Positions 1 to 64,000 of a DNA stretch of 64,000 nucleotides are shown here, piece after piece (the first letter of the stretch is position 1; each line of letters begins with the position of its first letter). The DNA is from Alphaproteobacteria bacterium (GTDB lineage: Bacteria > Pseudomonadota > Alphaproteobacteria > SP197), in NCBI GenBank assembly GCA_016869675.1, contig VGDP01000015.1, positions 1-64,000 on the forward strand, written 5' to 3'. The notes under the pieces are model-generated. The model saw only the letters and a program-made list of their open reading frames with translations, had not been told where the DNA came from and searched no databases. The position numbers were made by a program, and so were the translations under genes.

Positions 1-59
1 ATCGACCGTTGCTCCACCGGCGCACACGCGCCATTCTCAACCACGGACCCTGGCCGCAA

Positions 60-179
60 ATGGATGAACGTCGGGGGGCAGGTCACTTCCGCGCCGCGAA
101 CCTGATGATCAAACGCTACGGGAAGGACGGAGCGCTCGACGCGGCGGCTGCACGGGCCGGCGGCGCAAACTGGCCATAA
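60..179 (+). CDS. Short hypothetical protein, 39 aa, possibly a remnant
   Basis: The frame runs from ATG at 60 to TAA at 177. The middle of the product (HFRAANLMIKRYGKDGAL) resembles the helical core of small alphaproteobacterial proteins of about 60-70 residues that are often found near integrases and islands; that likeness is from memory of the family and was not searched. The product is shorter than those relatives and ends a few residues after the shared core, so it may be a truncated copy. It lies on the 3' side of the tRNA-Arg gene, where an inserted island would sit. No convincing ribosome binding site is seen and no function can be given. Confidence 0.35.
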   Translation: MDERRGAGHFRAANLMIKRYGKDGALDAAAARAGGANWP

Positions 180-203
180 CCTACCAGACTGTGAACAAGC
201 ACC

Positions 204-345
204 GAAGTTTGACCCTTTTCGGCGCACAACCGTGACCCCAGCGGATCGTGAAGTTTGGATGCCGCTTGAACTACTTACGGAACCCACGGTGGGGTCAGCC
301 TTTGACGCCGATCGGTGGTCAATTCCCGTGCCGATTCACAGACTT
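204..345. repeat. IS21-family-like terminal repeat remnants
   Basis: Around 289-340 the sequence carries two successive units of the form GGGGTCA-N-GCCGAT and GGTCAATTC-N-GCCGATTCAC. This is the style of the multiple terminal repeats of IS21-family elements. Around 207-239 related blocks occur in the opposite orientation (GTTTGACCCTTTTCGGCGC then GTGACCCC). No istA or istB frame lies between them, so at most the ends of a deleted element remain. The assignment rests on motif resemblance only. Confidence 0.35.
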
Positions 346-640
346 GGGACCCAGCGCGTGGATGGGACCCATTGCGACCCGCCCCTTCGTGCCGGGTCCG
401 AACCTAGCTGCGGGTCAGAGACGCGATGGCATCGGCCGCGAGGCAACCCGTAGCGGGGGCCCTGACCCTTGGCCACGTTGATCGTTGATAGACGCTGCAC
501 CCCACGATGCTCGGATCACACAGTAGCCAGAGCGGGTCGAAACCTGATCGCTCGCTACCTGTATGCTACCTGAAACGACCGACCATGCCGGAGTTCACAA
601 ATTGGCATTAGCGTATCTAGATGTTTCTATTTGGAAAATA
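346..640. other. Non-coding stretch next to tRNA-Arg 3' end
   Basis: I see no gene here. The base composition is lower in GC than the rest of the window, most clearly from 490 to 640, and the short open frames across 232-481 overlap one another in different frames without protein-like composition. The stretch abuts the 3' end of the tRNA gene, the usual attachment position for tRNA-targeting integrases, so it is best read as decayed island DNA. A repeated copy of the tRNA 3' end, which would mark the other island end, is not present in the window. Confidence 0.4.
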
Positions 641-717
641 TGGCGTCCCCGGGGTGACTCGAACACCCGACCCGCAGTTTAGGAAACTGCTGCTCTATCC
701 GGCTGAGCTACGGGGAC
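641..717 (-). tRNA. tRNA-Arg (anticodon CCT)
   Basis: Read on the minus strand from 717, the sequence folds as a complete cloverleaf. The acceptor stem GTCCCCG pairs with CGGGGAC, the D-arm contains AGCTCAGCCGGATAGAGC, and the anticodon stem GCAGT/ACTGC encloses the loop TTCCTAA with anticodon CCT. The T-arm GGGTG-TTCGAGT-CACCC follows. A G discriminator and an encoded CCA occupy 644-641. The tRNA reads AGG codons, which are rare in this GC-rich DNA. Its 3' end points to the island-like region at the left edge of the window. Confidence 0.95.
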
Positions 718-734
718 GCGCGGCGCGCATGGAG

Positions 735-802
735 CCACGGTGGGGCGCGGGCCGTCAACCGCGCCACGCCGCGACGTCGCCCCCCTCCGCGCCCCACCGT
801 GG
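735..802. repeat. Perfect 16-bp inverted repeat, 36-bp spacer
   Basis: The arm CCACGGTGGGGCGCGG at 735-750 is matched by its exact reverse complement at 787-802. The element lies immediately upstream of the tRNA-Arg 5' end, between it and the divergent cyclic-nucleotide-binding gene. It has no T-run after it, so a classical intrinsic terminator is unlikely. It may be a dispersed palindromic unit or a site for a regulator. Confidence 0.6.
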
Positions 803-856
803 TGGTCGGCCCCCTTCGGAGAAACCAGGGCCCCTTCAACCGGGCACTAACCAAGC

Positions 857-1333
857 GTGCACGATGATGCGACCATGGGTCGATTGCGGCACACCATCCC
901 GCCCGCCACGCGCCGGCCGCCCGGCGCCGACGGGCCGTTTGGCGTGCTCGACCTCAAGCTCTACCTGCGCGGCAAGGACATCTTCCGCGAGGGCGACCCT
1001 GGCCACAACGCCTACCTGGTCGAGGCCGGGATGGTCGAGATCTGGAAGGCGCTCGGCGACCGGCGCGTCGTGCTGGGGCACGTGGGGCCGGGCGGCGTCT
1101 TCGGCGAAATGGCGCTGATCGACGAAACCCCGCGCATGGCCACGGCTACCGCGCTCGGTTCCACCACGTGCGTCGTCATTCCGGACGCCATGCTATCGCG
1201 CAAGCTGGCCTCGGCCGACCCCTTCGTGCGCGCCCTGGTGCGCATCCTGATGCGCAACGTCCGCTCGCTGACCCGCGACAAGATGGTCTGCGCCGCCACC
1301 GACGACGACACAGTCCCCCATCTGATCGACTGA
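857..1333 (+). CDS. Cyclic nucleotide-binding domain protein
   Basis: The 158-residue product is essentially one CRP-type cyclic nucleotide-binding domain (about residues 30-130) without the C-terminal helix-turn-helix of CRP/FNR regulators. The beta-roll glycines are present (RGKDIFREGDPGHNAYLVEAG), followed by a phosphate-binding-cassette-like segment (FGEMALIDETPRMATATA). It probably acts as a cytosolic ligand sensor working through protein contacts. The frame opens with GTG at 857; ATG at 875 is an equally possible start and neither has a strong ribosome binding site. It is transcribed away from the tRNA gene and stands alone. Confidence 0.8.
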   Translation: MHDDATMGRLRHTIPPATRRPPGADGPFGVLDLKLYLRGKDIFREGDPGHNAYLVEAGMVEIWKALGDRRVVLGHVGPGGVFGEMALIDETPRMATATALGSTTCVVIPDAMLSRKLASADPFVRALVRILMRNVRSLTRDKMVCAATDDDTVPHLID

Positions 1334-1523
1334 TCGGCCAACCGCGCCAGCGGCTCCCGGACCCGCGCACCGCCGATCCCTGGGCGGACGGCTACGTGTT
1401 TTTTCGGCTGGTCAGGTCCCTCGACATGATCTACCAATTGTTAACGGCCCTGGGTCGGGGCCGCGGTGACGCAAGGACGCTTCGTACGACGACCGACGTC
1501 GCCGACAGAGGGGGAGACCGGTC

Positions 1524-2306
1524 ATGCGCACCCCATCCGGTCACGGTTCCATCGCCAGCGGGCGGATCGACCGCCGCCGTGCGCTCGCCTTGGCGGGCGC
1601 CGGACTGCTCGGCGCCGCGCTGCCCGCTCGGGTGTGCGCGGCCGAGGAGACCACGGCCCGCTTCGTCGTCCTGCGCGAAGGCGAGAAGATCGGCGACGGC
1701 TTGGTCGCCTACGCCCGTGAACGGGAACTGCTGCGCGTGCGCGTGGACATGGAGGCCAAGGTCGACTTCGGCTTCATCACGGTGTTCCGCTACCGCCATC
1801 AGAGCGAGGAGCTGTGGCGCGACGGCCAACTTGTTGGGCTCAGCGGCACCGCCCACGACGACGGCAAGGACTACGAGATGACCGCGCGCCCGACCGCCGA
1901 GGGCCTGGCGGTCGAGGGCAGCAAGGGCAACTTCGTCGCTCCGGCGGACGTGCTGCCGCTCAGCTACTGGCACCCCGACACGGTCAAGCGGCCAACGCTG
2001 CTGGATGCGTCCAAGGGCAAGCTCTACCATGTGGCCATGGCCGGCGGCACGACCGAGACCCTGGACACGGGGACCTCGCGCGTCCTGGCGCGGCGCTGGG
2101 AGTCCTCCGGCGATCTGAAGGCCACCCTGTGGTACGACACGCTGGGCGCCTGGGTGCGCACCAGCCTGGTGAAGAAGGGCTCAGTCATCGATTTGGTCCT
2201 GATTGACCCGCCGATCCTGACCAGCGCCATGGTCGCCCCGGCGGTCGTCGATACCTGGGCCGGCAACGTGGTGCCGACGACGCTCGCGTCCAACCCGGGA
2301 AACTGA
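1524..2306 (+). CDS. DUF6134-like exported protein with twin-arginine leader
   Basis: The 260-residue product starts with a leader containing DRRRALALAGAGLLGAALP and a probable cleavage after ARVCAAE, so it should be exported by the Tat route. The mature part is a beta-rich domain (FVVLREGEKIGDGLVAYARE, then LPLSYWHPDTVKRPTLLDA) that matches my memory of the DUF6134 family, whose function is unknown. A purine-rich ribosome binding site (GAGGGGGAG) precedes the ATG. The gene converges on the membrane-protein gene that ends at 2319. Confidence 0.7.
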   Translation: MRTPSGHGSIASGRIDRRRALALAGAGLLGAALPARVCAAEETTARFVVLREGEKIGDGLVAYARERELLRVRVDMEAKVDFGFITVFRYRHQSEELWRDGQLVGLSGTAHDDGKDYEMTARPTAEGLAVEGSKGNFVAPADVLPLSYWHPDTVKRPTLLDASKGKLYHVAMAGGTTETLDTGTSRVLARRWESSGDLKATLWYDTLGAWVRTSLVKKGSVIDLVLIDPPILTSAMVAPAVVDTWAGNVVPTTLASNPGN

Positions 2307-2318
2307 ACCGGCCTCCCG

Positions 2319-3671
2319 CTATCCAATCGTCGGCGTCGACAAGAGCCATAGACCGAACAGCGTGTAGCCTATCATCAGCGCGGTCAGCGGCAGTTGGCCT
2401 CGCACGGCCGTGGCCGATGTCGCGGCGGCGCGCGCTGCACGCGCGTGGCTGACGGCGATGGCCGCGACGTGCGCCGCGACGATGATCGCCACCTGGACGC
2501 GCCAGACCAGGCGCACCGAGCGATGGTCGCTCAGCAGCGAGCCATGGATCGCGCCGTGACCGTCGCCCGCGCCGAGCGCCGCCAGCAGCGCGGCCCAGGC
2601 GTATTGGCCGTCGATCAGGGCGACCGGCAGATAGTGCGCCAGGTGATAGCCGAGCGCGATCGGCACCAGGGCCGCGACCGGAGCTGGTCCGCCGCCGAGC
2701 CGGCGGCTGAGCCATCGGGCGAGGCCGAAGGCGCCCGCCAGCGCGGCGAACGTGCCGATCAGGCCGCCAGTGTTGACCACGGCCACCGCGGAACGGCCGG
2801 GAAAGTCGAGCGGGTTCACCCCGACGCGGCCGAGCCACCAGAAGGTGCGCGACAGGCCGTCGAACGAGACGGTCGCGAGCGCGAGCAGGACGAACGCGGT
2901 CAGGCCCGGAACCGGAGCCGTGCCCCGCACCAGCGCCGTGCCGGGCACGCGCAGCTCAAAGGCGTCGTCGTCACCCGCGCGCCGCCCGATGGGCGCCAGC
3001 CACGACACCATGCGGAAATAGACCGAGAACGTCTCGCCGTCGCGCAACCAGGCCGCGCCGAACAGCGCGATCGCGACCCACGTGCCGAGAACATAGACCG
3101 TTACCACCCAGGCGAGCAGCGTCGGGTTCGCCGGCGTCGTGTGGATCAGCTCGAACCACGCGAACGCCGCCAGCCCCGCGAACGCCGGCCACGCGCCGAG
3201 CCACGCGGGATAGGCGAGCGGTGCCCGCCGCGCACCGGCGCGCCAGTCCGGCCAGGGTCGGATCACGGTCCACAGGTTGCCGACGATCAGGCTGAGCGTG
3301 GTGAAACCGATCCAGCCGACGGTCCACACCGTCAGCGGCAGCGGGTTGACTGTCGGATCCTGCGTGCCGGTGACGCCGACGACGACCAACGAGAAGGTCA
3401 TGGCGAGCGCGGCGAGGCCGAAGGCCTGGACGAGCCAGCGCGGCGGTCGGCCGAGGAAGATGGTGCCTAGCGGCCACGCCGCCAGGCGCGGCACCAGGGC
3501 GACCAGGACGAACGAAAGGGCCACCACCAGCGTCCCGCCCAGGACGTAGAGATCGGTCGGCAGGGTCAGCACAAAGCCCTGTTCGGCGGTGTGCGCCCAG
3601 GCAGGGCCAGAGCCCAACAGCGCCGACACGGCCGCGGCACCCGCGATCGCAGCACATCGGCAACCTAGCAT
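2319..3671 (-). CDS. Polytopic membrane protein, fenitrothion hydrolase-like
   Basis: From ATG at 3671 the product is about 450 residues with a cleavable signal (MLGCRCAAIAGAAAVSALLG, then ending near AWAH) and roughly ten hydrophobic segments. The start of the mature protein, AHTAEQGFVLTLPTDLYVLGG, recalls proteins annotated as fenitrothion hydrolase-like (FedB type); the true substrate of this family is not established and the call rests on recall. The open frame extends upstream to 3833, but those 54 codons lie in a palindromic repeat and are not protein-like, so the internal ATG after the repeat was chosen. Confidence 0.6.
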   Translation of the reverse strand: MLGCRCAAIAGAAAVSALLGSGPAWAHTAEQGFVLTLPTDLYVLGGTLVVALSFVLVALVPRLAAWPLGTIFLGRPPRWLVQAFGLAALAMTFSLVVVGVTGTQDPTVNPLPLTVWTVGWIGFTTLSLIVGNLWTVIRPWPDWRAGARRAPLAYPAWLGAWPAFAGLAAFAWFELIHTTPANPTLLAWVVTVYVLGTWVAIALFGAAWLRDGETFSVYFRMVSWLAPIGRRAGDDDAFELRVPGTALVRGTAPVPGLTAFVLLALATVSFDGLSRTFWWLGRVGVNPLDFPGRSAVAVVNTGGLIGTFAALAGAFGLARWLSRRLGGGPAPVAALVPIALGYHLAHYLPVALIDGQYAWAALLAALGAGDGHGAIHGSLLSDHRSVRLVWRVQVAIIVAAHVAAIAVSHARAARAAATSATAVRGQLPLTALMIGYTLFGLWLLSTPTIG

Positions 3672-3702
3672 GGAGCAGGTCGTGCCATTCCGTACGCCAC
3701 GC

Positions 3703-3814
3703 CTTGTCGTTCCCGGGCGCCCCGCCCGCGGCGAACCGAGTACCCAGGGCCACCCTTGGGAGCGCCGCCCCTGGATCCCCGGTCCCGGCCAGCGGTCGGC
3801 CCGGGGATGACAAG
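3703..3814. repeat. 112-bp palindromic intergenic repeat
   Basis: The outer arms CTTGTCGTTCCCGGGC (3703-3718) and GCCCGGGGATGACAAG (3799-3814) are inverted repeats agreeing at 14 of 16 positions. Inside are further hairpin-forming segments (CCCAGGG with CTTGGG, and CTGGATCCCCGG). This resembles the dispersed palindromic elements with CCCGGGGATGAC ends that are frequent between alphaproteobacterial genes. It fills the gap between nrdJ and the next minus-strand gene. Confidence 0.6.
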
Positions 3815-3860
3815 GGAGGAGGTCAAACCTCATGAAACCGCTAGGGAACCGAGCAAGACC

Positions 3861-6164
3861 CTACGCACACTTGGAGAAACCGCAGCTCGTGCACAGGTCG
3901 CAGCCCTCCTGGTGCACCAGCGCGGCCTGGGCGCAGCGCGGGCACTGGCGCAGCCGCGCCGTCTCGCCCACCGCGCGGGCCTGCACCTCGGTGGAGTAGC
4001 GCCGCTTCTCGGGCCGCGCCATGAAGCCGATGTCGATCATGTGCCGCTCGATCACCTCGCCGATCGCCGCCAGCAGCGAGGGCACGTAGCGCCCGTCCAT
4101 CCACTGGCCGCCGCGCGGGTCGAACACCGCCTTCATCTCCTCGACCACGAACGAGACGTCGCCGCCCCGGCGGAAAACCGCGCTGATCATGCGCGTCAGC
4201 CCGACGGTCCAGGCGAAATGCTCCATGTTCTTGGAGTTGATGAACACTTCGAACGGCCGGCGCCGACCGTCCTGCACGATGTCGTTGATGGTGATGTAGA
4301 GCGCGTGCTCGCTTTCCGGCCAGCGCACCTTGTAGGTGGTGCCCGGCAACACCTCCGGTCGCGACAGCGGCTGCGTCATGTAGACCACGCCGCCGGCATC
4401 GAAGGCGTCGCGCGGCCGCACGGCGCCGGCCGGCTGGGTCAGCGGCAGTTCGGGCTCGCGCGTTTCCTTGGGAGCCTCGAGCACAGCGCCGGTCACCTCG
4501 TTGGGCCGGTAGGTGGTACAACCCTTGCAGCCGCTCTCGTAGGCCAAGCGGTAGACGTCCTTGAAATCCTCGAACGCGATGCCCTCGGGGCAGTTGATCG
4601 TCTTGGAGATCGAGGAATCGACGGCCGCCTGGACCGCCGCCTGGGTGCGCACGTGATCGGCCGGCGTCAGAGCCTGGGCGTCGACGAAGTAGTCGGGCAG
4701 CGGCGTGTGGTCGCCGAAGGCGCGACGGTAGAGCCGGTAGGCGTGGTCGCTGACCTGCTCGGTGCGGCGCGTGCCGTCGGGCATCAGCACGTTGCGTTCG
4801 AACTCGAAGGCGAACACCGGCTCCAGCCCCGAGGACACGTTGTCGGCAAGGAGCGAGATCGTCCCCGTGGGCGCGATCGAGGTGAGCAGAGCGTTGCGGA
4901 TGCCGTGGCGCGCGATGCCGTCGCGCACGTCCTCGTCCAGATCGGCGACGGTCTCGCCCGCCAGATAGGCGTCGCGGTCGAACAGCGGAAACGGTCCACG
5001 TTCGCGCGCGAGCTCGACCGAGGCGAGGTAGGCCGCGCGGCGCAGCGCGTGCATCCACGCGCCCACCAGTGCCAGCGCGCGGTCGCTGCCGTAGCGCGCG
5101 CGGACCATGATCAGGGCGTCGGCGAGCCCCGTGACGCCGAGCCCAATGCGCCGCTTCGCCCTGGCCTCGTCGGCCTGCGCCGGCAGCGGAAAGTTCGAGA
5201 CGTCGATCACGTTGTCCATCATGCGCACGGCGGCGCCGACCAGGCCGTTCAGCGCCGCCATGTCGAGCGCGGCGTCCTCGGTGAACGGGCTCGCCACCAG
5301 CGCCGCCAAGTTGATCGAGCCCAGCAGGCACGCGCCGTAGGGCGGCAGGGGCTGTTCGCCGCACGGGTTGGTTGCGCTGATCGTTTCGCAGTAGTGCAGG
5401 TTGTTGCGCCGGTTGATGCGGTCGATGAAGATCACGCCCGGCTCGGCGTAGGCGTAAGTCGCGCGCATGATGCGATCCCACAGGTCGCGCGCGCGCATGC
5501 TGCGGAACACGATGCCGCTGAACGACAGCTCCCACGACCGGTCGTCCTTGACCGCGTCCATGAAGGCGTCGGTCACCAGCACAGACAGGTTGAACATGCG
5601 CAGCCGACCGGGCTCGCGCTTGGCGTCGATGAACGCCTCGATGTCGGGGTGATCGCAGCGCAGCGTCGCCATCATGGCGCCGCGCCGGTGGCCGGCGCTC
5701 ATGATGGTGCGGCACATAGCGTCCCACACGTCCATGAACGACAGCGGCCCCGACGCATCTGCGCCGACGCCGCGCACGGGCGCGCCCTTGGGCCTGAGCG
5801 TCGAGAAGTCGTAGCCGATGCCGCCGCCCTGCTGCATGGTCAGGGCCGCTTCCTTCAGGTGGTTGAAGATCCCCGCCATGTCGTCGGGGATGGTGCCCAT
5901 GACGAAACAGTTGAACAGGGTGACCTTGCGCGCGGACCCTGCCCCCGCGAGGATTCGCCCGGCCGGCAGGAAGCGGAACCCGGCCATCGCGTCGAAGAAG
6001 TCCTGTTCGCGCCGCGCCCGGTCGGCCTCGGGTTGCGCCACGGCGCGCGCGACGCGCCGCCAAGTGTCCTCGATCGTGCGGTCGACCGGCGTGTTGTCGG
6101 CGGCCTTCAGCCGGTATTTCATGTCCCAGATCTGCAACGAGATCGGCGTGATCGGCGTGCTCAT
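3861..6164 (-). CDS. nrdJ: Adenosylcobalamin-dependent (class II) ribonucleotide reductase
   Basis: This enzyme reduces ribonucleotides to deoxyribonucleotides using a 5'-deoxyadenosyl radical from B12, so it needs no oxygen. The 767-residue product has the first active-site cysteine region NCFVMGTIPDD (around residue 85), the finger loop NPCGEQPLPPYGAC with the radical cysteine and the adjacent glutamate, and the phosphate-binding segment SIAPTGTISLLADN. A C-terminal cysteine cluster (CPRC near 744, CTSCGFSKC at the end) fits the redox/zinc tail. The length is normal for the alphaproteobacterial form. Its ATG overlaps the plsC stop (ATGA), so it is translationally coupled as the last gene of the ftsE-ftsX-ydcF-plsC-nrdJ unit. 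Confidence 0.95.
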   Translation of the reverse strand: MSTPITPISLQIWDMKYRLKAADNTPVDRTIEDTWRRVARAVAQPEADRARREQDFFDAMAGFRFLPAGRILAGAGSARKVTLFNCFVMGTIPDDMAGIFNHLKEAALTMQQGGGIGYDFSTLRPKGAPVRGVGADASGPLSFMDVWDAMCRTIMSAGHRRGAMMATLRCDHPDIEAFIDAKREPGRLRMFNLSVLVTDAFMDAVKDDRSWELSFSGIVFRSMRARDLWDRIMRATYAYAEPGVIFIDRINRRNNLHYCETISATNPCGEQPLPPYGACLLGSINLAALVASPFTEDAALDMAALNGLVGAAVRMMDNVIDVSNFPLPAQADEARAKRRIGLGVTGLADALIMVRARYGSDRALALVGAWMHALRRAAYLASVELARERGPFPLFDRDAYLAGETVADLDEDVRDGIARHGIRNALLTSIAPTGTISLLADNVSSGLEPVFAFEFERNVLMPDGTRRTEQVSDHAYRLYRRAFGDHTPLPDYFVDAQALTPADHVRTQAAVQAAVDSSISKTINCPEGIAFEDFKDVYRLAYESGCKGCTTYRPNEVTGAVLEAPKETREPELPLTQPAGAVRPRDAFDAGGVVYMTQPLSRPEVLPGTTYKVRWPESEHALYITINDIVQDGRRRPFEVFINSKNMEHFAWTVGLTRMISAVFRRGGDVSFVVEEMKAVFDPRGGQWMDGRYVPSLLAAIGEVIERHMIDIGFMARPEKRRYSTEVQARAVGETARLRQCPRCAQAALVHQEGCDLCTSCGFSKCA

Positions 6165-6922
6165 GGCGTGCGCTCGCGGTCGCTGGCGGCGTGGTCTTCG
6201 TTCACATTCTGTTCCAGTAGTGCCCGGGCCGTCAACCGCTCGGCGGCCCGCTCGATCGTGGCGGTCAGCGTGTTCATGAAGCGCTCACGGTCGAGACCGG
6301 GCGTGGTCGCGGGAAGCACCGCGACGGTCACGGTCCCGGGCCGCTTGAGGAAGGTCTTGCGGCCCCAGAACGAGCCGGCGTTGTGGGCGATCGGCACTAC
6401 CGGCACGCCAAGGCCGCGGTAGAGCGCGGCCACGCCCGGATGGAACGGCCGGCGCACGCCCGGCGCCGTGCGCGTGCCCTGGGGAAAGATGACCACGGTC
6501 TGACCGCGCTTCAGCGCGCGGCGCGCGGCGACGACCATGGCGCGCATGGCGGGCGCACCACCCGCGCGGTTCACGGGGATCGCGCCGGCGCGCCAGGCGT
6601 ACCAACCGTGGGGTGCGAACATCAGCTCGCGCTTCAGCACGAACGCCGGATCGCGCAGGATGCGATGCAGCATCACCGTCTCCCACGCCGACTGGTGATT
6701 GGCGGCGACGATGGCGGCCGAGGCCGGCAGGTTGACCGCGCCCTCGAGTGTCCAGCGCAGGCCGACCACATGGGCGAGCAGCAGCTCGATGCCGCGCGCC
6801 CAGAACGCCATGCTCCACGCGGCGCCGCGCCGCCAGGCCAGCAGGGGCACGCAGACGACGAGAAGGGTCACGGTCCATAGCGCCGCGAGGGTGTTGAACG
6901 CGAGCGAGCGCAGACCGATCAC
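6161..6922 (-). CDS. plsC: 1-acyl-sn-glycerol-3-phosphate acyltransferase
   Basis: The 253-residue product carries the acyltransferase motifs in order: NHQSAWET, which stands in for the classical NHxxxxD block with E in place of D, then a glycine/arginine segment IPVNRAGGAP, FPQGTRTAPG, and VPVVPIAHNAG. An N-terminal hydrophobic helix (LWTVTLLVVCVPLLAW) anchors it in the inner membrane. It would acylate lysophosphatidate in phospholipid synthesis. The GTG at 6922 overlaps the TGA of the preceding ydcF-type gene, which decides the start, and its own TGA overlaps the nrdJ ATG. The E-for-D variant also occurs in other family members. Confidence 0.88.
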   Translation of the reverse strand: MIGLRSLAFNTLAALWTVTLLVVCVPLLAWRRGAAWSMAFWARGIELLLAHVVGLRWTLEGAVNLPASAAIVAANHQSAWETVMLHRILRDPAFVLKRELMFAPHGWYAWRAGAIPVNRAGGAPAMRAMVVAARRALKRGQTVVIFPQGTRTAPGVRRPFHPGVAALYRGLGVPVVPIAHNAGSFWGRKTFLKRPGTVTVAVLPATTPGLDRERFMNTLTATIERAAERLTARALLEQNVNEDHAASDRERTP

Positions 6923-7533
6923 GGGCGCGGACTCAAGACCAGCGCCGCCAGGTACTTGGTGTATTCGCCGGCCAGCAGCGACGCGGTTCTCGGCCGCCAC
7001 CACCAGTCGTCCAACCGCACCCGGTCGGCGATCACCGGGTGAGCGACGATGGTGACCTCGGGCATGGCGCGACGGAACTCGAGCAGACTGCGCGCCATGT
7101 GGTAGTTGGCGGTGACTAGGTGCAGACGCCGCACCCCGCGCGCCCGTACCCAGGCGGCGGTCTCGCGCGCGTTGCCGCGCGTGTTGATGGCGTCGTGGCC
7201 GAGCGTCACGCAGCACTGCAGCGCGTCGGGCCGTTCGCGGTCGATTTGCAGCAACTCGGTAACGTCGACGCCGCGGTAGACGCCCGAGACGAACATGTGC
7301 GCGCCGGGGTTGGCGCGCAGTATCGCCAGACCGGCGTCGAGCCGGCCGAGCCCACCGGTCAGCACGACGATGGCCTCGACCGCGCCCAGATCCCCCGGTG
7401 CCTCGCGCGAGATGGCATCGACGAAACGCGCCAGGCCGACGGCCCATGCCACGGCCACGCCGATCAGCGCGACCAGCGCGACGCGGAGCCGGCCGAGCCC
7501 GCGTCGTCGGGTCAGCCTGCGGTGCTGGGCCAT
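6919..7533 (-). CDS. YdcF/DUF218 family membrane-anchored protein
   Basis: The 204-residue product has one N-terminal transmembrane helix (RVALVALIGVAVAWAVGLA) followed by a DUF218 fold. Recognisable segments are AIVVLTGGLGRLDAGLAIL, MFVSGVYRG, TRGNARETAAWV and LVTANYHMARS. Relatives include YdcF and the SanA/ElyC envelope proteins of other bacteria, which influence envelope integrity; the exact reaction is unknown. The ATG lies ten bases after the ftsX stop, and the TGA overlaps the plsC start, so it is co-transcribed with division and phospholipid genes. Confidence 0.85.
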   Translation of the reverse strand: MAQHRRLTRRRGLGRLRVALVALIGVAVAWAVGLARFVDAISREAPGDLGAVEAIVVLTGGLGRLDAGLAILRANPGAHMFVSGVYRGVDVTELLQIDRERPDALQCCVTLGHDAINTRGNARETAAWVRARGVRRLHLVTANYHMARSLLEFRRAMPEVTIVAHPVIADRVRLDDWWWRPRTASLLAGEYTKYLAALVLSPRP

Positions 7534-7543
7534 GGCCGGCCGG

Positions 7544-8287
7544 TCAGGGCAGCCGCGCGAGCGCCCGCAGCACCGTCAGCCGCGCGACCAGCATGGCGAG
7601 GATGGCGGCCGCGAAGGGCAGCGCGGCCAGCAGCACGAAACCGGCGGGATCGAGGGAGAGGCGCGGCAACAGCGGCGCTTCGAGCCCGCGCGCCATGGCG
7701 CCGAACAGGGCGAAGGCGCCCGCTGCCAGGATCAGCCCGGCCAAGCCACCGAGAAACCCCATGATCAACGCTTGGCGCTGGAACTGGTCGGCGATGAAGC
7801 CATCCTCGGCGCCCATCAGGTGCAGGAGCTCCATCGCGTCGCGGTGCACGGCCAGGCCCGTGGTCGAGGTGAACACAACGGTCGCGATGCTGGCCAGCCC
7901 GATCAGCGCCAGCACGCCGTAGCCCACGGTCCGCACCGCGCTCACCGTGCGCGCCAGAGGCGCGAGCCACGCTCCCGCGTCGTCGACCTGGGCCCCGGGC
8001 GCCACCACCGCGACCGCCGCGCGTACCTGGTCGAGCGTCGCGCCGCCGGTCGGCGCGAGACGCACATCGATCAACAGCGGAATCGGCAGATTACCGGCGG
8101 CGGCCGCGCCGAGCTCGACGGTGATGACGCCCGACTGGGAGGCGCGCCAGCGCTCGGCGGCGCCACCCAGAGCCAGGGCGATGACCAACGCGATCGCGGC
8201 GATGAACACCAGCAGCCAGATAATCCACGGCAGGAAACGGTCGGTGGCGTCGCCGCCCAGCGGCAGCGACCATTCGGACCGTCTCAC
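7544..8287 (-). CDS. ftsX: Cell division protein FtsX (ABC permease-like)
   Basis: The 247-residue product has the FtsX layout: a first transmembrane helix (PWIIWLLVFIAAIALVIALA), a periplasmic domain of about 85 residues, then three more helices (beginning GYGVLALIGLASIATVVF). The cytoplasmic-loop signature around RDAMELLHLMGAEDGFIADQ is clear. With FtsE it forms the divisome complex that controls peptidoglycan hydrolases. Its ATG overlaps the ftsE stop as ATGA, which fixes the start. It is somewhat shorter than enterobacterial FtsX, as is usual in this class. Confidence 0.92.
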   Translation of the reverse strand: MRRSEWSLPLGGDATDRFLPWIIWLLVFIAAIALVIALALGGAAERWRASQSGVITVELGAAAAGNLPIPLLIDVRLAPTGGATLDQVRAAVAVVAPGAQVDDAGAWLAPLARTVSAVRTVGYGVLALIGLASIATVVFTSTTGLAVHRDAMELLHLMGAEDGFIADQFQRQALIMGFLGGLAGLILAAGAFALFGAMARGLEAPLLPRLSLDPAGFVLLAALPFAAAILAMLVARLTVLRALARLP

Positions 8288-8964
8288 TGCAGCCGTCCGG
8301 CGCGACGCTGGCCCACCGCGACCTGGCCTTCGTTGATGCGTAGCGTCGCGAAGGGGAAGCGGACGGCGAGCGTCTCATTGTGCGTGGCCATGACCACCGT
8401 CGTGCCGATCTTGTTGAGCTCGGCGAACAACTGGGTCAGCCGCAGGCCGAGATCGGGGTCCAGGTTGCCGGTCGGTTCGTCCGCCAGCAGCAGGCTGGGC
8501 CGCGCCACGATCGCGCGGGCGATGGCGACCCACTGCTTTTCACCGTCCGACAGCACAGGCAGGCGCGATTCGACATGGTGGCCGAGCCCGACCCAGTTGA
8601 TCAGCTCGCCCACGTGCTCGCACACCGAGCCCGCGCGCAGGCCCGCCAGACACAGCGGCAAGGCGACGTTGTCGAACACGGTCAGATGGTCGAGCAGGCG
8701 GAAGTCCTGGAACACGATGCCGATGCGTCGGCGCAGCGCCGGCAGTTCGCGGCGCGGCGTCTCGGTCAGGTCGCGGCCGAACAGTTCGACCGTGCCGCGG
8801 GTCGGCCGCAGCGCCAAGTACATCAAGCGCAGCAGCGAGGACTTGCCCGGACCGCTGGGCCCAACCAGGAAATGGAACGACCCCGGCTCCAACTCGAACG
8901 ACACGTCGCGCAGTACCTGCGGGCCGTTGCCATAGCGCAGGCTGACGCCCTGAAAGCGAATCAA
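8284..8964 (-). CDS. ftsE: Cell division ATP-binding protein FtsE
   Basis: The product is an ABC ATPase with Walker A GPSGPGKSS (35-43), Q-loop FQDF (85-88), signature LSDGE (138-142), Walker B LLLADEP and the H-loop histidine in MATHNE. TTG at 8964 gives 226 residues, the normal FtsE length. The open frame continues upstream to 9057 without homology-like sequence, so the TTG was preferred. Two residues are unusual: Pro39 where FtsE generally has Ala, and Trp145 in DGEKQWVAIA where Arg is nearly always found. The gene heads the ftsE-ftsX-ydcF-plsC-nrdJ unit and is divergent from the zinc-ribbon gene. Confidence 0.9.
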   Translation of the reverse strand: MIRFQGVSLRYGNGPQVLRDVSFELEPGSFHFLVGPSGPGKSSLLRLMYLALRPTRGTVELFGRDLTETPRRELPALRRRIGIVFQDFRLLDHLTVFDNVALPLCLAGLRAGSVCEHVGELINWVGLGHHVESRLPVLSDGEKQWVAIARAIVARPSLLLADEPTGNLDPDLGLRLTQLFAELNKIGTTVVMATHNETLAVRFPFATLRINEGQVAVGQRRAGRLQ

Positions 8965-9014
8965 CGCCTCTGACCTCGGGTACTCCGTTGGCGCCGCACG
9001 CGGGGCACCATGAC

Positions 9015-9079
9015 ATAGGGGCCAGGTCGGGTCCAGGCAGGGCGCTGCGCTTGCCACGGCACGAGCCGGCCCCTATACA
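9015..9079. promoter_or_regulatory. Divergent promoter region with 9-bp inverted repeat
   Basis: On the plus strand TTGCCA (9051-9056) and TATACA (9074-9079) are separated by 17 bases, a good sigma-70-type promoter for the zinc-ribbon gene starting at 9138. A perfect inverted repeat, ATAGGGGCC at 9015-9023 and GGCCCCTAT at 9068-9076, overlaps that -10 box. On the other side it provides a weaker TATGTC box reading toward ftsE. The symmetry suggests one factor could act on both promoters. Confidence 0.5.
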
Positions 9080-9137
9080 GCGCATGACTCGTCTCGGCCA
9101 TCGTCAACGGACGACCCCGGCGGCGCGGACCCGACCC

Positions 9138-9854
9138 ATGATCCTCACCTGTCCCGCCTGTCAGACGCGTTACCTGGTCGACTCAACCAAGCTGGGCGCG
9201 CGCGGCCGGACGGTGCGCTGCGCCCGCTGCGGCGAGACCTGGAACCAGGCGCCACCGCCCGACCAGCCGAAGCCGTTCGAGACCGTGGAGCCGGCCGCCG
9301 CGCCGGAACCGGCCACCACCGCTACGGACCCGTCTGGCCCTAGCGCCACGCCGGCGGCGACGCCCGCCACGCCGCGCCCGTTGCGCCGCAACCTGCCGGC
9401 CCTGCCCGCGCGCCGCGGATCGAATCCGTTCCTGGTGTTGGCGCTCGCGCTGCTGATCCTGATCGGGCTCGGCGCCCTGGTGGTGACCGAGCGCGCGCGG
9501 ATCGTCGCGCGCTTCCCCGCGCTCGGTCCGGCCTACGCGGCGGTCGGGCTGGCGGTGCCCGATCCGCTGGCTGGCCTGCGCATCGTCGACGCCAAGGTCG
9601 AGCAGGTGAAGGACGGCGACGTGATCGTCGTCGTGGTCAGCGGCGCGATCGCCAACGAATCCGACCGCGTCGCGCCCGTGCCGCGGCTGAAGGCCCTGTT
9701 ACTCGACACGTCGCGCCAGGAGATCGCGTCCTGGACGTTCTTGCCTGCGGGCGAGCGGCTGTTGCCGGGCGAACGGGTCCCCTTCCTCGATCGCTTCCTG
9801 GACCCGCCCGAGGGTGCGGTCGACTCGGCCGTCGTGATCGACACCGGACGCTGA
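9138..9854 (+). CDS. MJ0042-type zinc-ribbon / DUF3426 membrane protein
   Basis: From ATG at 9138 the product is 238 residues. It opens with a zinc ribbon, CPACQTRYLV then CARCGETW, continues through a Pro/Ala-rich linker (about 40-90), has one transmembrane helix (FLVLALALLILIGLGALVV), and ends in a DUF3426 periplasmic domain. The zinc ribbon always begins at the protein N-terminus in this family, which is why the ATG directly before ILTCPACQ was chosen over upstream options. The cpdR pseudogene begins two bases after its stop, an arrangement typical of alphaproteobacteria downstream of ftsEX. Confidence 0.85.
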   Translation: MILTCPACQTRYLVDSTKLGARGRTVRCARCGETWNQAPPPDQPKPFETVEPAAAPEPATTATDPSGPSATPAATPATPRPLRRNLPALPARRGSNPFLVLALALLILIGLGALVVTERARIVARFPALGPAYAAVGLAVPDPLAGLRIVDAKVEQVKDGDVIVVVVSGAIANESDRVAPVPRLKALLLDTSRQEIASWTFLPAGERLLPGERVPFLDRFLDPPEGAVDSAVVIDTGR

Positions 9855-9856
9855 AA

Positions 9857-10218
9857 GTGGCGCGCGTCCTGATCGCCGACGACGAGCCGACGGAACGCCA
9901 GGTTTTGGCCCACGGCCTGTCCCGCCACGGCCACGACGTGGTCGCGGTCGCCGACGGTGCCGAGGCGGTGACCGCCCTGACCACCGCGCGCTACGACGTG
10001 CTGGTCGCCGACATCGTCATGCCGGTCATGGACGGCATCGCGCTGGCGCTCAAGGCCTCGGCCGACCACCCCGAACTCAGGATCTGCTGGTCACCGGCTA
10101 CGCCGCCGAGCTTGCGCGCGCGCGCAACCTCGAGGCCGTGGTCCAGCGCGTCGTGAGCAAGCCCTACGCCATCGCCGACATGGCGGCGCTGGTGGCGGAG
10201 CTGGCGCGGCCGGGCTGA
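9857..10218 (+). pseudogene. cpdR: CpdR-type response regulator, frameshifted
   Basis: The N-terminal 75 residues are a canonical single-domain receiver of the CpdR type: RVLIADDEPTERQVLAHGL, then VLVADIVMPVMDGIALAL with the phospho-acceptor Asp. At about 10086 one base is missing (ATC-TGCTG instead of ATC-NTG-CTG). The next frame then continues exactly as expected (LVTGYAAELARARNLEAV, VSKPYAIADM with the conserved Lys) to a TGA at 10216. Unphosphorylated CpdR primes ClpXP for degradation of cell-cycle regulators in this class. The lesion is either a real null mutation or a sequencing error. It starts with GTG two bases after the zinc-ribbon gene. Confidence 0.8.
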
Positions 10219-10235
10219 CGCGGCGCCGCGAGATC

Positions 10236-11354
10236 CTAGAACCCTGCCTTGACCTCCTCCCACATGCTGGTCAGCCGGTCCAGATCGGGCAGAGGCTTCA
10301 TGAAGTAGGCGTTGCCGAGGTAGCTGACCGGGTCCTGCGGGATGTTGAGCTAATCGAGCACGGCTGGGTCGACCATGCCGTAGGACTTGGCGTTGGCATG
10401 GCCGTAGCCCCACTGGGTGATCTCGTAGACCCCCGTCTCGGGGCCGATGAACCCGTCGATGACCTCGTAGGATCGCTGCAGTCACGCCTCGCCCTGATCC
10501 TCGCTGGCCGGGCAACGGCAAACACCGCACACCCATGTGAGCGCGCCTTCCTTCGGCTGCATGAACTGGACCGGCAGACCCTGTTTGACAAGCGGCGTCA
10601 CCGAGTAGCCGTAGCCGACGAAGGTGACGATCTCGCCGCTCACGATCATCTGCTGCACGCCCGTCGGATCCGACGAGTAGGTGCGCAGCAGCGGTCGCTG
10701 CTTCACGAGCGCATCGCGGACTCTTTGAACGTCGGCCTCGGTCATCGCGTAGGGATTGATGCCTAGATAGAGCGCTGCGCAGGCGATCGCCTCGTCGACC
10801 GATTCGACCATAGCCAGCTTGCCCTCGTACTTGGGGTCCCAAAGGATGTTCCAGCTGGGCTGGTCGACATACTCCGGCGCCAAATCCGTACGGAAGATGA
10901 CGGACACCTGGCCCCAGTCGATGGGCACCCAGTAGCGCTTGCCGTCGATGACCGCGTCGGGCACGTCGGTCAGCGTCGGGATCAGGTCGTTGAAGTACTG
11001 CAGCCGGTTGACGTCGATCTCGGCAATCAATCCAGCGTCGTAGAAGCGGCGAATCCAGTTGGCGCACGGTGTCAACGCGTCGGGCGCGAAGCCCGCCCGC
11101 ATCTTAGCGAAACTGTCCTCCTGGGACTCGAACATCGAGAAGTTGGACGTGCAGCCGTACTTGGCGACGTAGCTCACGTTGTAACCGGGGTCTTCCGAAC
11201 CGACCCAGGCCAGCGTCAACGGGTGGCCATCGCCGCATTCATCGGCACGGGCCCGGCCGATCATGGGCACCGAGACGAGACCAAGACCCAAGGCCGACAA
11301 GCCACGGGCGACATGGCGGCGGCTGAGCGCGTTGATGAACGGCGACATGACCAT
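10236..11354 (-). pseudogene. PotD-like ABC substrate-binding protein with two in-frame stops
   Basis: The full reading frame is 372 codons and encodes a periplasmic spermidine/putrescine-type binding protein. It has a Tat-like leader (LSRRHVARGLSALGLGLVSV) and family segments such as GKRYWVPIDWGQVSVIFRTD and YVDQPSWNILWDPKYEGKLA. Two stops interrupt it in the same frame: TGA at 10484-10482, where the context GEA-stop-LQRSYEVIDG suggests a former Trp, and TAG at 10352-10350, in VLD-stop-LNIPQD, suggesting a former Gln. Sequence after each stop stays protein-like to the TAG at 10238. No permease or ATPase partner lies nearby. Confidence 0.8.
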
Positions 11355-11366
11355 CTCCTTCGGAGA

Positions 11367-13454
11367 CTAAGCGGTGCGGCGCTCCATTGGCGCACGACGT
11401 TTCGTCAGGATGCGCGGTACGATCGACTCCACGGCGAAGGGCACAGCATCGCCGAGGGCGAGGGTCAGTTCCCGCGCGAAGCGGTGGCCGGCATGGACGG
11501 CCGCGGCGATGGTGCCCGGCGCCAGGCAATCGCCGACACGGCTGACGTCCGCGATGCCGGCATCGGCCAACGCCCGGTCGTCCGCCACGAGATCCTCGTA
11601 GAGCGCGTCGTCCGGCAAGCGCGACGTCACCATCACAATGCCGGCAGCCGGCAGGGTGCGGCGGCGTTCGGTGAATTGGCACGCCAACTCGACCGCGCCG
11701 TCGTTGACGGCGATCAGGTTGTGGCTGGCGATCACGTCGACCCCGAGTTCCAGAAGACGCTTTTGGATGCGCCACTGTTCGAGCGTCGCCTCGGTCCAGA
11801 TCGAAGCGAGCGCGGCTGGCGTCACCAGCGTGACCTGACGACCGGCGACGCGCAGCGCCTCGGCCAAGACGCCGCCCATATAATAGTGGTCGTCGTCGAA
11901 GATCACCACCGGGTCGGCGGGCAGCACATCCGCCATGATGTCGTGGGGCGTATGGACGTTCGGGCGGTCGGTGCCTGGGATCGCTGTCCGGTTGGTCCGA
12001 CCGAAGCCATCGCTGCGCCAGCGCGATCCCGTCGCGATCACGACGCGCGCCGCGCCGAAGCCCAGGACGTCGGCCGCCGCCATGCGGCGCGCCTTGAACA
12101 CCTCGACGTTGCGCATCTTGTCGATCTGCCCGACGCGCCAGTCGCGCACGCGCGCCCACGCGGCGATGCCGGGCAGGCGGTACTCGTCCGCGACGCGGCC
12201 GCCAAGTGCATCACGTGCTTCCGCCAGGATGACGCGCGCGCCGCGCTGGCCAAGCGCCCGTGCCGCTTCGAGCCCGGCTGGGCCTGCGCCGACAACCAGG
12301 AACGACTCCTTCGAGCGCCGCGCCGGGATGCTCTCAGGGTGCCAGCCGCAGCGCCACTCCTCGCCCATGGTCGGGTTCTGGGTGCACCGCATGGGCGCGC
12401 CGATCACTTCGCCCGAGACGCAGATGTTGCAGCCGATGCACTCGCGGATGTCGTCGAGCCGCCCCTCCTCGATCTTCCTGGGCAGGAATGGGTCGGCGAT
12501 CGAGGGGCGCGCCGCGCCGATCATGTCCATGACGCCGCGACGGATCGCCGACACCGTCGCATCCGGGGAGGTGTAACGGCCGACGCCCACGACGGGCTTG
12601 CGCGTCACCTGCTTGACGAAGGCGATGAACGGCTCGTGCGACCCTTCGAACCCGAAGCGCGACGTGATCGAGTCTTAGTTCCAGTCGCTGATGTTCACAT
12701 CCCACAGGTCGGGCAGGTCGGCCAGGGCTTCGACCACGGCGCGCCCATCGCCGTCGGGCCCTTGGTTCGTCTCGACCGTGAAACGGATGACGATAGCGCA
12801 CGTATCGCCGGCGACCTCCTTGGCGTCCTCGAGTGTTTCGCGCAGCAGGCGAAGGCGATCCTCGAAGCTACCGCCGTACTCATCCGTGCGCCGGTTGTGG
12901 CGGCGCGACAGGAAGTGGGACTGCAGTGTCGTATCGTGTCCGTCATAGACATAGATGACGTCGAAGCCCGCCTTCTTGGCGCGCCGTACAGCATCCTTGT
13001 GCCAGCGTCGGAACGCCGCGATCTCGGACTTGGCCATCGCGCGGGCCTGGATCGGGTGATAGCCGAAGCCGAAGTCGATGGACGGCGCGATCGGGATCTC
13101 GCGGCTGAAGTTGTTGGGCATCCCGCCACCGTTGTGGACCAGCTCGATGCCCGCCAGCGCGGCGTGCGCGTGCACCGCGTCGGCCATGCCGGCCAGGATC
13201 GGCAGGTCCTGGTCGTCCCAAAGCCGCACCAAGCAGTGGGACGCCACGTCCGCCGAAGGATGGATGTCGCATTGCTCGGTGCACACCACGGACCAGCCGC
13301 CCTCGGCCTTCTGGCCGCGCATCGCAATCATGCTGCTGGGATAGAGGCGTCCCATGCCGTTGCAGTGGGGCACCTGGTAGAAGCGGTTGCGTGCCGTCAG
13401 CGGGCCGATGCGGATCGGTTCGAACAGGATGTCGAAGCGCGGATCGCGAGTCAT
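11367..13454 (-). pseudogene. Trimethylamine dehydrogenase-like FMN/4Fe-4S/FAD enzyme with one in-frame stop
   Basis: The 695-codon frame is collinear with trimethylamine/dimethylamine dehydrogenases. An N-terminal FMN barrel begins DPRFDILFEPIRIGPLTARN and has RFYQVPHC and VGVGRYTSP. A 4Fe-4S cluster site follows (CIGCNIC, then PMRCTQNPTMGEE), then a Rossmann nucleotide site (VVGAGPAGLEAARALG) and a second dinucleotide fold. A TAA at 12677-12675 splits the barrel within DWN-stop-DSITSRF. Both halves are otherwise intact and in the same frame, so one base change inactivates it. Such enzymes oxidise methylated amines or related N-methyl compounds; the substrate here is unknown. It neighbours the equally interrupted polyamine-type binding protein. 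Confidence 0.85.
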
Positions 13455-13561
13455 GTCACCTCGAGGGACGCATGCGATCCGGATACACTATCGGGAGGTC
13501 GAACGCCGGACCGCACCGCACGGCGCCGCATGGCCTGCCCTGGCGACGCGGGAGCCCGCCA

Positions 13562-13978
13562 TCAACGTCCGAGCAGCGGGTTCGGATTGTCGGCCTGCGC
13601 ACCGCCGCTGCCGTAGGGCCGCGTCAGGATCTCGAGCAGGTGGCCGTTGGGGTCCGCGAAGTAGACGCCGCGGCCGTCGTCCCAGCGGTTGATACGGCCG
13701 GGCTCGTGCTTGTAGGGGTCGGCCCAATGGGGCAGCCGGCGTGCCAGGATGCGTCCGAAGATCGCGTCGAACTCGGCCTCGCCGACCAGGAAGGCGAAGT
13801 GGCGTGGGGCGATCGGCTGATCCGTTTCCATCAGATCGAGCGAGGTCGCGCCGACCCGAACCACGGTGAAGGGACCGAGCGTCCGGGGTGCCGGCAGGCC
13901 GAGGATTTCGGTCATGAACCGCGCGGTCGTGCCCGCGTCGCGCGCGTGAACAATCGTGTGGTCGAGGGTGACGGTCAT
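13562..13978 (-). CDS. VOC/glyoxalase superfamily protein
   Basis: The 138-residue product is a single vicinal-oxygen-chelate domain made of two beta-alpha-beta-beta-beta units. Metal-site positions are recognisable: the His near the start (LDHTIVHARD), the His in RHFAFLVGE, and the Glu in NGHLLEILTRP following GVYFADPNGH. Members range from dioxygenases to resistance proteins, so the reaction cannot be named. ATG at 13978 was chosen because the domain begins there; upstream sequence is not domain-like. It lies 28 bases after the DUF4175 gene on the other side and may share its transcript. Confidence 0.75.
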   Translation of the reverse strand: MTVTLDHTIVHARDAGTTARFMTEILGLPAPRTLGPFTVVRVGATSLDLMETDQPIAPRHFAFLVGEAEFDAIFGRILARRLPHWADPYKHEPGRINRWDDGRGVYFADPNGHLLEILTRPYGSGGAQADNPNPLLGR

Positions 13979-14006
13979 GGCGCGGGCCGGCCGGGACAAC
14001 CGTCCA

Positions 14007-16400
14007 TCAGAATCGCCGCAGCAGCCGTTCCAGGTAGTTCTGCTCCAGAGCCGGCCGGCGCCGGTCACCGGCGCGGCGGTAGATCTCCTCCAGGATCTCC
14101 TGGATCTGCTGCATGGACGCCTTGTCGGTGATCGCAATATCGCTGGCGTCCTCCAGCCCCTGGCCCAGCACCGGCCGGCCCATAGGGTCGCGCGGCGCCG
14201 AGAAGAAGCCGATGTTGTCGCGGCCCGAACCGTCGGCCATCTCCTGGGTGAAGCTTTCAAGCAGGGTCTGGGCGCCCTGCTGCAACTGGTCGAGCGCGTC
14301 GGTCTGCGGCCCCAACGCCTGGCCCGGGTTGGCGTCCATCAGCGCGCGCAGCGCGCGGCCCATGGCGCGTTCGGCCCGGCCGAACGAGCGCGGCACGTCG
14401 AAGCCGCCGTCGCCCAGCCGTTCCATGAACTGCTGCAGGCCACGCATCAGGGATTCCTGGTTGGCGGCGCCCAGCCGCATCGCCTCCAGGTCCTGTTCGC
14501 GCTGCAGCCCGCCATAGGTCTCGTCGAGCAGCTCGCGCTGGCCCTTCATGAGCTGGCGCAGGTTCTGCATCATGGCCGCGGCCTCGGAGCTCAGCCCCTG
14601 GTTGAGGCTGGCGGTCCGACCGGCCTTCAGGTTCTCGAGGATCTCCTGCAGGCGCGCGAGCATGGCACGCGCCGCCTCGCGCGAGCCGGAGCGCATCAGC
14701 TCGCGCGCCTCCTCGATCATCTGTTGTAGCTCGCCCGATTCGATCGCCTGGTTGACCGTGTCCTCCTGGCCGAGCGCCTCCTGGTCCTCGGCCGAGGCCT
14801 GCTTGGCCAGTTCGCGCAGGAACTCGTTGAGCGCCTGATCGAGCTGGTCGAGCAGTTCCTGGATCTGCGCCTCGTCGACACCCTCGGCCAGCGCTTCGAA
14901 GATGCGCTGCTGCAGGTCGCGCAACGCCTGCTCGGCCAGGGCGAGCGGCCCGTCCTCGATGGCGAGCGCCGTGTACCACAGAAGCTCCTGCACCGGCGTG
15001 ATGGCGCCCTCGCCTTCCTCCAGCACCAGGCGCGCGCTGGCCGCGGAGAGGGCGAGCGTCACCCCGGCGCGGTCGAGGTAGCGTTCGGGCCCGGTCGACA
15101 GCGCGCGCAGGATCTCGGCCACCTCGCGCCGCTTCCCGGGTTCGAGCGTCAGACGGCGGCGCTGCTCGACCACGAGCCGCGCGACCGGGTGGCTGAACAA
15201 CCGCTCGGGCAGGACCAATGCCTGTGTCTCGCTGCGTCCTTCCTGGCCGAGCCCGTCGGTGGCGACGAGCCGCACCTCGACCTCGGTGCCGGCCCAGGGG
15301 TGCGCGGTCAAGTCGTGGAAGCTGGCGGCGGCCGCCTCCTTGGCGCCGGGGGTTGGCAACGGCACGGCGATGTCGATCGTCCCGTCGTCGCCGCCCACGC
15401 GCGTGAAGATGGCGTGCACATTGTCGAGCGCGTAGTCGTCGCGCGCCACGTAATCGATCTGCACGGCGCCGCGCAGGGACCCGGCCACGGGGCGCGCGAA
15501 GGCCGCGCTGGGCGGCAGGTCCGGCACCATCGCGATGGGCCAGGACGCGAACTCGGTCTCGCGTCGCGCTATGGTCAGGCGATCGCCGGCGTTCATGAGC
15601 ATGTGCAGTTGGTACGTCGACGGCCCGGCCGTCTCGAACGTCGTCGTGGCGCCGCCAAACGCGACCGTGGGCGCGACCCGGCCGCCCTCGAACTGGGCGA
15701 GCAGCACGCTGCCGGCCGGGATCGTCACGGGCGCCTCGGACGCCGCTCCGACCTCGAGCCAGACCGGCGGCGCGCCGGTGTACTCGGGCGGCGTGATCCA
15801 CAGGGCGAACTGCCAGGGCTCGGCCGCCGCCAACGGCGTGATGGTCGGCGCCAGCGCGCCCAGCACACGCGCGCCCCGCTCAGGCCCCGCCGCGGCGAAA
15901 CCGACCAGCAGCACCAGTGCCAGGGCGACGCGAAGCGCCAGCGGATCGCCCCGCGCCATGCCCGGCGAGGGCAAGCCGACGCGCAGGCGCCGGGCCGCCT
16001 CGGCCATGCGCCGCCGGTGCGCCTCCCAAAGGGCCCGCGCCAGCGGATCGCGTGGATCCGTGACGAGTTCGTCCTCGAGCGCCGTCAAGGGCCGGTGCGC
16101 GATGCCGCTGGCAACTTCGAGCCGTCGCCGCACGGCGGCTACATCAGGAGACTGGAACGATCGCACGCCACGGCGCAGCGCGAGCACGAACGCCATGGCG
16201 AAGCCGGCCATGACCCCCGCGTGCAGCCAGCCGGGCAGCCACGGGAAAACGCCGAGCAGCGCCAGCGAAAGGAAGACGCCACCGACGCCCACGGCCGGCC
16301 ACAGGGCGGGCCACAGCGATTCCCATGCCAGCGCGCACCACGCCAGCGCGACGCGCCATCGCGGTACGGTGCGCGCGCCCGGGGTCATGCCCGGGGTCAT
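14007..16400 (-). CDS. DUF4175 / TIGR02302 family membrane protein
   Basis: From ATG at 16400 the product is 797 residues. It has two N-terminal hydrophobic helices (about residues 15-65), a third near 155-175 (ALRVALALVLLVGFAAAG), and a beta-rich extracytoplasmic domain (WITPPEYTGAPPVWLE, then DDYALDNVHAIFTRVGGDDG). A long Gln/Glu/Leu-rich helical C-terminal half follows (QIQELLDQLDQALNEFLREL) and is likely coiled coil. This matches the TIGR02302 family, which sits after lysA in many alphaproteobacteria and has no known function. A second possible start is ATG at 16388. The spacing to the lysA stop is 16 bases, so it belongs to the argH-lptM-lysA unit. Confidence 0.85.
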   Translation of the reverse strand: MTPGMTPGARTVPRWRVALAWCALAWESLWPALWPAVGVGGVFLSLALLGVFPWLPGWLHAGVMAGFAMAFVLALRRGVRSFQSPDVAAVRRRLEVASGIAHRPLTALEDELVTDPRDPLARALWEAHRRRMAEAARRLRVGLPSPGMARGDPLALRVALALVLLVGFAAAGPERGARVLGALAPTITPLAAAEPWQFALWITPPEYTGAPPVWLEVGAASEAPVTIPAGSVLLAQFEGGRVAPTVAFGGATTTFETAGPSTYQLHMLMNAGDRLTIARRETEFASWPIAMVPDLPPSAAFARPVAGSLRGAVQIDYVARDDYALDNVHAIFTRVGGDDGTIDIAVPLPTPGAKEAAAASFHDLTAHPWAGTEVEVRLVATDGLGQEGRSETQALVLPERLFSHPVARLVVEQRRRLTLEPGKRREVAEILRALSTGPERYLDRAGVTLALSAASARLVLEEGEGAITPVQELLWYTALAIEDGPLALAEQALRDLQQRIFEALAEGVDEAQIQELLDQLDQALNEFLRELAKQASAEDQEALGQEDTVNQAIESGELQQMIEEARELMRSGSREAARAMLARLQEILENLKAGRTASLNQGLSSEAAAMMQNLRQLMKGQRELLDETYGGLQREQDLEAMRLGAANQESLMRGLQQFMERLGDGGFDVPRSFGRAERAMGRALRALMDANPGQALGPQTDALDQLQQGAQTLLESFTQEMADGSGRDNIGFFSAPRDPMGRPVLGQGLEDASDIAITDKASMQQIQEILEEIYRRAGDRRRPALEQNYLERLLRRF

Positions 16401-16416
16401 GATGGAGCGGCCGTCA

Positions 16417-17709
16417 TCATGCCGCGCCCTGGGTCGAAGCGGGCGCCAGCCATGGTGGCATCGCCTCGAGCGCAATCGATTCCTCGAACGTCGGGCGCCG
16501 CCGGATGATCTCGGCACGATCTCCGCGCACCATCACCTCCGGGATCAGGGGACGCGCATTGTAGCAGGACGCCATCACCCGGCCGTAGGCGCCGGCCGCG
16601 TCGATCACCAAGACGTGACGGGCGGCCACCGGCGGCATCGGCCGGGCGCGCGCGAACACGTCCGAGCTTTCGCAGATCGGCCCGACTACGTCGACCAGGG
16701 ATTCGTCCTCGGTTCGGGGCCGCACGACCGGGCGGATGCCGTGGTAGGCGTCGTACATGGCCGGGCGCAGCAGGTCGTTCATGGCCGCGTCGACCACCAC
16801 GAAGCGCGTGCCGTGACTTTCCTTGGTGGCGACGATCCGCGTCACCAGCACGCCCGCCATGGCGACGATCGAACGGCCCGGTTCGATAGCGACGTCGACC
16901 AGCAGGTCGCCGATCGCCTCGGCGATGACACGGCCGTAGTCCGCCCGGCTGGGCGCCTCGGCGTCGTCGCGGTAGGCGACGCCAAGCCCGCCGCCGAAGT
17001 CGAGCGTAGCGACCGGCAGGCCCTCGGCGCGCAGCGTCCGCGCCAGGCCCGCTAGGGCGCCGAAGGCGGCCCGGAACGGCGCCAGCGACAGGATCTGCGA
17101 GCCGATGTGCAGCGCCAGGCCGCGCGGCGCGAGCCGGCGGTCGGCGGCCATGCGCGCGTAGAGGGCCGGCGCGTCGACCATGTCGACGCCGAACTTGTCG
17201 CCCTTGCGGCCCGTGGCGATCTTGTGGTGCGTGCCGGCGTCGACGTCGGGGTTGACGCGCAACGCCACCGGCGCCGTCACGCCGTGGTCTCCGGCGATGC
17301 GCGCGATCGTGTCGATCTCGGCCGCCGATTCCACGTTGAACTGGCGGATCCCCGCGTCGAGCGCCTGAACGATCTCGGCCGGCGTCTTGCCGACGCCCGA
17401 ATAGATAATGCGCCCGGGCACGATGCCGGCGGCGATGGCGCGTGCGATCTCGCCGCCCGAGACCACGTCGGCCCCGGCGCCCCGGCGCGCCAGCGTCGCG
17501 ATCACCGCCAGGTTGTCGTTGGCCTTGACGCCGTAGGCGACCAACGCGCGCAGCCCGGCGTCGGCCAGGCCGCGCGCGTAGGCGTCGTAGCTCGCCTCGA
17601 TCGCGCCGGCGGCGTAGACGTACAGCGGCGTCCCGACCTCGTCGGCCAGGTGCGCGAGCGAAACTCCCTCGGCGTGCAGCACGCCGTCGCGGTAGGCGAA
17701 AGCGGTCAC
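16417..17709 (-). CDS. lysA: Diaminopimelate decarboxylase
   Basis: This PLP enzyme makes L-lysine from meso-diaminopimelate. The 430-residue product has the PLP lysine in GVKANDNLAV, the phosphate-binding GGGLGVAYRDD, EPGRSIVAMAGVLVTRI, and the active-site cysteine block CESSDVFARARPMPP. The closing segment AGAYGRVMASCYNARPLIPEV is also typical. GTG at 17709 overlaps the TGA of the upstream lipoprotein gene, which fixes the start; the longer open frame is not homologous. It is the third gene of argH-lptM-lysA. Confidence 0.95.
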   Translation of the reverse strand: MTAFAYRDGVLHAEGVSLAHLADEVGTPLYVYAAGAIEASYDAYARGLADAGLRALVAYGVKANDNLAVIATLARRGAGADVVSGGEIARAIAAGIVPGRIIYSGVGKTPAEIVQALDAGIRQFNVESAAEIDTIARIAGDHGVTAPVALRVNPDVDAGTHHKIATGRKGDKFGVDMVDAPALYARMAADRRLAPRGLALHIGSQILSLAPFRAAFGALAGLARTLRAEGLPVATLDFGGGLGVAYRDDAEAPSRADYGRVIAEAIGDLLVDVAIEPGRSIVAMAGVLVTRIVATKESHGTRFVVVDAAMNDLLRPAMYDAYHGIRPVVRPRTEDESLVDVVGPICESSDVFARARPMPPVAARHVLVIDAAGAYGRVMASCYNARPLIPEVMVRGDRAEIIRRRPTFEESIALEAMPPWLAPASTQGAA

Positions 17710-17828
17710 GATGCCGGCTCCTCTGCGTCTTCTTCGTCGTCCTCGGGCGGCGGCGCCAGCGGCCCCTTGCGGCCGCACGCGGCGACCGCCGCCGCCAGCA
17801 GCGCGGCCAGGAAGGCACGCACCGTCAC
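17706..17828 (-). CDS. lptM: LptM-like small lipoprotein
   Basis: The 40-residue product begins with a lipoprotein signal whose lipobox reads VAAC, directly followed by [15 protein letters not shown]. The pattern CG-x-KGPL after the lipidated cysteine is the hallmark of LptM (formerly YifL), a small lipoprotein that assists maturation of the LPS transport complex LptDE in the outer membrane. Its GTG start overlaps the argH stop (GTGA) and its TGA overlaps the lysA GTG, so all three genes are coupled. In many proteobacteria lptM is found beside lysA, which supports the call despite the tiny size. Confidence 0.85.
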
Positions 17829-19237
17829 GCCCCGCCCCCAAGGTACCGGGCGCGGGCGGCGCGGGCGGCCTCGGCCACGCGCGCGGGCGCGGTGCCGCCC
17901 AGGCTGGAACGGCTGGCGACCGAGGCCTCGACCGTCAGCACGGCGCGCGCCGCCTCGGTGATGGCGGGCTCGACCGCCTGCATCGCCGAAAGGCTCAAGC
18001 CGTCGAGGCCGACGCCCTCCGCCTCGGCCAGGCGCACCAGACGGCCGACCGCGTGGTGCGCCTGGCGGAACGGCAGACCGGCCGCGCGCACCAGCCAGTC
18101 CGCTAGGTCGGTGGCGGTCAGGTAGCCGGCCGCGCACGCCGCGCGCATGGCGGCGGGACGCGCCTCGAGGCCCGCGATCATCTCACGGCTGGCGGCGAGG
18201 CAGAGCAAGAGGGTCTCGACCGCGTCGAACAGCGGCTCCTTGTCCTCCTGCATGTCCTTGCCGTAGGTCAGCGCCAGGCCCTTCAGCACAGTCAAAGTCG
18301 CGATCAGCGCACCGCTGACGCGCCCGGCCTTGCCGCGCACCAGCTCGGCCGCGTCCGGGTTGCGCTTCTGCGGCATCATCGAGGACCCCGAGGTCAGCGC
18401 CTCGGGCAGGGTGACGAAGCCGTAGGCCGGCGAGGCCCACAGCACCAGTTCCTCGGCCAGGCGCGACAGGTGCGTGGCCGCCAGCGCCGCCGTGGCCAGC
18501 ACCTCGACCACGAAGTCGCGGTCGGCGACCGCGTCCATCGAGTTCGCGCACGGCCGCGCGAAGCCGAGCGCGCGGGCCGTGGCCGCGCGGTCGATCGGGA
18601 ACGACGTGCCGGCCAGCGCCGCGGCGCCGAGCGGGCATTCGTCGAGCCGCCGGCACGCGTCGGCCACGCGGCCGCGGTCGCGCCCCACCATCTCGACATA
18701 GGCTAGCAGGTGATGGCCGAAGGTCACCGGCTGGGCCGGCTGCAGGTGAGTGAAGCCGGGCATGACGGTGCCGGCGTGACGTTCCGCCTGATCGATCAGC
18801 GCCGCCTGCAGGCCCGCGAGCTCGGCGTCGATGCGCTCGCACGCCGCGCGCGTCCACAGACGCAGGTCGGTCGCCACCTGATCGTTGCGCGAGCGCGCGG
18901 TGTGCAGCCGTCCGGCGGCGACGCCAATCAGCTCGGCCAGCCGCGCCTCGATGTTCATGTGGATGTCCTCGAGATCGTCGCGGAAGGTGAAGCGGCCTTC
19001 GGTGATCTCGGCGGCGACGCGGTCGAGCCCCTCGAGGATCGCCTTACCGTCCGAGGCCGGGATGATGCCCTGGGCGACGAGCATGGCGCAGTGCGCCTTC
19101 GAGCCTTCGATATCCTCGGCCCACAGGCGCCGGTCGAAGCCGATCGAGGGGTTGATGCGCGCCATGACGGCCGACGGCCCAGCTACGAACCGCCCGCCCC
19201 ACAGGGGGTTGACCGTCTTCTTGGTGTCCTCGCTCAC
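17825..19237 (-). CDS. argH: Argininosuccinate lyase
   Basis: The last enzyme of arginine synthesis, splitting argininosuccinate to arginine and fumarate. The 470-residue product begins near [20 protein letters not shown] and contains the fumarase-superfamily signature [20 protein letters not shown]. It also has [17 protein letters not shown] and the catalytic-base region [15 protein letters not shown] at 19237 was chosen because a GGAGG ribosome binding site precedes it and the N-terminus then fits the family. It leads the argH-lptM-lysA-DUF4175 unit and is divergent from an acyl-CoA dehydrogenase gene 118 bases away. Confidence 0.95.
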
Positions 19238-19355
19238 GCACGCCTCCGCCGGCTGAAGCACTACCTTCCCAGCGTTGCGCGCGGCGATCAAGCCCGCTCG
19301 GTGGCGGCACGCCCCCCGCGCCTGCTATCTGTGGAGCGCGATCCAGGAGGCAGCC

Positions 19356-20528
19356 ATGTACCCGTTGTCCAAGCGCCTGCGCGCCCTGCAGGCCCGTGCC
19401 CGGCGTTACGTCGACGCCGAGCTGATCCCGTGGGAGGTCCACGCGGAGATGCACGAAGGCGAGATTCCGCCCGAGGTGCGCGCCCGGCACAAGGCCCTGG
19501 CCAAGCGGCTCGGCCTGTGGAACACGGCTCTGCCGGTCAAGCACGGCGGCAACGGGCGGAGCGCGCTGGACGACGTGATCGCCCAGGAACAGTTGGGCCG
19601 CGCGACCAACGCGCTCGGCTGGGTCATCCCCAACACCAACCCCTGGATGGTCGAGGTGGCCAGCGCGCGCCAGATGCGCGCGTGGGTCAAGCCGACGATC
19701 CAGGGCGCGCGGGCCGGCGCCTACGCCATCACCGAGGAAGGCGCCGGGTCCGACGTGGACGCGATCCAGGCCACCGTCGAACGCCGTCGCGGCGGCTACG
19801 TGCTGAACGGCGTCAAGTGGCACGTCACCAGCGCCAACAAGGCGGACTACTTCATCTTCCAGGGCAAGCTGACCGGCGGCCGGCACAAGGGCGAGCACGT
19901 GCTCGTGTTGGTCGACAAGGACACGCCGGGCATCCGCACCGTGCGCTCGCCGGCCTACACCCACAACTACGCCTCGCACCACCCGATCTTGGCGTTCGAG
20001 GACGTGGTCGTGCCGGCCGCCAACTTGGTCGGCCGCGAAGGCGGCGGCATGGCGTGGACCTACGCCTGGTTCCGCGAGGAGCGGTTGGGCATCGCCTCGC
20101 GCTGCTGCGGCGCCGCCGACCGCCTGATCGAGGAGGCGACCGCCTTCGCCAAGGGCCGCGTGCAGTTTGGCCAGCCGATCGCCGAGAACCAAGCGATCCA
20201 GTTCATGCTGGCCGACAGCATGACCGAGCTGTGGGCGGCGCGCCTGATGACCTACCAGTGCGCCGAGGCGATCGAGCGCGGCGCCGACGTCAAGGCCAGC
20301 CACGCCCAGTGCTCGATGGTCAAGCTTTACGCCTCAGAAATGGCCAACCGGGTGGCCGACCGCGCGGTGCAGATCTTCGGCGGGCGCGGCTACATGCGCG
20401 AGAACGTGGCCGAGCGGTTCTTCCGCGAACTGCGCGTCGACCGCATCTGGGAAGGCACCAGCGAGATTCAGCGCCTGATCATCGCCAACGGGCTCTACAA
20501 GCGCGGGCTCGCGCCGCTGGTCGGGTAG
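19356..20528 (+). CDS. Acyl-CoA dehydrogenase family protein (paralogue A)
   Basis: The 390-residue flavoprotein has the acyl-CoA dehydrogenase architecture. The middle domain begins [19 protein letters not shown] and the C-terminal helical domain has VFGGRGYM-like [18 protein letters not shown] and [14 protein letters not shown]. An exact AGGAGG lies seven bases before ATG 19356, which decides the start. In place of the usual catalytic Glu near the C-terminus the segment reads [11 protein letters not shown], where the Glu is conserved. It is closely related to the gene at 30037. The substrate is unknown; carnitine- or short-chain acyl-CoA oxidation are possibilities only. Confidence 0.88.
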   Translation: MYPLSKRLRALQARARRYVDAELIPWEVHAEMHEGEIPPEVRARHKALAKRLGLWNTALPVKHGGNGRSALDDVIAQEQLGRATNALGWVIPNTNPWMVEVASARQMRAWVKPTIQGARAGAYAITEEGAGSDVDAIQATVERRRGGYVLNGVKWHVTSANKADYFIFQGKLTGGRHKGEHVLVLVDKDTPGIRTVRSPAYTHNYASHHPILAFEDVVVPAANLVGREGGGMAWTYAWFREERLGIASRCCGAADRLIEEATAFAKGRVQFGQPIAENQAIQFMLADSMTELWAARLMTYQCAEAIERGADVKASHAQCSMVKLYASEMANRVADRAVQIFGGRGYMRENVAERFFRELRVDRIWEGTSEIQRLIIANGLYKRGLAPLVG

Positions 20529-20532
20529 AGCG

Positions 20533-20859
20533 TTAGCCGGCCGCGATCAGGTCGGCGAAGTCGCGCAGGTAGACTGCACCCTTCACGGTGGTCTGGACGT
20601 GGACGACGCGACGGTCGTTCTCGTCGCGCGCGCGCGTCACAAGGCCCTGGCGTTCGAGCGCAGCGACCGCCCGGCTGATCGCCTGGTGCGGCACGTCAAA
20701 GGCGGTGGCCAACGCCACCACCGTGTGCGGCGGCGGCTGGGTGTAGACCTGCAGCAGCACCGCGAGCTGGCGCGCCGAAAGGTCCGGCCCGGGCAGGCGC
20801 AGGCTGGCGACCAGGGCACGGCGCCAGGCGTCCAGCGCCGCCGCGGGACCCGCCGTCAT
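20533..20859 (-). CDS. Winged-helix (MarR-like) regulator, short
   Basis: The 108-residue product is a small winged helix-turn-helix domain. The sequence LSARQLAVLLQVYTQPPPHT, then VALATAFDVPHQAISRAVAA and the wing RDENDRRVVHVQTTVKG, matches MarR-type proteins but lacks their long dimerisation helices at both ends. ATG at 20859 overlaps the TGA of the amidotransferase gene, so the two are coupled. It is convergent with acyl-CoA dehydrogenase A, whose stop lies five bases away. It may regulate its own operon; the target is unknown. Confidence 0.7.
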   Translation of the reverse strand: MTAGPAAALDAWRRALVASLRLPGPDLSARQLAVLLQVYTQPPPHTVVALATAFDVPHQAISRAVAALERQGLVTRARDENDRRVVHVQTTVKGAVYLRDFADLIAAG

Positions 20860-21683
20860 GCGGCGGCGCGCGCCGCCCGGAACGGCTCCAGCGCCACGTC
20901 GCCGCCGTCGGCGAACAGCGCGAAGTCCTGGGGCACCTCGCGCCACCAGTCCTCGGCCTCGTCGAGCGCCTCGGACAGCACCAGCACCGAGCCGTCGCCC
21001 GGTACCGGGCGGAAGCCATGGGCCGGGTCGTAGAAGCGCTCGCCGGTGCAGAAGAAGAGCGACGGCGCCTCGGCGTCCGAGGCGTAGCGCATCGCACACA
21101 GCGCGCGCCCGTCGCTTACCGCGGCGGTCATGCGCAGCGGTTCCGCGATGCCGTGCTCGACCATCATGGCCTCGATCTCGGCGACGGTGCGGCGCAGCGC
21201 CTCGAGCGGGTCATCGCGCAGGCCGTGGCCGAGCGCCAGAAGGAACATCGCCTCGGAATCCGTGCCGCCGCGCCGATGGTTGTAGAGATCGGGCTTGATG
21301 CGCATGTCGAGTTCGCGCCGGATGCGGTCGTAGCAGCCGATCTGGCCGTTGTGCATGAACAGCCAAGTATCGACGCGGAACGGATGGCAGTTGATGCGCG
21401 CCGGCGGCGCCCCGGTCGAGGCACGCACGTGCGCCAGGAACAGGTGCGAACGAGTCTGTTCGGCCAGCTCGCGCAGGTTGGCGTCGTTCCACGCGGGCAT
21501 CACGTCGCGGTAGAGCCCGGGCAACGGCCGGTCGCCGTACCAGCCGAGCCCGAAGCCGTCGCCCTGGGTCTTCAGGTGCGAATGGCGCGCGGCTAGGCTC
21601 TGGCGCACCAGACTGTTCTCGGGCTTGACCAAGAGCTCGTCCAGGAACACCGGCAACCCGGCGTAGGCCAGCCATCGGCACAT
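20856..21683 (-). CDS. Class II glutamine amidotransferase (YafJ/EgtC-like)
   Basis: The 275-residue product starts MCRWLAYAG, leaving Cys2 as the N-terminal nucleophile after Met removal. It keeps the class II glutaminase motifs GDGFGLGWYG, HVRASTGAP, NCHPFR, MHNGQIG and GGTDSEAMFLLAL. Only the glutaminase domain is present, as in YafJ and in EgtC, which hydrolyses a gamma-glutamyl bond in ergothioneine synthesis. No other ergothioneine gene is visible here, so the EgtC role is not claimed. It is the first gene of a two-gene unit with a winged-helix regulator. Confidence 0.88.
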   Translation of the reverse strand: MCRWLAYAGLPVFLDELLVKPENSLVRQSLAARHSHLKTQGDGFGLGWYGDRPLPGLYRDVMPAWNDANLRELAEQTRSHLFLAHVRASTGAPPARINCHPFRVDTWLFMHNGQIGCYDRIRRELDMRIKPDLYNHRRGGTDSEAMFLLALGHGLRDDPLEALRRTVAEIEAMMVEHGIAEPLRMTAAVSDGRALCAMRYASDAEAPSLFFCTGERFYDPAHGFRPVPGDGSVLVLSEALDEAEDWWREVPQDFALFADGGDVALEPFRAARAAA

Positions 21684-21827
21684 GCGATCGGTCCTTCGTC
21701 CTCCGCGTAGGTGGCGGCACGACAATAAGCGTTGCGCCGGGCCGAGGCGAGCCGAGTTGGCACGGGCACCAAGCGGGGGTCCTTTCAAGTACGTGACAAG
21801 ACCCTAAAATTCGATTTACTGCGCGTC

Positions 21828-23549
21828 ATGTCCGCGACCGAGACCCTGATTTCCCTGTTCGGCGCCGCCGCGCTGCTGCTGTGGGGCGCGCGCATGGTGC
21901 GCACCGGCGTGGTGCGTGCATTCGGCGCCGACCTGCGGCATTGGCTGGGCCACGCCGCGCGCTGGCGGCTGGGCGCGCTGGGCATGGGGCTGGTCGCCAC
22001 GGTCGCCATGCAGAGTTCCACCGCGACGGCGGTGATGGTCGCGTCGTTTACGGCCGGCGGGCTGATCGCGACTGGCCCGGCGCTGGCCGCGATGCTGGGC
22101 GCCGACATCGGCACCAGCCTGGTTGCCCAGGCCCTGACCTTCGACCTGGGCATCGTCCAGAGCCTCCTGGTGCTGGGCGGCGTGATCGTCTTCCTGTCGG
22201 GCGAGGGCAACGTGCGGCGCGCGCTGGCGCGTGTCGCCATCGGCCTCGGCCTGATGCTGCTGGCGCTCAAGCTGATCGTGGCCGCGTCGGTACCGTTGCG
22301 CGACTCGCCGGTGGTGGCCGAGGTGCTGCACGCGCTCGCGCGCGAGCCCGCGCTCGCCGTGGCGATCGGCGCGCTGCTGACCTGGCTGTGCCATTCCAGC
22401 CTGGCCTGTGTGCTGCTGGTCGCGTCGCTGGTGCGGGTCGGCGTCGTCGACCTGCCGCTCGGCTTCGCCCTGGTGCTGGGCGCCAACCTGGGCGGCGGCC
22501 TGCCCGCCCTGATGGCGACGCTGCCCATGGGGCCGGCGGCGCGCCGACCGGCCGTGGGCAACCTGATGTTCAAGCTGGTGGGCGTCGTCGTCGCCCTGCC
22601 GCTGCTGAGCCTGGCGGCGCCGTGGATCGCCCGCGTTGACACCGACGCCGTGCGCCAGATCGTCAACCTGCACACCGCCTTCAACCTGGCGCTGGCGACC
22701 CTGGGCATCGCCTTCACCGGCGTGATCGGTCGCCTGTGCGACGCCCTGTTGCCGATCGCGGCCAAGGGCGAGGACCCGACCAGGGCGCGCTACCTGGACC
22801 GGTCGTTGCTGGATACGCCCGAGGTCGCGCTGGTCAACGCCGCGCGCGAGACCCTGCGCATGGGCGACACGGTCGAGACCATGCTGCGCGACAGCCTGGA
22901 GGCGCTGCGCGGCGCCGACCGCGGCCAGATCGAGGCGATCACGGCGCGCGACGACGTGGTCGACGCGCTGCACGAACAGATCAAGCTCTACGTCACTGCC
23001 TTGCGCCGCGAGGCGCTGGACGACGCCGAAAGCCGCCGTTGCACCGAGATCATCACCTTCACCACCAACCTCGAGCATATCGGCGACATCATCGACAAGA
23101 ACCTGATGGAGCTGGCGACCAAGAAGGCGCGCGGCCGCCTGCGCTTCTCCGACGAGGGCTTCGCCGAGATCAACGCGCTGCACGCCCGCGTGCTCGACAA
23201 CCTGCAGCTCGCGCTCGCCGTGTTCGTCTCCGACGACGCCGAGATCGCGCGCCGCCTGCTGTCCGAGAAGGTCGAGGTGCGCCGGCTGGAGCGCACGGCG
23301 TCGGACAACCACATGGAACGGCTGAAGGCCGGCCTGGTCGAGAGCATCGAGACCAGCGCCGTTCATCTGGACGTGCTGCGCGACCTGAAGCGCATCCATT
23401 CGCACATCGTCGCGGTCGCATACCCGATCCTGGAGCGCACCGGGGAGTTGGCGGCGAGCCGCCTGCTGCCGACGCAGGCGTCCGACGACGACACGCGCCC
23501 CGACGGGCCGGCCCATCACAGCGCGCCGAGCAGCCCGACCTCGCGGTAA
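21828..23549 (+). CDS. Na+/phosphate cotransporter (NptA type) with PhoU-like domain
   Basis: The 573-residue protein has the two inverted Na/Pi cotransporter repeats. The first contains AMQSSTATAVMVASFTAGG with the QSST motif. The second has the partner region around TWLCHSSLACVLLVASL, where the usual QSSS is CHSS. About eight transmembrane segments fill residues 1-330, and the soluble C-terminal part (about 350-560) is a PhoU-like helical bundle. It should import phosphate with sodium across the inner membrane. ATG at 21828 is preferred because hydrophobic sequence begins at once. Its 3' end overlaps the convergent TAXI gene by 34 bases. Confidence 0.85.
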   Translation: MSATETLISLFGAAALLLWGARMVRTGVVRAFGADLRHWLGHAARWRLGALGMGLVATVAMQSSTATAVMVASFTAGGLIATGPALAAMLGADIGTSLVAQALTFDLGIVQSLLVLGGVIVFLSGEGNVRRALARVAIGLGLMLLALKLIVAASVPLRDSPVVAEVLHALAREPALAVAIGALLTWLCHSSLACVLLVASLVRVGVVDLPLGFALVLGANLGGGLPALMATLPMGPAARRPAVGNLMFKLVGVVVALPLLSLAAPWIARVDTDAVRQIVNLHTAFNLALATLGIAFTGVIGRLCDALLPIAAKGEDPTRARYLDRSLLDTPEVALVNAARETLRMGDTVETMLRDSLEALRGADRGQIEAITARDDVVDALHEQIKLYVTALRREALDDAESRRCTEIITFTTNLEHIGDIIDKNLMELATKKARGRLRFSDEGFAEINALHARVLDNLQLALAVFVSDDAEIARRLLSEKVEVRRLERTASDNHMERLKAGLVESIETSAVHLDVLRDLKRIHSHIVAVAYPILERTGELAASRLLPTQASDDDTRPDGPAHHSAPSSPTSR

Positions 23550-24535
23550 TAGCGTTCGGCGCCCGGGTGCAGCGGCACGGGAACGCCCTGCAGGGCGAAC
23601 TCGAGCCGGATGTCCTTGCCCTTCTCGTGGCCCTCGTCGAGCAGGCGGCGGGTGCTGTCGTGCCACAGGACCGCCGTGACGCCGTGCACCAACTCCTCGT
23701 CTTGCTCGGCGGCGACCAGCCAAAGAGCAGCCACGCTGAGCGTCTCGGTCGTGTTGACCCCGTGGTAGACGCCGAACGGTACGAAGTCGCGGGTGAAGAA
23801 CGGCTGCTGACGCAACAGGTCGTCCAAGGCGGCGCCGGCGATCGGGACCAGGGTGATCGCGATGGTTTCGGCCAGGTCGCGCACCGCCGCGGTGGGATAG
23901 CCGGCGATGATGAAAAAGGCGTCGATCTGGCCGTCGATCAAGGCTGTTGACGCCTTGTCGGGTTTGAGCAGCACCGGCTCGACCGACGCCTCGCCAACAC
24001 CGAACGCGGTCAGGATCGAGCGCGCGTCGACCAGGGTGCCCGAGCCTTCCTCGCCCAGCGCCACGCGCTTGCCAGCCAGATCCTCGATGCGGGCGATGCC
24101 GGCCTCGGCGCGCGCCACCAGATGCACGCTTTCGCGATAGAGCCGCGCGATGGCGCGCAGGTTGGCGATCGCCCCGTTCTCGGCGAACATCGACGTGCCG
24201 TTCAGCGCCCAGAACGCCACGTCGGCTTGGCTGAAGCCGGATTCGATGCGCCCCTCGCCGATTGCGTTCACGTTGTCCACCGAGCCGTTGGACGACTGCG
24301 CCGTGGCCAGCAGGCCGGGAACGCCGCAGCTGCCGCCTTCGTCGCAGGCGCGCGAGCCCGGAGGGTTGCTGATGGCGCCGGCGATGATGCCGCCGATCGG
24401 GAAGTAGGTACCCTGGGGGCCGCCGGTGCCGATGTGAAAGTAGCGCACCTCGTCCGCGCGGGCGCACCCGGCCACGGCCGTCGCGGCCATGAGGCCCAGG
24501 GTCGTTCGCCGCGTGGCCCGCGCGCCTGCCCGCAT
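23516..24535 (-). CDS. TAXI family TRAP transporter solute-binding protein
   Basis: The 339-residue product has a leader with a twin-arginine (TRRTTLGLMAA) and a possible lipobox (AVAGC). The mature protein shows the TAXI signature FHIGTGGPQGTYFPIGG. It continues with GFSQADVAFWALNG and an ILTAFGV segment characteristic of the family. TAXI proteins deliver substrates such as glutamate or other carboxylates to DctM-type permeases; no TRAP permease is in the window, so it is an orphan here. ATG at 24535 has a GAGGTGG ribosome binding site; the longer frame to 25066 is not protein-like. Confidence 0.88.
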   Translation of the reverse strand: MRAGARATRRTTLGLMAATAVAGCARADEVRYFHIGTGGPQGTYFPIGGIIAGAISNPPGSRACDEGGSCGVPGLLATAQSSNGSVDNVNAIGEGRIESGFSQADVAFWALNGTSMFAENGAIANLRAIARLYRESVHLVARAEAGIARIEDLAGKRVALGEEGSGTLVDARSILTAFGVGEASVEPVLLKPDKASTALIDGQIDAFFIIAGYPTAAVRDLAETIAITLVPIAGAALDDLLRQQPFFTRDFVPFGVYHGVNTTETLSVAALWLVAAEQDEELVHGVTAVLWHDSTRRLLDEGHEKGKDIRLEFALQGVPVPLHPGAERYYREVGLLGAL

Positions 24536-24705
24536 CGCCACCTCATTGGTCCGCGCGGCGCCCGCCGCGCGCGACAATCTTGTCGACACCGTTCGTGGCG
24601 CCGCGATGGCCGCGGCGTGTCCGATTCCCGGCGTGCAACACCATAGGGAACCGCCGCCTCCCGAGACAAGCGCGCGGGCGCGGCGGCGCTCCGCGTCGAC
24701 CGGGG

Positions 24706-25038
24706 CTACGGCATCACCGGGACCAGGCTGTAGCCCTTGGCGGTCAGGCAGTCCCGTTCCAGGTCCTGGGTCAGCAGGGCCTGGCGGCCGAAGAAGCCGT
24801 CGTCGAACGGGTCGGGATCGAAGACGTAGCGCCCTTTGCGCCAGCGGAACAGCGGATAGGGCCTGAGCAAGCGGTAGCGGAAAGCGAGCGACTGCGCCTG
24901 GCGCCGGGCAATAGTGCAGCACTCGGTCCGATCGGCCGCGAGTTTGGCGTCCGACGTGTCCGGCTGGGTCCACGCCATCGGCGCGCATGCCGCGAGCCCC
25001 AGGCCCGCCGCCAGCACCAGCCTCGCGATCACGTTCAT
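24706..25038 (-). CDS. Small lipoprotein of unknown function
   Basis: The 110-residue product has a lipoprotein signal (MNVIARLVLAAGLGLAACAP, lipobox LAAC). The mature part carries a pair of cysteines (TECCTIARRQA) and an aromatic/basic stretch (YPLFRWRKGRYVFDPDPFDD). It should be anchored in the envelope. I do not recognise the family. It is upstream of and in the same direction as the TAXI gene, but 170 bases apart, so shared transcription is uncertain. Confidence 0.6.
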   Translation of the reverse strand: MNVIARLVLAAGLGLAACAPMAWTQPDTSDAKLAADRTECCTIARRQAQSLAFRYRLLRPYPLFRWRKGRYVFDPDPFDDGFFGRQALLTQDLERDCLTAKGYSLVPVMP

Positions 25039-25123
25039 GGCGTCCGTGGCTCCAGCGCCAGCCCACCTGGAATCAACGTGGGAAGCGCGCTACTGAGGTG
25101 CAAGCGATCATTCCCCCAGGACT

Positions 25124-25843
25124 GTGACGGCGCGCACCATGGAGTTGACCGCCGACGAGTTGGTCCGCCGCGTGCTCTACCGCGACGCGCTGATGCTGGT
25201 GCTCGACATGCCGGCCGGGCTGGCCGTGCACGTCGGGCCGGAGGGTGGCCCCAACCTGGACACCATGATGGGTGCGCTCCGTTTCGGCCTGCCGCGCGCG
25301 CCCAGGCTGGCGCACCGGCTCGATCGGGCGACCAGCGGCTGCCTGGTGCTGGGCCGCCACCGCCAGGCTCTGGACCACCTGTGGCGCCCGTTCGCCGCCG
25401 GGCACTTCACCAAGACCTACTGGGCGGTGGTCGAGGGCCGGCCGCCCGACGAAGCCGGGACCGTCGATCTGGCGCTCGGCCGCCGCTCGGACGATCCGCG
25501 GTCCTGGTGGATGAAGGTCGGTCCCGCCGGCCAACCGGCGATTACCGATTATCGCGTCAGGGGTGTCGAGGGCGGCCTGTCGTGGATCGAATTAAGCCCG
25601 CGCACCGGGCGCACGCACCAGATCCGCGTTCACTGCGCGGCGCTCGGCTGCCCGCTGCTGGGCGACGCGATCTACGGCGCGGGCGGCACGGAGCCCTTGC
25701 ACCTGTACGCGCGCGCCGTCGCCGTGCCGCTCTACGCCTCCCGCCCCGCCATCGAGGTCACCGCGCCGGTGCCCGCGCACATGGCGGCGTTCCTGGCGCG
25801 GCTCGGCCTGCGCGAGGTTCCGCCGGACGGGGCCGGGTGCTAG
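25124..25843 (+). CDS. RluA-family pseudouridine synthase, no S4 domain
   Basis: The product is a 239-residue (235 if ATG at 25139 is used) pseudouridine synthase of the RluA type. It contains the catalytic aspartate motif HRLDRATSGCLVLGRH, the KTYWAVVEG strand, LSPRTGRTHQIRVH and GCPLLGDAIYG. No N-terminal S4 RNA-binding domain is present, as in TruC/RluA-like enzymes. It modifies uridines in rRNA or tRNA; the target cannot be read from the sequence. A GTG at 25124 follows CCCAGGAC, while ATG 25139 has no obvious site, so GTG is listed. Confidence 0.85.
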   Translation: MTARTMELTADELVRRVLYRDALMLVLDMPAGLAVHVGPEGGPNLDTMMGALRFGLPRAPRLAHRLDRATSGCLVLGRHRQALDHLWRPFAAGHFTKTYWAVVEGRPPDEAGTVDLALGRRSDDPRSWWMKVGPAGQPAITDYRVRGVEGGLSWIELSPRTGRTHQIRVHCAALGCPLLGDAIYGAGGTEPLHLYARAVAVPLYASRPAIEVTAPVPAHMAAFLARLGLREVPPDGAGC

Positions 25844-25874
25844 CCTTGGGCCCCAACGAAGCAGGGAGAACACC

Positions 25875-26537
25875 ATGGGCGCGATGATCGAGTTCGCCAG
25901 GCCGGATGGCGGCAAGACCAAGGGCTTCCTGGCCAAGGCCGAAAATGCCAAGGGCAACATCGTGGTCATCCAGGAATGGTGGGGGCTCAACGACCAGATC
26001 TGCGGCATCGCCGACCGCTACGCCCGCGTCGGCTACAACGCGCTGGCGCCCGATCTCTACAAGGGCCGGGTCACCGCCGTGGCCGACGAGGCCAACCACC
26101 TGATGGAAGGGCTCGATTTCGCCGACGCCACTCACCAGGATCTGGCCGGCGCGGTCGGCCATCTGGCCAAGCTGGGCGGCAAGGTGGCGGTCAGCGGCTA
26201 TTGCATGGGCGGGGCGCTGACCGTCGCCGCGTGCGTCCACATCAAGGCGTGCGCCGCCGGCGTCTGCTACTACGGCATCCCGCCGGCCGCGTTCGCCGAC
26301 CCGGCCAAGATCCGCGTGCCGTTTCAGGGCCATTTCGCCAACCAGGACGACTGGTGCACGCCGGCCGCGGTGAACGCGCTCGAGAAGGCCATGAAGGGCG
26401 CCGGGCAGAAGCCCGACATCTACCGCTACGACGCCAAGCACGCCTTCGCCAACGAGCGTAGCGTCGATGCCTACGACGTGTCGTGCGCCAACCAGGCGTG
26501 GGACCGCATGCTCGCGTTCCTGGCCAAGCACCTGTAG
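25875..26537 (+). CDS. Dienelactone hydrolase family protein
   Basis: The 220-residue alpha/beta hydrolase has the dienelactone hydrolase triad setting: nucleophile Cys in SGYCMGGALTV, an acid in FANQDDWCTP, and His in AKHAFANERS. The N-terminal EWWGLNDQI and ADRYARVGYNALAPDLY are typical. Family members open cyclic enol lactones in chlorocatechol breakdown, but many homologues are general esterases, and no catechol genes lie nearby. A GGGAG ribosome binding site precedes the ATG. It is followed at once by the nitrile-hydratase accessory-like gene. Confidence 0.85.
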   Translation: MGAMIEFARPDGGKTKGFLAKAENAKGNIVVIQEWWGLNDQICGIADRYARVGYNALAPDLYKGRVTAVADEANHLMEGLDFADATHQDLAGAVGHLAKLGGKVAVSGYCMGGALTVAACVHIKACAAGVCYYGIPPAAFADPAKIRVPFQGHFANQDDWCTPAAVNALEKAMKGAGQKPDIYRYDAKHAFANERSVDAYDVSCANQAWDRMLAFLAKHL

Positions 26538-26542
26538 GCGCC

Positions 26543-26875
26543 GTGCGCGGCCCGGGGCGCGACGACGGCCCGCCGTTCGCCGAGCCGTGGCAGGCCCAGG
26601 CCATAGCGATCGTGGCGCGCCTGCAGGAAACCGGCGCGATCGGCGCCGCCGAATGGTCGAACGCGCTGGGCGCGGCCATCCGTGCCGCCCAGGCGGCCGG
26701 CGATCCGGACGACGGTTCGACCTACTACCACCACGTGCTGGCGGCGCTCGAGACGCTTGTTGCCGCCAAGGGTTTGGCGGGCCTGGGCGAGTTGGCGACC
26801 ATGAAGGCGGCGTGGACCGAGGCTTACGCCACCACGCCCCACGGCCAGCCGGTCACGCTGCGCCCGCGCGGTTGA
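26543..26875 (+). CDS. Nitrile hydratase accessory-like protein, orphan
   Basis: The 110-residue product reads as the small accessory/activator protein of nitrile hydratase: PPFAEPWQAQAIAIVARLQE, AAEWSNALGAAIR, DDGSTYYHHVLAALETLVAA and TPHGQPVTLRPRG. This fold equals the N-terminal half of the nitrile hydratase beta subunit, and the accessory proteins help load the metal. No alpha or beta subunit gene is in the window. GTG at 26543, five bases after the dienelactone hydrolase stop, starts the homologous part. Its 3' end overlaps the convergent methyltransferase gene by 23 bases. Confidence 0.75.
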   Translation: MRGPGRDDGPPFAEPWQAQAIAIVARLQETGAIGAAEWSNALGAAIRAAQAAGDPDDGSTYYHHVLAALETLVAAKGLAGLGELATMKAAWTEAYATTPHGQPVTLRPRG

Positions 26876-27518
26876 ACACCCACACCGCGGTGCGCCGCAC
26901 CGTGTGGTCCTCGAGCGCCTTGGTGGTCGGCACCATGTACTCGGCGCGCTTGCCCAGCCGATCCTTCGGCAGGTAGGTGCGGCCCGGATCGCCGATCAGC
27001 ACGATGGCGCCTCGCGCCGCCAGGCCCTCAAGCCAGGTGGCGACCCGCCCGGCCATCGGCTGCTCGTAGCAGACGTCGCCGGCCAGCACGACATCCCAGC
27101 CCTCGTCGCGGCCGATCACGTCGGCGTCCGAGACCGTGACGGCCACGCCGTTGGCGGCGGCGTTCAGCGCGATCGCCGCGATGGCGAAGCGGTCGATGTC
27201 GGTGGCGGTCACGCGCGCCGCGCCGGCGCGCGCCGCCGCAATCGCGCCGAGCCCCGAGCCGGCGGCAAAATCGAGCACGACGCGCCCCGCCACCAAGTCC
27301 GGGTGGTCCAGCACGTGGCGGGCCAGCGCCTGGCCGCCGGCCCAGGCGAACGCCCAGAACGGCGGCGGCAGGCCGATCGCGCCCAGGTCGTCCTCGGTCT
27401 TCTGCCACAGCTCAAGCGCCTCGTCGGCCAGGTGCAGCAGGATCTCGAGCGCGTGGGGCACGGGCCGCAGCAGTGTGTTGGCGCGCACGAAGGCCGCGGG
27501 ATCGACCGGGTTGACCAT
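26853..27518 (-). CDS. Class I SAM-dependent methyltransferase (ETF-beta lysine methyltransferase-like)
   Basis: The 221-residue product has the SAM site VLDFAAGSGLGAIAAARAG, motif II ATDIDRFAIAAI and the post-motif VLAGDVCYEQPM. The N-terminal PPFWAFAWAGGQALARHVLD is characteristic of the seven-beta-strand family that includes lysine methyltransferases of electron transfer flavoprotein beta and is related to PrmA. The several acyl-CoA dehydrogenases in the window would use ETF, which makes that role attractive, but this is inference. ATG at 27518 is preferred over the longer frame. Confidence 0.75.
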   Translation of the reverse strand: MVNPVDPAAFVRANTLLRPVPHALEILLHLADEALELWQKTEDDLGAIGLPPPFWAFAWAGGQALARHVLDHPDLVAGRVVLDFAAGSGLGAIAAARAGAARVTATDIDRFAIAAIALNAAANGVAVTVSDADVIGRDEGWDVVLAGDVCYEQPMAGRVATWLEGLAARGAIVLIGDPGRTYLPKDRLGKRAEYMVPTTKALEDHTVRRTAVWVFNRAGAA

Positions 27519-27580
27519 GGCGCCTGCTTGACACGTCCGGGGCACGCGCTCAACGTCCAAGGCAGCCAAGGAGGCCCGCC

Positions 27581-28429
27581 ATGACCAGCGCGAACATCGA
27601 AATCCGCCGCATCACGCCCCTGATCGGCGCCGAGGTCATGGGGGTGAACCTGGGCCGGCTGGACGACGCGACGTTCGACGCGGTGCACCAGGCGCTGCTA
27701 GACCACGAAGTGCTGTTCTTCCACGACTAGGACATCACGCCGGCCGAGCACTTGGCGTTCGCGCGCCGCTTCGGCCCGGTCGAGCCGCCGCACCCGGTGT
27801 TCGACCGGGTGGCCGAGGCGCCCGAGGTGACCGTCGTCGAGCAGAAGGGCCGCCAGGGCATCTACAACGGCGAGTGGCACACGGACGTGACGTTCCGCGA
27901 GCCGCCGCCGCTCGCGTCCATCCTGCACTGCCAGATTGTGCCGCCGCTGGGCGGCGACACCTTTTGGGCCAGCATGACCGCGGCCTATGACGGCCTCTCC
28001 GAGCCGATCAAGCGCCTGATCGAGCCGCTGCACGCGGTCCACGACATCACCGGCGGCTTCATGGAGACGTGGCTCGCCCGGCCCGACGGCGTAAAGGCGA
28101 TGCAGGAGGCCCAGCGCGCCAACCCGCCGGTCGTGCACCCGGTGGCGCGCACCCACCCGATCACCGGCAAGCGCGCGCTGTTCGTCAACCGCTCGTTCAC
28201 GGCGGCGATCCAGGGCCTCAACCGCCACGAGGGCCAGGAGCTGCTGGCCCTGCTGCTGCGCCACGCCGAGCAGCCGACCTACCAGGTGCGCTTCACGTGG
28301 CGGCCGAAGTCGCTCGCCATCTGGGACAACCCGGTGACCCAGCACTACGCGGTGGCCGACTACGGCGCCGAGCACCGCAGGATGCACCGCGTCACCGTGA
28401 TCGGCGACAAGCCCTTCTTCCGGGCGTAG
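27581..28429 (+). pseudogene. TauD/TfdA-family dioxygenase interrupted by TAG
   Basis: The 282-codon frame encodes a 2-oxoglutarate/Fe(II) dioxygenase of the taurine dioxygenase family. It has the metal ligands WHTDVTF (His and Asp) and the distal His in QHYAVADYG, the oxoglutarate Arg near the end, and the N-terminal IRRITPLIGAEVMGVNL. A TAG occupies codon 50 (27728-27730) in LFFHD-stop-DITPAEHLAFARRFG, where relatives have Gln (CAG). Everything after it stays in frame and intact. A good ribosome binding site (AAGGAGG) precedes the ATG. It is either a fresh nonsense mutation or a base-call error. Confidence 0.85.
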
Positions 28430-28440
28430 GGATGCGCGGA

Positions 28441-28457
28441 GCGGGTCTGGGACCCGC
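28441..28457. repeat. Hairpin GCGGGTC-TGG-GACCCGC
   Basis: A perfect 7-bp stem with a 3-base loop is followed by CCCCTACGA, between the converging TauD and GST genes. The unit resembles the dispersed GGGTC/GACCC palindromes seen between genes in many proteobacterial genomes. It could serve as a bidirectional transcript end, but there is no T-run. Confidence 0.45.
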
Positions 28458-28485
28458 CCCTACGAAACCTCGGCGCGGCGGCGGC

Positions 28486-29091
28486 TTACGCCAGCCCTTC
28501 GGCCTTGAGCGCCTCGGCCACCTTGGGCCGGGCCGCGACGCGCGCCTGGAAGGCCGCGAGGTTCGGCCACCTGGACACGTCGATGCCCACGTACTTCGAC
28601 CAATTGACCACCGTGAATGCGTAGGCATCCGCCACCGTGAACGCCGGCCCGGTCAGGTAGTCCCTGCCGGCGAGCTGCTTGTCCATGACGTCGAAGCGCT
28701 TGGCCAGCCGTTCCTTGGCCATGGCCTTGAACGCCTCGGTGGTCTTGTCGTTGAACAGCAGCCCGAAGGTCTGGTGCAGTTCGGTCGAGACGAAGGTGAG
28801 CGCCTCGAGCGCACGGTAGCGCTCCATGGACCCTGCCTTCGGCAGCAGGTCGGCCTTGCCGGCCTTGTCCGCGAGATATTGCACGATCGCCGCGCCCTCG
28901 GTCAGCCGGCTGCCGTCGTCCAGCTCGAGCACGGGCACGTAGCCGTTGGCATTGATCTTCGAGAAATCGGCGCCGGCCTTCGTCTTCTTGCTGGCGAGGT
29001 CGACCTGTTCAAGGTCGAGCTTGATGCCGGCCTCGCGCGCGACGATGTGCGGCGACAGCGAGCAGGCGCCGGGCGATTAGTAGAGCTTCAT
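28486..29091 (-). pseudogene. Beta-class glutathione S-transferase with TAA at codon 5
   Basis: The 201-codon frame begins MKLY-stop-SPGACSLSPHIVARE. The rest is a standard bacterial beta-class GST: conserved Cys10 in GACS, VPVLELDDGSRLTEGAAIVQ of the thioredoxin-like domain, then a helical domain ending SRWPNLAAFQARVAARPKV. Codon 5 (29079-29077) is TAA where relatives have Tyr (TAC or TAT). Downstream ATG codons would remove the glutathione site, so a functional shortened protein is unlikely. The neighbouring TauD gene is also interrupted. Confidence 0.85.
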
Positions 29092-29194
29092 GACGGTCCT
29101 CCCTTGGAGTGGGCGATGGTGCGTCGGGGACGGCGCGCGCCGCGATCACGATCAAACGAGCAACCGCGCCAAGCCCACTTGCACCAATGCACGA

Positions 29195-29950
29195 TCAGCC
29201 CCTGCCGACGTAGGGCATCTTGGTCGCCATGATCGTCATGGTCAGCACGTTGGCGTCCGGTGACAGATTGGCCATCTGGACGATCGCGTCGCCGACATGA
29301 TCGACGTTCATGGTCGGCTCGGGACGCACCGAGCCGTCGGCCTGGGGCATCCCTGAGCCCATGCGCTGGGTCATGGGCGTCGCGGCGTTGCCGATGTCGA
29401 TCTGGCCGCACGCGATGTCGTACTTGCGCCCGTCCAGCGCGGTCGCCTTGGTCAGCCCGGAGATCGCGTGCTTGGTCGCGGTGTAGGGCGCCGCGTTGGG
29501 CCGCGGCGCGTGGGCCGAGATCGAGCCGTTGTTGATGATGCGTCCGCCGCGCGGGTCCTGGTCCTTCATCAGGCGGAAGGCCTGCTGCGTGCAGTAGAAC
29601 ATGCCGTTCAGGTTGATATCGACGACGCGGCGCCAATCCTCGACCGCCATATCCTCGAGCGGCACGGCGCGGCCGCCGATGCCGGCGTTGTTGAACAGGA
29701 GGTCGAGCCGGCCGAAGCGAGCCTTGACCGCGGCGAATAGAGCCGCGACCGACGCCGGCTCGGCGACATCGGTCGGGACCGCGATCATGGTGGCGCCGAG
29801 CGCGGTACCTTCGGCGACGACGGCCTGCAGCGGCTCGGGCCGACGGCCCGCCAGCGCGACCGACCACCCCGCCCGGCCTAGCGCCAGCGAGGCCGAGCGG
29901 CCGATCCCGGTACCCGCGCCCGTGACGATCGCGATACGTGATGCTGCCAT
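29195..29950 (-). CDS. Short-chain dehydrogenase/reductase
   Basis: The 251-residue product is a classical SDR. It has the coenzyme motif [32 protein letters not shown], a Ser in [10 protein letters not shown], and the active-site pair [10 protein letters not shown]. The Arg in [11 protein letters not shown] after the second strand suggests NADP(H) preference. C-terminal [16 protein letters not shown] is typical of one SDR subgroup. Its substrate is unknown. It is divergent from acyl-CoA dehydrogenase B with 86 bases between start codons, so the pair may share control. Confidence 0.88.
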
Positions 29951-30036
29951 GGTTCCCTCCCGCAGTGACGCACGGGACGCTACGCCAAGCCCGGTGCTTT
30001 GAATACACTCTGCCGGTCCACACCCGAGGAGCCGCC

Positions 30037-31200
30037 ATGTCGTACCCCTTGCCCGAGACCGCGCGCGCCTGGCAGGCGCGCATGCGCGCCTTCGTCGACG
30101 CCGAGCTGATTCCGCTCGAGGTCGAGACCGAGATGCACGACGGCGCGATCCCGCGCGACGTGCGCGAACGCCACTACGAGGCGACCAAGGCCATGGGCCT
30201 GTTCATGCCCTCGATCCCCAAGGAGCACGGCGGCGCGGGCCTTTCCATGCTCGAGATCGCGGTGATCCAGGAGCAGATCGGCCGCGCCACCAACGGTCTC
30301 GGCTTCTGCTACCACGACCTGTCGCCGTTCCTAGTTCACACGGCGACGCCCTACCAGATGGAACACTACGTGCGCGACCTGCTGAGCGGCGCGCGCAACG
30401 AGTGCTACGCGATCACCGAGGAAGGTGCCGGTTCCGACGTGGACGCGATCCAGGCGACCGCACGGCGCGTCGGCAACCAGTTCCGGCTCGACGGGCTCAA
30501 ATGGCACGTCACCGGCGCCAACGTGGCGGACATCGTGATTTTCCAGGCCAAGCTGGAGGACGGCGGCCACGGCCTGTTCTATGTCGATCGCGACCAGGCG
30601 GGCATAGAGGTGGTGCGTACGCCCAAGTACATGCACCACTTCCCCGGCCATCACCTGGTGCTGCGTTTCACCGACGTGCGCGTCCCGGCCGAGAACCAGA
30701 TCGACCCCGCGGGCGGCGGCCTGCAATGGACCTACGACTGGTTCCGCCAGGAACGCCTGAAGATCGCCGCGCGCTGCTGCGGCGCGGCCAGCCGGCTGAT
30801 CGACGAGGCGACCGCGTTCGCGCGTTCCCGGGTGCAGTTCGGCCGGCCCATCTGGGACAACCAGGCGGTGCAGTTCCCGCTGGCCGATTCACTGACCGAG
30901 CTTTGGGCCGGACGCCTGATGGTCTATCGCCTGGCCGAGGCGATCGACGCCAAGGAGGATCTCAAGGTCCAGCACGCCATGTGCTCGATGGCCAAGCTCT
31001 ACTGCTCGGAGATGGCCAACCGGGTCGCCGATCGCGCCGTTCAGGTGTTCGGCGGGCGCGGCTACATGCGCGAGAACGTGGCGGAACGGTTCTTTCGCGA
31101 GGTGCGCGTGGACCGCATCTGGGAGGGCACCAGCGAGATCCAGCGCATGATCGTCGGCCACAGCCTCGCCAAGCGCGGCCAGGACGCCTTGATCGGGTAG
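30037..31200 (+). CDS. Acyl-CoA dehydrogenase family protein (paralogue B)
   Basis: The 387-residue flavoprotein is clearly related to the product of the gene at 19356. Both share [18 protein letters not shown], a WHVT-x-AN-x-AD block, [17 protein letters not shown], and the ending [17 protein letters not shown] with [15 protein letters not shown]. The C-terminal Glu in WEGTSEIQR is kept. ATG at 30037 follows GAGGAGCC, a good ribosome binding site. It stands alone downstream of the divergent SDR gene. The duplication with one copy near argH and one here may reflect different acyl-CoA substrates. Confidence 0.88.
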
Positions 31201-31265
31201 CACCACCGCTGAACGTGACCGGTGGTCGCACGCCCCCTGACCCTCCCGTCGCGGCACGCGACGGG

Positions 31266-31344
31266 CCTCTCCCTCCTCCGCGAGGGGCGAGGGATTCGGG
31301 TGTGCGCCCCCTCTCCCCTTGCGGGAGAGGGTCGGGGTGAGGGG
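31266..31344. repeat. CCCTCTCCC...GGGAGAGGG palindromic repeat cluster
   Basis: Perfect 9-bp arms CCCTCTCCC (31309-31317) and GGGAGAGGG (31323-31331) flank a CTTGC loop and are followed by TCGGGGTGAGGGG. A looser related copy lies at 31266-31293. This CT-rich/GA-rich palindrome recurs in intergenic regions of many proteobacteria. It separates acyl-CoA dehydrogenase B from the converging HEAT-repeat gene and may help end both transcripts. Confidence 0.6.
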
Positions 31345-31402
31345 TAGTCACAAACGCCGGACCATGCCGGGCAAGACTACGCCAAGTTCAACGACCTCCG
31401 AT

Positions 31403-32371
31403 TCAAGGCGGGGGCCGAGCCGCGCGGCCGCGTAAAATGCCCGCTTGGCTTTGGTGCCACGCGGCCCAGGCGTCCTGGTCGTCGCCCAGGGTCTGGCCGG
31501 TCATCACGGAGAGCGACCAGGCGGAGAACCAGCGCACGTCGGGGTGGCGGTCGCCGAGTGCCTCGATCAGGGCGGCGATGGCGCGCCGGTCGCCCAGCCG
31601 GCCGAGCGACCAGGCCGCCTGCCAGCGCACCGCGTCGTCGGTGTCCGCCAAGGCGCCGATCAGGTCCGGGACCACCGAGGCGTCGCCCAGGTCGCCCATG
31701 ACGCGGGTCGCCGTGGGTCGGAGTCTGGGATCGCCGTCAAGCAGGGCCGAGGCCAGCGCTGGCGCCCCGTAGACCGCGCCGATCAGTTCGACCAGGCGAT
31801 CCATGTATGACCCCGGCGCGCGCAAGGCGCTGTCGAAGGGGGCGTTGGCCGGGTCGTCGTAGCCCAGATCGCGTTCGAACTTGCGCTGGCGGTTAATCTG
31901 ACCGACGAAGGCGGAATCCATGACCGACGTTCCGCCCCGCTGGAAGGCCAGCGCGCCGCGCACGTTGGCGCCCGTGTACAAGTAGCGGGCATCGGCGTCG
32001 GCGTAGAGCAAGCCCAGCGCCTCGCCCCGGGCGATGATGTGAAGGGAAGCGTCGTACGCCGTGGCGTCCGGCCCCACCACATCGGCTCCGGCTCCGACCA
32101 GCAGATCGACCGCCAACTCGGCGAGCGGCAACTCGAACGACGGGATCGGCTTGGCCTCGATCGACGTCCGCTCGCGGTAGACGAAGTCCTGCTCGACCAC
32201 AACGCGCACGGTTTCCACAGCCTCCACCGCCGCGCCGCGCGGCGACGCGGCGACGACGCCGATGCCCGCGAGCACCAGCGCGAACAACCATGGGGCTAAG
32301 GCGTTGTTAATGGCGCGGCGGCCACTCTGAACTCGAAGCAATCCCGCTGGCCGCCCGGCGCGCACCACCAT
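31403..32371 (-). CDS. Exported HEAT-repeat protein
   Basis: The 322-residue product has an N-terminal hydrophobic segment (APWLFALVLAGIGVVAA) that should export or anchor it. A middle domain follows without clear family (ELPLAELAVDLLVGAGADVV). The C-terminal part has PBS-lyase/HEAT repeats: VMGDLGDASVVPDLIGALAD, WQAAWSLGRLGDRRAIAALI and VRWFSAWSLSVMTGQ. It ends in the WHQ-type tail often seen in such proteins. The listed ATG lies in the same CATG as the divergent DUF2336 start, so the true start may be further inside. The function is unknown. Confidence 0.65.
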   Translation of the reverse strand: MVVRAGRPAGLLRVQSGRRAINNALAPWLFALVLAGIGVVAASPRGAAVEAVETVRVVVEQDFVYRERTSIEAKPIPSFELPLAELAVDLLVGAGADVVGPDATAYDASLHIIARGEALGLLYADADARYLYTGANVRGALAFQRGGTSVMDSAFVGQINRQRKFERDLGYDDPANAPFDSALRAPGSYMDRLVELIGAVYGAPALASALLDGDPRLRPTATRVMGDLGDASVVPDLIGALADTDDAVRWQAAWSLGRLGDRRAIAALIEALGDRHPDVRWFSAWSLSVMTGQTLGDDQDAWAAWHQSQAGILRGRAARPPP

Positions 32372-33521
32372 GTCCAAGTCGCCGTCGTCGTCCGACACGA
32401 CCCAGCCCGCCGTCGCAAGACTCAAGCTCGATACCCTGCTCGGCATGGCGCGCCAGCGCTCGCGCGAGGGCCGCGCCGCGCTGTTCGAGACCGTGCGCGA
32501 CCTGCTGTTCGACATGGGCGAGGCGCTGTCCGACCGGGAGCGGGCACTCATGGGTGACATCTTGCGCCGCCTGGTGGCCGACGTCGATGCCGCGGTACGC
32601 AAGGATCTTGCTCATCGGTTGGCCCAGGACCCACGCGCGCCGCGCGACCTGGTGGTCGCCGTGGCGAACGACGAGATCGACGTCGCCTATCCCATCCTGG
32701 TCGCCAGCGCGGTGCTGGCGGACAGCGCCCTGATCGAGATCGTGCGCCAGCGCACCCAGGCGCATCAACTGGCTATCGCCGGGCGCCGCGCCATCAGCGA
32801 GGACGTCAGCCAAGCCCTGATCAACACCGGCGACGAGGACGTGGTGGTCGCGCTGCTGAACAACGCCGGCGCCCAGATCTCGGCCGCGACCTTGGAGTAC
32901 CTGGTTGATCAGTCGCGCCAAGTCGACCGTTTTCAGGAGCCCCTGGTGCGGCGCCATGACCTGCCGCGCGACCTGACGCGCAACATGTACCTGTGGGTCT
33001 CCGCCGCGCTGCGTCACCACCTGTCCAGCGTACACAGGGTGGACGGCGAGGTGATCGACGAGACCGTGGCCAAGGGGGCGAAGGATCAGTTCGGCAAACG
33101 CCACGACGATCTGACCATCGCCGAACGCATTGTGCGCGATCTGCGCGCCTCGCGCGCGCTGAACGAATCCGTGCTGCTGCAGTTCCTGAAGAAGGGCGAA
33201 GTGCCGCTGTTCGAGGCGGGGCTCGCCTGCCTGTTGGACCTGCGCCCCATCCTGGTGCGGCGCATCCTGTTCGAGCCAGGCCCCGAGGCGCTGGCAATCG
33301 CGTGCAAGGCCGCCGGGTTCCAGGAAGTGACGTTCAAGACCATCGTGCGCCTGGCGCGCACCGCGACGCTGCGCCCGGGCGAGGACATCGAGGAGGCGGT
33401 GCGCGCGGCCCAGGCGATCTTCCGCCAGATCAAGCCGTCGTACGCCACCACCGTCGCGCGCCGCTGGCGCCAGGACCCGCAGTACCAATATGCCCTCAAC
33501 AAGCTCGAATCCGCGACCTAG
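32370..33521 (+). CDS. DUF2336 family protein
   Basis: The 383-residue product is an all-helical protein of the DUF2336 type, restricted largely to alphaproteobacteria. Typical segments are LLFDMGEALSDRERALMGDI, AYPILVASAVLADSALIEIV, LALA-like repeats around HQLAIAGRRAISEDVSQALI, and the C-terminal ALNKLES. The sequence suggests HEAT-like helical pairs and a cytosolic location. The function is unknown; relatives often lie beside sensor kinases, as here. Its ATG coincides with that of the divergent HEAT-protein gene within one CATG. Confidence 0.8.
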   Translation: MSKSPSSSDTTQPAVARLKLDTLLGMARQRSREGRAALFETVRDLLFDMGEALSDRERALMGDILRRLVADVDAAVRKDLAHRLAQDPRAPRDLVVAVANDEIDVAYPILVASAVLADSALIEIVRQRTQAHQLAIAGRRAISEDVSQALINTGDEDVVVALLNNAGAQISAATLEYLVDQSRQVDRFQEPLVRRHDLPRDLTRNMYLWVSAALRHHLSSVHRVDGEVIDETVAKGAKDQFGKRHDDLTIAERIVRDLRASRALNESVLLQFLKKGEVPLFEAGLACLLDLRPILVRRILFEPGPEALAIACKAAGFQEVTFKTIVRLARTATLRPGEDIEEAVRAAQAIFRQIKPSYATTVARRWRQDPQYQYALNKLESAT

Positions 33522-35029
33522 GCGGTCGCCCTCCCGGCGGTCGGCCGGACCGGCGCTCGCGGCCAAGTTGGTGCTCGCCTGCCCCGAGTCCATCTACCTG
33601 GCCGCGGCCGACGGCATGCTGCAATTTGGCCAACGCGGCCTACCGCGCCATCGCCGTGCCGCCGGGCGTGTCGATCGGGCCGCTCGAGGCGCCCAACGTG
33701 GTGGTCCGTGTCGTGCGCGAGGGCCGCTCGGTCGAGCACACCTACCGCGCCGGTCCACCCGACGCGGAGCGCACGTTCGTCGCGGTCCACAGCCCGCTGA
33801 AGGACGAGCACGGCACCATCGTCGCGGTCGGCGGCCATTATCGCGAGATCACCGGCCAGGCCCGCGCCGAGCGGCGGCTCGACGTGTTAGGCGAACGGCT
33901 CGACGACATCAACCGCCTGCTCTCCGACTGGGTGTGGGAGGTCGATGCCTCGTTCCGCATCCAGATGCTGTCGCCGCGCGCCTCCGACGCGCTGGGCCAG
34001 CCGGTGGCCGCGCTGGTCGGCGCCAACCTGCTGGACATCGGCGCATTCGCCCGCCCGGCGGGCCGTGTGCCTGGGCCAGCGTCGCGCTCGCCGTTCAGCG
34101 ACCAGGAATTCCATTCGGTCGATATCGGCGGCGAAACCCGCTACAATCGCATGACCGGCGTGCCCGTGTTCGACGCGACGGGCACGTTTTGCGGCTATCG
34201 CGGCGTCGGCACCGACATCACCGCGCGGGTCCGGGCGGGAAGCCGCGCCGCCCACGCGCAGATGCTCTTGGTCGAGGCGATCGAGGCGCCGTCCGAAGTC
34301 TTCGCCTTGTTCGACGCCCAGGACCGCCTGGTCCTCAGCAACCAGCGGTTCCGTGAACTCCACCCGGCGCTGGCCAACTTAGCTCGTCCGGGCGTGCCGC
34401 AGTACCTGGAGTACGTGCGCAACATCCACGAGAGCGGCCGCCACCTGCTCAACCTGATCAACGACATCCTGGATTTCTCGAAGGCCGAGGCCGGCAAGCT
34501 GACGCTGCACGAGTCCGAGATCTCGTTGCCCGCCTTGATCGCGCGTTGCCGGCGCTTCGTCGAGGAGATGGCGCTGGCCGGCGGGGTCGCTCTGGCCGAG
34601 GGTGTGCCCACCACGATTCCCGGCCTGCGCGCCGACGAACGCAAGGTCAAGCAAATGCTGCTCAATCTCTTGTCGAACGCCGTCAAGTTCACGCCCGGCG
34701 GCGGCACGGTCACGACCCGCGTCCGCGTCGACCCGGACGGCGCGTTGATCCTGGCCGTGATTGAAACGGGCAAGGGCATGACACGAGACGAAATTCCGAA
34801 GGCGCTGTCGCCGTTCGTCCAGTTGGAGGACGCTCTGACCCGACGGCACCAAGGCACCAGACTGGGCTTGCCGCTGACACGTTCGCTGATCGAATTGCAC
34901 GGGGGCGCGATCAAGGTGGAAAGCGCCGTAGGCATCGGCACGACAGTCAGTCTGCATTTTCCTGCGGAAAGAGTGTGGCAGATGAGCAACATTGTGGCGC
35001 CATCCTTAACGAAGGGCGGCGCTCGTTAA
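33490..35029 (+). pseudogene. PAS-domain histidine kinase, degenerate (no H-box, frameshift)
   Basis: Three PAS-like segments can be followed (around 33580-33860, 33890-34240 and 34270-34370), then the second half of a HisKA domain (SGRHLLNLINDILDFSKAEAGKL) and an ATPase domain (LLNLLSNAVKFTPGGGT, then GLPLTRSLIELHGG). One base too many near 33628 shifts the first PAS (MLQFGQ versus LANAAYRAI). Near 34378-34392 the third PAS runs directly into HisKA helix 2, so the H-box with the phospho-acceptor His is missing. The ATP-lid glycine is Arg (GTRLGLP) and DTGIGM-like sequence reads ETGKGM. The start is uncertain; it overlaps or follows the DUF2336 stop. Confidence 0.75.
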
Positions 35030-35095
35030 CATCTTGTTAGGTTTTGAGACGCCATGATCGCTAGGGTTAACGCGCCAGCCGCACGGAGAGCATCA

Positions 35096-35314
35096 ATGAT
35101 CTGGACCTCGCGCGAACTCGACCTGCTCATCGACATGGTCGAAAACCGGCTCAGCGACATGATGGTCGTCGACCGTGAAGATGTCCGCGAACGCAATGCG
35201 TTGCGGACCGGTCTTGGCAAGCTGCAGGATCTGCGTGGCCGGCTGCCCAAGGGCCGCCATGGGCCCGCGCGCGACGCCCTGACCACCGCCGCAGCGGTGT
35301 TGGTGGCGGCCTGA
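35096..35314 (+). CDS. Small hypothetical protein, 72 aa
   Basis: From ATG 35096, preceded by GGAG ten bases upstream, the product is 72 residues. The sequence SRELDLLIDMVENRLSDMMV followed by REDVRERNALRTGLGKLQDL is amphipathic and probably helical; the last third is Ala/Val-rich. An upstream in-frame ATG at 35054 lacks a ribosome binding site. I do not recognise the family. It lies between a degenerate kinase and a degenerate Sel1 gene. Confidence 0.5.
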   Translation: MIWTSRELDLLIDMVENRLSDMMVVDREDVRERNALRTGLGKLQDLRGRLPKGRHGPARDALTTAAAVLVAA

Positions 35315-35372
35315 CGCTCGGGCGGGGCCGGCGCGCCTCGGCGACGTTCCTAGAATCGGTTCGCCCGATCAC

Positions 35373-35925
35373 GTGACCGCGCTCGGCGCGGCCGGGGGAT
35401 CGGGGCCGCGATCGGGCCAACCGCATCCCAGGTCACAGGCCCGTTGGGGTGAACCCACACGGTTCCATCCGACCGGGCCTTGCTCTAGCGTCCCGGCCAC
35501 GGTCGTCTGGACGCTCGTCTCCGCCGCCCTCTTGGTGCTTGTGCTCGTCGGCACGGCCCGCGGCGCCACGTTCGCCGACGGTCTAGCCGCCTTCGAATCG
35601 GGGGCGTTCGCCGACGCCGCGGCGGCTTGGTCGCCACTGGCCGAGAATGGCGATTCTAACGCGCAGTACGGCCTGGGGCGGCTCTATCAGCGCGGGCTGG
35701 GCGTGGAGCGCGACCCCCTGCGCGCCTGCGCGCTCTACCTCAAGGCGGCCGAGGCCGGCCACGCCGGCGCCCAGTTCTCGCTGGGCACGCTCTACGACGA
35801 CGGCGATGGTGTCGCCCGCGACACCTAACCGAGGCGGCTCGCTGGTACCGCCTGGCGGCCGACCAGGGCCTGCCGGAGGCGCAGTACAACCTGGGCTTCA
35901 TGTAAAGCCGGGGCGATGGCGCGGC
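35373..35925 (+). pseudogene. Sel1-repeat (TPR-like) protein, broken
   Basis: A signal-like segment (TLVSAALLVLVLVGTARGA) is followed by Sel1 repeats: AQYGLGRLYQRGLGVERDPL, AAEAGHAGAQFSLGTLYDDG. At about 35823-35827 one base is missing: the frame hits TAA at 35826, while the neighbouring frame continues with TEAARWYRLAADQGLPEAQ and YNLGFM. A second stop, TAA at 35903, replaces the Tyr of the next repeat (LGFM-stop-SRGDG). Sequence similarity ends near 35925, where a fragment of another gene begins on the opposite strand. The start codon is uncertain; GTG at 35373 opens the frame. Confidence 0.7.
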
Positions 35926-35937
35926 ACGCGCGGCCGG

Positions 35938-36087
35938 CGTGTCCTCGGCCTGCAGGTTGTTCTTGCGTGCCCGGGTGCGCCAGCCGGCCGTCTTGGCCCC
36001 GGGTGCGAAGGCGCCCTTGTCCGCCATGACCTCGCGCGCGGCGAGCAGCCCCGCCGCATCGAGGACGTTCCCGATCACGTGGATCAT
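35938..36087 (-). pseudogene. 5' fragment of a PKHD-type Fe(II)/2OG hydroxylase gene
   Basis: Starting at ATG 36087 the minus strand encodes about 50 residues, MIHVIGNVLDAAGLLAARE to TAGWRTRARKNNLQAED. These match the N-terminus of PKHD-type (PiuC/YbiX-like) hydroxylases, including the VKNNQQL-like block. The rest of the roughly 225-residue family length, with the catalytic His-Asp-His, is absent; the reading runs straight into the Sel1 remnant. This indicates a deletion or rearrangement that joined two broken genes tail to tail. The identification is by recall of the N-terminal motif. Confidence 0.55.
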
Positions 36088-36258
36088 CTGGGCGATCCTA
36101 CACGACGTTAATGCAACACAGTCGCATTCGATATAGAACCAGGGGCGAGGACACTCAACGTTCGATCGCCCGTGCGTTTACACGCTCGGGGATCACCGGA
36201 CGCTCGGGCATCACGGACGGAACACATCGACCGGCAACCTTGCCCCGGTCGATTCCGG

Positions 36259-37446
36259 TTACCACCAAAGCATGGGCGCGTCGGTGATGATCTCGGCGCC
36301 CCTGGGCCCGACGATGACGTTCTGCTCGAAGCCGGCGCTGCCAACCCCGGCGTGGGCGACGAACGCCTCGACGCCCATGACCATGCCTTCCTCGAAGACG
36401 TCGTCGGGCGAACCCATGCTGGTCGAGATGTACGGCTTCTCGAAGAAGAGCCCGACACCGTGGCCGAACAGCGGCCACTTTTCGGCCGCCTGGTCCTTCT
36501 CGGCGCCGGTGTCGGCCAGCATCGTCTGGCCCTTTGTCGCCAGATCCATCAGCCGGACACCCGGCCGGATGTCGGCGACCAGGGTCTCGACGATGCTGGC
36601 GCACGCCTCGATCAGGTTCTTCTGGGCGTTCGAGGCGCGCCGGCCGCAGACCGCCGTGCGGCCTGGATCGAGCCAGTAGCCCTGGAACATAGGGCCGTAG
36701 ACCCAGCCGCGCACCAGGTCGCCGGGCTTCGGCGCGTCGTGGCTGTAGCCGGCCAGCGGATCGCGCGTGAAGTAGTGGATCAGATCGCCGTGGTTGACCG
36801 GGATCATGTGCACGTGGCCGCCGCCGCGCACCACCTCGCGCGCCGCCTCGGCCGCCGCCTCGGCCTCGGACTTGCCGGCGATCAGGTTCTCGACCAGGCG
36901 GGTCAGCGCCCGGCCGGCGATGCGCCCGCCCTGGCGGATCGCCTCCAGCTCGCGCGGGTTCTTGATGCGCCGCACGTCGCGCACCAGGTCGTCGATCATC
37001 ACCCACTCGATGGCGGGCGTCGCGGCCTTGAACGCCTCCCAGTACTTGATCGGGAAGAAGTCCGACCCGACGAAGCCGACGCGCCCCTTGATGCCGCGCT
37101 TCGCCAGCATCTCGGCGCTGCCCTGGATCGTGTTGCGCGACCAGCCCACCCGGTTGGTGGCCAAGAGGTCCGGATTAGGGCCGGGCTCGTCGGCCATCAG
37201 CTCGGGCGTCTCGCCGACCTTGAACAGCACCGAGGCGAAGCCGCGCGCCGTGGTCAGCGGCGTGTCCATGCCCTGGCCCGAGTGGGTGCCGTAGTAGCCG
37301 GTCAGGTACAGCACATCGCCCGAGCGCTCGTACGTGCCGGCCGAACGGCCCCAGATCAGGGCGGCGTCGAGCCCCTTGGCCTTCAAGCCCGCCGCGACCT
37401 TGGCCCAGCGCACTTCGTACTCGGACTGCGAGAAGTAACGTTCCAT
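36259..37446 (-). CDS. M24-family (Xaa-Pro peptidase/creatinase-like) protein
   Basis: The 395-residue product has an N-terminal creatinase/prolidase-like domain and a C-terminal pita-bread domain. The C-terminal domain keeps GYWLDPGRTAV, the His of FGHGVGLFF and two glutamates (GMVMGVEAFVAHAGV and GFEQNVIVG). The first metal-ligand Asp of true aminopeptidases, expected in the strand reading VRGWVYGPMFQG, is not there. It may therefore be a non-peptidase member such as a creatinase-like hydrolase. ATG at 37446 is preferred. It is divergent from the DUF1989-GcvT fusion gene, 117 bases apart, and probably works with it. Confidence 0.8.
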   Translation of the reverse strand: MERYFSQSEYEVRWAKVAAGLKAKGLDAALIWGRSAGTYERSGDVLYLTGYYGTHSGQGMDTPLTTARGFASVLFKVGETPELMADEPGPNPDLLATNRVGWSRNTIQGSAEMLAKRGIKGRVGFVGSDFFPIKYWEAFKAATPAIEWVMIDDLVRDVRRIKNPRELEAIRQGGRIAGRALTRLVENLIAGKSEAEAAAEAAREVVRGGGHVHMIPVNHGDLIHYFTRDPLAGYSHDAPKPGDLVRGWVYGPMFQGYWLDPGRTAVCGRRASNAQKNLIEACASIVETLVADIRPGVRLMDLATKGQTMLADTGAEKDQAAEKWPLFGHGVGLFFEKPYISTSMGSPDDVFEEGMVMGVEAFVAHAGVGSAGFEQNVIVGPRGAEIITDAPMLWW

Positions 37447-37563
37447 GGCGACCCCCCTGCGAAGGCGCTGGAGCATAAGGCAGCGGACGCGCCGGCGGAA
37501 CCGCGCCGCGCGGTTCCCTCGGACACCGCTGATGCGCTAGTGTCCCAAGGTCCGGAGCGCGCC

Positions 37564-39906
37564 ATGAACCAAGCCGTCCTGCGTCCCCGCCTGATCGAGC
37601 CCGGCCTGCCACGCTGCGTGCCCGGCGAGGAACGCTACCGCGTGCCCGGCGCCGGCTCGGCGCTGCTCAGCGTGCGTCAGGGCGACACGATCACCGTGAT
37701 CAACCGCGAAGGCCGCCAGCGCTGCGAGCTGTTGGCGTTCGGCGCGGACGGGCGCGAGGATCCGGGTGCCCTGGGCGGCGGCGCGACCTCCGCCGCCGAG
37801 GGCTTGCGCGCGATCCTGGCGCGCGACGAGGAATCGGCGCGGAGCCTGCGCGCGGCGCTGGCGCGGCGCGGCATCGCGCCCCGGTTTGAGCGCGCGTCGC
37901 ACCTGTTTGCGGCGGACGCCGCGGCCGGCCAGCGCGCGACGCTGACGGCCGAGCGCGACGCCCTGGTCATCGTCGCCGCGCCGGGCGGACCCATGGCGGT
38001 GGACGCCCACGACCCGCCGACGGACCTGGACGTCATCATCCGGCGTGCCCGCATCGAGGCGAACGCCGCGCCGGACCTGCCCGAGCCCCTGGCCGAGCCC
38101 CGGCTGGATCTGCGGGTTTCTCGCTGCACCGCCGAGGCCTACGAGGTGAAGGCCGGCGAGTTCATCCAGATCATCGACGTGGAAGGGCGCCAGTGCTCGG
38201 ATTTCCTGGCGTTCAACGCGCGCCGGCTGCAAGCGGGCCTCGAGCGCGGCATCGACCCGACGACCACGCGCTACCAGGTGGGTGCGCTCTACCCCATGCC
38301 GGGGCTTGCCGCGAAGTACTTCGACGGCGACATGCAGCCCCTGGTCGAGGTGATCCGCGATACCTGCGGCCGGCACGACACCTTCGGGCTGGCGTGCACG
38401 CCACGTTTCTACGAGGACATGGGCTATCCGGGGCACGTGAGCTGCTCGGAGAACTTCAACCAGGTGCTGGCGCCCTTCGGCCTGGCGGCGCGCCCCGGCT
38501 GGACGGCGGTCAACCTCTACTACAACACCGCGCTGAACGCGCAGCACGGCATCTTCCTCGACGATTCCTACTCGCGGCCCGGCGACTACGTGCTGCTGCA
38601 GGCCTCGACCGATCTGGTGTGCGGCTCGTCCGCCTGCCCCGACGACATCGACGCCACAAACTCGTGGGTGCCGACTGACGTGCACGTGCGCGTCTATCCC
38701 GCCAAGAACGTCTTCTCCAAAGCGGTGGCCTTTCGCATGACACCCGACGCCGAACCGAAGCTGACACGCAAGACCGGGTTCCACCCGCGCACCTCGACAC
38801 TGACCCGCAACTTCGTCGAGTACCGCGGCTTCTGGCTGCCCAACCAGTTCAACAACCACGGGCCCCAGGACGAGTACTGGGCATGCCGCGAGCGCGCGGT
38901 GATCCTGGACCTGTCGGCGCTGCGCAAGGTCGAGGTCACCGGACCCGACGCTGAGGAGCTGATGCAGCGCACGCTGACGCGCAACGTGCGGCGCCTAGCG
39001 CCGGGTCAGGTGGTCTACTCTGCCATGTGCTACCCGACCGGCGGCATGCTGGACGACGGCACGCTGTTCCGCATGGGACCGGACCTGTTTCGCTGGATCG
39101 GCGGCGACGATTACGGTGGCGTCTGGCTGCGCGAGCAGGCGGCGGCCCTGGGGCTCGACAAGGTATGGGTGCGCTCCTCGACCGACCAATTGCATAACGT
39201 TTCGGTCCAAGGTCCGGCCTCGCGCGACATCCTGAAGCAGGTGGTGTGGACGCCGCCGGCGCGCCCGCGCGTCGACGAGATCGCCTGGTTCCGTTTCACG
39301 GTGGGCCGCATCGGCGACTACAACGGCCCGGCGGTGATCGTCAGTCGGACCGGGTACACCGGCGAACTCGGCTACGAGGTGTTCTGCCACCCGAAGGACG
39401 CGCCCGCCGTGTGGGACGCCATCTGGCAGGCGGGTGAACCGCACGGGCTTGCGCCCATTGGCCTGGCCGCGCTCGACATGCTGCGCATCGAGGCGGGACT
39501 GGTCTTCGGCGGCTACGAATTCGACGACCAGACCGACCCCTTCGAGGCCGGCATCGGGTTCACCGTGGCGCTCGGCGACAACGAGGACTTCATCGGCAAG
39601 GACGCGCTGGCGCGCCGCAAGGAGCACGCCCAGCGCCGCTTGGTCGGGCTCGAACTCGCCGGCAACGAGGTGGCGGGCCACGGCGACTGCGTGCACGTGG
39701 GGCGCATGCAGGTGGGCGTGGTGACCAGCGGCACGCGCTCGCCGATCCTCAAGAAGACCATCGCGCTCGCGCGGCTCCACGTGGACTACACGGCGCCGGA
39801 CACCGAGGTGGAGATCGGCAAGATCGACGGCCATCAGAAGCGCATCCCGGCGCACGTGGTGCGCTTCCCGTTCTACGATCCGGACAAGACCCGCCCGCGG
39901 AGCTAG
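37564..39906 (+). CDS. DUF1989-DUF1989-GcvT (aminomethyltransferase-like) fusion
   Basis: The 780-residue protein has three parts. Residues about 20-150 are a diverged DUF1989-like domain (VRQGDTITVINREGRQRCEL). Residues about 178-400 are a full DUF1989 domain, also called urea-carboxylase-associated (VKAGEFIQIIDVEGRQCSDF, GHVSCSENFN, CGSSACPDDIDATN). Residues about 415-770 form a GcvT-type folate-binding domain with the C-terminal barrel (VVYSAMCYPTGGMLDDGTLF, SRTGYTGELGYEVF, GVVTSGTRSPILKKTIALA). GcvT relatives move one-carbon groups from amines or sulfonium compounds to tetrahydrofolate. The role of DUF1989 is unknown. The M24-type protein is encoded divergently. Confidence 0.85.
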   Translation: MNQAVLRPRLIEPGLPRCVPGEERYRVPGAGSALLSVRQGDTITVINREGRQRCELLAFGADGREDPGALGGGATSAAEGLRAILARDEESARSLRAALARRGIAPRFERASHLFAADAAAGQRATLTAERDALVIVAAPGGPMAVDAHDPPTDLDVIIRRARIEANAAPDLPEPLAEPRLDLRVSRCTAEAYEVKAGEFIQIIDVEGRQCSDFLAFNARRLQAGLERGIDPTTTRYQVGALYPMPGLAAKYFDGDMQPLVEVIRDTCGRHDTFGLACTPRFYEDMGYPGHVSCSENFNQVLAPFGLAARPGWTAVNLYYNTALNAQHGIFLDDSYSRPGDYVLLQASTDLVCGSSACPDDIDATNSWVPTDVHVRVYPAKNVFSKAVAFRMTPDAEPKLTRKTGFHPRTSTLTRNFVEYRGFWLPNQFNNHGPQDEYWACRERAVILDLSALRKVEVTGPDAEELMQRTLTRNVRRLAPGQVVYSAMCYPTGGMLDDGTLFRMGPDLFRWIGGDDYGGVWLREQAAALGLDKVWVRSSTDQLHNVSVQGPASRDILKQVVWTPPARPRVDEIAWFRFTVGRIGDYNGPAVIVSRTGYTGELGYEVFCHPKDAPAVWDAIWQAGEPHGLAPIGLAALDMLRIEAGLVFGGYEFDDQTDPFEAGIGFTVALGDNEDFIGKDALARRKEHAQRRLVGLELAGNEVAGHGDCVHVGRMQVGVVTSGTRSPILKKTIALARLHVDYTAPDTEVEIGKIDGHQKRIPAHVVRFPFYDPDKTRPRS

Positions 39907-39910
39907 CGAG

Positions 39911-39979
39911 TTGTTTGGGCGAATGTCGTGGTATACTTTCGAGCAACGTGAGACGTCACGCTCGAGTGTCGCGACGTCA
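39911..39979 (+). promoter_or_regulatory. Promoter with paired GACGTC operator-like sites
   Basis: TTGTTT (39911-39916) and TATACT (39932-39937) form a recognisable but short-spaced (15 bp) promoter for the small gene at 39999. Downstream of the -10 box lie two copies of the palindrome GACGTC, at 39952-39957 and 39973-39978. They are exactly 21 bp apart, that is, two helical turns on the same face. This looks like a repressor operator. A GGGAAAAGG ribosome binding site precedes the ATG. Confidence 0.5.
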
Positions 39980-39998
39980 TAAGTAAGGGAAAAGGCAA

Positions 39999-40250
39999 AT
40001 GGCGGGCGAAGCGAGCGGGCCTGTTCGCGTTGGCGATATCCTTCGCGACGTTCAGTCGCAGATTCAAGTGTCGCTCGACATCGTCGACATCGCATCACGG
40101 CTGCGTGGTCTGATCGCTACAACCGATGACCCTGCGGTCAAGAACGAACTTCAGAGGGCGTTGGATGACCTTACTCGCGTCGGAAGGACGGTCGTATCCA
40201 GCGCATCGTCCACGGCGTCGAATGTGGCGAGCATCGTTCGACACCTCTGA
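39999..40250 (+). CDS. Small helical protein of unknown function
   Basis: The 83-residue product (VGDILRDVQSQIQVSLDIVD, then TTDDPAVKNELQRALDDLTR) is predicted by eye as two amphipathic helices and a Ser/Ala-rich tail. I do not recognise it. It has its own promoter and operator-like sites, and codon usage is noticeably less GC-rich than in surrounding genes, which points to transfer. The next gene, in the same frame class 21 bases on, encodes a coiled-coil membrane protein interrupted by a TAG; the two look like a cassette. Confidence 0.55.
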   Translation: MAGEASGPVRVGDILRDVQSQIQVSLDIVDIASRLRGLIATTDDPAVKNELQRALDDLTRVGRTVVSSASSTASNVASIVRHL

Positions 40251-40271
40251 CGCATCCGCCACGTCGCCGTC

Positions 40272-40601
40272 ATGACCAACGGGTATGACGAGCTTTAGCG
40301 GGTCCGCCGCGATGCTGAAGTCGCGCGCGGAAAGGTGGCCGAGCTCTCGTCTGAACTGGAGAATCGTCTACCGGTACTGCATGCCGAACTCGGCCTGATG
40401 GGCCGACTTTTCGGGTTGCGTGACAACGCCATCGTCTATTGCGCCGGGTTGTGCGGATTGCCTGCGCTCGGTGCCTATGTCGCCCTCCTGTTCGCGTTGA
40501 GCGACGGTTCAAGCAAGCTCGACGTTGCGGCCAAGTCCTTGCCCCCCATCGTCCTGGCTGTCCTCGGCTACCTGTTCGGCCGGGCTAGGGCCGAGCGTTG
40601 A
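40272..40601 (+). pseudogene. Coiled-coil plus two-helix membrane protein, TAG at codon 9
   Basis: From ATG 40272 the frame reads MTNGYDEL-stop-RVRRDAEVARGKVAEL and continues to 40601. With the TAG (40296-40298) read as the likely ancestral Gln (CAG) the first 45 residues form a continuous charged coiled coil. They lead into two hydrophobic helices (AIVYCAGLCGLPALGAYVAL and LPPIVLAVLGYLFG) and a basic end. A GTG at 40335 could restart translation and give 88 residues with both membrane helices, so a shortened product is possible. The family is unknown. Confidence 0.55.
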
Positions 40602-40604
40602 CGC

Positions 40605-40991
40605 ATGCACGCGTCGCGCGCCTCCACCTTGGTTCCAGTCCTCGTCTTGGCGGCCGTGGCCGCCGTGCCAGCGCTCGCGGCCGATCCGCCCAACGGCCGC
40701 AAGCTGTTCAAGCGCCAATATTCGGTCTGCCACGTGGTGCGCGACGACGGCCGCTCCAGCTTCGGGCCGAACCTAGCGGGCGTCCTGGGCCGCCCGGCCG
40801 GCTCGGTCGAGGGCTATCCCTATTCGGCGGCGCTCGCCGGCTCGGGCCTGGTGTGGGACGAGGCGACCCTCGAGACCTGGATCACCGGCCCGAGCGCTCT
40901 GGTGCCCGGCACGGCCATGAAGTTCCCGGGACTCGCGGACCACGACGAACGCCACCCCGTCGTGCAGTACCCGATCAAGGCGAGCGAGTAG
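40605..40991 (+). CDS. Class I c-type cytochrome with incomplete haem motif
   Basis: The 128-residue product has a signal peptide (TLVPVLVLAAVAAVPALAAD) and a small cytochrome c domain with SFGPNLAGVLGRPAG and the distal Met in PGTAMKFPGLAD. The haem site reads YSVCHVV: Tyr39 (TAT at 40719-40721) replaces the first Cys of CxxCH, while Cys42 and His43 remain. Haem could be held by one thioether bond only, or the protein may be non-functional. It begins three bases after the preceding interrupted gene. The C-terminal PVVQYPIKASE also departs from the usual helix. Confidence 0.75.
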   Translation: MHASRASTLVPVLVLAAVAAVPALAADPPNGRKLFKRQYSVCHVVRDDGRSSFGPNLAGVLGRPAGSVEGYPYSAALAGSGLVWDEATLETWITGPSALVPGTAMKFPGLADHDERHPVVQYPIKASE

Positions 40992-40994
40992 GCC

Positions 40995-41540
40995 CTAGCC
41001 CATCAGACGCACGAGCGCGTGCGGCCACGGGCCGGTGGCGAGCAGCTCGCGCACGCGCCCGCTCAGGCGGTGCCGTACCGCGAGCACCAGCGTGCGATCG
41101 GCGGGCATCCAGGCGCGCGGCGCCATGGTCATGGGTTCCAGGATGCCCCACAGCCTACCGTCGGCGTTCAGGTTCACGTGGACCAGCGCGCGGTGGTGGA
41201 ACTTCGCCTCGACCGCCGGGTTCACGCCCGAATCGGCCCCGGTGTCGGCGATGAAGTCGGCGGCGCGCCCCGCGAGCGCGCCGGCGAACATGGGATCGTC
41301 GGTGTGGATCGCCGGGTCCTCGGCGAACCAGCCGGCGAAGTAGCGTTCGGGCAGGTCGGGCGTGGCCTCGGCGCGCCGCCAGCACACCACGACCCCGGCC
41401 CGCATCGCCGCAGGATCGCGTAGGTAGGGTAAGCAGCGGTCGACATCGAGCGCGCAGGCGAAGGCGCGCACCAGGCCCCCCAGGTTCGCGGGCTCGGCCA
41501 GATCGGCGTCGAAGGCGTGCTCAAGCGCAGGAGTGATCAT
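40995..41540 (-). CDS. Hypothetical protein, possible GAF-like domain
   Basis: The 181-residue soluble product has no certain family. The order of elements (LPYLRDPAAMRAGVVVCWRR, YFAGWFAEDPAIH, HVNLNADGRLWGILEPMTMA, ADRTLVLAVRHRLSGRVREL) looks like the sheet and final helix of a GAF-type sensor. ATG at 41540 overlaps the stop of the ChaC-type gene (ATGA), so it is co-translated with it. It converges on the cytochrome gene with only three bases between stops. Confidence 0.5.
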   Translation of the reverse strand: MITPALEHAFDADLAEPANLGGLVRAFACALDVDRCLPYLRDPAAMRAGVVVCWRRAEATPDLPERYFAGWFAEDPAIHTDDPMFAGALAGRAADFIADTGADSGVNPAVEAKFHHRALVHVNLNADGRLWGILEPMTMAPRAWMPADRTLVLAVRHRLSGRVRELLATGPWPHALVRLMG

Positions 41541-42244
41541 GGCTCGCCCCGCTCGGCCTCGGTCTCCGCCATGATCCGCGCCGCCACCTGGTCCTGCAAG
41601 CGCCACAGGTAGGGATCGTGGATGCCAAGCGATTCCAGTTGCGTGACCGTCTTCATCAGGTATTCGGCGCAACTGCCCACGTGGCCGATGGCGTTCGCCA
41701 GCACCGCGACGGTGGTCTCGGCCGGCTGGTGACCGCAATAAAGAAAACTCCGCCGGTCGGCGGCGAAGGCGATCGCACGACGGCGCGCGCCGTCGGCGGT
41801 GGTGACGGTGACCCAGCGCGGCTGGTTCGGCGTCTCGCGGATCGTCATTTCGCGGCGCAGGACACGTTCCAGCCGATCCGCGGCACGCGCGCGCGCGTGG
41901 CGCTGCACGACGCCGATGCACGAACCGCCGCGATCCAGCGCCAGCATCAGGCCCGGTTGATCGGGCGTGCCGCGAAAGCGCGGCACCCGGAAGCAGAAGG
42001 AACGATGCCAGCCGGTCAGCCGCGCGCGGGTCTGGTCCTCGTGCTCGCACGCCGGGCGCCAGATGAGCGAGCCGTAGGCGAACACGTGGAGGTCGTCGTC
42101 CGCCGGCAAGCCCCCCATCAGCCACGCCACGCCCGCCGCGAAGTCGGCGTCCGTCATGGGCGTGGTGCCGGGCAGCGGCCCGACCTCGGGCTCGTCGCGG
42201 TGAATGCGCGCAATCAACTCGGGCGTCAGGGCCATGGCGCGCAT
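41537..42244 (-). CDS. ChaC-type gamma-glutamylcyclotransferase
   Basis: The 235-residue product contains the cyclotransferase glycine motif FAYGSLIWRP, the RSFCFRVPRFRGTPDQPGL block, and the region around LRREMTIRETPNQPRWV that includes the catalytic Glu. ChaC enzymes cleave glutathione to 5-oxoproline and Cys-Gly in the cytosol. ATG at 42244 or at 42235 could start translation. It is the first gene of a two-gene unit with the GAF-like protein and follows the acyl-CoA dehydrogenase gene by 34 bases, in the same direction. Confidence 0.88.
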   Translation of the reverse strand: MRAMALTPELIARIHRDEPEVGPLPGTTPMTDADFAAGVAWLMGGLPADDDLHVFAYGSLIWRPACEHEDQTRARLTGWHRSFCFRVPRFRGTPDQPGLMLALDRGGSCIGVVQRHARARAADRLERVLRREMTIRETPNQPRWVTVTTADGARRRAIAFAADRRSFLYCGHQPAETTVAVLANAIGHVGSCAEYLMKTVTQLESLGIHDPYLWRLQDQVAARIMAETEAERGEP

Positions 42245-42278
42245 GGCGCGTCCCGGCCCCGACGCCGAACGCGACCGC

Positions 42279-43685
42279 CTACTCCGCCGCGGCCTTGGCG
42301 CCGTCGGCCTCGGCCAGGAGCTGCTTGGCCAGCTTGCGCTTGGCGTCCGCCGAGAGCTTCTTGACCTCGTTGTTCAACACGCGCTCGTTGACCGCCTGGT
42401 TCCAGTAGTCGAGCGATTCGAAGCCGAGCAGCGCGGCCTTGCCGACGAACTGCCGCAGCACCTCGTTGGTCGGGCCCATGACCCAGCCGGCCTTGCCGTC
42501 GCGCAGGTAGCGTTCGATGCCGAGCGCCGGCTTGTAGCCGGTGCCGCCGCACGCGTGCAGCATCTTGTCCGAGACGTGCGCGACGTTCTTGGCGGCGGCG
42601 AACTTCACCTGCCACATCCACGACAGGAACTGGGCACGGGGCAGCGCCTTGAGGTCCTTGTGGATCGACCAGTCGCAGTTGTTGGTGACGTCGTCCATGG
42701 CCTTGGCCATCTGGAAGTCGAGCGCCCGGCACGCGTTGGTGTCGATGATCGCCTCGCCCGCGTAATCCTGGATCGTCGGGTAATCGGCCACGCGCATGCC
42801 CACGTCCACGTGCTTCTTCGCCGTGGTGTGACGCTTGGCGATGTCGATCATGCCCAGGCTGATGCCGTTCCAGCACGCCGACGAGCACAGCAGGAAGAAC
42901 GGATCGACGCATTCGTCGTTCGACGCGGCACCATCGCCCTTCGGGCCGACCATGCGGTCGTTGCCGACCGTCACGTTGTCGACCAGCAGCGCGCCCGACT
43001 GGTTGCCGCGCAGGCCCATGCCGTCCCAGGTGGCGCTCTCGGCCTTGACCTCGTCCTTGGTGACGATCCAGCAGGTCAGGTCGGCGTAGTTGCCGGCGAA
43101 ATCCGGGCTGGTGGTCTGGATCACGTACCAATCGGCGAAGCCGCCCGAGGTGGTCCACGACGCCTTCTTGGTCACGCGCCAGCCCTTCGCCACCTTCTCG
43201 GCGCGCGAGGAGACCGGGTACCAGAAATGCGAGCCGGTCTCGGGGTCCGAGTAGGAGAGCGTGCCGATGAAGACGTCCTTGTCCAGGCGCTTCATGATGC
43301 TTTGGATGTACTTGTTGTCGTGGCTGCGGAACATGGCCGCGGCCACGGCGCCCAGGTGCATGGTGTAGCACATGGCGGTCGAGGCGCAGCCGTAGCGCGC
43401 GATCGTCTCGGCCACCATGGCGGCGCAGGTGTGGCTTTCGCCGAGCCCGCCCCACTTCTTGGGCACGATCAGGCCGAGCAGGCCGAGCGAGGCCAGCGCC
43501 TCGAAGTTCTTGCGCGGGAAGATCAGCTTCTTGTCGGATTCGACCGCGTTCTCGCGCAGCGTGGTGCGGCACAACTCGATCAGCTTCGCCTGCAGCTTCT
43601 TCTGGGCCGGGGTCAGCAGCCACTGCGGGTCCCACTCAGCGCCCAGACCCCAGAAATCGTCCTTGCCCCACTTTTTGGTCGTCAT
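42279..43685 (-). CDS. Acyl-CoA dehydrogenase family protein (distinct subfamily)
   Basis: The 468-residue flavoprotein differs from the two paralogues elsewhere in the window. It has a longer N-terminus (LTPAQKKLQAKLIELCRTTL), GLLGLIVPKKWGGLGESHT, SYSDPETGSHFWYPVSSRAE, GMGLRGNQSGALLVDNVTV and the ending KMLHACGGTGYKPALGIERY with DGKAGWVMGPTNEVLRQFVG. The C-terminal tail (VKKLSADAKRKLAKQLLAEA) is basic and helical. It is divergent from the binding protein at 43897, 211 bases away. The substrate is unknown. Confidence 0.88.
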   Translation of the reverse strand: MTTKKWGKDDFWGLGAEWDPQWLLTPAQKKLQAKLIELCRTTLRENAVESDKKLIFPRKNFEALASLGLLGLIVPKKWGGLGESHTCAAMVAETIARYGCASTAMCYTMHLGAVAAAMFRSHDNKYIQSIMKRLDKDVFIGTLSYSDPETGSHFWYPVSSRAEKVAKGWRVTKKASWTTSGGFADWYVIQTTSPDFAGNYADLTCWIVTKDEVKAESATWDGMGLRGNQSGALLVDNVTVGNDRMVGPKGDGAASNDECVDPFFLLCSSACWNGISLGMIDIAKRHTTAKKHVDVGMRVADYPTIQDYAGEAIIDTNACRALDFQMAKAMDDVTNNCDWSIHKDLKALPRAQFLSWMWQVKFAAAKNVAHVSDKMLHACGGTGYKPALGIERYLRDGKAGWVMGPTNEVLRQFVGKAALLGFESLDYWNQAVNERVLNNEVKKLSADAKRKLAKQLLAEADGAKAAAE

Positions 43686-43896
43686 GGTCACACCTGCCTC
43701 GCTGAACGTTCCTGTCGCGCCCACCCGGCGCGCCCCTGGTCCGCGCGGTCTTAGCATCGGCCCGCGAGGGTGCGCAACGGCACCCGGACGCGCGGAACTG
43801 CAGGGTTGTGCGTCCCTGCCCGTTGGCCCAAGATGCGCGCGGTTCAGCGCGCTGGGCGCCGGCGCGCCACGAAACAGTCGCATCAGGGAGGTACTC

Positions 43897-45180
43897 ATGT
43901 CGAAGATACGCAAGGGTATGAAGCGCCGGCAGTTCCTGGGCACCGCGGCGTCGGCCGCGGCGTTCACGGCGCCATACGTCAAGCGCGGCCATGCCGCCGA
44001 GACGGTGCGCATCGGATTCAACGCCCCGGTCACGGGCGACGTGGCAGCGTGGGGCCTGCCGGGCCTCTATGGCTGCGAGATCTGGGCCGAGAAGCTCAAC
44101 GCGGCCGGCGGCATCAATGTCGGTGGCACCACCTACAATGTCGAGCTGGTCAGCTACGACAATGAGTACTTGTCCGACAAGGCGCTGACCGGCGCCAAGC
44201 AGCTAGTGCTCGAGGACGGCGTCAAGATCGTGCTGCAGCTCGGCGGCACCGACGCGCTGGCGACCGCCGAGTTCATGACCAAGAACAAGATGCTGTCGTC
44301 CACCCTGGTGCCGTCCGATCTGTCACCGGAGACGACATACTTGGTGGCGCCGTGCGAGGTGCACCCGCTGTACAACTCCACCGGCGTCGAATGGCTCGCG
44401 CGCAACAAGCCCGAGCTGAAGACCGTCGCTATGGTCACCCAGGACGACACGATCGGCCGCCCGTCGGTGGCGCTCTACCGCGCAGCGTTCGAGGTCACCG
44501 GCATGGAGCTCGTCCACGACTCGTTCTTCGACCTAGCGACCACGGACTTCGCGCCTATCATGACCGCGATGCTGGCGTCGAAGCCCGATGTCCTGTGCTT
44601 CGACACCGCGTACCCCGACTTCATCAACCTGCTCAACGAGCAGGCGTTCCTGCAGGGCTACGAGGGCACCATCATCTCCTGCACCCTCGACAACTACCCG
44701 GTGATCATGGAGAAGACGAGCGCGGCGTTCCTGGAAGGCCATATCTTCCAGTTCCCCGACTTCGACGATCAGGCGCTCAACCAGCCGCAGATCAACTTCA
44801 AGAACGCCAACGACTTCTACGCGGAGTACACCGCGCGCTATCCGGGCTCGTGGAATGCGGTAAGCTGGGAGTACGCGGCGATCCTCGAACTGTGGAAGAC
44901 CGCCGCCGAGAAGGCCGGCTCGGTCGAGCCCGACCCGGTGCTCGAGGCCATGAAGGCCGGTGGCAAGGGCGATCACGCCTTCGGCCCGGCCAGTTGGTGG
45001 GGCGAGGAGCTGTTCGGCATCAACAACGCGCTGGTCGGCGCGTGGCCGGTGGTGCAGATGCAGAACGGCAAGGCGACCATCGTCGAGTACGGCGATATCC
45101 CGACCTGGTGGGAGAAGGCCAAGGACGCCACCATCAAGCACTTCGAGGAGCTCGGCGAGATGTGGTACCAGCGCACCTGA
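43897..45180 (+). CDS. Branched-chain amino acid-type ABC substrate-binding protein
   Basis: The 427-residue product has a Tat leader (KRRQFLGTAASAAAFTAP, cleavage near GHAAE). The periplasmic-binding fold is of the LivJ/amide-ligand type: IGFNAPVTGDVAAWGLPGLY, ELVSYDNEYLSDKALTGAKQ, AMVTQDDTIGRPSVALYR. The GGGAGG ribosome binding site is well placed. It feeds the LivHM permease directly downstream. Ligands of this family range from leucine to amides, urea and aromatic acids, so the ligand cannot be named. A strong hairpin lies between it and livH. Confidence 0.9.
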   Translation: MSKIRKGMKRRQFLGTAASAAAFTAPYVKRGHAAETVRIGFNAPVTGDVAAWGLPGLYGCEIWAEKLNAAGGINVGGTTYNVELVSYDNEYLSDKALTGAKQLVLEDGVKIVLQLGGTDALATAEFMTKNKMLSSTLVPSDLSPETTYLVAPCEVHPLYNSTGVEWLARNKPELKTVAMVTQDDTIGRPSVALYRAAFEVTGMELVHDSFFDLATTDFAPIMTAMLASKPDVLCFDTAYPDFINLLNEQAFLQGYEGTIISCTLDNYPVIMEKTSAAFLEGHIFQFPDFDDQALNQPQINFKNANDFYAEYTARYPGSWNAVSWEYAAILELWKTAAEKAGSVEPDPVLEAMKAGGKGDHAFGPASWWGEELFGINNALVGAWPVVQMQNGKATIVEYGDIPTWWEKAKDATIKHFEELGEMWYQRT

Positions 45181-45209
45181 GGCGCCTGCGTACCCGCGTG
45201 ATCGATGAC

Positions 45210-45243
45210 GCCGGGGCCCGCTGGGCCCCGGCCCTCTTTTTCT
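45210..45243 (+). terminator. Intrinsic terminator/attenuator after the binding-protein gene
   Basis: A perfect 10-bp stem, GCCGGGGCCC (45210-45219) with GGGCCCCGGC (45223-45232), closes a GCT loop and is followed by CCTCTTTTTCT. It lies between the substrate-binding protein and livH. Partial termination here would give more binding protein than permease, a common arrangement in such operons. It would also fully end transcripts that do not read through. Confidence 0.85.
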
Positions 45244-45254
45244 GAACGGTCGCC

Positions 45255-46133
45255 GTGCTCGATCTGATCCTGCAAACCTGCGTCAACGCGCTCTACGCCT
45301 CCAGCTACACGGCGCTGATGGCGGTGGGGCTGGTGCTGATCTTCGGCGTCATGGGCATCATCAACTTCGCCCACGGCGAGCTCTTGATGGTCGGCGCCTA
45401 CGTGGTGTTCTTCCTGTACGCGACGTTCGGCTGGCCGTTCCCGCTGGCGGTCGCGGGCAGCATCGTCATCGTCGCGCTGATCGGCGTGCTGATGGAACGC
45501 GCGCTGTTCAAGCCCATGCGCGGCAACCCGCTGGGCGGCCTGATCATGTCGGTCGGCGCCTTGTTCATCCTGCAGGTCGCGACGGTCGACATCGCAGGCC
45601 TCGGGCTGGCCAAGAACATTCCGCCCGCCTACGACGGCTCGGTCGCGCTGTTCGGGATCGAGACGCTGACCCTGCCGCGCCAGCGGCTGATTGTCATGGT
45701 CGCGGCCACCGCCGGCCTGGTGCTGCTGTGGCTGTTCCTGACCCGGACCAAGCTGGGCTGGGCACTGCGCGCCTGCGCCCAGGACCCCGAGGCCGCCGCG
45801 CTGCAAGGCATCAGCCTGGACCGCACGGCGCTGATCGCCATGGTGATCGGCGCGGCGTTCGCCGGCGGCGCTGGCGCGCTGCTGGCGCCGATCGTGCAGG
45901 TCACGCCCTACATGGGCCACGCCTACGTCGTGACCGCGTTCATCGTCATCATCGTCGGCGGGGTCGGCAGCCTGGAGGGTGCCGTGGTCGCCTCGGTGAT
46001 CTTTACGTTCTTCGACACGTTCGTGACCACGTTCATCGACGGCTCCACCGCCGCGATCCTCGGCCTGCTGCTCATGCTGGTGGTTCTCGTGGTCAAGCCG
46101 ACCGGGCTGTTCGGCTCGGCCGAGAAGGCCTGA
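45255..46133 (+). CDS. livH: Branched-chain amino acid-type ABC permease LivH
   Basis: The 292-residue inner-membrane permease has the LivH signature INFAHGELLMVGAYVVFFLY near residue 35 and about eight transmembrane helices. The coupling-loop segment TKLGWALRACAQDPEAAALQ precedes the ABC-permease GGVGSLEGAVVASV region. GTG at 45255 starts ten bases beyond the terminator T-run, so any read-through transcript enters the gene immediately. LivM follows one base after the stop. Confidence 0.92.
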   Translation: MLDLILQTCVNALYASSYTALMAVGLVLIFGVMGIINFAHGELLMVGAYVVFFLYATFGWPFPLAVAGSIVIVALIGVLMERALFKPMRGNPLGGLIMSVGALFILQVATVDIAGLGLAKNIPPAYDGSVALFGIETLTLPRQRLIVMVAATAGLVLLWLFLTRTKLGWALRACAQDPEAAALQGISLDRTALIAMVIGAAFAGGAGALLAPIVQVTPYMGHAYVVTAFIVIIVGGVGSLEGAVVASVIFTFFDTFVTTFIDGSTAAILGLLLMLVVLVVKPTGLFGSAEKA

Positions 46134-46134
46134 C

Positions 46135-47112
46135 ATGGCGCACGAGGCTAGGCTCGGCTGGCTCCTGGCGTTCGCCTTCGCGTGCGTGGCGCCCAACTTC
46201 CTCAGCGTCTCCATGCGCGACGTGGCGCTCTACATGCTGCTCTACATCGTCGTGGCGCAGAGCTTCCGCATGATCACGCTGACCGGCGACTGGTCGCTCG
46301 GCCACGTGGTGACCATGGGGGTGGGCGCCTACGCCAGCGCGCTGCTGGTCAAGAAGCTGGGCTTCTCGGTCTGGATCGCCATGCCCAGCGCAGCGCTGGT
46401 CGGCGCGCTGATCGCCTACATCCTGAGCTTCCCGTTGTTCCGCCTGAAGGGGAACTACTTCCTGATCGGTTCGTTCGCTGCGGGCGAGGCGATCCGCCTG
46501 ACCTGGTTCAAGTACCGCGACCCGTTCGGCGGGCCCACCGGCATCCTGCGCATCCCGGCGCCCGAGCTGACCGTCCCCGGATTGGGTACGTTGGATTTCA
46601 GCGATTGGTCGTTGTTCTACTATCTGGCGCTGGGCTTCACGGTCCTGTGCCTGTGGCTGATGTGGCGCCTGGAACGGTCGCGCATCGGCCTGACGCTGAA
46701 CGCCATCCACTGGCGCGACCTGCTGGCCGAGTCGGTCGGTGTCGACGTGCGCCGTTACAAGACGCTGGCCTTCGTCATCGCGTCGTTCTTCGCCGCCTTC
46801 GCCGGCGCCATGTTCAGCCACTATCTGGGCAGCGCGAACCCCAACCAGTTCGGCCTGGCGGTCATGCTCTACGTGCTGGTGTGGGTGATCGTGGGCGGCA
46901 CGCGCACATTCGCCGGGCCGGTCATCGGCACGGTGCTGCTGACCGCGTTGAGCGAGATCCTGCGCGTCGTCGGGGTCGACGAGTACCGCCCGGCGATCTA
47001 CGGCATCATCCTGATCCTGACGATCCTGTTCCTGCCCCAGGGCCTGGAAAGTCTGCCGGGCCGCGTCCGCGACTGGTGCGCCCGGCGCAAGGGTGTGGTC
47101 CCCGCAGCTTAG
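46135..47112 (+). CDS. livM: Branched-chain amino acid-type ABC permease LivM
   Basis: The 325-residue permease pairs with LivH. It shows LTGDWSLGHVVTMGVGAYASA, the LKGNYFLIGSFAAGEAIRLT block and FVIASFFAAFAGAMFSHYLG, with GGTRTFAGPVIGTVLLTALS near the end. About nine hydrophobic helices are visible. It converges on a TPR-like gene with 12 bases between stops. The matching ATPases are not downstream as usual but on the opposite strand beyond that gene. Confidence 0.92.
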   Translation: MAHEARLGWLLAFAFACVAPNFLSVSMRDVALYMLLYIVVAQSFRMITLTGDWSLGHVVTMGVGAYASALLVKKLGFSVWIAMPSAALVGALIAYILSFPLFRLKGNYFLIGSFAAGEAIRLTWFKYRDPFGGPTGILRIPAPELTVPGLGTLDFSDWSLFYYLALGFTVLCLWLMWRLERSRIGLTLNAIHWRDLLAESVGVDVRRYKTLAFVIASFFAAFAGAMFSHYLGSANPNQFGLAVMLYVLVWVIVGGTRTFAGPVIGTVLLTALSEILRVVGVDEYRPAIYGIILILTILFLPQGLESLPGRVRDWCARRKGVVPAA

Positions 47113-47124
47113 CCCAACGCCCGA

Positions 47125-47754
47125 TCAGTACCCGAACGCGGCCAGGTAGACCGCGCCCTTGAGCCGTCTCTCGTCGCCGAACTCGACGGGCCGCCGCGCC
47201 GGCCACGGCAGGGCGGGTGGCGGCGGCAGAGGCGAACCGGCGCCGTGTGCGCGCGCAACCGCTTCGAGCCAGAGGGTACCAGTTTCGCCAGGGCCCCACG
47301 CTGCGCGGCGCATCGCGTGAGCCTTGGCGGCCAACGCGGCATCGCCCCGGACACGCGCCAGGTTGGCCAGGGTGACCGCGCGACCGGCATCCAGATCGCG
47401 ACGCAGCAGGGCACGGGCCGGGGCATCCAGCGCCGCGCGGTTGCGCGTCTCGATACGCAGGTGAAAGGTCGAGGACCGCCCGCGCCCGCCGATCGCCATG
47501 GCCGCGACCCACGGCTCGGCCGCGTCCCACGCGGCCAGCGCGGCGTCCAGCGCGGCGCCGGGGTCGGCCGCCACGAGGGCGACGTTGTTCAGGCATGCCG
47601 CCCGGCGCGGGTCGCCCGGCTCCAGGGACCGGTCCGCCGCCAGGCGCCACAGCCGCACGGCCTCGGCGCGCCGGCCCCGCGCCCACAAGGCCAGCGCCGT
47701 CTCGCTCCACGTCTCCCAGAACAGATCGCCCGCGTGCCAGGGGCGGTCCGCCAC
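47125..47754 (-). CDS. TPR-like hypothetical protein
   Basis: The 209-residue product is Ala/Arg-rich and helical. ALWARGRRAEAVRLWRLAAD, then RRAACLNNVALVAADPGAAL and RAVTLANLARVRGDAALAAK, look like tetratricopeptide-type helix pairs. It ends GDERRLKGAVYLAAFGY. No signal peptide is seen. It starts five bases after the livF stop and is probably the third gene of livG-livF-TPR. I do not recognise a named family. Confidence 0.6.
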   Translation of the reverse strand: MADRPWHAGDLFWETWSETALALWARGRRAEAVRLWRLAADRSLEPGDPRRAACLNNVALVAADPGAALDAALAAWDAAEPWVAAMAIGGRGRSSTFHLRIETRNRAALDAPARALLRRDLDAGRAVTLANLARVRGDAALAAKAHAMRRAAWGPGETGTLWLEAVARAHGAGSPLPPPPALPWPARRPVEFGDERRLKGAVYLAAFGY

Positions 47755-47759
47755 GGCCT

Positions 47760-48467
47760 TCAGGCGCCCAGGTAGGCGCGGCGCACGTGTTCGTGGGCGT
47801 TGAGCTCCGCCGCCGGCCCGTGCAGCGCGACGCGGCCGGTTTCCAGCACGTAGCCGTAGCGCGCGAGCTTAAGCGCCAGGCCGGCGTTCTGCTCCACCAG
47901 GATCACGGGCACGCCGCGCTGGTTGATCTCGACCACGATCTTAGCGATCTCCTGCACCATAACCGGCGAGAGCCCGAGCGAGGGTTCGTCGAGCAGCAGG
48001 ATGCGCGGCGCCGACATGAGCGCGCGGCCCATGGCCAGCATCTGCTGCTCGCCGCCCGACAGGGTCTTGGCGCGTTGGGTGCGCCGTTCCTTCAGCCGCG
48101 GGAAGTGCGCGCAGACCGCGTCCAGGTCGCGCGCGATGGCGGTCCGGTCGTTGCGCAGGAACGCGCCGGTCATCAGGTTCTCGTAGACCGAGAGGTCGGG
48201 GAACACCCGGCGTCCTTCGGGCACGTGGGCGATGCCCCGGCGCACGATGTCGGCGGCGGCGCGGCCGTCGATCCGTTCGCCGTCGAACCAGATGGCGCCC
48301 GAGGTCGGCCGGACCAGGCCCGAGACCGCGCGCAGCGTCGTGCTCTTGCCCGCGCCGTTGGCGCCAATCAGGGTGACGATGTCGCCGGCATCCAGCTCGA
48401 GCCCCACACCCTTGAGCGCGGCGACCTTGTTGTAGTGGACGACCAGGTCCTCGATGCGGAACAGCAT
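47760..48467 (-). CDS. livF: ABC transporter ATP-binding protein LivF
   Basis: The 235-residue ATPase has Walker A GANGAGKST, Q-loop and VPEGRRVFPDLSVYENL (the LivF hallmark), signature LSGGEQQMLAMGRALM, Walker B ILLLDEPSLGLSP and H-loop region VILVEQN. ATG at 48467 overlaps the livG stop by one base. It should energise LivHM encoded convergently at 45255-47112. The longer open frame upstream lies inside livG and is not homologous. Confidence 0.93.
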   Translation of the reverse strand: MLFRIEDLVVHYNKVAALKGVGLELDAGDIVTLIGANGAGKSTTLRAVSGLVRPTSGAIWFDGERIDGRAAADIVRRGIAHVPEGRRVFPDLSVYENLMTGAFLRNDRTAIARDLDAVCAHFPRLKERRTQRAKTLSGGEQQMLAMGRALMSAPRILLLDEPSLGLSPVMVQEIAKIVVEINQRGVPVILVEQNAGLALKLARYGYVLETGRVALHGPAAELNAHEHVRRAYLGA

Positions 48468-49222
48468 CACGCGGCCGTGCCGAGATAGGCTTCGATGACG
48501 TTGGCGTTGCCGCGGATCTCCGCCGGCGTGCCCTCGGCCAGCAGGCGGCCGAAGTTCAGCACCGTGATACGGTCGCACAGCCCCATCACCGCCTGCATGT
48601 CGTGCTCGACCAGCAGGATGGTGACGCCCGAGCGGCGCACCGCGTCGATGTGACCCATCATGACGCGGGTTTCCTCCAGGTTCATGCCGGTGAACGGCTC
48701 GTCGAGCATCAGGAGTTTCGGCTCGGCGGCCAGCGCCACCGCGATGCCCAGCGCCCGTTGCAGGCCGTGGGGCAGGTTGACGGTGGCGTCGTGGCGGCGA
48801 TCCGCCAGGCCCATGGTCTCGAGCACGGCGATGGCGCGCGCCTCGGCGGCCGCCTCGGTCACCCGGGCGCGCCCGCTGACCGCGTCCCAGACGCCGACCG
48901 GCGCGTGCAGGTGACGGCCGACCAGCACGTTTTCCAGCACCGTCATCTCGTGGAACAACAGCGAGGCCTGGAACGTGCGCACCACGCCCAGCGCGGCGAT
49001 GCGGTGCGCCTTCAGGCCCGCGATGTCGTGGCCGTCGTAGACGATTCGTCCCGAGGTCGGCGCGTAGAAGCCGCTGATCACGTTGAACGTGGTGGTCTTG
49101 CCGGCGCCGTTCGGACCGATCAGGCCGCGGATATCACCCGCCTCCACTTGGAACGACAGCGCATCGACCGCCGCCAGGCCGCCGAACCGCTTGCTCAGGG
49201 ACTCAACCCGCAGGATCGCCAT
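48467..49222 (-). CDS. livG: ABC transporter ATP-binding protein LivG
   Basis: The 251-residue ATPase has Walker [19 protein letters not shown], the LivG-type insert [20 protein letters not shown], the signature [16 protein letters not shown] (typically LSYGQQ-like in this family), Walker [16 protein letters not shown] and the H-loop VEHDM. It is the first gene of livG-livF-TPR on the minus strand. Together with the plus-strand binding protein and LivHM it completes one importer. Confidence 0.92.
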
Positions 49223-49282
49223 GCCGCCTTCCTTCGCGTTCGCGGCACTATAGGGATCGAGGCCGGTGGCGCAAGGCGGTGT

Positions 49283-50212
49283 TCAGGCCGCGTCCAGCCC
49301 GGTCAAGAACTCGAGCACGGTGGACAGGAACGCGTCGGGCTGTTCCAGGGACACGCAGTGCGACGCGTCCTCGAACACCACGAGCCGCGCGCCGGGCACC
49401 TGGGCCGCGTACGTCCGGTTGGCCTCGGGCGTCGATTCATCCAACCGGCCGCACAGGAACAGGGTGGGCGTCCGGATGCGGCCCAGCAGAGCGCTCGCGT
49501 CGTAGGTCCTCATGGGGCCGGTGGCGCAAAACTCGGTCGGTCCCCACAGCGTGTCGTAGAGCCGCGCGTTAAACGTGGCGTAGGACTGCTTGAGTTCGTC
49601 CGGCGACGGCTTCAGCTGGCAGAAGTGCCGGCGCATGAAGACCATCACCGCCGCGTGGTACTCCTTGCTGTCGGTGGTGCCGGCGGCCTCGTGAGCGGCG
49701 AGCGTCGCCTTGACGTCCTCGGGCAGCGCGTCGCGATGTGCCGTGTTGTCGGCGATCCAGCGCGGCGTGCTGATCAGCGGGCTGGCCAGCACAAGGCCCA
49801 CGATGCCCTGGCCGTGCGCCGCCACGTGTTCGATGACCAGGGATCCGCCAAAGGAATGGCCGATCAGAATCACCCGCGTCAGGCCCAGGGCCTGGCGCAC
49901 CGACGCCACCTCGGTCGCGAAGCGTTCCACGGTCCAGTTCGCCGGCAGGTTCGGCCGGTCGGCGAAGCCGCAGTCGAGCTGGTCGTAGAAGATCACGGGC
50001 CAGCGGTCGGCCAGCGCCGCGAGCGTCAGCAGGTAGAAATGCGAAAGCCCCGGCCCACCGTGCACGACCAGGACCGGCGTGCGCCCGGCCTCCAGATGGC
50101 GCGCGCCGTCGATGCGATACCATGCCCGGCCTCCGCGCACGGCGACGTGGCCGGTGCGGTCGGGCGGATAACGGCGATCGAGATCGCCGAGCATGGTGGG
50201 CATCAACGCCAT
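49283..50212 (-). CDS. Alpha/beta hydrolase, proline iminopeptidase-like
   Basis: The product (309 residues from ATG 50212; ATGs at 50203 and 50194 are alternatives) is a serine alpha/beta hydrolase. It has the oxyanion segment VLVVHGGPGLSHFYLL, YDQLDCGFADRP (family DQLGCG with Asp in place of Gly), the nucleophile elbow LIGHSFGGSLVIEH, an Asp in LFLCGRLDESTPE and the His in EDASHCVSLEQP. The pattern is that of proline iminopeptidases and related amidases. It is divergent from the enolase gene. Confidence 0.85.
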   Translation of the reverse strand: MALMPTMLGDLDRRYPPDRTGHVAVRGGRAWYRIDGARHLEAGRTPVLVVHGGPGLSHFYLLTLAALADRWPVIFYDQLDCGFADRPNLPANWTVERFATEVASVRQALGLTRVILIGHSFGGSLVIEHVAAHGQGIVGLVLASPLISTPRWIADNTAHRDALPEDVKATLAAHEAAGTTDSKEYHAAVMVFMRRHFCQLKPSPDELKQSYATFNARLYDTLWGPTEFCATGPMRTYDASALLGRIRTPTLFLCGRLDESTPEANRTYAAQVPGARLVVFEDASHCVSLEQPDAFLSTVLEFLTGLDAA

Positions 50213-50307
50213 CGTTGACCCGACCTTAGCGCCCCGACCGCCGTCGCGGCCAGGGACTTGACCCGGTGCCCGCGGCCCCCCCTGATGGCCGCGGCCAGGG
50301 AGGGACC

Positions 50308-51480
50308 ATGAAGATCGTCGATGTGCGCGCGACACCGGTGAACATCCCCTACACCGCGCCCTACGTGTTCAGCCACGGCTCGGTCGCGTCGCTGACCAAG
50401 ACCATCGTCGAGGTGGTGACCGACGAAGGCGCGACGGGGCTCGGCGAGATCGCCGACGGCGACCGCGCCGCCGATCTGCTGGCCTGGCGCGAGCGCCTGA
50501 TCGGCCTGGACATCCGCGATTTCGCGACCATGGAGGCGCGCTGCCTGCCCGGCACCCGCTACACGCCGTGGGGCAACGTGGCCGGCGCGCTGCGCGTCTT
50601 CGGGGGTCTCGAGACCGCGCTGTGGGATGCCCGCGCGCGTCTAGAGGGCGTGCCGCTGCACCTGCTGCTGGGCGGCGCGGTGCGCACCGAGATCCGGCTG
50701 TCCGAGTACTTCGGCTTCCGCCGGCCGGGCGCCACGGAACCGGGCGAATCGACACCGCTCGAGATCGCCCGCTACTGCGCGCGCATGGTGGAGCGCCACG
50801 AGGCCGAGGTGTTCGAGGGCAAGGTGGCGACCGTCGGGCTCGACGAGGAGGTCGTCATGGTGCGCGAGATCCGCGCGGCCATCGGCGAGCGCGAACTACG
50901 GCTCGACGCCAACGGCGGCTGGACCGTGCCCACAGCGCGCGAGGCCCTGCGCCGGCTCGATCCGTTCGTGATCCACTACTACGAGGACCCCGTCGAGACC
51001 TACGAGGAGATGGCGCAGCTGCGCACCGCCACGCGCGCCTCGTTCTCGACCCACGTGATCGATCTGGACAAGGCGGTTCGCTTGCGCGCGCCCGACACCA
51101 TCGTGACCAACCTCAACGACCTGGGCGGCATCCGCCGGGTGGTCGCGTTCATCCGCGCCTGCGAATCCTTCAATGTGGGGTTTCGCTTTCACAGCGGCGA
51201 GACGGGCGTGGGCAGCGCTGCCTACCTCCACGTCTCGGCCGCCATGGACCACGTGCGCGAGCCCAGTCAGACCCTGTTCCGCTGGTACGCCGCCGACGTC
51301 ATCGCCGAGGGCACGTTCGTGCCCAAGCGCGGCCGTGTCGCCGTGCCGACCGGGCCGGGGTTGGGCGTCACGCTCGACCGCAAGGCCCTCCAACGCTGCC
51401 ACGAGCGCTATCTGGTCGAGGGTCAGTTTCCAGCCAGCAAGGGCGGGCGGGCTTTCCGCGACCGCTTCATGCGCGTCTGA
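50308..51480 (+). CDS. Enolase-superfamily dehydratase, glucarate dehydratase-like
   Basis: The 390-residue product has the mandelate racemase/muconate lactonising fold. Visible active-site elements are the Lys in FEGKVATVG, metal ligands Asp (LRLDANGGW), Glu (YYEDPVETY) and Asn (VTNLNDLGGI), and a His in FRFHSGETGVG. The Asp-Glu-Asn ligand set and the STHVIDLDKAVRLRAPDTIV block point to glucarate dehydratase-like acid sugar dehydratases; the exact sugar acid is unknown. A GGGAGG-type ribosome binding site precedes ATG 50308. A binding protein and a sugar kinase follow. Confidence 0.82.
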   Translation: MKIVDVRATPVNIPYTAPYVFSHGSVASLTKTIVEVVTDEGATGLGEIADGDRAADLLAWRERLIGLDIRDFATMEARCLPGTRYTPWGNVAGALRVFGGLETALWDARARLEGVPLHLLLGGAVRTEIRLSEYFGFRRPGATEPGESTPLEIARYCARMVERHEAEVFEGKVATVGLDEEVVMVREIRAAIGERELRLDANGGWTVPTAREALRRLDPFVIHYYEDPVETYEEMAQLRTATRASFSTHVIDLDKAVRLRAPDTIVTNLNDLGGIRRVVAFIRACESFNVGFRFHSGETGVGSAAYLHVSAAMDHVREPSQTLFRWYAADVIAEGTFVPKRGRVAVPTGPGLGVTLDRKALQRCHERYLVEGQFPASKGGRAFRDRFMRV

Positions 51481-51567
51481 ACGGCCCGTTGCCGCGCCCG
51501 ATGTATACCGATAACGTTCGCCTTTGGCGCCCGCGCCGGGCGGCGCCGAGAAAGGGGAGACGACACC

Positions 51568-53151
51568 ATGACGGACATGGCGTTCACGCGCCGCCTTCTG
51601 ATGCAGATCACCATGGCGATGGGCGGTGCGGCCGCCCTGCCGCGCATGGCGCTGTCGCAGGATGGCAAGACCTTGAACATCCGCTCGTTCCGCGATGTCC
51701 AGGTGCTCGATCCCGGCTGGATGGTGGGCGGCAACGAGATCTGGATGCAGTGGGCGTGCCTGACCCAGCTGGCCAACTACGCGCCGGGCGAGGAATGGGG
51801 CTGGGTGCCCGGCCCCCTGGTCGAGAAGATCGCCAACGTCGACCCGATGAACATCCGCTTCAAGCTGAAGCCCGGATACCAGTGGTCGGGCGGCTACGGC
51901 GAGGTCACGGCCGAGGACGTCAAGTACTCCTTCGAGCGCATCCGCCATTCCGAATGGAAGGACAAGTGGGCGGTGCTCGACCACGTGGAGGTCGCCGGCA
52001 CCCACGATGGCGTGCTGGTGCTGAACAAGCCGTTCGCCGCGATCTGGCTGACGGCGCTGTGCGACGGCACCGGCTCGATCGTGTGCAAGAAGGCGGTCGA
52101 GGAGAAGGGCCACGAGGTCGACAGCTCCCAGGGCGATGGCACCAAGGTGAAGCGCTACGACGCCGAGTTCCCGGCGGAGTGCGGCCCCTACAAGGTGCTG
52201 CAGTGGATCCCCAAGCAGCGGGTCGAGCTGGGGCTGAACCCCGACTGGATCGGGCCGAGGCCGGCGATCGAGCGCATCGACCTGATCGCCATCGAGGATG
52301 AGAAGGCGGCCGAGCTGGGCTTCGAGGCCGGCGATCTGGATGTCACCACGATCAGCGTCGATTCGCTCGCACGCTTCAAGAGCGAGCCGCCCGCCGGCAC
52401 CAAGCTGGTCGAGCGGCCAGGGCTGCTGTGGACATGGCTCGGCATGAACACCGAGCACCCCAAGCTCGCCGACAAGCGCGTGCGCGAGGCGATCTGCTGG
52501 GCGGCCGACGTGGATTCGATCCTCCAGGCGTCCTACGCCGGGCTGGCGCCCCGCTCGTGGGGCATCGTGCCGCCCGGCCTGGTCGGCCATCGCGACACCT
52601 ACCGCTTCGCCCAGCGCGACGTGGAGAAGGCCAAGGCCCTGGTCGCCGAGGCCGGCGCCGAGGGGCTCGAGCTCGAGATCAAGATCATCAACAAGGTCGA
52701 CCTGAACAGCGCCTCCTCGATCATCCAGGCCAACCTGGCCGAGATCGGCATCAACCTGACCATCACGCCCCTGGAAGCCGGCGTGTGGTGGGATCTGGGG
52801 CTGGAGGCCCGCGGCGAGGCGTGGAAGGACCTGCAGCTCTACATCGCCCGCTACGGCGACGCGCCCGACCCGAGCCAGATGACCCAGTGGTACGTCTCCG
52901 GTCAGGTCGGCATCTGGAACTGGGAGCGTTGGAAGAACCCCGAGTTCGACCAGCTCTTCGACCAGGGCCTGGGCGAGACCGATACCGCCAAGCGTCACGA
53001 GATCTACGTGCGCATGCAGGAGATCATGGACGACACGGCGGCCTACGTTTACATCACCCACGAGCCGCTGTCGGTGGTCTACCGCGATGTCGTGAACCCC
53101 GAGGTCACGCTGGCGGCCGAGTATTTCCTGCCGAGGTTCACCTGGGCGTAG
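51568..53151 (+). CDS. Oligopeptide/dipeptide-type (family 5) ABC substrate-binding protein
   Basis: The 527-residue product has a leader with twin arginines (AFTRRLLMQITMAMGGAAAL) and the family 5 extracellular binding fold. Typical segments are LKPGYQWSGGYGEVTAEDVKYS, shortened here to the VTAEDVKYSFERI core, GPYKVLQWIPKQRVEL, RVREAICWAADVD and QMQEI-like YVRMQEIMDDTAAYV. No permease or ATPase of this type is adjacent, so the rest of the transporter must lie elsewhere. Its position between a sugar-acid dehydratase and an FGGY kinase suggests a carbohydrate-derived ligand. Confidence 0.88.
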   Translation: MTDMAFTRRLLMQITMAMGGAAALPRMALSQDGKTLNIRSFRDVQVLDPGWMVGGNEIWMQWACLTQLANYAPGEEWGWVPGPLVEKIANVDPMNIRFKLKPGYQWSGGYGEVTAEDVKYSFERIRHSEWKDKWAVLDHVEVAGTHDGVLVLNKPFAAIWLTALCDGTGSIVCKKAVEEKGHEVDSSQGDGTKVKRYDAEFPAECGPYKVLQWIPKQRVELGLNPDWIGPRPAIERIDLIAIEDEKAAELGFEAGDLDVTTISVDSLARFKSEPPAGTKLVERPGLLWTWLGMNTEHPKLADKRVREAICWAADVDSILQASYAGLAPRSWGIVPPGLVGHRDTYRFAQRDVEKAKALVAEAGAEGLELEIKIINKVDLNSASSIIQANLAEIGINLTITPLEAGVWWDLGLEARGEAWKDLQLYIARYGDAPDPSQMTQWYVSGQVGIWNWERWKNPEFDQLFDQGLGETDTAKRHEIYVRMQEIMDDTAAYVYITHEPLSVVYRDVVNPEVTLAAEYFLPRFTWA

Positions 53152-53168
53152 CGACACAGGGGCACGAC

Positions 53169-53190
53169 GGCGGGCCTGGTCGGGCCCGCC
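53169..53190 (+). terminator. GC-rich hairpin after the binding-protein gene
   Basis: GGCGGGCC (53169-53176) pairs with GGCCCGCC (53183-53190) around a 6-base loop, 18 bases after the stop. No T-run follows, so it may stabilise the upstream mRNA or act as a weak pause rather than a full terminator before the kinase gene. Confidence 0.4.
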
Positions 53191-53204
53191 CGTAGCCTGC
53201 CGCG

Positions 53205-54689
53205 ATGAGGATTCTGGTCGGGCTCGACGTCGGCACGACCCGGTGCAAGGCCGCGGCGTTCACGCCCGACGGGCGTGCGCTGGCGGTCGGCGAAAGCGCA
53301 GGCTATCCCGTCCATCGCGCGGGCACGACCGAGGCGGAGCAGGCGCCCGACGACCTGTGGGCTGCGGCGCGCGCGGCGCTGGCCGACTTGGCCCGTGCGC
53401 TTGGCCGCGATGCACCGATCGCCGCCATCGGCGTGTGCGGCACCACGCCCGGCCACGTTTTCGTCGACCGGGTCGGCAACGCCCTGCCGCGCTGCCTGAT
53501 CTGGCAGGACGGCCGCGCCGAGGCCGAGGCCGCCTGGCTGGACCAGACCGTCGGCGCCGACCGCCTGGCGCGCTGGCTGGGCGTGCAATTGCCCAAGAGC
53601 GGCGCCCTGCCGCCGGCGCGGCTGGTGTGGTTCCGCCGCCACCGCCCCGCATGGCTCGACGGCACGTACCGCATGGTGCAGCCTAAGGACTTCATCAACC
53701 TGCGCCTGACCGGTCGGCTCGTCACGGACCGGGGCAGCGCCATCGGCGTGCTGCATCTGGCGACCGGCGCGCTCGACCCGGACTACGCCGCCCTGCTCGG
53801 CATCGATCGCGCGCTACTGCCCGACGCGGTCGAGCCCTTCGCGACGATCGGCGCGCTCGCCCCCGCCGTGGCGGCCGAGCTGGGTCTGCCCGCCGGCGTG
53901 CCGGTCGTGGCCGGCTGGGTCGACGCGTGGGCCAGCATGCTGGGGACCGGGCTCGGCGAGCCGGGCATGGCGTTCGACATCACCGGCACGGCCGAGGTCA
54001 TCGGCCTGACCGCGCGCGATGCGCCGGCGGAAGCGCGCGGACTCCTGTCCGTGCCGCTCTACGGCGATCTCGGCATCGTCTACGGCGTGACCAACGCGGG
54101 CGCCGATCTGCTGAAGTGGTTCGCCGAGGCCTTCGTGCCCGACCGCCCCATTGGCGAGGCGATCGCGCTGATGGAGGCCGAGGCCGGCGCGGTCGCGCCG
54201 GGCGCCGACGGCCTGCTGTTCCTGCCCTACCTCTACGGCGAGCGGGCGCCGGTGTGGGACGAGACCGTGCGCGGCGCGTTCTTCCGGGTCGATCGCGGTC
54301 ATCGGCGCGGCCACTTCGCCCGTGCGGTGCTCGAGGGCCTGGCGCACGCGGTGCGCCAGTGCCTGGAGTTGGCCGAGGCGGTGGGCGGCGTCGCGGCGCC
54401 AGCGCTGCGCGTCTCCGGCGGAGGCGCGCGCGGCGCGCTGCTCAACCAGATCAAGGCGGACGTGCTGGGCCGGCCGGTCGACGTGCTCGAGGTGATCGAG
54501 ACCGGCGCGCTGGGCGCCGCCATGCTGGGCGCCATCGGTGTCGGCCTCGCCACGGGCTACGCCGACGCGGTCCGTAGCATGGCTAGGCCCGACCGGCGTT
54601 TCGCCCCCGTGCCCGAGCGGCGCGACGTGCACGACCGTGCCTACGAGCACTACCGCGGACTCTACCCCCGGCTCGACGGCCTGCGCTGA
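53205..54689 (+). CDS. FGGY-family carbohydrate kinase
   Basis: The 494-residue product begins ILVGLDVGTTRCKAAAFTPD (phosphate 1 motif), has CLIWQDGRAEAEAAWL and the catalytic Asp in VVAGWVDAWASMLGTG, and the ATP-site segments DITGTAEVIGL and RVSGGGARGALLNQIKADVL. FGGY kinases phosphorylate pentuloses, glycerol, erythritol and related polyols; the substrate is not readable, but xylulokinase-like members are the closest in layout. The gene follows the binding protein by 53 bases and converges on the DeoR-type regulator with six bases between stops. Confidence 0.88.
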   Translation: MRILVGLDVGTTRCKAAAFTPDGRALAVGESAGYPVHRAGTTEAEQAPDDLWAAARAALADLARALGRDAPIAAIGVCGTTPGHVFVDRVGNALPRCLIWQDGRAEAEAAWLDQTVGADRLARWLGVQLPKSGALPPARLVWFRRHRPAWLDGTYRMVQPKDFINLRLTGRLVTDRGSAIGVLHLATGALDPDYAALLGIDRALLPDAVEPFATIGALAPAVAAELGLPAGVPVVAGWVDAWASMLGTGLGEPGMAFDITGTAEVIGLTARDAPAEARGLLSVPLYGDLGIVYGVTNAGADLLKWFAEAFVPDRPIGEAIALMEAEAGAVAPGADGLLFLPYLYGERAPVWDETVRGAFFRVDRGHRRGHFARAVLEGLAHAVRQCLELAEAVGGVAAPALRVSGGGARGALLNQIKADVLGRPVDVLEVIETGALGAAMLGAIGVGLATGYADAVRSMARPDRRFAPVPERRDVHDRAYEHYRGLYPRLDGLR

Positions 54690-54695
54690 GCCGCC

Positions 54696-55472
54696 TCAGT
54701 CGGCGTCGTCGTCGCGCGCGACGATCACCTCGACGTTGGCCTCGGCGAGCTGGCGGGCGAACGGCTCGGGCGGCGGCGCGTCGGTGACCACCACGTCGAT
54801 CGCGTCCCAGGGCACCACCTTGACGGTCGCGCGCCGGCCGAACTTGCTGGCGTCCACCGCGACCACGGTGCGGTCGGCGCGTCCGACCACGACGCGGCTG
54901 AACGCCGCTTCGGCCAGATCGAAGTTCATCAATCCGTCCCGTTCGTCGATGGCGCCGATGGAAAGCACCGCCGTGCGCACCCGGAACTGCTCGACGAACT
55001 GGGCGGCCGAGGGTCCCAGCGCCGCGCCGTCGTCGGCGCGTAGCTCGCCCCCGGCCATGAACACGCGGTTGCCGTTGCGCGTGGCCAGCGCGCGCGCGAT
55101 GTCGATCGAGTTGGTCACCACCGTCAGGTCGCGGTGGCCGCGCAGTTCGTAGGCGACGTAGGCGGTGGTCGATCCGGTATCCAGCATCACGGACTCGCCG
55201 TGTCCGATCTGGCGGGCCACGACGCGGGCGATCGCCTTCTTGCTGTCGGCGTTCTCGCGCAGGCGCTGCTCGAAGGCGGATTCGCGCATCATGTCCGGCA
55301 GCGTGACGCCGCCGTGGATCTTGATGACCCGGCCGGCGTCGGCGAGGCTCTTGATGTCGCGCCGGATGGTTTCGTCGGAGACTTTGAGCTCGGCGGCGAG
55401 CCGGCTGACGCTGCACGTGCCCAGGCGCGCGACCGATTCCAGGATGCTGGCCTGGCGCACCGACTGACGCAT
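54696..55472 (-). CDS. DeoR/GlpR-family transcriptional regulator
   Basis: The 258-residue product has an N-terminal winged helix of the DeoR type (SVRQASILESVARLGTCSVS, then LAAELKVSDETIRRDIKSL and GRVIKIHGGV). A DeoR-C sugar-phosphate sensor domain follows (IGHGESVMLDTGSTTAYVAY, TVVTNSIDIA, FMAGGELRADDGAALGP, DASKFGRRA). Such regulators usually repress sugar catabolism until a phosphorylated sugar binds, which fits the convergent FGGY kinase. A cluster of GATCGCGA repeats begins 29 bases upstream of its ATG, probably its own operator. Confidence 0.9.
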   Translation of the reverse strand: MRQSVRQASILESVARLGTCSVSRLAAELKVSDETIRRDIKSLADAGRVIKIHGGVTLPDMMRESAFEQRLRENADSKKAIARVVARQIGHGESVMLDTGSTTAYVAYELRGHRDLTVVTNSIDIARALATRNGNRVFMAGGELRADDGAALGPSAAQFVEQFRVRTAVLSIGAIDERDGLMNFDLAEAAFSRVVVGRADRTVVAVDASKFGRRATVKVVPWDAIDVVVTDAPPPEPFARQLAEANVEVIVARDDDAD

Positions 55473-55500
55473 GGCGTGCCCCGTTGCCCGGTGTCACGGT

Positions 55501-55579
55501 TGATCGCGAATGGTAGGGGATCGCGACCGAAGTGGCTAGGGATCGCGAAAATTTTGCCTAACATTGTTTGGGATTGCGC
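55501..55579. promoter_or_regulatory. GATCGCGA operator array upstream of the DeoR-type gene
   Basis: The octamer GATCGCGA occurs three times in the same orientation at 55502-55509, 55519-55526 and 55541-55548, and a looser copy (GATTGCGC) at 55572-55579. Spacings are 17, 22 and 31 bases. The array sits in the 244-base gap between the DeoR-type regulator and the divergent betaine-type binding protein. AT-rich sequence between copies (AAAATTTTGCCTAACATTG) is a plausible promoter. Autoregulation by the DeoR protein is the simplest reading. Confidence 0.55.
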
Positions 55580-55716
55580 ACTTTCGCCCTTGCCAGGGCG
55601 CGGGAACTTGGTCTCTGATCGTGGGAATCCCGGGCAGGGCAATCGCGTCCCCGTGCCCGGGCGGCGCGTAGCGCTGGCACGCCGTGCGCGCGACGCGGCC
55701 AATGAGGGAGGTCATT

Positions 55717-56658
55717 ATGACCAGGCTTATCGCGGCGTTGGTCCTCGCCGGGGCGATGGGGCTCGCCGCGCCGGTGCGGGCGGACGTCGAATCGACCGAT
55801 CCGATCAAGCTCACCATTCACGACTGGACCGGCCAGTACGTGACGACCCACATCATGGGGCGCGTGCTCCAGGAGATGGGCTACAACGTCGAGTACGTCC
55901 AGGCCGACTACATCGCCCAGTTTGCCGGGCTTGAGGCGGGCGACCTGCACGTGGCCATGGAGATCTGGGAGACCACGGGCAAGGACGCGCTCAATGCCTC
56001 GGTCGCGACCGGCAACACGGTCGACCTGGACGAGACCGGCATGGCCGCCAAAGAGGAGTGGTGGTACCCCTCCTACGTCAAGGAGCAGTGCCCGGCCCTG
56101 CCCGACTGGACAGCGCTGAACGACTGCGCCGCCGTGTTCGCCACCGCCGAGACCGGTGACAAGGGCCGTTACCTTGCCGGACCGGTGACGTGGGGCGGCT
56201 ATGACGAGGAGCGCGTCGAGGCGCTCGGCCTGAACTACGAGGTCGTGCACGCCGGCACCGACGCCGCCATGTTCGCCGAGCTGGAATCGGCGGTGCAGCG
56301 CAAGGCGCCGATCCTCTTGTGGATCTACGCGCCGCACTGGGCGCCTTCGAAGTACGAGGGCGAGTGGATCGAGTTCCCGACCTACACCGACGCGTGCTAC
56401 CAGGACCCCGCCTGGGGCACCAACCCCGACCTCGCCTACGACTGCGGCAAGCCGTTCGGCTGGATCAAGAAGGTCGGCTGGGCCGGCGGCGAGGCGAAGT
56501 GGCCGGGCGCCTACAAGGCGATCCGCAACTTCCAGATCGACAACGCCACAATGGGCCAGCTCATCACCCGGATTGATCTGGACGGCGAGACGCTTGAGGA
56601 CGTGGTCGAGGACTGGATCAAGAACAACGAGAGTGTCTGGCGCGCCTGGACACAGTAA
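55717..56658 (+). CDS. Glycine betaine/choline-type ABC substrate-binding protein
   Basis: The 313-residue product has a signal peptide (LIAALVLAGAMGLAAPVRAD) and an OpuAC-type ligand domain: IKLTIHDWTGQYVTTHIMGR, EMGYNVEYVQADYIAQFAGL, VAMEIWETTGKDAL, EEWWYPSYVKEQCPALPDW. Several tryptophans and tyrosines are placed as in quaternary-ammonium binding pockets. GAGGGAGG before the ATG is a strong ribosome binding site. It heads the operon with ATPase, fused permease and choline-kinase-like enzyme. The ligand could be betaine, choline or a relative. Confidence 0.88.
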   Translation: MTRLIAALVLAGAMGLAAPVRADVESTDPIKLTIHDWTGQYVTTHIMGRVLQEMGYNVEYVQADYIAQFAGLEAGDLHVAMEIWETTGKDALNASVATGNTVDLDETGMAAKEEWWYPSYVKEQCPALPDWTALNDCAAVFATAETGDKGRYLAGPVTWGGYDEERVEALGLNYEVVHAGTDAAMFAELESAVQRKAPILLWIYAPHWAPSKYEGEWIEFPTYTDACYQDPAWGTNPDLAYDCGKPFGWIKKVGWAGGEAKWPGAYKAIRNFQIDNATMGQLITRIDLDGETLEDVVEDWIKNNESVWRAWTQ

Positions 56659-56667
56659 GCTCGCGAC

Positions 56668-56698
56668 CGACGGCGGGCGCCACGCGCGCCCGCCGTCG
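56668..56698 (+). promoter_or_regulatory. 13-bp perfect hairpin between binding protein and ATPase genes
   Basis: CGACGGCGGGCGC (56668-56680) pairs completely with GCGCCCGCCGTCG (56686-56698) around the loop CACGC. It begins ten bases after the binding-protein stop and is not followed by a T-run. It probably protects the 3' end of the binding-protein mRNA or reduces expression of the membrane genes. Confidence 0.6.
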
Positions 56699-56727
56699 AT
56701 GATCGGGGGCACGGCGGGCGGATCGGC

Positions 56728-57795
56728 ATGGTGGACAAGGCAGTGAACGGGACCGGCGCGAACGCTGGGGCGCACGGCGCGCTGGCGTTGCGCAACGTCT
56801 GGAAGCTCTACGGACCCGGCGCCGAGCAGGCGTTGCGGCCGGGTTCGGCCCAGCCGGCCGCCGCCGACCTGGCGGCCAAAGGCATCATCACGGCGGTGCG
56901 CGACGTTTCGCTCGACGTTCACGCCGGCGAGATCTTCATCATCATGGGTCTCTCTGGCTCGGGCAAGTCGACGCTCGTGCGCTGCATGACCCGGCTGATC
57001 GAGCCGACCGCCGGGCAGGTGCTGTTCCACGGCCAGGACTTGCTGCATATCAGCGAGCGCGAGTTGATCGAGATCCGCCGGCACAAGATGGGCATGGTGT
57101 TCCAGCACTTCGCCCTGCTGCCGCACCTGACCGTGCTGGATAACGTGGCGTTCCCGCTGGAGATCCAGGGCATGGCGCGGGCCAAGCGGTACGAGCACGC
57201 GCGCCGCGTCATCGAGTTGGTTGGCCTGGCTGGGCGCGAATCCTACTTCCCGCGCGAGCTGTCCGGCGGCCAGCAGCAGCGTGTCGGCATCGCGCGCAGC
57301 CTGGCGGTCGAACCCGAGGTCTGGTTTCTGGACGAGCCCTTCAGCGCGCTCGATCCCCTGATCCGGCGCGAGATGCAGGACGAGTTCCTCCGCCTGCAGA
57401 ACATGCTGAAGAAGACGATCGTCTTCATCACCCATGACTTCGACGAGGCGATCCGCCTGGCCGACCGCATCGCCATCATGAAGGACGGCGTGATCATCCA
57501 GATCGGCACGCCCGAGGACCTGGTGACCCGTCCCGCCGATGGCTACGTCGCCGAGTTCACGCGTGACGTGCCGCGCGCCAAGGTGCTGTCGGTGCGCAGT
57601 ATCATGGAGCCGGTCGACGGCCCGCTGATCGCCGAGAACCAGGTCGCCGCCGCCGCCAAGGTCCAGGACATCGCCGACGAGGTCATGCGCCGCGGCACCG
57701 CGGTCGCTGTGGTCGACGCGGCCGGCGCGACCATCGGCCTCTTGACCAAGGACGCCGTGCTCGCGGCCCTGCTCGGGCGCGAGACGCGGCGATGA
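56728..57795 (+). CDS. Glycine betaine-type ABC transporter ATPase (ProV/OpuAA-like)
   Basis: The 355-residue ATPase has a longer N-terminus than generic ABC proteins. It shows Walker A GLSGSGKST, the ProV-type VFQHFALLPHLTVLDNVAF, the signature LSGGQQQRVGIARSLAV, Walker B VWFLDEPFSALDPLIRREMQ and the H-loop FITHDFDEAI. A C-terminal regulatory part (about 265-355) resembles CBS modules that sense ionic strength in OpuA. Its stop overlaps the permease start as ATGA. Confidence 0.92.
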   Translation: MVDKAVNGTGANAGAHGALALRNVWKLYGPGAEQALRPGSAQPAAADLAAKGIITAVRDVSLDVHAGEIFIIMGLSGSGKSTLVRCMTRLIEPTAGQVLFHGQDLLHISERELIEIRRHKMGMVFQHFALLPHLTVLDNVAFPLEIQGMARAKRYEHARRVIELVGLAGRESYFPRELSGGQQQRVGIARSLAVEPEVWFLDEPFSALDPLIRREMQDEFLRLQNMLKKTIVFITHDFDEAIRLADRIAIMKDGVIIQIGTPEDLVTRPADGYVAEFTRDVPRAKVLSVRSIMEPVDGPLIAENQVAAAAKVQDIADEVMRRGTAVAVVDAAGATIGLLTKDAVLAALLGRETRR

Positions 57796-59777
57796 CCTTG
57801 GCCCTGCGCGCGGCCCGGCCGGCCGCGCGCCCCTGGACCTGGGTCTGGCTGGCATTGGGGGTGGTCACGGCGGCGCTGATGGCGTTCGCAACGCCCGACT
57901 CGCCATGGCTCGCTTACCCCAAGGCGTGGGAGCTGCCGCTGCGTCTGTGGGTCAGCGACGCCATGAAGTGGCTGGTCAACCGCTTCGACCTGGGACCGTT
58001 CACGTTCAAGGAGCTGACGCGCGGCCTGGCTTGGCTGCTGGACTGGCCGCTCGCGGCGGCGCGCGGCCTGCTGGTGGACGGATTCTCCTTCTCCTCCGAC
58101 CCCAAGGCGCCCGCGCTGCTCCCTTCGCTCTCGTGGCTTGGCGTCACCGCGCTTATCGCCGCCCTGGCGTGGCGGGTCGCGGGCGGGCGCTTGGCCGCGG
58201 TGGTCGGCGCGTGCTTCGTCTACATCGCCGTCTTCGGCTGGTGGCCGAGCGCCATGGTCACGCTGGCCTCGACCGCCATCGCCGTCGCCTTCGGCATCGC
58301 CGGTGGACTCGCGCTGGGCATCCTGGGCTACCGCCGCCGCTGGTTCGCGCGCGCCATGATGCCGGTGCTCGACCTGATGCAGACGGTGCCGGTATTCGCG
58401 TACCTGGTGCCGGTGCTGTTCCTGTTCGGCTTCGGGTCGGTGGCCGCGATGATCGCGACCATCATCTACGCCATGCCGCCCATGGTGCGCGTGACCATGC
58501 TGGCGCTCGAGCAGGTGGCGCACGAGACGGTCGAATTCGGCCATATGGCCGGCTGTTCGCGCCGGCAGATGACCTGGAAGGTGCTGGTGCCGTCGGCCAG
58601 CGCCGGCCTGATGGTCGGCGTCAACCAGGTGATCATGCTGTCGCTCAACATGGTCATCATCGCCTCGATGATCGGCGCGGGCGGGCTGGGCTTCGACGTG
58701 CTCGACAGCCTCAAGCGGCTCGATGTCGGCAAGGGGTTGGAGGCCGGCATCGCCATCACGCTCCTGGCCATCGCGCTCGATCGCCTGAGTCAGGCGGTGG
58801 CCCTGCGCGCGCCGCCGACCCACGGGGCGGACCCGGAACGCCGGCGCTGGCTGATCGTCGCCCTGGCCATGGTCGTCGTGCCCACGGCGCTGGGCGGCGC
58901 GGTGCCGGCGTTGGCCGCGTACCCCGAGGACTGGACGCTGACCACCGGGCGGCTGCTGGCGCAGGCGGTCGAGTGGATCAACGTCCACTTCTTCGAAACC
59001 CTCGAAGCGGTCAAGACTGCGCTCATCGCGAGCGTACTCGCCCCGATCAAGGGCATCCTCGGCGCGCTGCCCTGGCCGGCGGTGGTGGCGGCCGCGGCGC
59101 TCGGCGGCTACCGCCTGGGCGGCGCGCGCCTGGCGGCGCTCGCCGCGGCCCTGGTCGCCTTCATCGCGGTGACCGGCAATTGGGAGAAGGCGGCGATCAC
59201 GGTCTACCTGGTCGGCGTCTCGGTCATCGTCGCCGGCGCGATCGGCCTGCCCATCGGCATCTGGGCGGCCGACCGGCCGCGCGCCAACCGCGTGATCCAG
59301 GCGATCATTGACACGCTGCAGACCCTGCCCTCGTTCGTCTACCTGATCCCCGTGGTCATGCTGTTCCGCGTCGGCGAGTTCTCGGCGATCATCGCGGTGA
59401 TCGCCTTTGCCGTCGCCCCGGCGATCCGCTACGTGGTGCTCGGCCTCGGCCAGGTGCCGCCATCGCTGATCGAGGCGGCGCGCGCCACCGGGTGCAGCCG
59501 CGGCCAGATCCTGCGCAAGGTGCGCCTGCCGCTCGCCTTCCCCGAGATCATGCTGGGCCTGAACCAGACGGTGATGATGGCGCTCAGCATGGTGGTCATC
59601 ACGGCGCTGGTGGGCACGCGCGACCTGGGCCAGGAGGTTTATATCGCGCTGGCCAAGGCCGACACCGGCCGGGGCCTGGTGTCGGGCGTGTGCGTCGCCT
59701 TTATCGCCATCGTGGTCGACCGCCTGGTCGGCGCCTGGGCGGCCCGGCGCAAGCGCGAGCTGGGTCTGGGCGCATGA
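57792..59777 (+). CDS. Fused double permease of the glycine betaine-type importer
   Basis: The 661-residue membrane protein contains two complete ProW-type permease domains in tandem. Each has its own coupling motif: EFGHMAGCSRRQMTWKVLVP in the first half and EAARATGCSRGQILRKVRLP in the second. Each half ends with a QxVMMALSMVVI-type helix (NQVIMLSLNMVIIASMIGAG; NQTVMMALSMVVITALVGTR). One polypeptide can thus replace a ProW homodimer. Its start overlaps the ATPase stop and its TGA overlaps the next ATG. Confidence 0.92.
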   Translation: MTLALRAARPAARPWTWVWLALGVVTAALMAFATPDSPWLAYPKAWELPLRLWVSDAMKWLVNRFDLGPFTFKELTRGLAWLLDWPLAAARGLLVDGFSFSSDPKAPALLPSLSWLGVTALIAALAWRVAGGRLAAVVGACFVYIAVFGWWPSAMVTLASTAIAVAFGIAGGLALGILGYRRRWFARAMMPVLDLMQTVPVFAYLVPVLFLFGFGSVAAMIATIIYAMPPMVRVTMLALEQVAHETVEFGHMAGCSRRQMTWKVLVPSASAGLMVGVNQVIMLSLNMVIIASMIGAGGLGFDVLDSLKRLDVGKGLEAGIAITLLAIALDRLSQAVALRAPPTHGADPERRRWLIVALAMVVVPTALGGAVPALAAYPEDWTLTTGRLLAQAVEWINVHFFETLEAVKTALIASVLAPIKGILGALPWPAVVAAAALGGYRLGGARLAALAAALVAFIAVTGNWEKAAITVYLVGVSVIVAGAIGLPIGIWAADRPRANRVIQAIIDTLQTLPSFVYLIPVVMLFRVGEFSAIIAVIAFAVAPAIRYVVLGLGQVPPSLIEAARATGCSRGQILRKVRLPLAFPEIMLGLNQTVMMALSMVVITALVGTRDLGQEVYIALAKADTGRGLVSGVCVAFIAIVVDRLVGAWAARRKRELGLGA

Positions 59778-60673
59778 GCCACGCCGCGGCGGCCGCCGCG
59801 CGCGTGCGCGCCGAAGGGCTTCGCTGCTGGCACGGTCCCGTGATCGCGCGGCCCGTGGGCGGCGGCATCACGAACCACAACCTGCTGGTCACCGACGGCG
59901 CCGACAGTTTCGTCGTGCGCATCGGCGGCGACATCCCGGTGCACGGCATCCTGCGCTTCAACGAACTGGCCGCCAGCCGCGCCGCCCACGCGGCCGACCT
60001 GGCGCCCGAGGTGATCCACGCCGAGCCGGGCGCCATGGTGCTTCGCTACATCTCGGCCCGCGCGTTCGAGGAGGCCGACGTGCGCGCGCCCGCGAACCTG
60101 GTCCGCGTCGTGCCGCTGCTGCGCCGCTGCCACCGCGACGTGACGCGCCTGATCCGTGGGCCGGTGCTGACCTTCTGGGTGTTCCAGGTCAACCGCTCCT
60201 ACGGCTTTCAGCTGCGCGACGACAACCACCGCCTGGTCGGCGACCTGGCACGCCTGATCGCGATCAACGACGCGCTGGAGACGGCGATCGGCCCAATCGA
60301 CCTGGTGCTGGGGCACAACGACCTGCTGCCGGGCAACCTGCTGGACGACGGCGAGCGCCTGTGGCTGATCGACTGGGAGTACGCCGGCTTCAACAGCCCG
60401 CTGTTCGACCTGGCCAACCTGGCGTCCAACAACGACCTGCCGCCCGAGGCCGAGGACTGGCTGCTGGGCGCCTACTTCGACCGCGCGCCCGACGACGTTC
60501 TGCGCCGGCGCTACCACGCCATGAAGTGCGCCTCGCTGCTGCGCGAGACGCTGTGGAGCATGGTCTCCGAGATGCACTCGACGCTCGACGTCGACTACGT
60601 CGCCTACACGGCCAAGAACCTGGAGCGCTTCGAAGCCGCGCACGCCGCGTACCAAGCCCGCTTCGGGCGTTAG
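59774..60673 (+). CDS. Choline kinase-like phosphotransferase
   Basis: The 299-residue product is an aminoglycoside-phosphotransferase/choline-kinase-fold enzyme. It has a nucleotide-binding N-lobe (PVGGGITNHNLLVTDGADSF with the Lys replaced region VVRIGGDIP), the catalytic loop LGHNDLLPGNLL and the metal site LIDWEYAGFNSPLFDLANLA. The ATG overlaps the permease stop (ATGA), so it is translated with the importer. This coupling suggests that the imported compound is choline or a similar amino alcohol which is phosphorylated on entry; that is inference. It converges on folC. Confidence 0.85.
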   Translation: MSHAAAAAARVRAEGLRCWHGPVIARPVGGGITNHNLLVTDGADSFVVRIGGDIPVHGILRFNELAASRAAHAADLAPEVIHAEPGAMVLRYISARAFEEADVRAPANLVRVVPLLRRCHRDVTRLIRGPVLTFWVFQVNRSYGFQLRDDNHRLVGDLARLIAINDALETAIGPIDLVLGHNDLLPGNLLDDGERLWLIDWEYAGFNSPLFDLANLASNNDLPPEAEDWLLGAYFDRAPDDVLRRRYHAMKCASLLRETLWSMVSEMHSTLDVDYVAYTAKNLERFEAAHAAYQARFGR

Positions 60674-60677
60674 TCCG

Positions 60678-61976
60678 TCACCCGTTCTCAAGGAGCACCG
60701 TGCCGGCCAGGTAGAGCGAACCGCAGATTAGCACGCGCGCCGGGCCAGTTGGCTCGGCCAAGCGGGCCAGCGCCGCGGCGGCCGAGGGCGCGGTCGCGAC
60801 CGCCACGCCGTGGGCGGCGCCCAGCCGTGCGACGTCCTCGGGCGCGAAGGCGCCAGCCTCGCCGGGGATCGGCACGGCGATGACGCGCCGGGCCACGCGC
60901 CCGAGCGGCGTCAGGAACCGCCCGGCGTCCTTGCTGCTCATCATGCCGACCACCAGGTCGAGCGGCCGGTCGGCCCAGTGGCGCGTCGCGTGCTCGGCCA
61001 GCATGATGCCCGCCGCCGCGTTGTGCCCGCCGTCGAGCCACAGTTCGCGGTCCGCCGGCAGGCGGTCGCTCAGGTCGCCACGATAGAGCCGCTGCAACCG
61101 CGCCGGCCATTCCACGGCGGTCAGACCGCGCGCGAGTGCCGCCGTGTCCACGGCCGCGCCCGGCAGGCGGCGCAGGGTCGCGAGCGCGATCGCCGCGTTG
61201 CCAATCTGGTGCGCGCCGGGCAACGCCGGCGGCGGCAGATCGAGCGTGGCGGCGCCGTCGCGGAAGCGCAGGCGACCGCCTTCGAGCGTCGCGTCGAAAT
61301 CCTGGCCGAACCAGACGCCGCGCGCGCCCACAGCCGCGATGCGCGCCGCGATCACCGCGCGCGCATCGCCATTCTGCGGGCCGATGATCGCGGGGGCTCC
61401 GTGCCGCAGGATGCCAGCCTTCTCGCCGGCGATGGCAGCGATCGTCTCGCCCAGGAACTGCTGGTGATCGAGCGATACCGGCGTGATCACCGTGGCGGCG
61501 GGCCGCTCGATCACGTTGGTCGCGTCGAGCCGCCCGCCGAGCCCGACCTCGAGTACCAGCCAGTCGGCCGGCGTGCGCGCGTAGGCCAGGAAGGCCGCCA
61601 CGGTGGTCACCTCGAAGAAGGTGATGGGGCGGCCGCCGTTGACCGCCGCGACCTCGTCGAGCAGGCGGGCGAGCGCGTCCTCCTCGATCAACTGGCCGGC
61701 GAGCCGTATGCGTTCGTGGAAGCGCATCAGGTGCGGCGAGGTGTAGATGTGCACCGTGGCACCGGTGGCCTCGAGCGCGGCGCGCACGTAGGCGACTACC
61801 GAGCCCTTGCCGTTGGTGCCGGCCACGTGGATGACCGGCGGCAGCCGGTGGTGCGGGTTGCCCAGGTCGGCCAGCAGACGCTCGACGCGATCGAGCGTCA
61901 GGTCGATCAGCTTCGGGTGCAGCGCCTTGAGCCGCTCGAGGATGCGATCGCTGGGCGCCGGCGCGGGCGCGTCCAT
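60678..61976 (-). CDS. folC: Bifunctional folylpolyglutamate/dihydrofolate synthase
   Basis: The 432-residue ATP-dependent ligase adds glutamate to folates and to dihydropteroate. It contains the P-loop HVAGTNGKGSVVAYVRAALE, the omega loop TSPHLMRFHERIRL, FFEVTTVAAFLAYA, EVGLGGRLDATNVI and the C-terminal LDGGHNAAAGIMLAE. The ATG at 61976 lies seven bases from the accD stop. It is the last gene of trpB-trpA-accD-folC. Length and motifs are normal. Confidence 0.95.
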   Translation of the reverse strand: MDAPAPAPSDRILERLKALHPKLIDLTLDRVERLLADLGNPHHRLPPVIHVAGTNGKGSVVAYVRAALEATGATVHIYTSPHLMRFHERIRLAGQLIEEDALARLLDEVAAVNGGRPITFFEVTTVAAFLAYARTPADWLVLEVGLGGRLDATNVIERPAATVITPVSLDHQQFLGETIAAIAGEKAGILRHGAPAIIGPQNGDARAVIAARIAAVGARGVWFGQDFDATLEGGRLRFRDGAATLDLPPPALPGAHQIGNAAIALATLRRLPGAAVDTAALARGLTAVEWPARLQRLYRGDLSDRLPADRELWLDGGHNAAAGIMLAEHATRHWADRPLDLVVGMMSSKDAGRFLTPLGRVARRVIAVPIPGEAGAFAPEDVARLGAAHGVAVATAPSAAAALARLAEPTGPARVLICGSLYLAGTVLLENG

Positions 61977-61983
61977 GGCCGGT

Positions 61984-62892
61984 CTAGGCGCTGGCCGGCG
62001 CGGGCAGCGCGGCCATGGCCGTCGCCGGCGCGCCCTCGGCGCGGCGCCCGGCCGTCAATAGCCCGAGCACGCGGATCAGCCGGTCGCGCAGGTCGCGCCG
62101 GTGCACCACCATGTCGAGCATGCCGTGGTCAAGCAGGTACTCGGCGCGCTGGAATCCCTTGGGCAGGGCCTGACCGATCGTCTCCTCGATCACGCGCGCG
62201 CCGGCGAACCCGATGATCGCGCCGGGTTCCGCCATGGCGATGTCGCCCAGCATGGCGAACGAGGCGGTGACGCCGCCGGTGGTCGGGTGGGTCATGACCA
62301 CGATGTAGGGCAGGCCGGCGGCCTTGACCTGGTCCACGGCGATGGTGGTGCGCGGCATCTGCATCAGGCTGAGCGCGCCTTCCTGCATGCGCGCCCCGCC
62401 CGAGGCGGTGATCACGATCAGGGGCGCGCGCTGCGTCACCGCGCGGTTCGCGGCGGCCAGGATCGCCTCGCCCACGGCGATGCCCATGGAGCCGCCGATG
62501 AAGCCGAAATTGAACGCGGCGACGACGACCGGCCGGCCATCGAGGCGGCCCTGCACGACGATGACCGCGTCCTTCTCCTCGGTCTCGGTCTGGGCTTCCT
62601 TCAGCCGGTCGCCGTAGCGCTTGCGGTCGCGGAAGCGCAGCGGATCGACGGGGACCGCAGGGACCTCGACACGCTCCCAGCCGCCCTCGTCCAAGAGCAG
62701 CGCCAGGCGCCGCGCCGGCTTGATCGGCATGTGATGGTCGCAGTGGGGGCACACCGCGTTGGCCGCGTCCAGATCGCGATGGAAGATCATGCGCTCGCAC
62801 GCCGGGCACTTGTGCCACAGGTTGTTGCCGCCGTTGTCCTTGCGCACCAGGGCGCGGATGCGCGGCCGGACGAAGTTGGTCAGCCAGCTCAT
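61984..62892 (-). CDS. accD: Acetyl-CoA carboxylase carboxyltransferase subunit beta
   Basis: The 302-residue product has the N-terminal zinc ribbon Cys29-x2-Cys32 and Cys48-x2-Cys51 ([18 protein letters not shown]). The carboxyltransferase fold follows with [38 protein letters not shown] and the [20 protein letters not shown] oxyanion segment. It works with AccA to make malonyl-CoA for fatty acids. ATG at 62892 overlaps the trpA stop (ATGA), which fixes the start. Confidence 0.96.
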
Positions 62893-63695
62893 CGGCGCGC
62901 CCCGCGCACGCCCTCGGCCAAGGCGGCAACCGCGCCCAGCACGTCCTTGACCACGCCGGGTCCGCCGGGCGCGCAACGTTCGACGAGCGCGCTGCCGACC
63001 ACGGCCGCGTCGGCGGCACGCGCGGTCTCGGCCGCGTCGGCCGGCGTGCGGATGCCGAAGCCGACCGCCACGGGCAGCGTGGTGTGGCGCTTCAGTCGCG
63101 CGACCGCTTGGGTCACGGCCTGGGCGCGCGGCGTGCGCGTGCCGGTGATGCCGGTGATCGAGACGTAGTAGATGAAGCCCGACGTGTTGGTCAGCACCTT
63201 GGGCAGACGGCGGTCGTCGGTGGTCGGGGTCGCCAGGCGGATGAAGTCGAGCCCCGCCGCGTGCGCCGGCAGGCACAGCTCGTCGTCCTCCTCGGGCGGG
63301 AGGTCGACGATGATCAGGCCATCCACCCCGGCCGCGCGCGCGTCCGCCAGGAACCGCGCGTTGCCGTAGCTGTAGATCGGGTTGTAGTAGCCCATCAGCA
63401 CCAGAGGCGTCGCGTCGTCACCGGCGCGGAACGCGCGCGCCAGATCCAGCACGCCCTTCAACGTCATGCCACCGGCCAGCGCGCGCAGGTTCCCCGCCTG
63501 GATCGCCGGCCCGTCCGCCATGGGGTCGGTGAACGGCATGCCGAGCTCGATGACATCGGCGCCGGCGCGCGCCAGGCCCTGGAGGATCGCGAGTGAGGTC
63601 GCCCGGTCCGGATCGCCGGCGGTCAGAAACGTGATCAGGCCGGCGCGGCCTTCCTTCCGCAGCGCCGCGAAGCACGCCGCGATGCGGCTGCTCAC
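62889..63695 (-). CDS. trpA: Tryptophan synthase alpha chain
   Basis: The 268-residue TIM barrel cleaves indole-3-glycerol phosphate. Catalytic Glu50 and Asp61 are in [19 protein letters not shown]. Also present are [14 protein letters not shown], the [10 protein letters not shown] block, [12 protein letters not shown] loop and the phosphate site [16 protein letters not shown] at 63695 overlaps the trpB stop (GTGA), so the subunits are translationally coupled. Confidence 0.96.
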
Positions 63696-64000
63696 AGGTC
63701 GGCCCCCAGATGCTGGGCGATGGAAAACACGTCCTTGTCGCCCCGGCCGCACAGGTTCATGACGATGATGTGGTCCTTCGGCAGGGTGGGAGCGATCTTG
63801 ATCACGTGGGCGAGCGCGTGCGCCGGCTCGAGCGCCGGCAGGATGCCTTCCAGGCGCGCGCACAGCTTGAACGCTTCGAGCGCCTCGGCATCGGTCGCGG
63901 CGACGTACTCGGCCCGGCCCGTGTCCTTGAGCCACGCGTGCTCGGGGCCGATGCCGGGGTAATCGAGCCCGGCCGAGATCGAGTGCGCCTCCTTGATCTG
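63692..64000 (-). CDS. trpB: Tryptophan synthase beta chain, 3' part only
   Basis: The last 102 codons of trpB run from the window edge to TGA at 63692. They include [20 protein letters not shown], a glutamate-rich middle ([19 protein letters not shown]) and the PLP phosphate-site end [20 protein letters not shown]. The rest of the gene lies beyond the window. It is the upstream partner of trpA. Confidence 0.96.

Follow-up and report, generated by a model that had tools for sequence, protein, structure and literature searches.

The intergenic region at 55473-55716 of the analyzed stretch of alphaproteobacterial DNA (64,000 nucleotides, hereafter the window) probably serves as a control region, with diverged sites, that is shared by a local DeoR-family repressor and a divergent operon for a TmoX/OpuAC-like importer and a choline-kinase-family protein. 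Our analysis established to which families the genes belong, that their synteny is conserved, and that relatives have at this position a conserved direct-repeat element with a phasing of about 10 bp. An octamer array in the same region appears to be a lineage-specific feature of this genome; its role is uncertain and it adds little by itself.

Genes flanking the probable control region

The region is bordered by the regulator gene on one side and by the importer and kinase genes on the other:

54696-55472, minus strand: DeoR-family transcriptional regulator, 258 aa (PF08220 HTH_DeoR and PF00455 DeoRC)
55717-56658, plus strand: periplasmic binding protein of an OpuAC/TmoX-like importer (PF04069; phmmer E 3.9e-88 over 303 residues to 4xz6)
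56728-57795, plus strand: importer ATPase (TIGR01186 above cut-off)
57792-59777, plus strand: importer permease with two permease domains (PF00528, two stretches)
59774-60673, plus strand: choline/ethanolamine kinase family protein (PF01633, 3dxq, synteny)

The assignment of the gene beside the array to the DeoR type, made in an earlier note on this DNA, is borne out by two domains scoring above cut-off, PF08220 for the N-terminal HTH (E 7e-17) and PF00455 for the C-terminal DeoRC sensor (E 1.6e-48). The regulator stayed below the cut-off for all 12 NCBIfam equivalog families listed (best score 183 bits versus a cut-off of 331) and is therefore none of their named members (GlpR, AgaR, SrlR, UlaR, DeoR and others). 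Its closest relative in the comparison is the regulator of locus L005, which is 71% identical and has the identical recognition helix SDETIRRDIK; the helix of the L014 regulator reads SDETVRRDIKS. An order-level search for closer relatives added none to those already compared. The structure 4xz6 matched by the binding protein is presumably TmoX of Ruegeria pomeroyi.

We compared 92 loci including the window. One source was a search of 61 genomes, among them that of the window, from which the 11 best relatives (L005-L015) were taken; the other was a scan of named genomes, which gave 80 loci. Weaker regulator matches (L016-L033) were left out of the synteny and motif counts. The binding protein gene is divergent from the regulator in 38 loci and the kinase gene in 44, while 10 loci have neither arrangement. 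Six of these 10 are from Kiloniella, where regulator, importer and kinase genes all point in one direction. In most relatives, the choline-kinase-family gene either adjoins the regulator or sits in the importer operon. Downstream of the regulator in the window, the other strand encodes an FGGY kinase, an SBP family 5 protein and a member of the enolase superfamily. Neither the FGGY kinase nor the enolase-superfamily gene had a match in the 91 other loci, several of which are short, so that absence there is not proof; for the SBP family 5 protein there was one weak match among them, far from the regulator (L080, 23%). Together, the importer and kinase synteny and the missing FGGY and enolase matches suggest that the regulator appears to go with the importer and the choline-kinase-family gene, not with sugar-acid genes. 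The connection of sugar-acid with osmolyte genes proposed in the earlier note thus found no backing among these partly short loci, nor did the gaps before the enolase, SBP family 5 and FGGY genes hold the octamer or a match to the family motif described below. At one kinase-divergent locus (L056, 2249-5628), the kinase gene is followed by a frame that by eye resembles an FAD-dependent dimethylglycine/sarcosine dehydrogenase whose end is GcvT-like.

A phased direct-repeat element in relatives

The motif search used expectation-maximisation, allowed each region up to four sites against a second-order background, and was trained on 32 non-redundant importer-type intergenic regions (from 36), with the window and L005 left out. 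The element shared by these relatives is AAANCCACANA (TNTGTGGNTTT on the importer strand), built from approximately 103 sites and arranged in direct repeats with a spacing of about 10 bp. Among same-strand motif pairs less than 45 bp apart, the distance was exactly 10 bp in 21 of 64 and 10, 20-21, 30-31 or 40-41 bp in 44 of 64, while opposite-strand pairs in relatives showed no peak at 10. The word AAACCACA was enriched in the same set, occurring in 12 of 32 regions versus 0.3 expected, as was TGTCAAC (13 of 32 versus 1.2 expected), the complement of a TTGACA-type -35 element for the importer. A first expectation-maximisation search had collapsed into A-rich sequence and was discarded, and word enrichment in the kinase-divergent set was set aside because it was dominated by shared ancestry.

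The kinase-type intergenic regions, cut from 44 to 15 for redundancy, were held out of training. They contained 26 motif matches, compared to a mean of 8.8 and a maximum of 15 in 30 shuffles. In Kiloniella, the matches sit between regulator and importer, with a clear excess over shuffles in one of the six gaps and P values of 0.10-0.31 in the others; the remaining loci with neither arrangement (L012, L015, L036 and L085) were outside the motif tests. Matches in relatives lie 18-210 bp before the regulator start (5th to 95th percentile), with a median of 88. The two regulators compared above for their recognition helix are both associated with the element, since L005 carries a significant tandem pair (score 10.56, P 0.002) and L014 the canonical motif. 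In L007, a palindromic repeat with GGATCGCGATC, which has the look of a REP-type or short mobile element, lies within 320 bases past the regulator 3' end, a position unrelated to that of the array in the window.

The relatives thus have direct repeats with the 10-11 bp periodicity of the published DeoR-family operator layout, for which the excerpted text of PMC3870299 describes the RhaR motifs as two imperfect direct repeats. As judged from these sequence comparisons, AAANCCACANA with its 10-bp direct-repeat phasing may mark a widespread alphaproteobacterial DeoR-family regulon (L034-L113 and others). Literature searches found no description of this DeoR-family regulator for an operon with a TmoX-like importer and a choline-kinase-family gene.

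The octamer array and probable diverged sites in the window

The array of three exact copies and one looser copy of an octamer, all in one orientation within 78 bases and starting 29 bases upstream of the regulator, was confirmed by its coordinates. GATCGCGA occurs on the plus strand at 55502-55509, 55519-55526 and 55541-55548, and the looser fourth copy, GATTGCGC, at 55572-55579; the distance from the first copy to the regulator ATG (start codon at 55472) is 29 bases. The array thus extends over 55502-55579 and is smaller than the interval 55473-55716 to which the earlier note had assigned it. Successive copies start 17, 22 and 31 bases apart. Copies 2, 3 and 4 have a longer unit in common, GGGAT(C/T)GCG(A/C), which begins at 55517, 55539 and 55570; copy 1 has no preceding GGG and hence falls outside this set. 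The sites of the region are as follows:

55502-55509, plus strand: octamer copy 1, GATCGCGA, no GGG before it, 17 bp to copy 2
55510-55538, minus strand: candidate regulator promoter, TAGCCA-17 bp-TACCAT, with copies 2 and 3 in and just before it (by eye; sigma-70 scan negative)
55517-55526, plus strand: octamer copy 2 as GGGATCGCGA
55539-55548, plus strand: octamer copy 3 as GGGATCGCGA, 22 bp from copy 2
55565-55579, plus strand: octamer copy 4, TTTGGGATTGCGC, the looser copy; contains one of the window's two best family-motif matches (55565-55576, minus strand, score 5.16)
55590-55619, plus strand: candidate importer-operon promoter, TTGCCA-18 bp-TCTGAT (by eye; scan negative; TTGACA is enriched on the same strand in relatives)
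55618-55629, minus strand: best match to the relatives' motif, GATTCCCACGAT (GTGGGAATC on the plus strand), outside the array (score 5.22)

No candidate passed in a scan of the region for sigma-70 promoters and intrinsic terminators, and because the scan does not find them, both promoters are read as candidates only. A structured RNA leader was also considered and rejected: there was no Rfam match, and the folding of 55620-55720 is not unusual (z 0.57). Between the array and the importer gene lies an 11-base inverted repeat, CCCGGGCAGGG / CCGTGCCCGGG (55629-55661), in a region that folds no better than shuffles.

The relatives' element is weak in the window, where it is represented by the two single matches listed above; the best has a chance probability of 0.12 and the second-best of 0.009. 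The best tandem pair reaches a score of 1.85 (P 0.31), compared to at least 7.2 in the 32 training regions, from which the motif itself was built. Same-strand GGGA(A/T) sites at 55517, 55539, 55570 and 55623 are spaced close to whole helical turns. Their distances of 22, 31 and 53 bp, the last between copy 4 and the GGGAA at 55623, correspond to 2.10, 2.95 and 5.05 helical turns; the chance of such phasing is approximately 0.013 for sites that were chosen post hoc, with a fifth same-strand site at 55602 left out. Copy 1, at 55502, falls out of phase and probably does not belong to the phased set.

These observations are consistent with a shared control region in which the relatives' direct-repeat element would be the operator of the repressor. 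The repressor would block both promoters and would be released by a metabolite, most likely the phosphorylated product of the kinase, as its family and gene neighbourhood suggest. The window would retain a diverged version of the operator in the form of the four GGGA(A/T) sites, of which the octamers may be a lineage-specific extension. The influence of the array on the importer, which the earlier note had considered, is supported in part: the importer is a likely shared target, given the divergent region with phased repeats in relatives, but a role of the octamers in it is unproven.

Alternative readings of the array

It is quite possible that the three exact copies of this common GC-rich word came together by chance and that, for regulation, only 55565-55576 and 55618-55629 matter. 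GATCGCGA is indeed frequent, with 661 copies in the 3,486,062 bases (3.49 Mb) of the genome and 19 in the 64-kb window versus 8.7 expected from shuffles. Any octamer present three times within 50 bp was found at two places in the window versus 0.2-0.4 expected by chance, according to Markov resamples of order 1, 3 and 5 (maximum of two in 40 each), a test that allows for the post hoc choice of the octamer. The other such place is 17850-17889, where GCGCGGGC/CGCGGGCG occurs three times within 40 bases. The octamer is, moreover, present in the intergenic regions of only one of 81 relatives (L087), and sites linked to it have family-motif scores of about -3.3 or lower; none of the three exact copies matches that motif. 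On the other hand, the genome holds no second close same-strand triple of GATCGCGA. Genome-wide, there are three same-strand pairs of the form GATCGCGA-N6..24-GATCGCGA, of which two fall in the array and one is isolated elsewhere; from the octamer densities, about 1.2 pairs and some 0.002 triples would be expected. The array is also placed where relatives have their repeats, and copies 2-4 combine a common longer unit with near-whole-turn spacing. From the rarity for this word and the post hoc triple counts it follows that the cluster is real and unusual for GATCGCGA, yet the surprise is modest for a 64-kb reading.

We consider it unlikely that GATCGCGA is itself the operator of the regulator, as the earlier note had proposed, with a DNA specificity that changed in this lineage. 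The octamer does sit in the interval in which relatives have their operators, and the family motif is weak in the window. However, the recognition helix is shared with L005, which has a tandem TGTGGNTTT-type pair and no GATCGCGA in its intergenic region, and is near-identical to that of L014 with its canonical motif, which argues against a changed DNA specificity. With its rarity among relatives and its below-zero motif scores added, the octamer is not supported as the regulator's own site. A related and somewhat less likely scenario is operator turnover, in which the regulator kept the recognition helix of its TGTGGNTTT-repeat relatives and came to use, at an unchanged position in the promoter, a GC-rich GGGATCGCGA-type array. 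If true, this would be a natural example of a change in operator sequence with an unchanged recognition helix.

That the octamers are sites of another DNA-binding protein acting on the same promoter is improbable: same-orientation repeats over a candidate promoter, unlike the family motif of the local regulator, would fit such a protein, but there is no candidate protein and, bar the one isolated pair, no second genomic cluster to point to a regulon. The extended unit TCGCGATCCCNTANCA likewise gives no regulon signal, because with up to two mismatches it occurs at 28 places genome-wide versus 24 for a reversed control. The spaced two-unit pattern has a single occurrence in the genome, which is the array, and GGGATCGCGA has 29 copies, two of them within the array.

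Comparison with known systems and implications

Returning to the shared control region with diverged sites, its layout is most likely ordinary in kind, namely the divergent control region of a local regulator with diverged repeats. RhaR, as portrayed in the excerpt of PMC3870299, is likewise a DeoR-family local regulator beside its operon, with 10-11 bp imperfect direct repeats like those in the relatives studied here. In contrast, its target there is the L-rhamnose operon, the motif sequences are described as unique to each group, and the window itself has no clear 10-bp pair. The importer appears to be of the same class as the TMAO importer TmoXWV of R. pomeroyi, given the similarity of the binding protein over 303 residues, and the protein may bind TMAO. 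The regulators described for R. pomeroyi in the excerpted text of PMC13390433 are the GntR-family TmoR, which acts on tmm, and the AraC-type TmaR, whereas in the window a DeoR-family regulator and a choline-kinase-family gene lie beside the importer.

Overall, if our reading is right, the direct-repeat element would provide an operator motif, open to testing, for a DeoR-family regulator that is widespread in Alphaproteobacteria and acts on genes for a TmoX-like importer and a choline-kinase-family protein.
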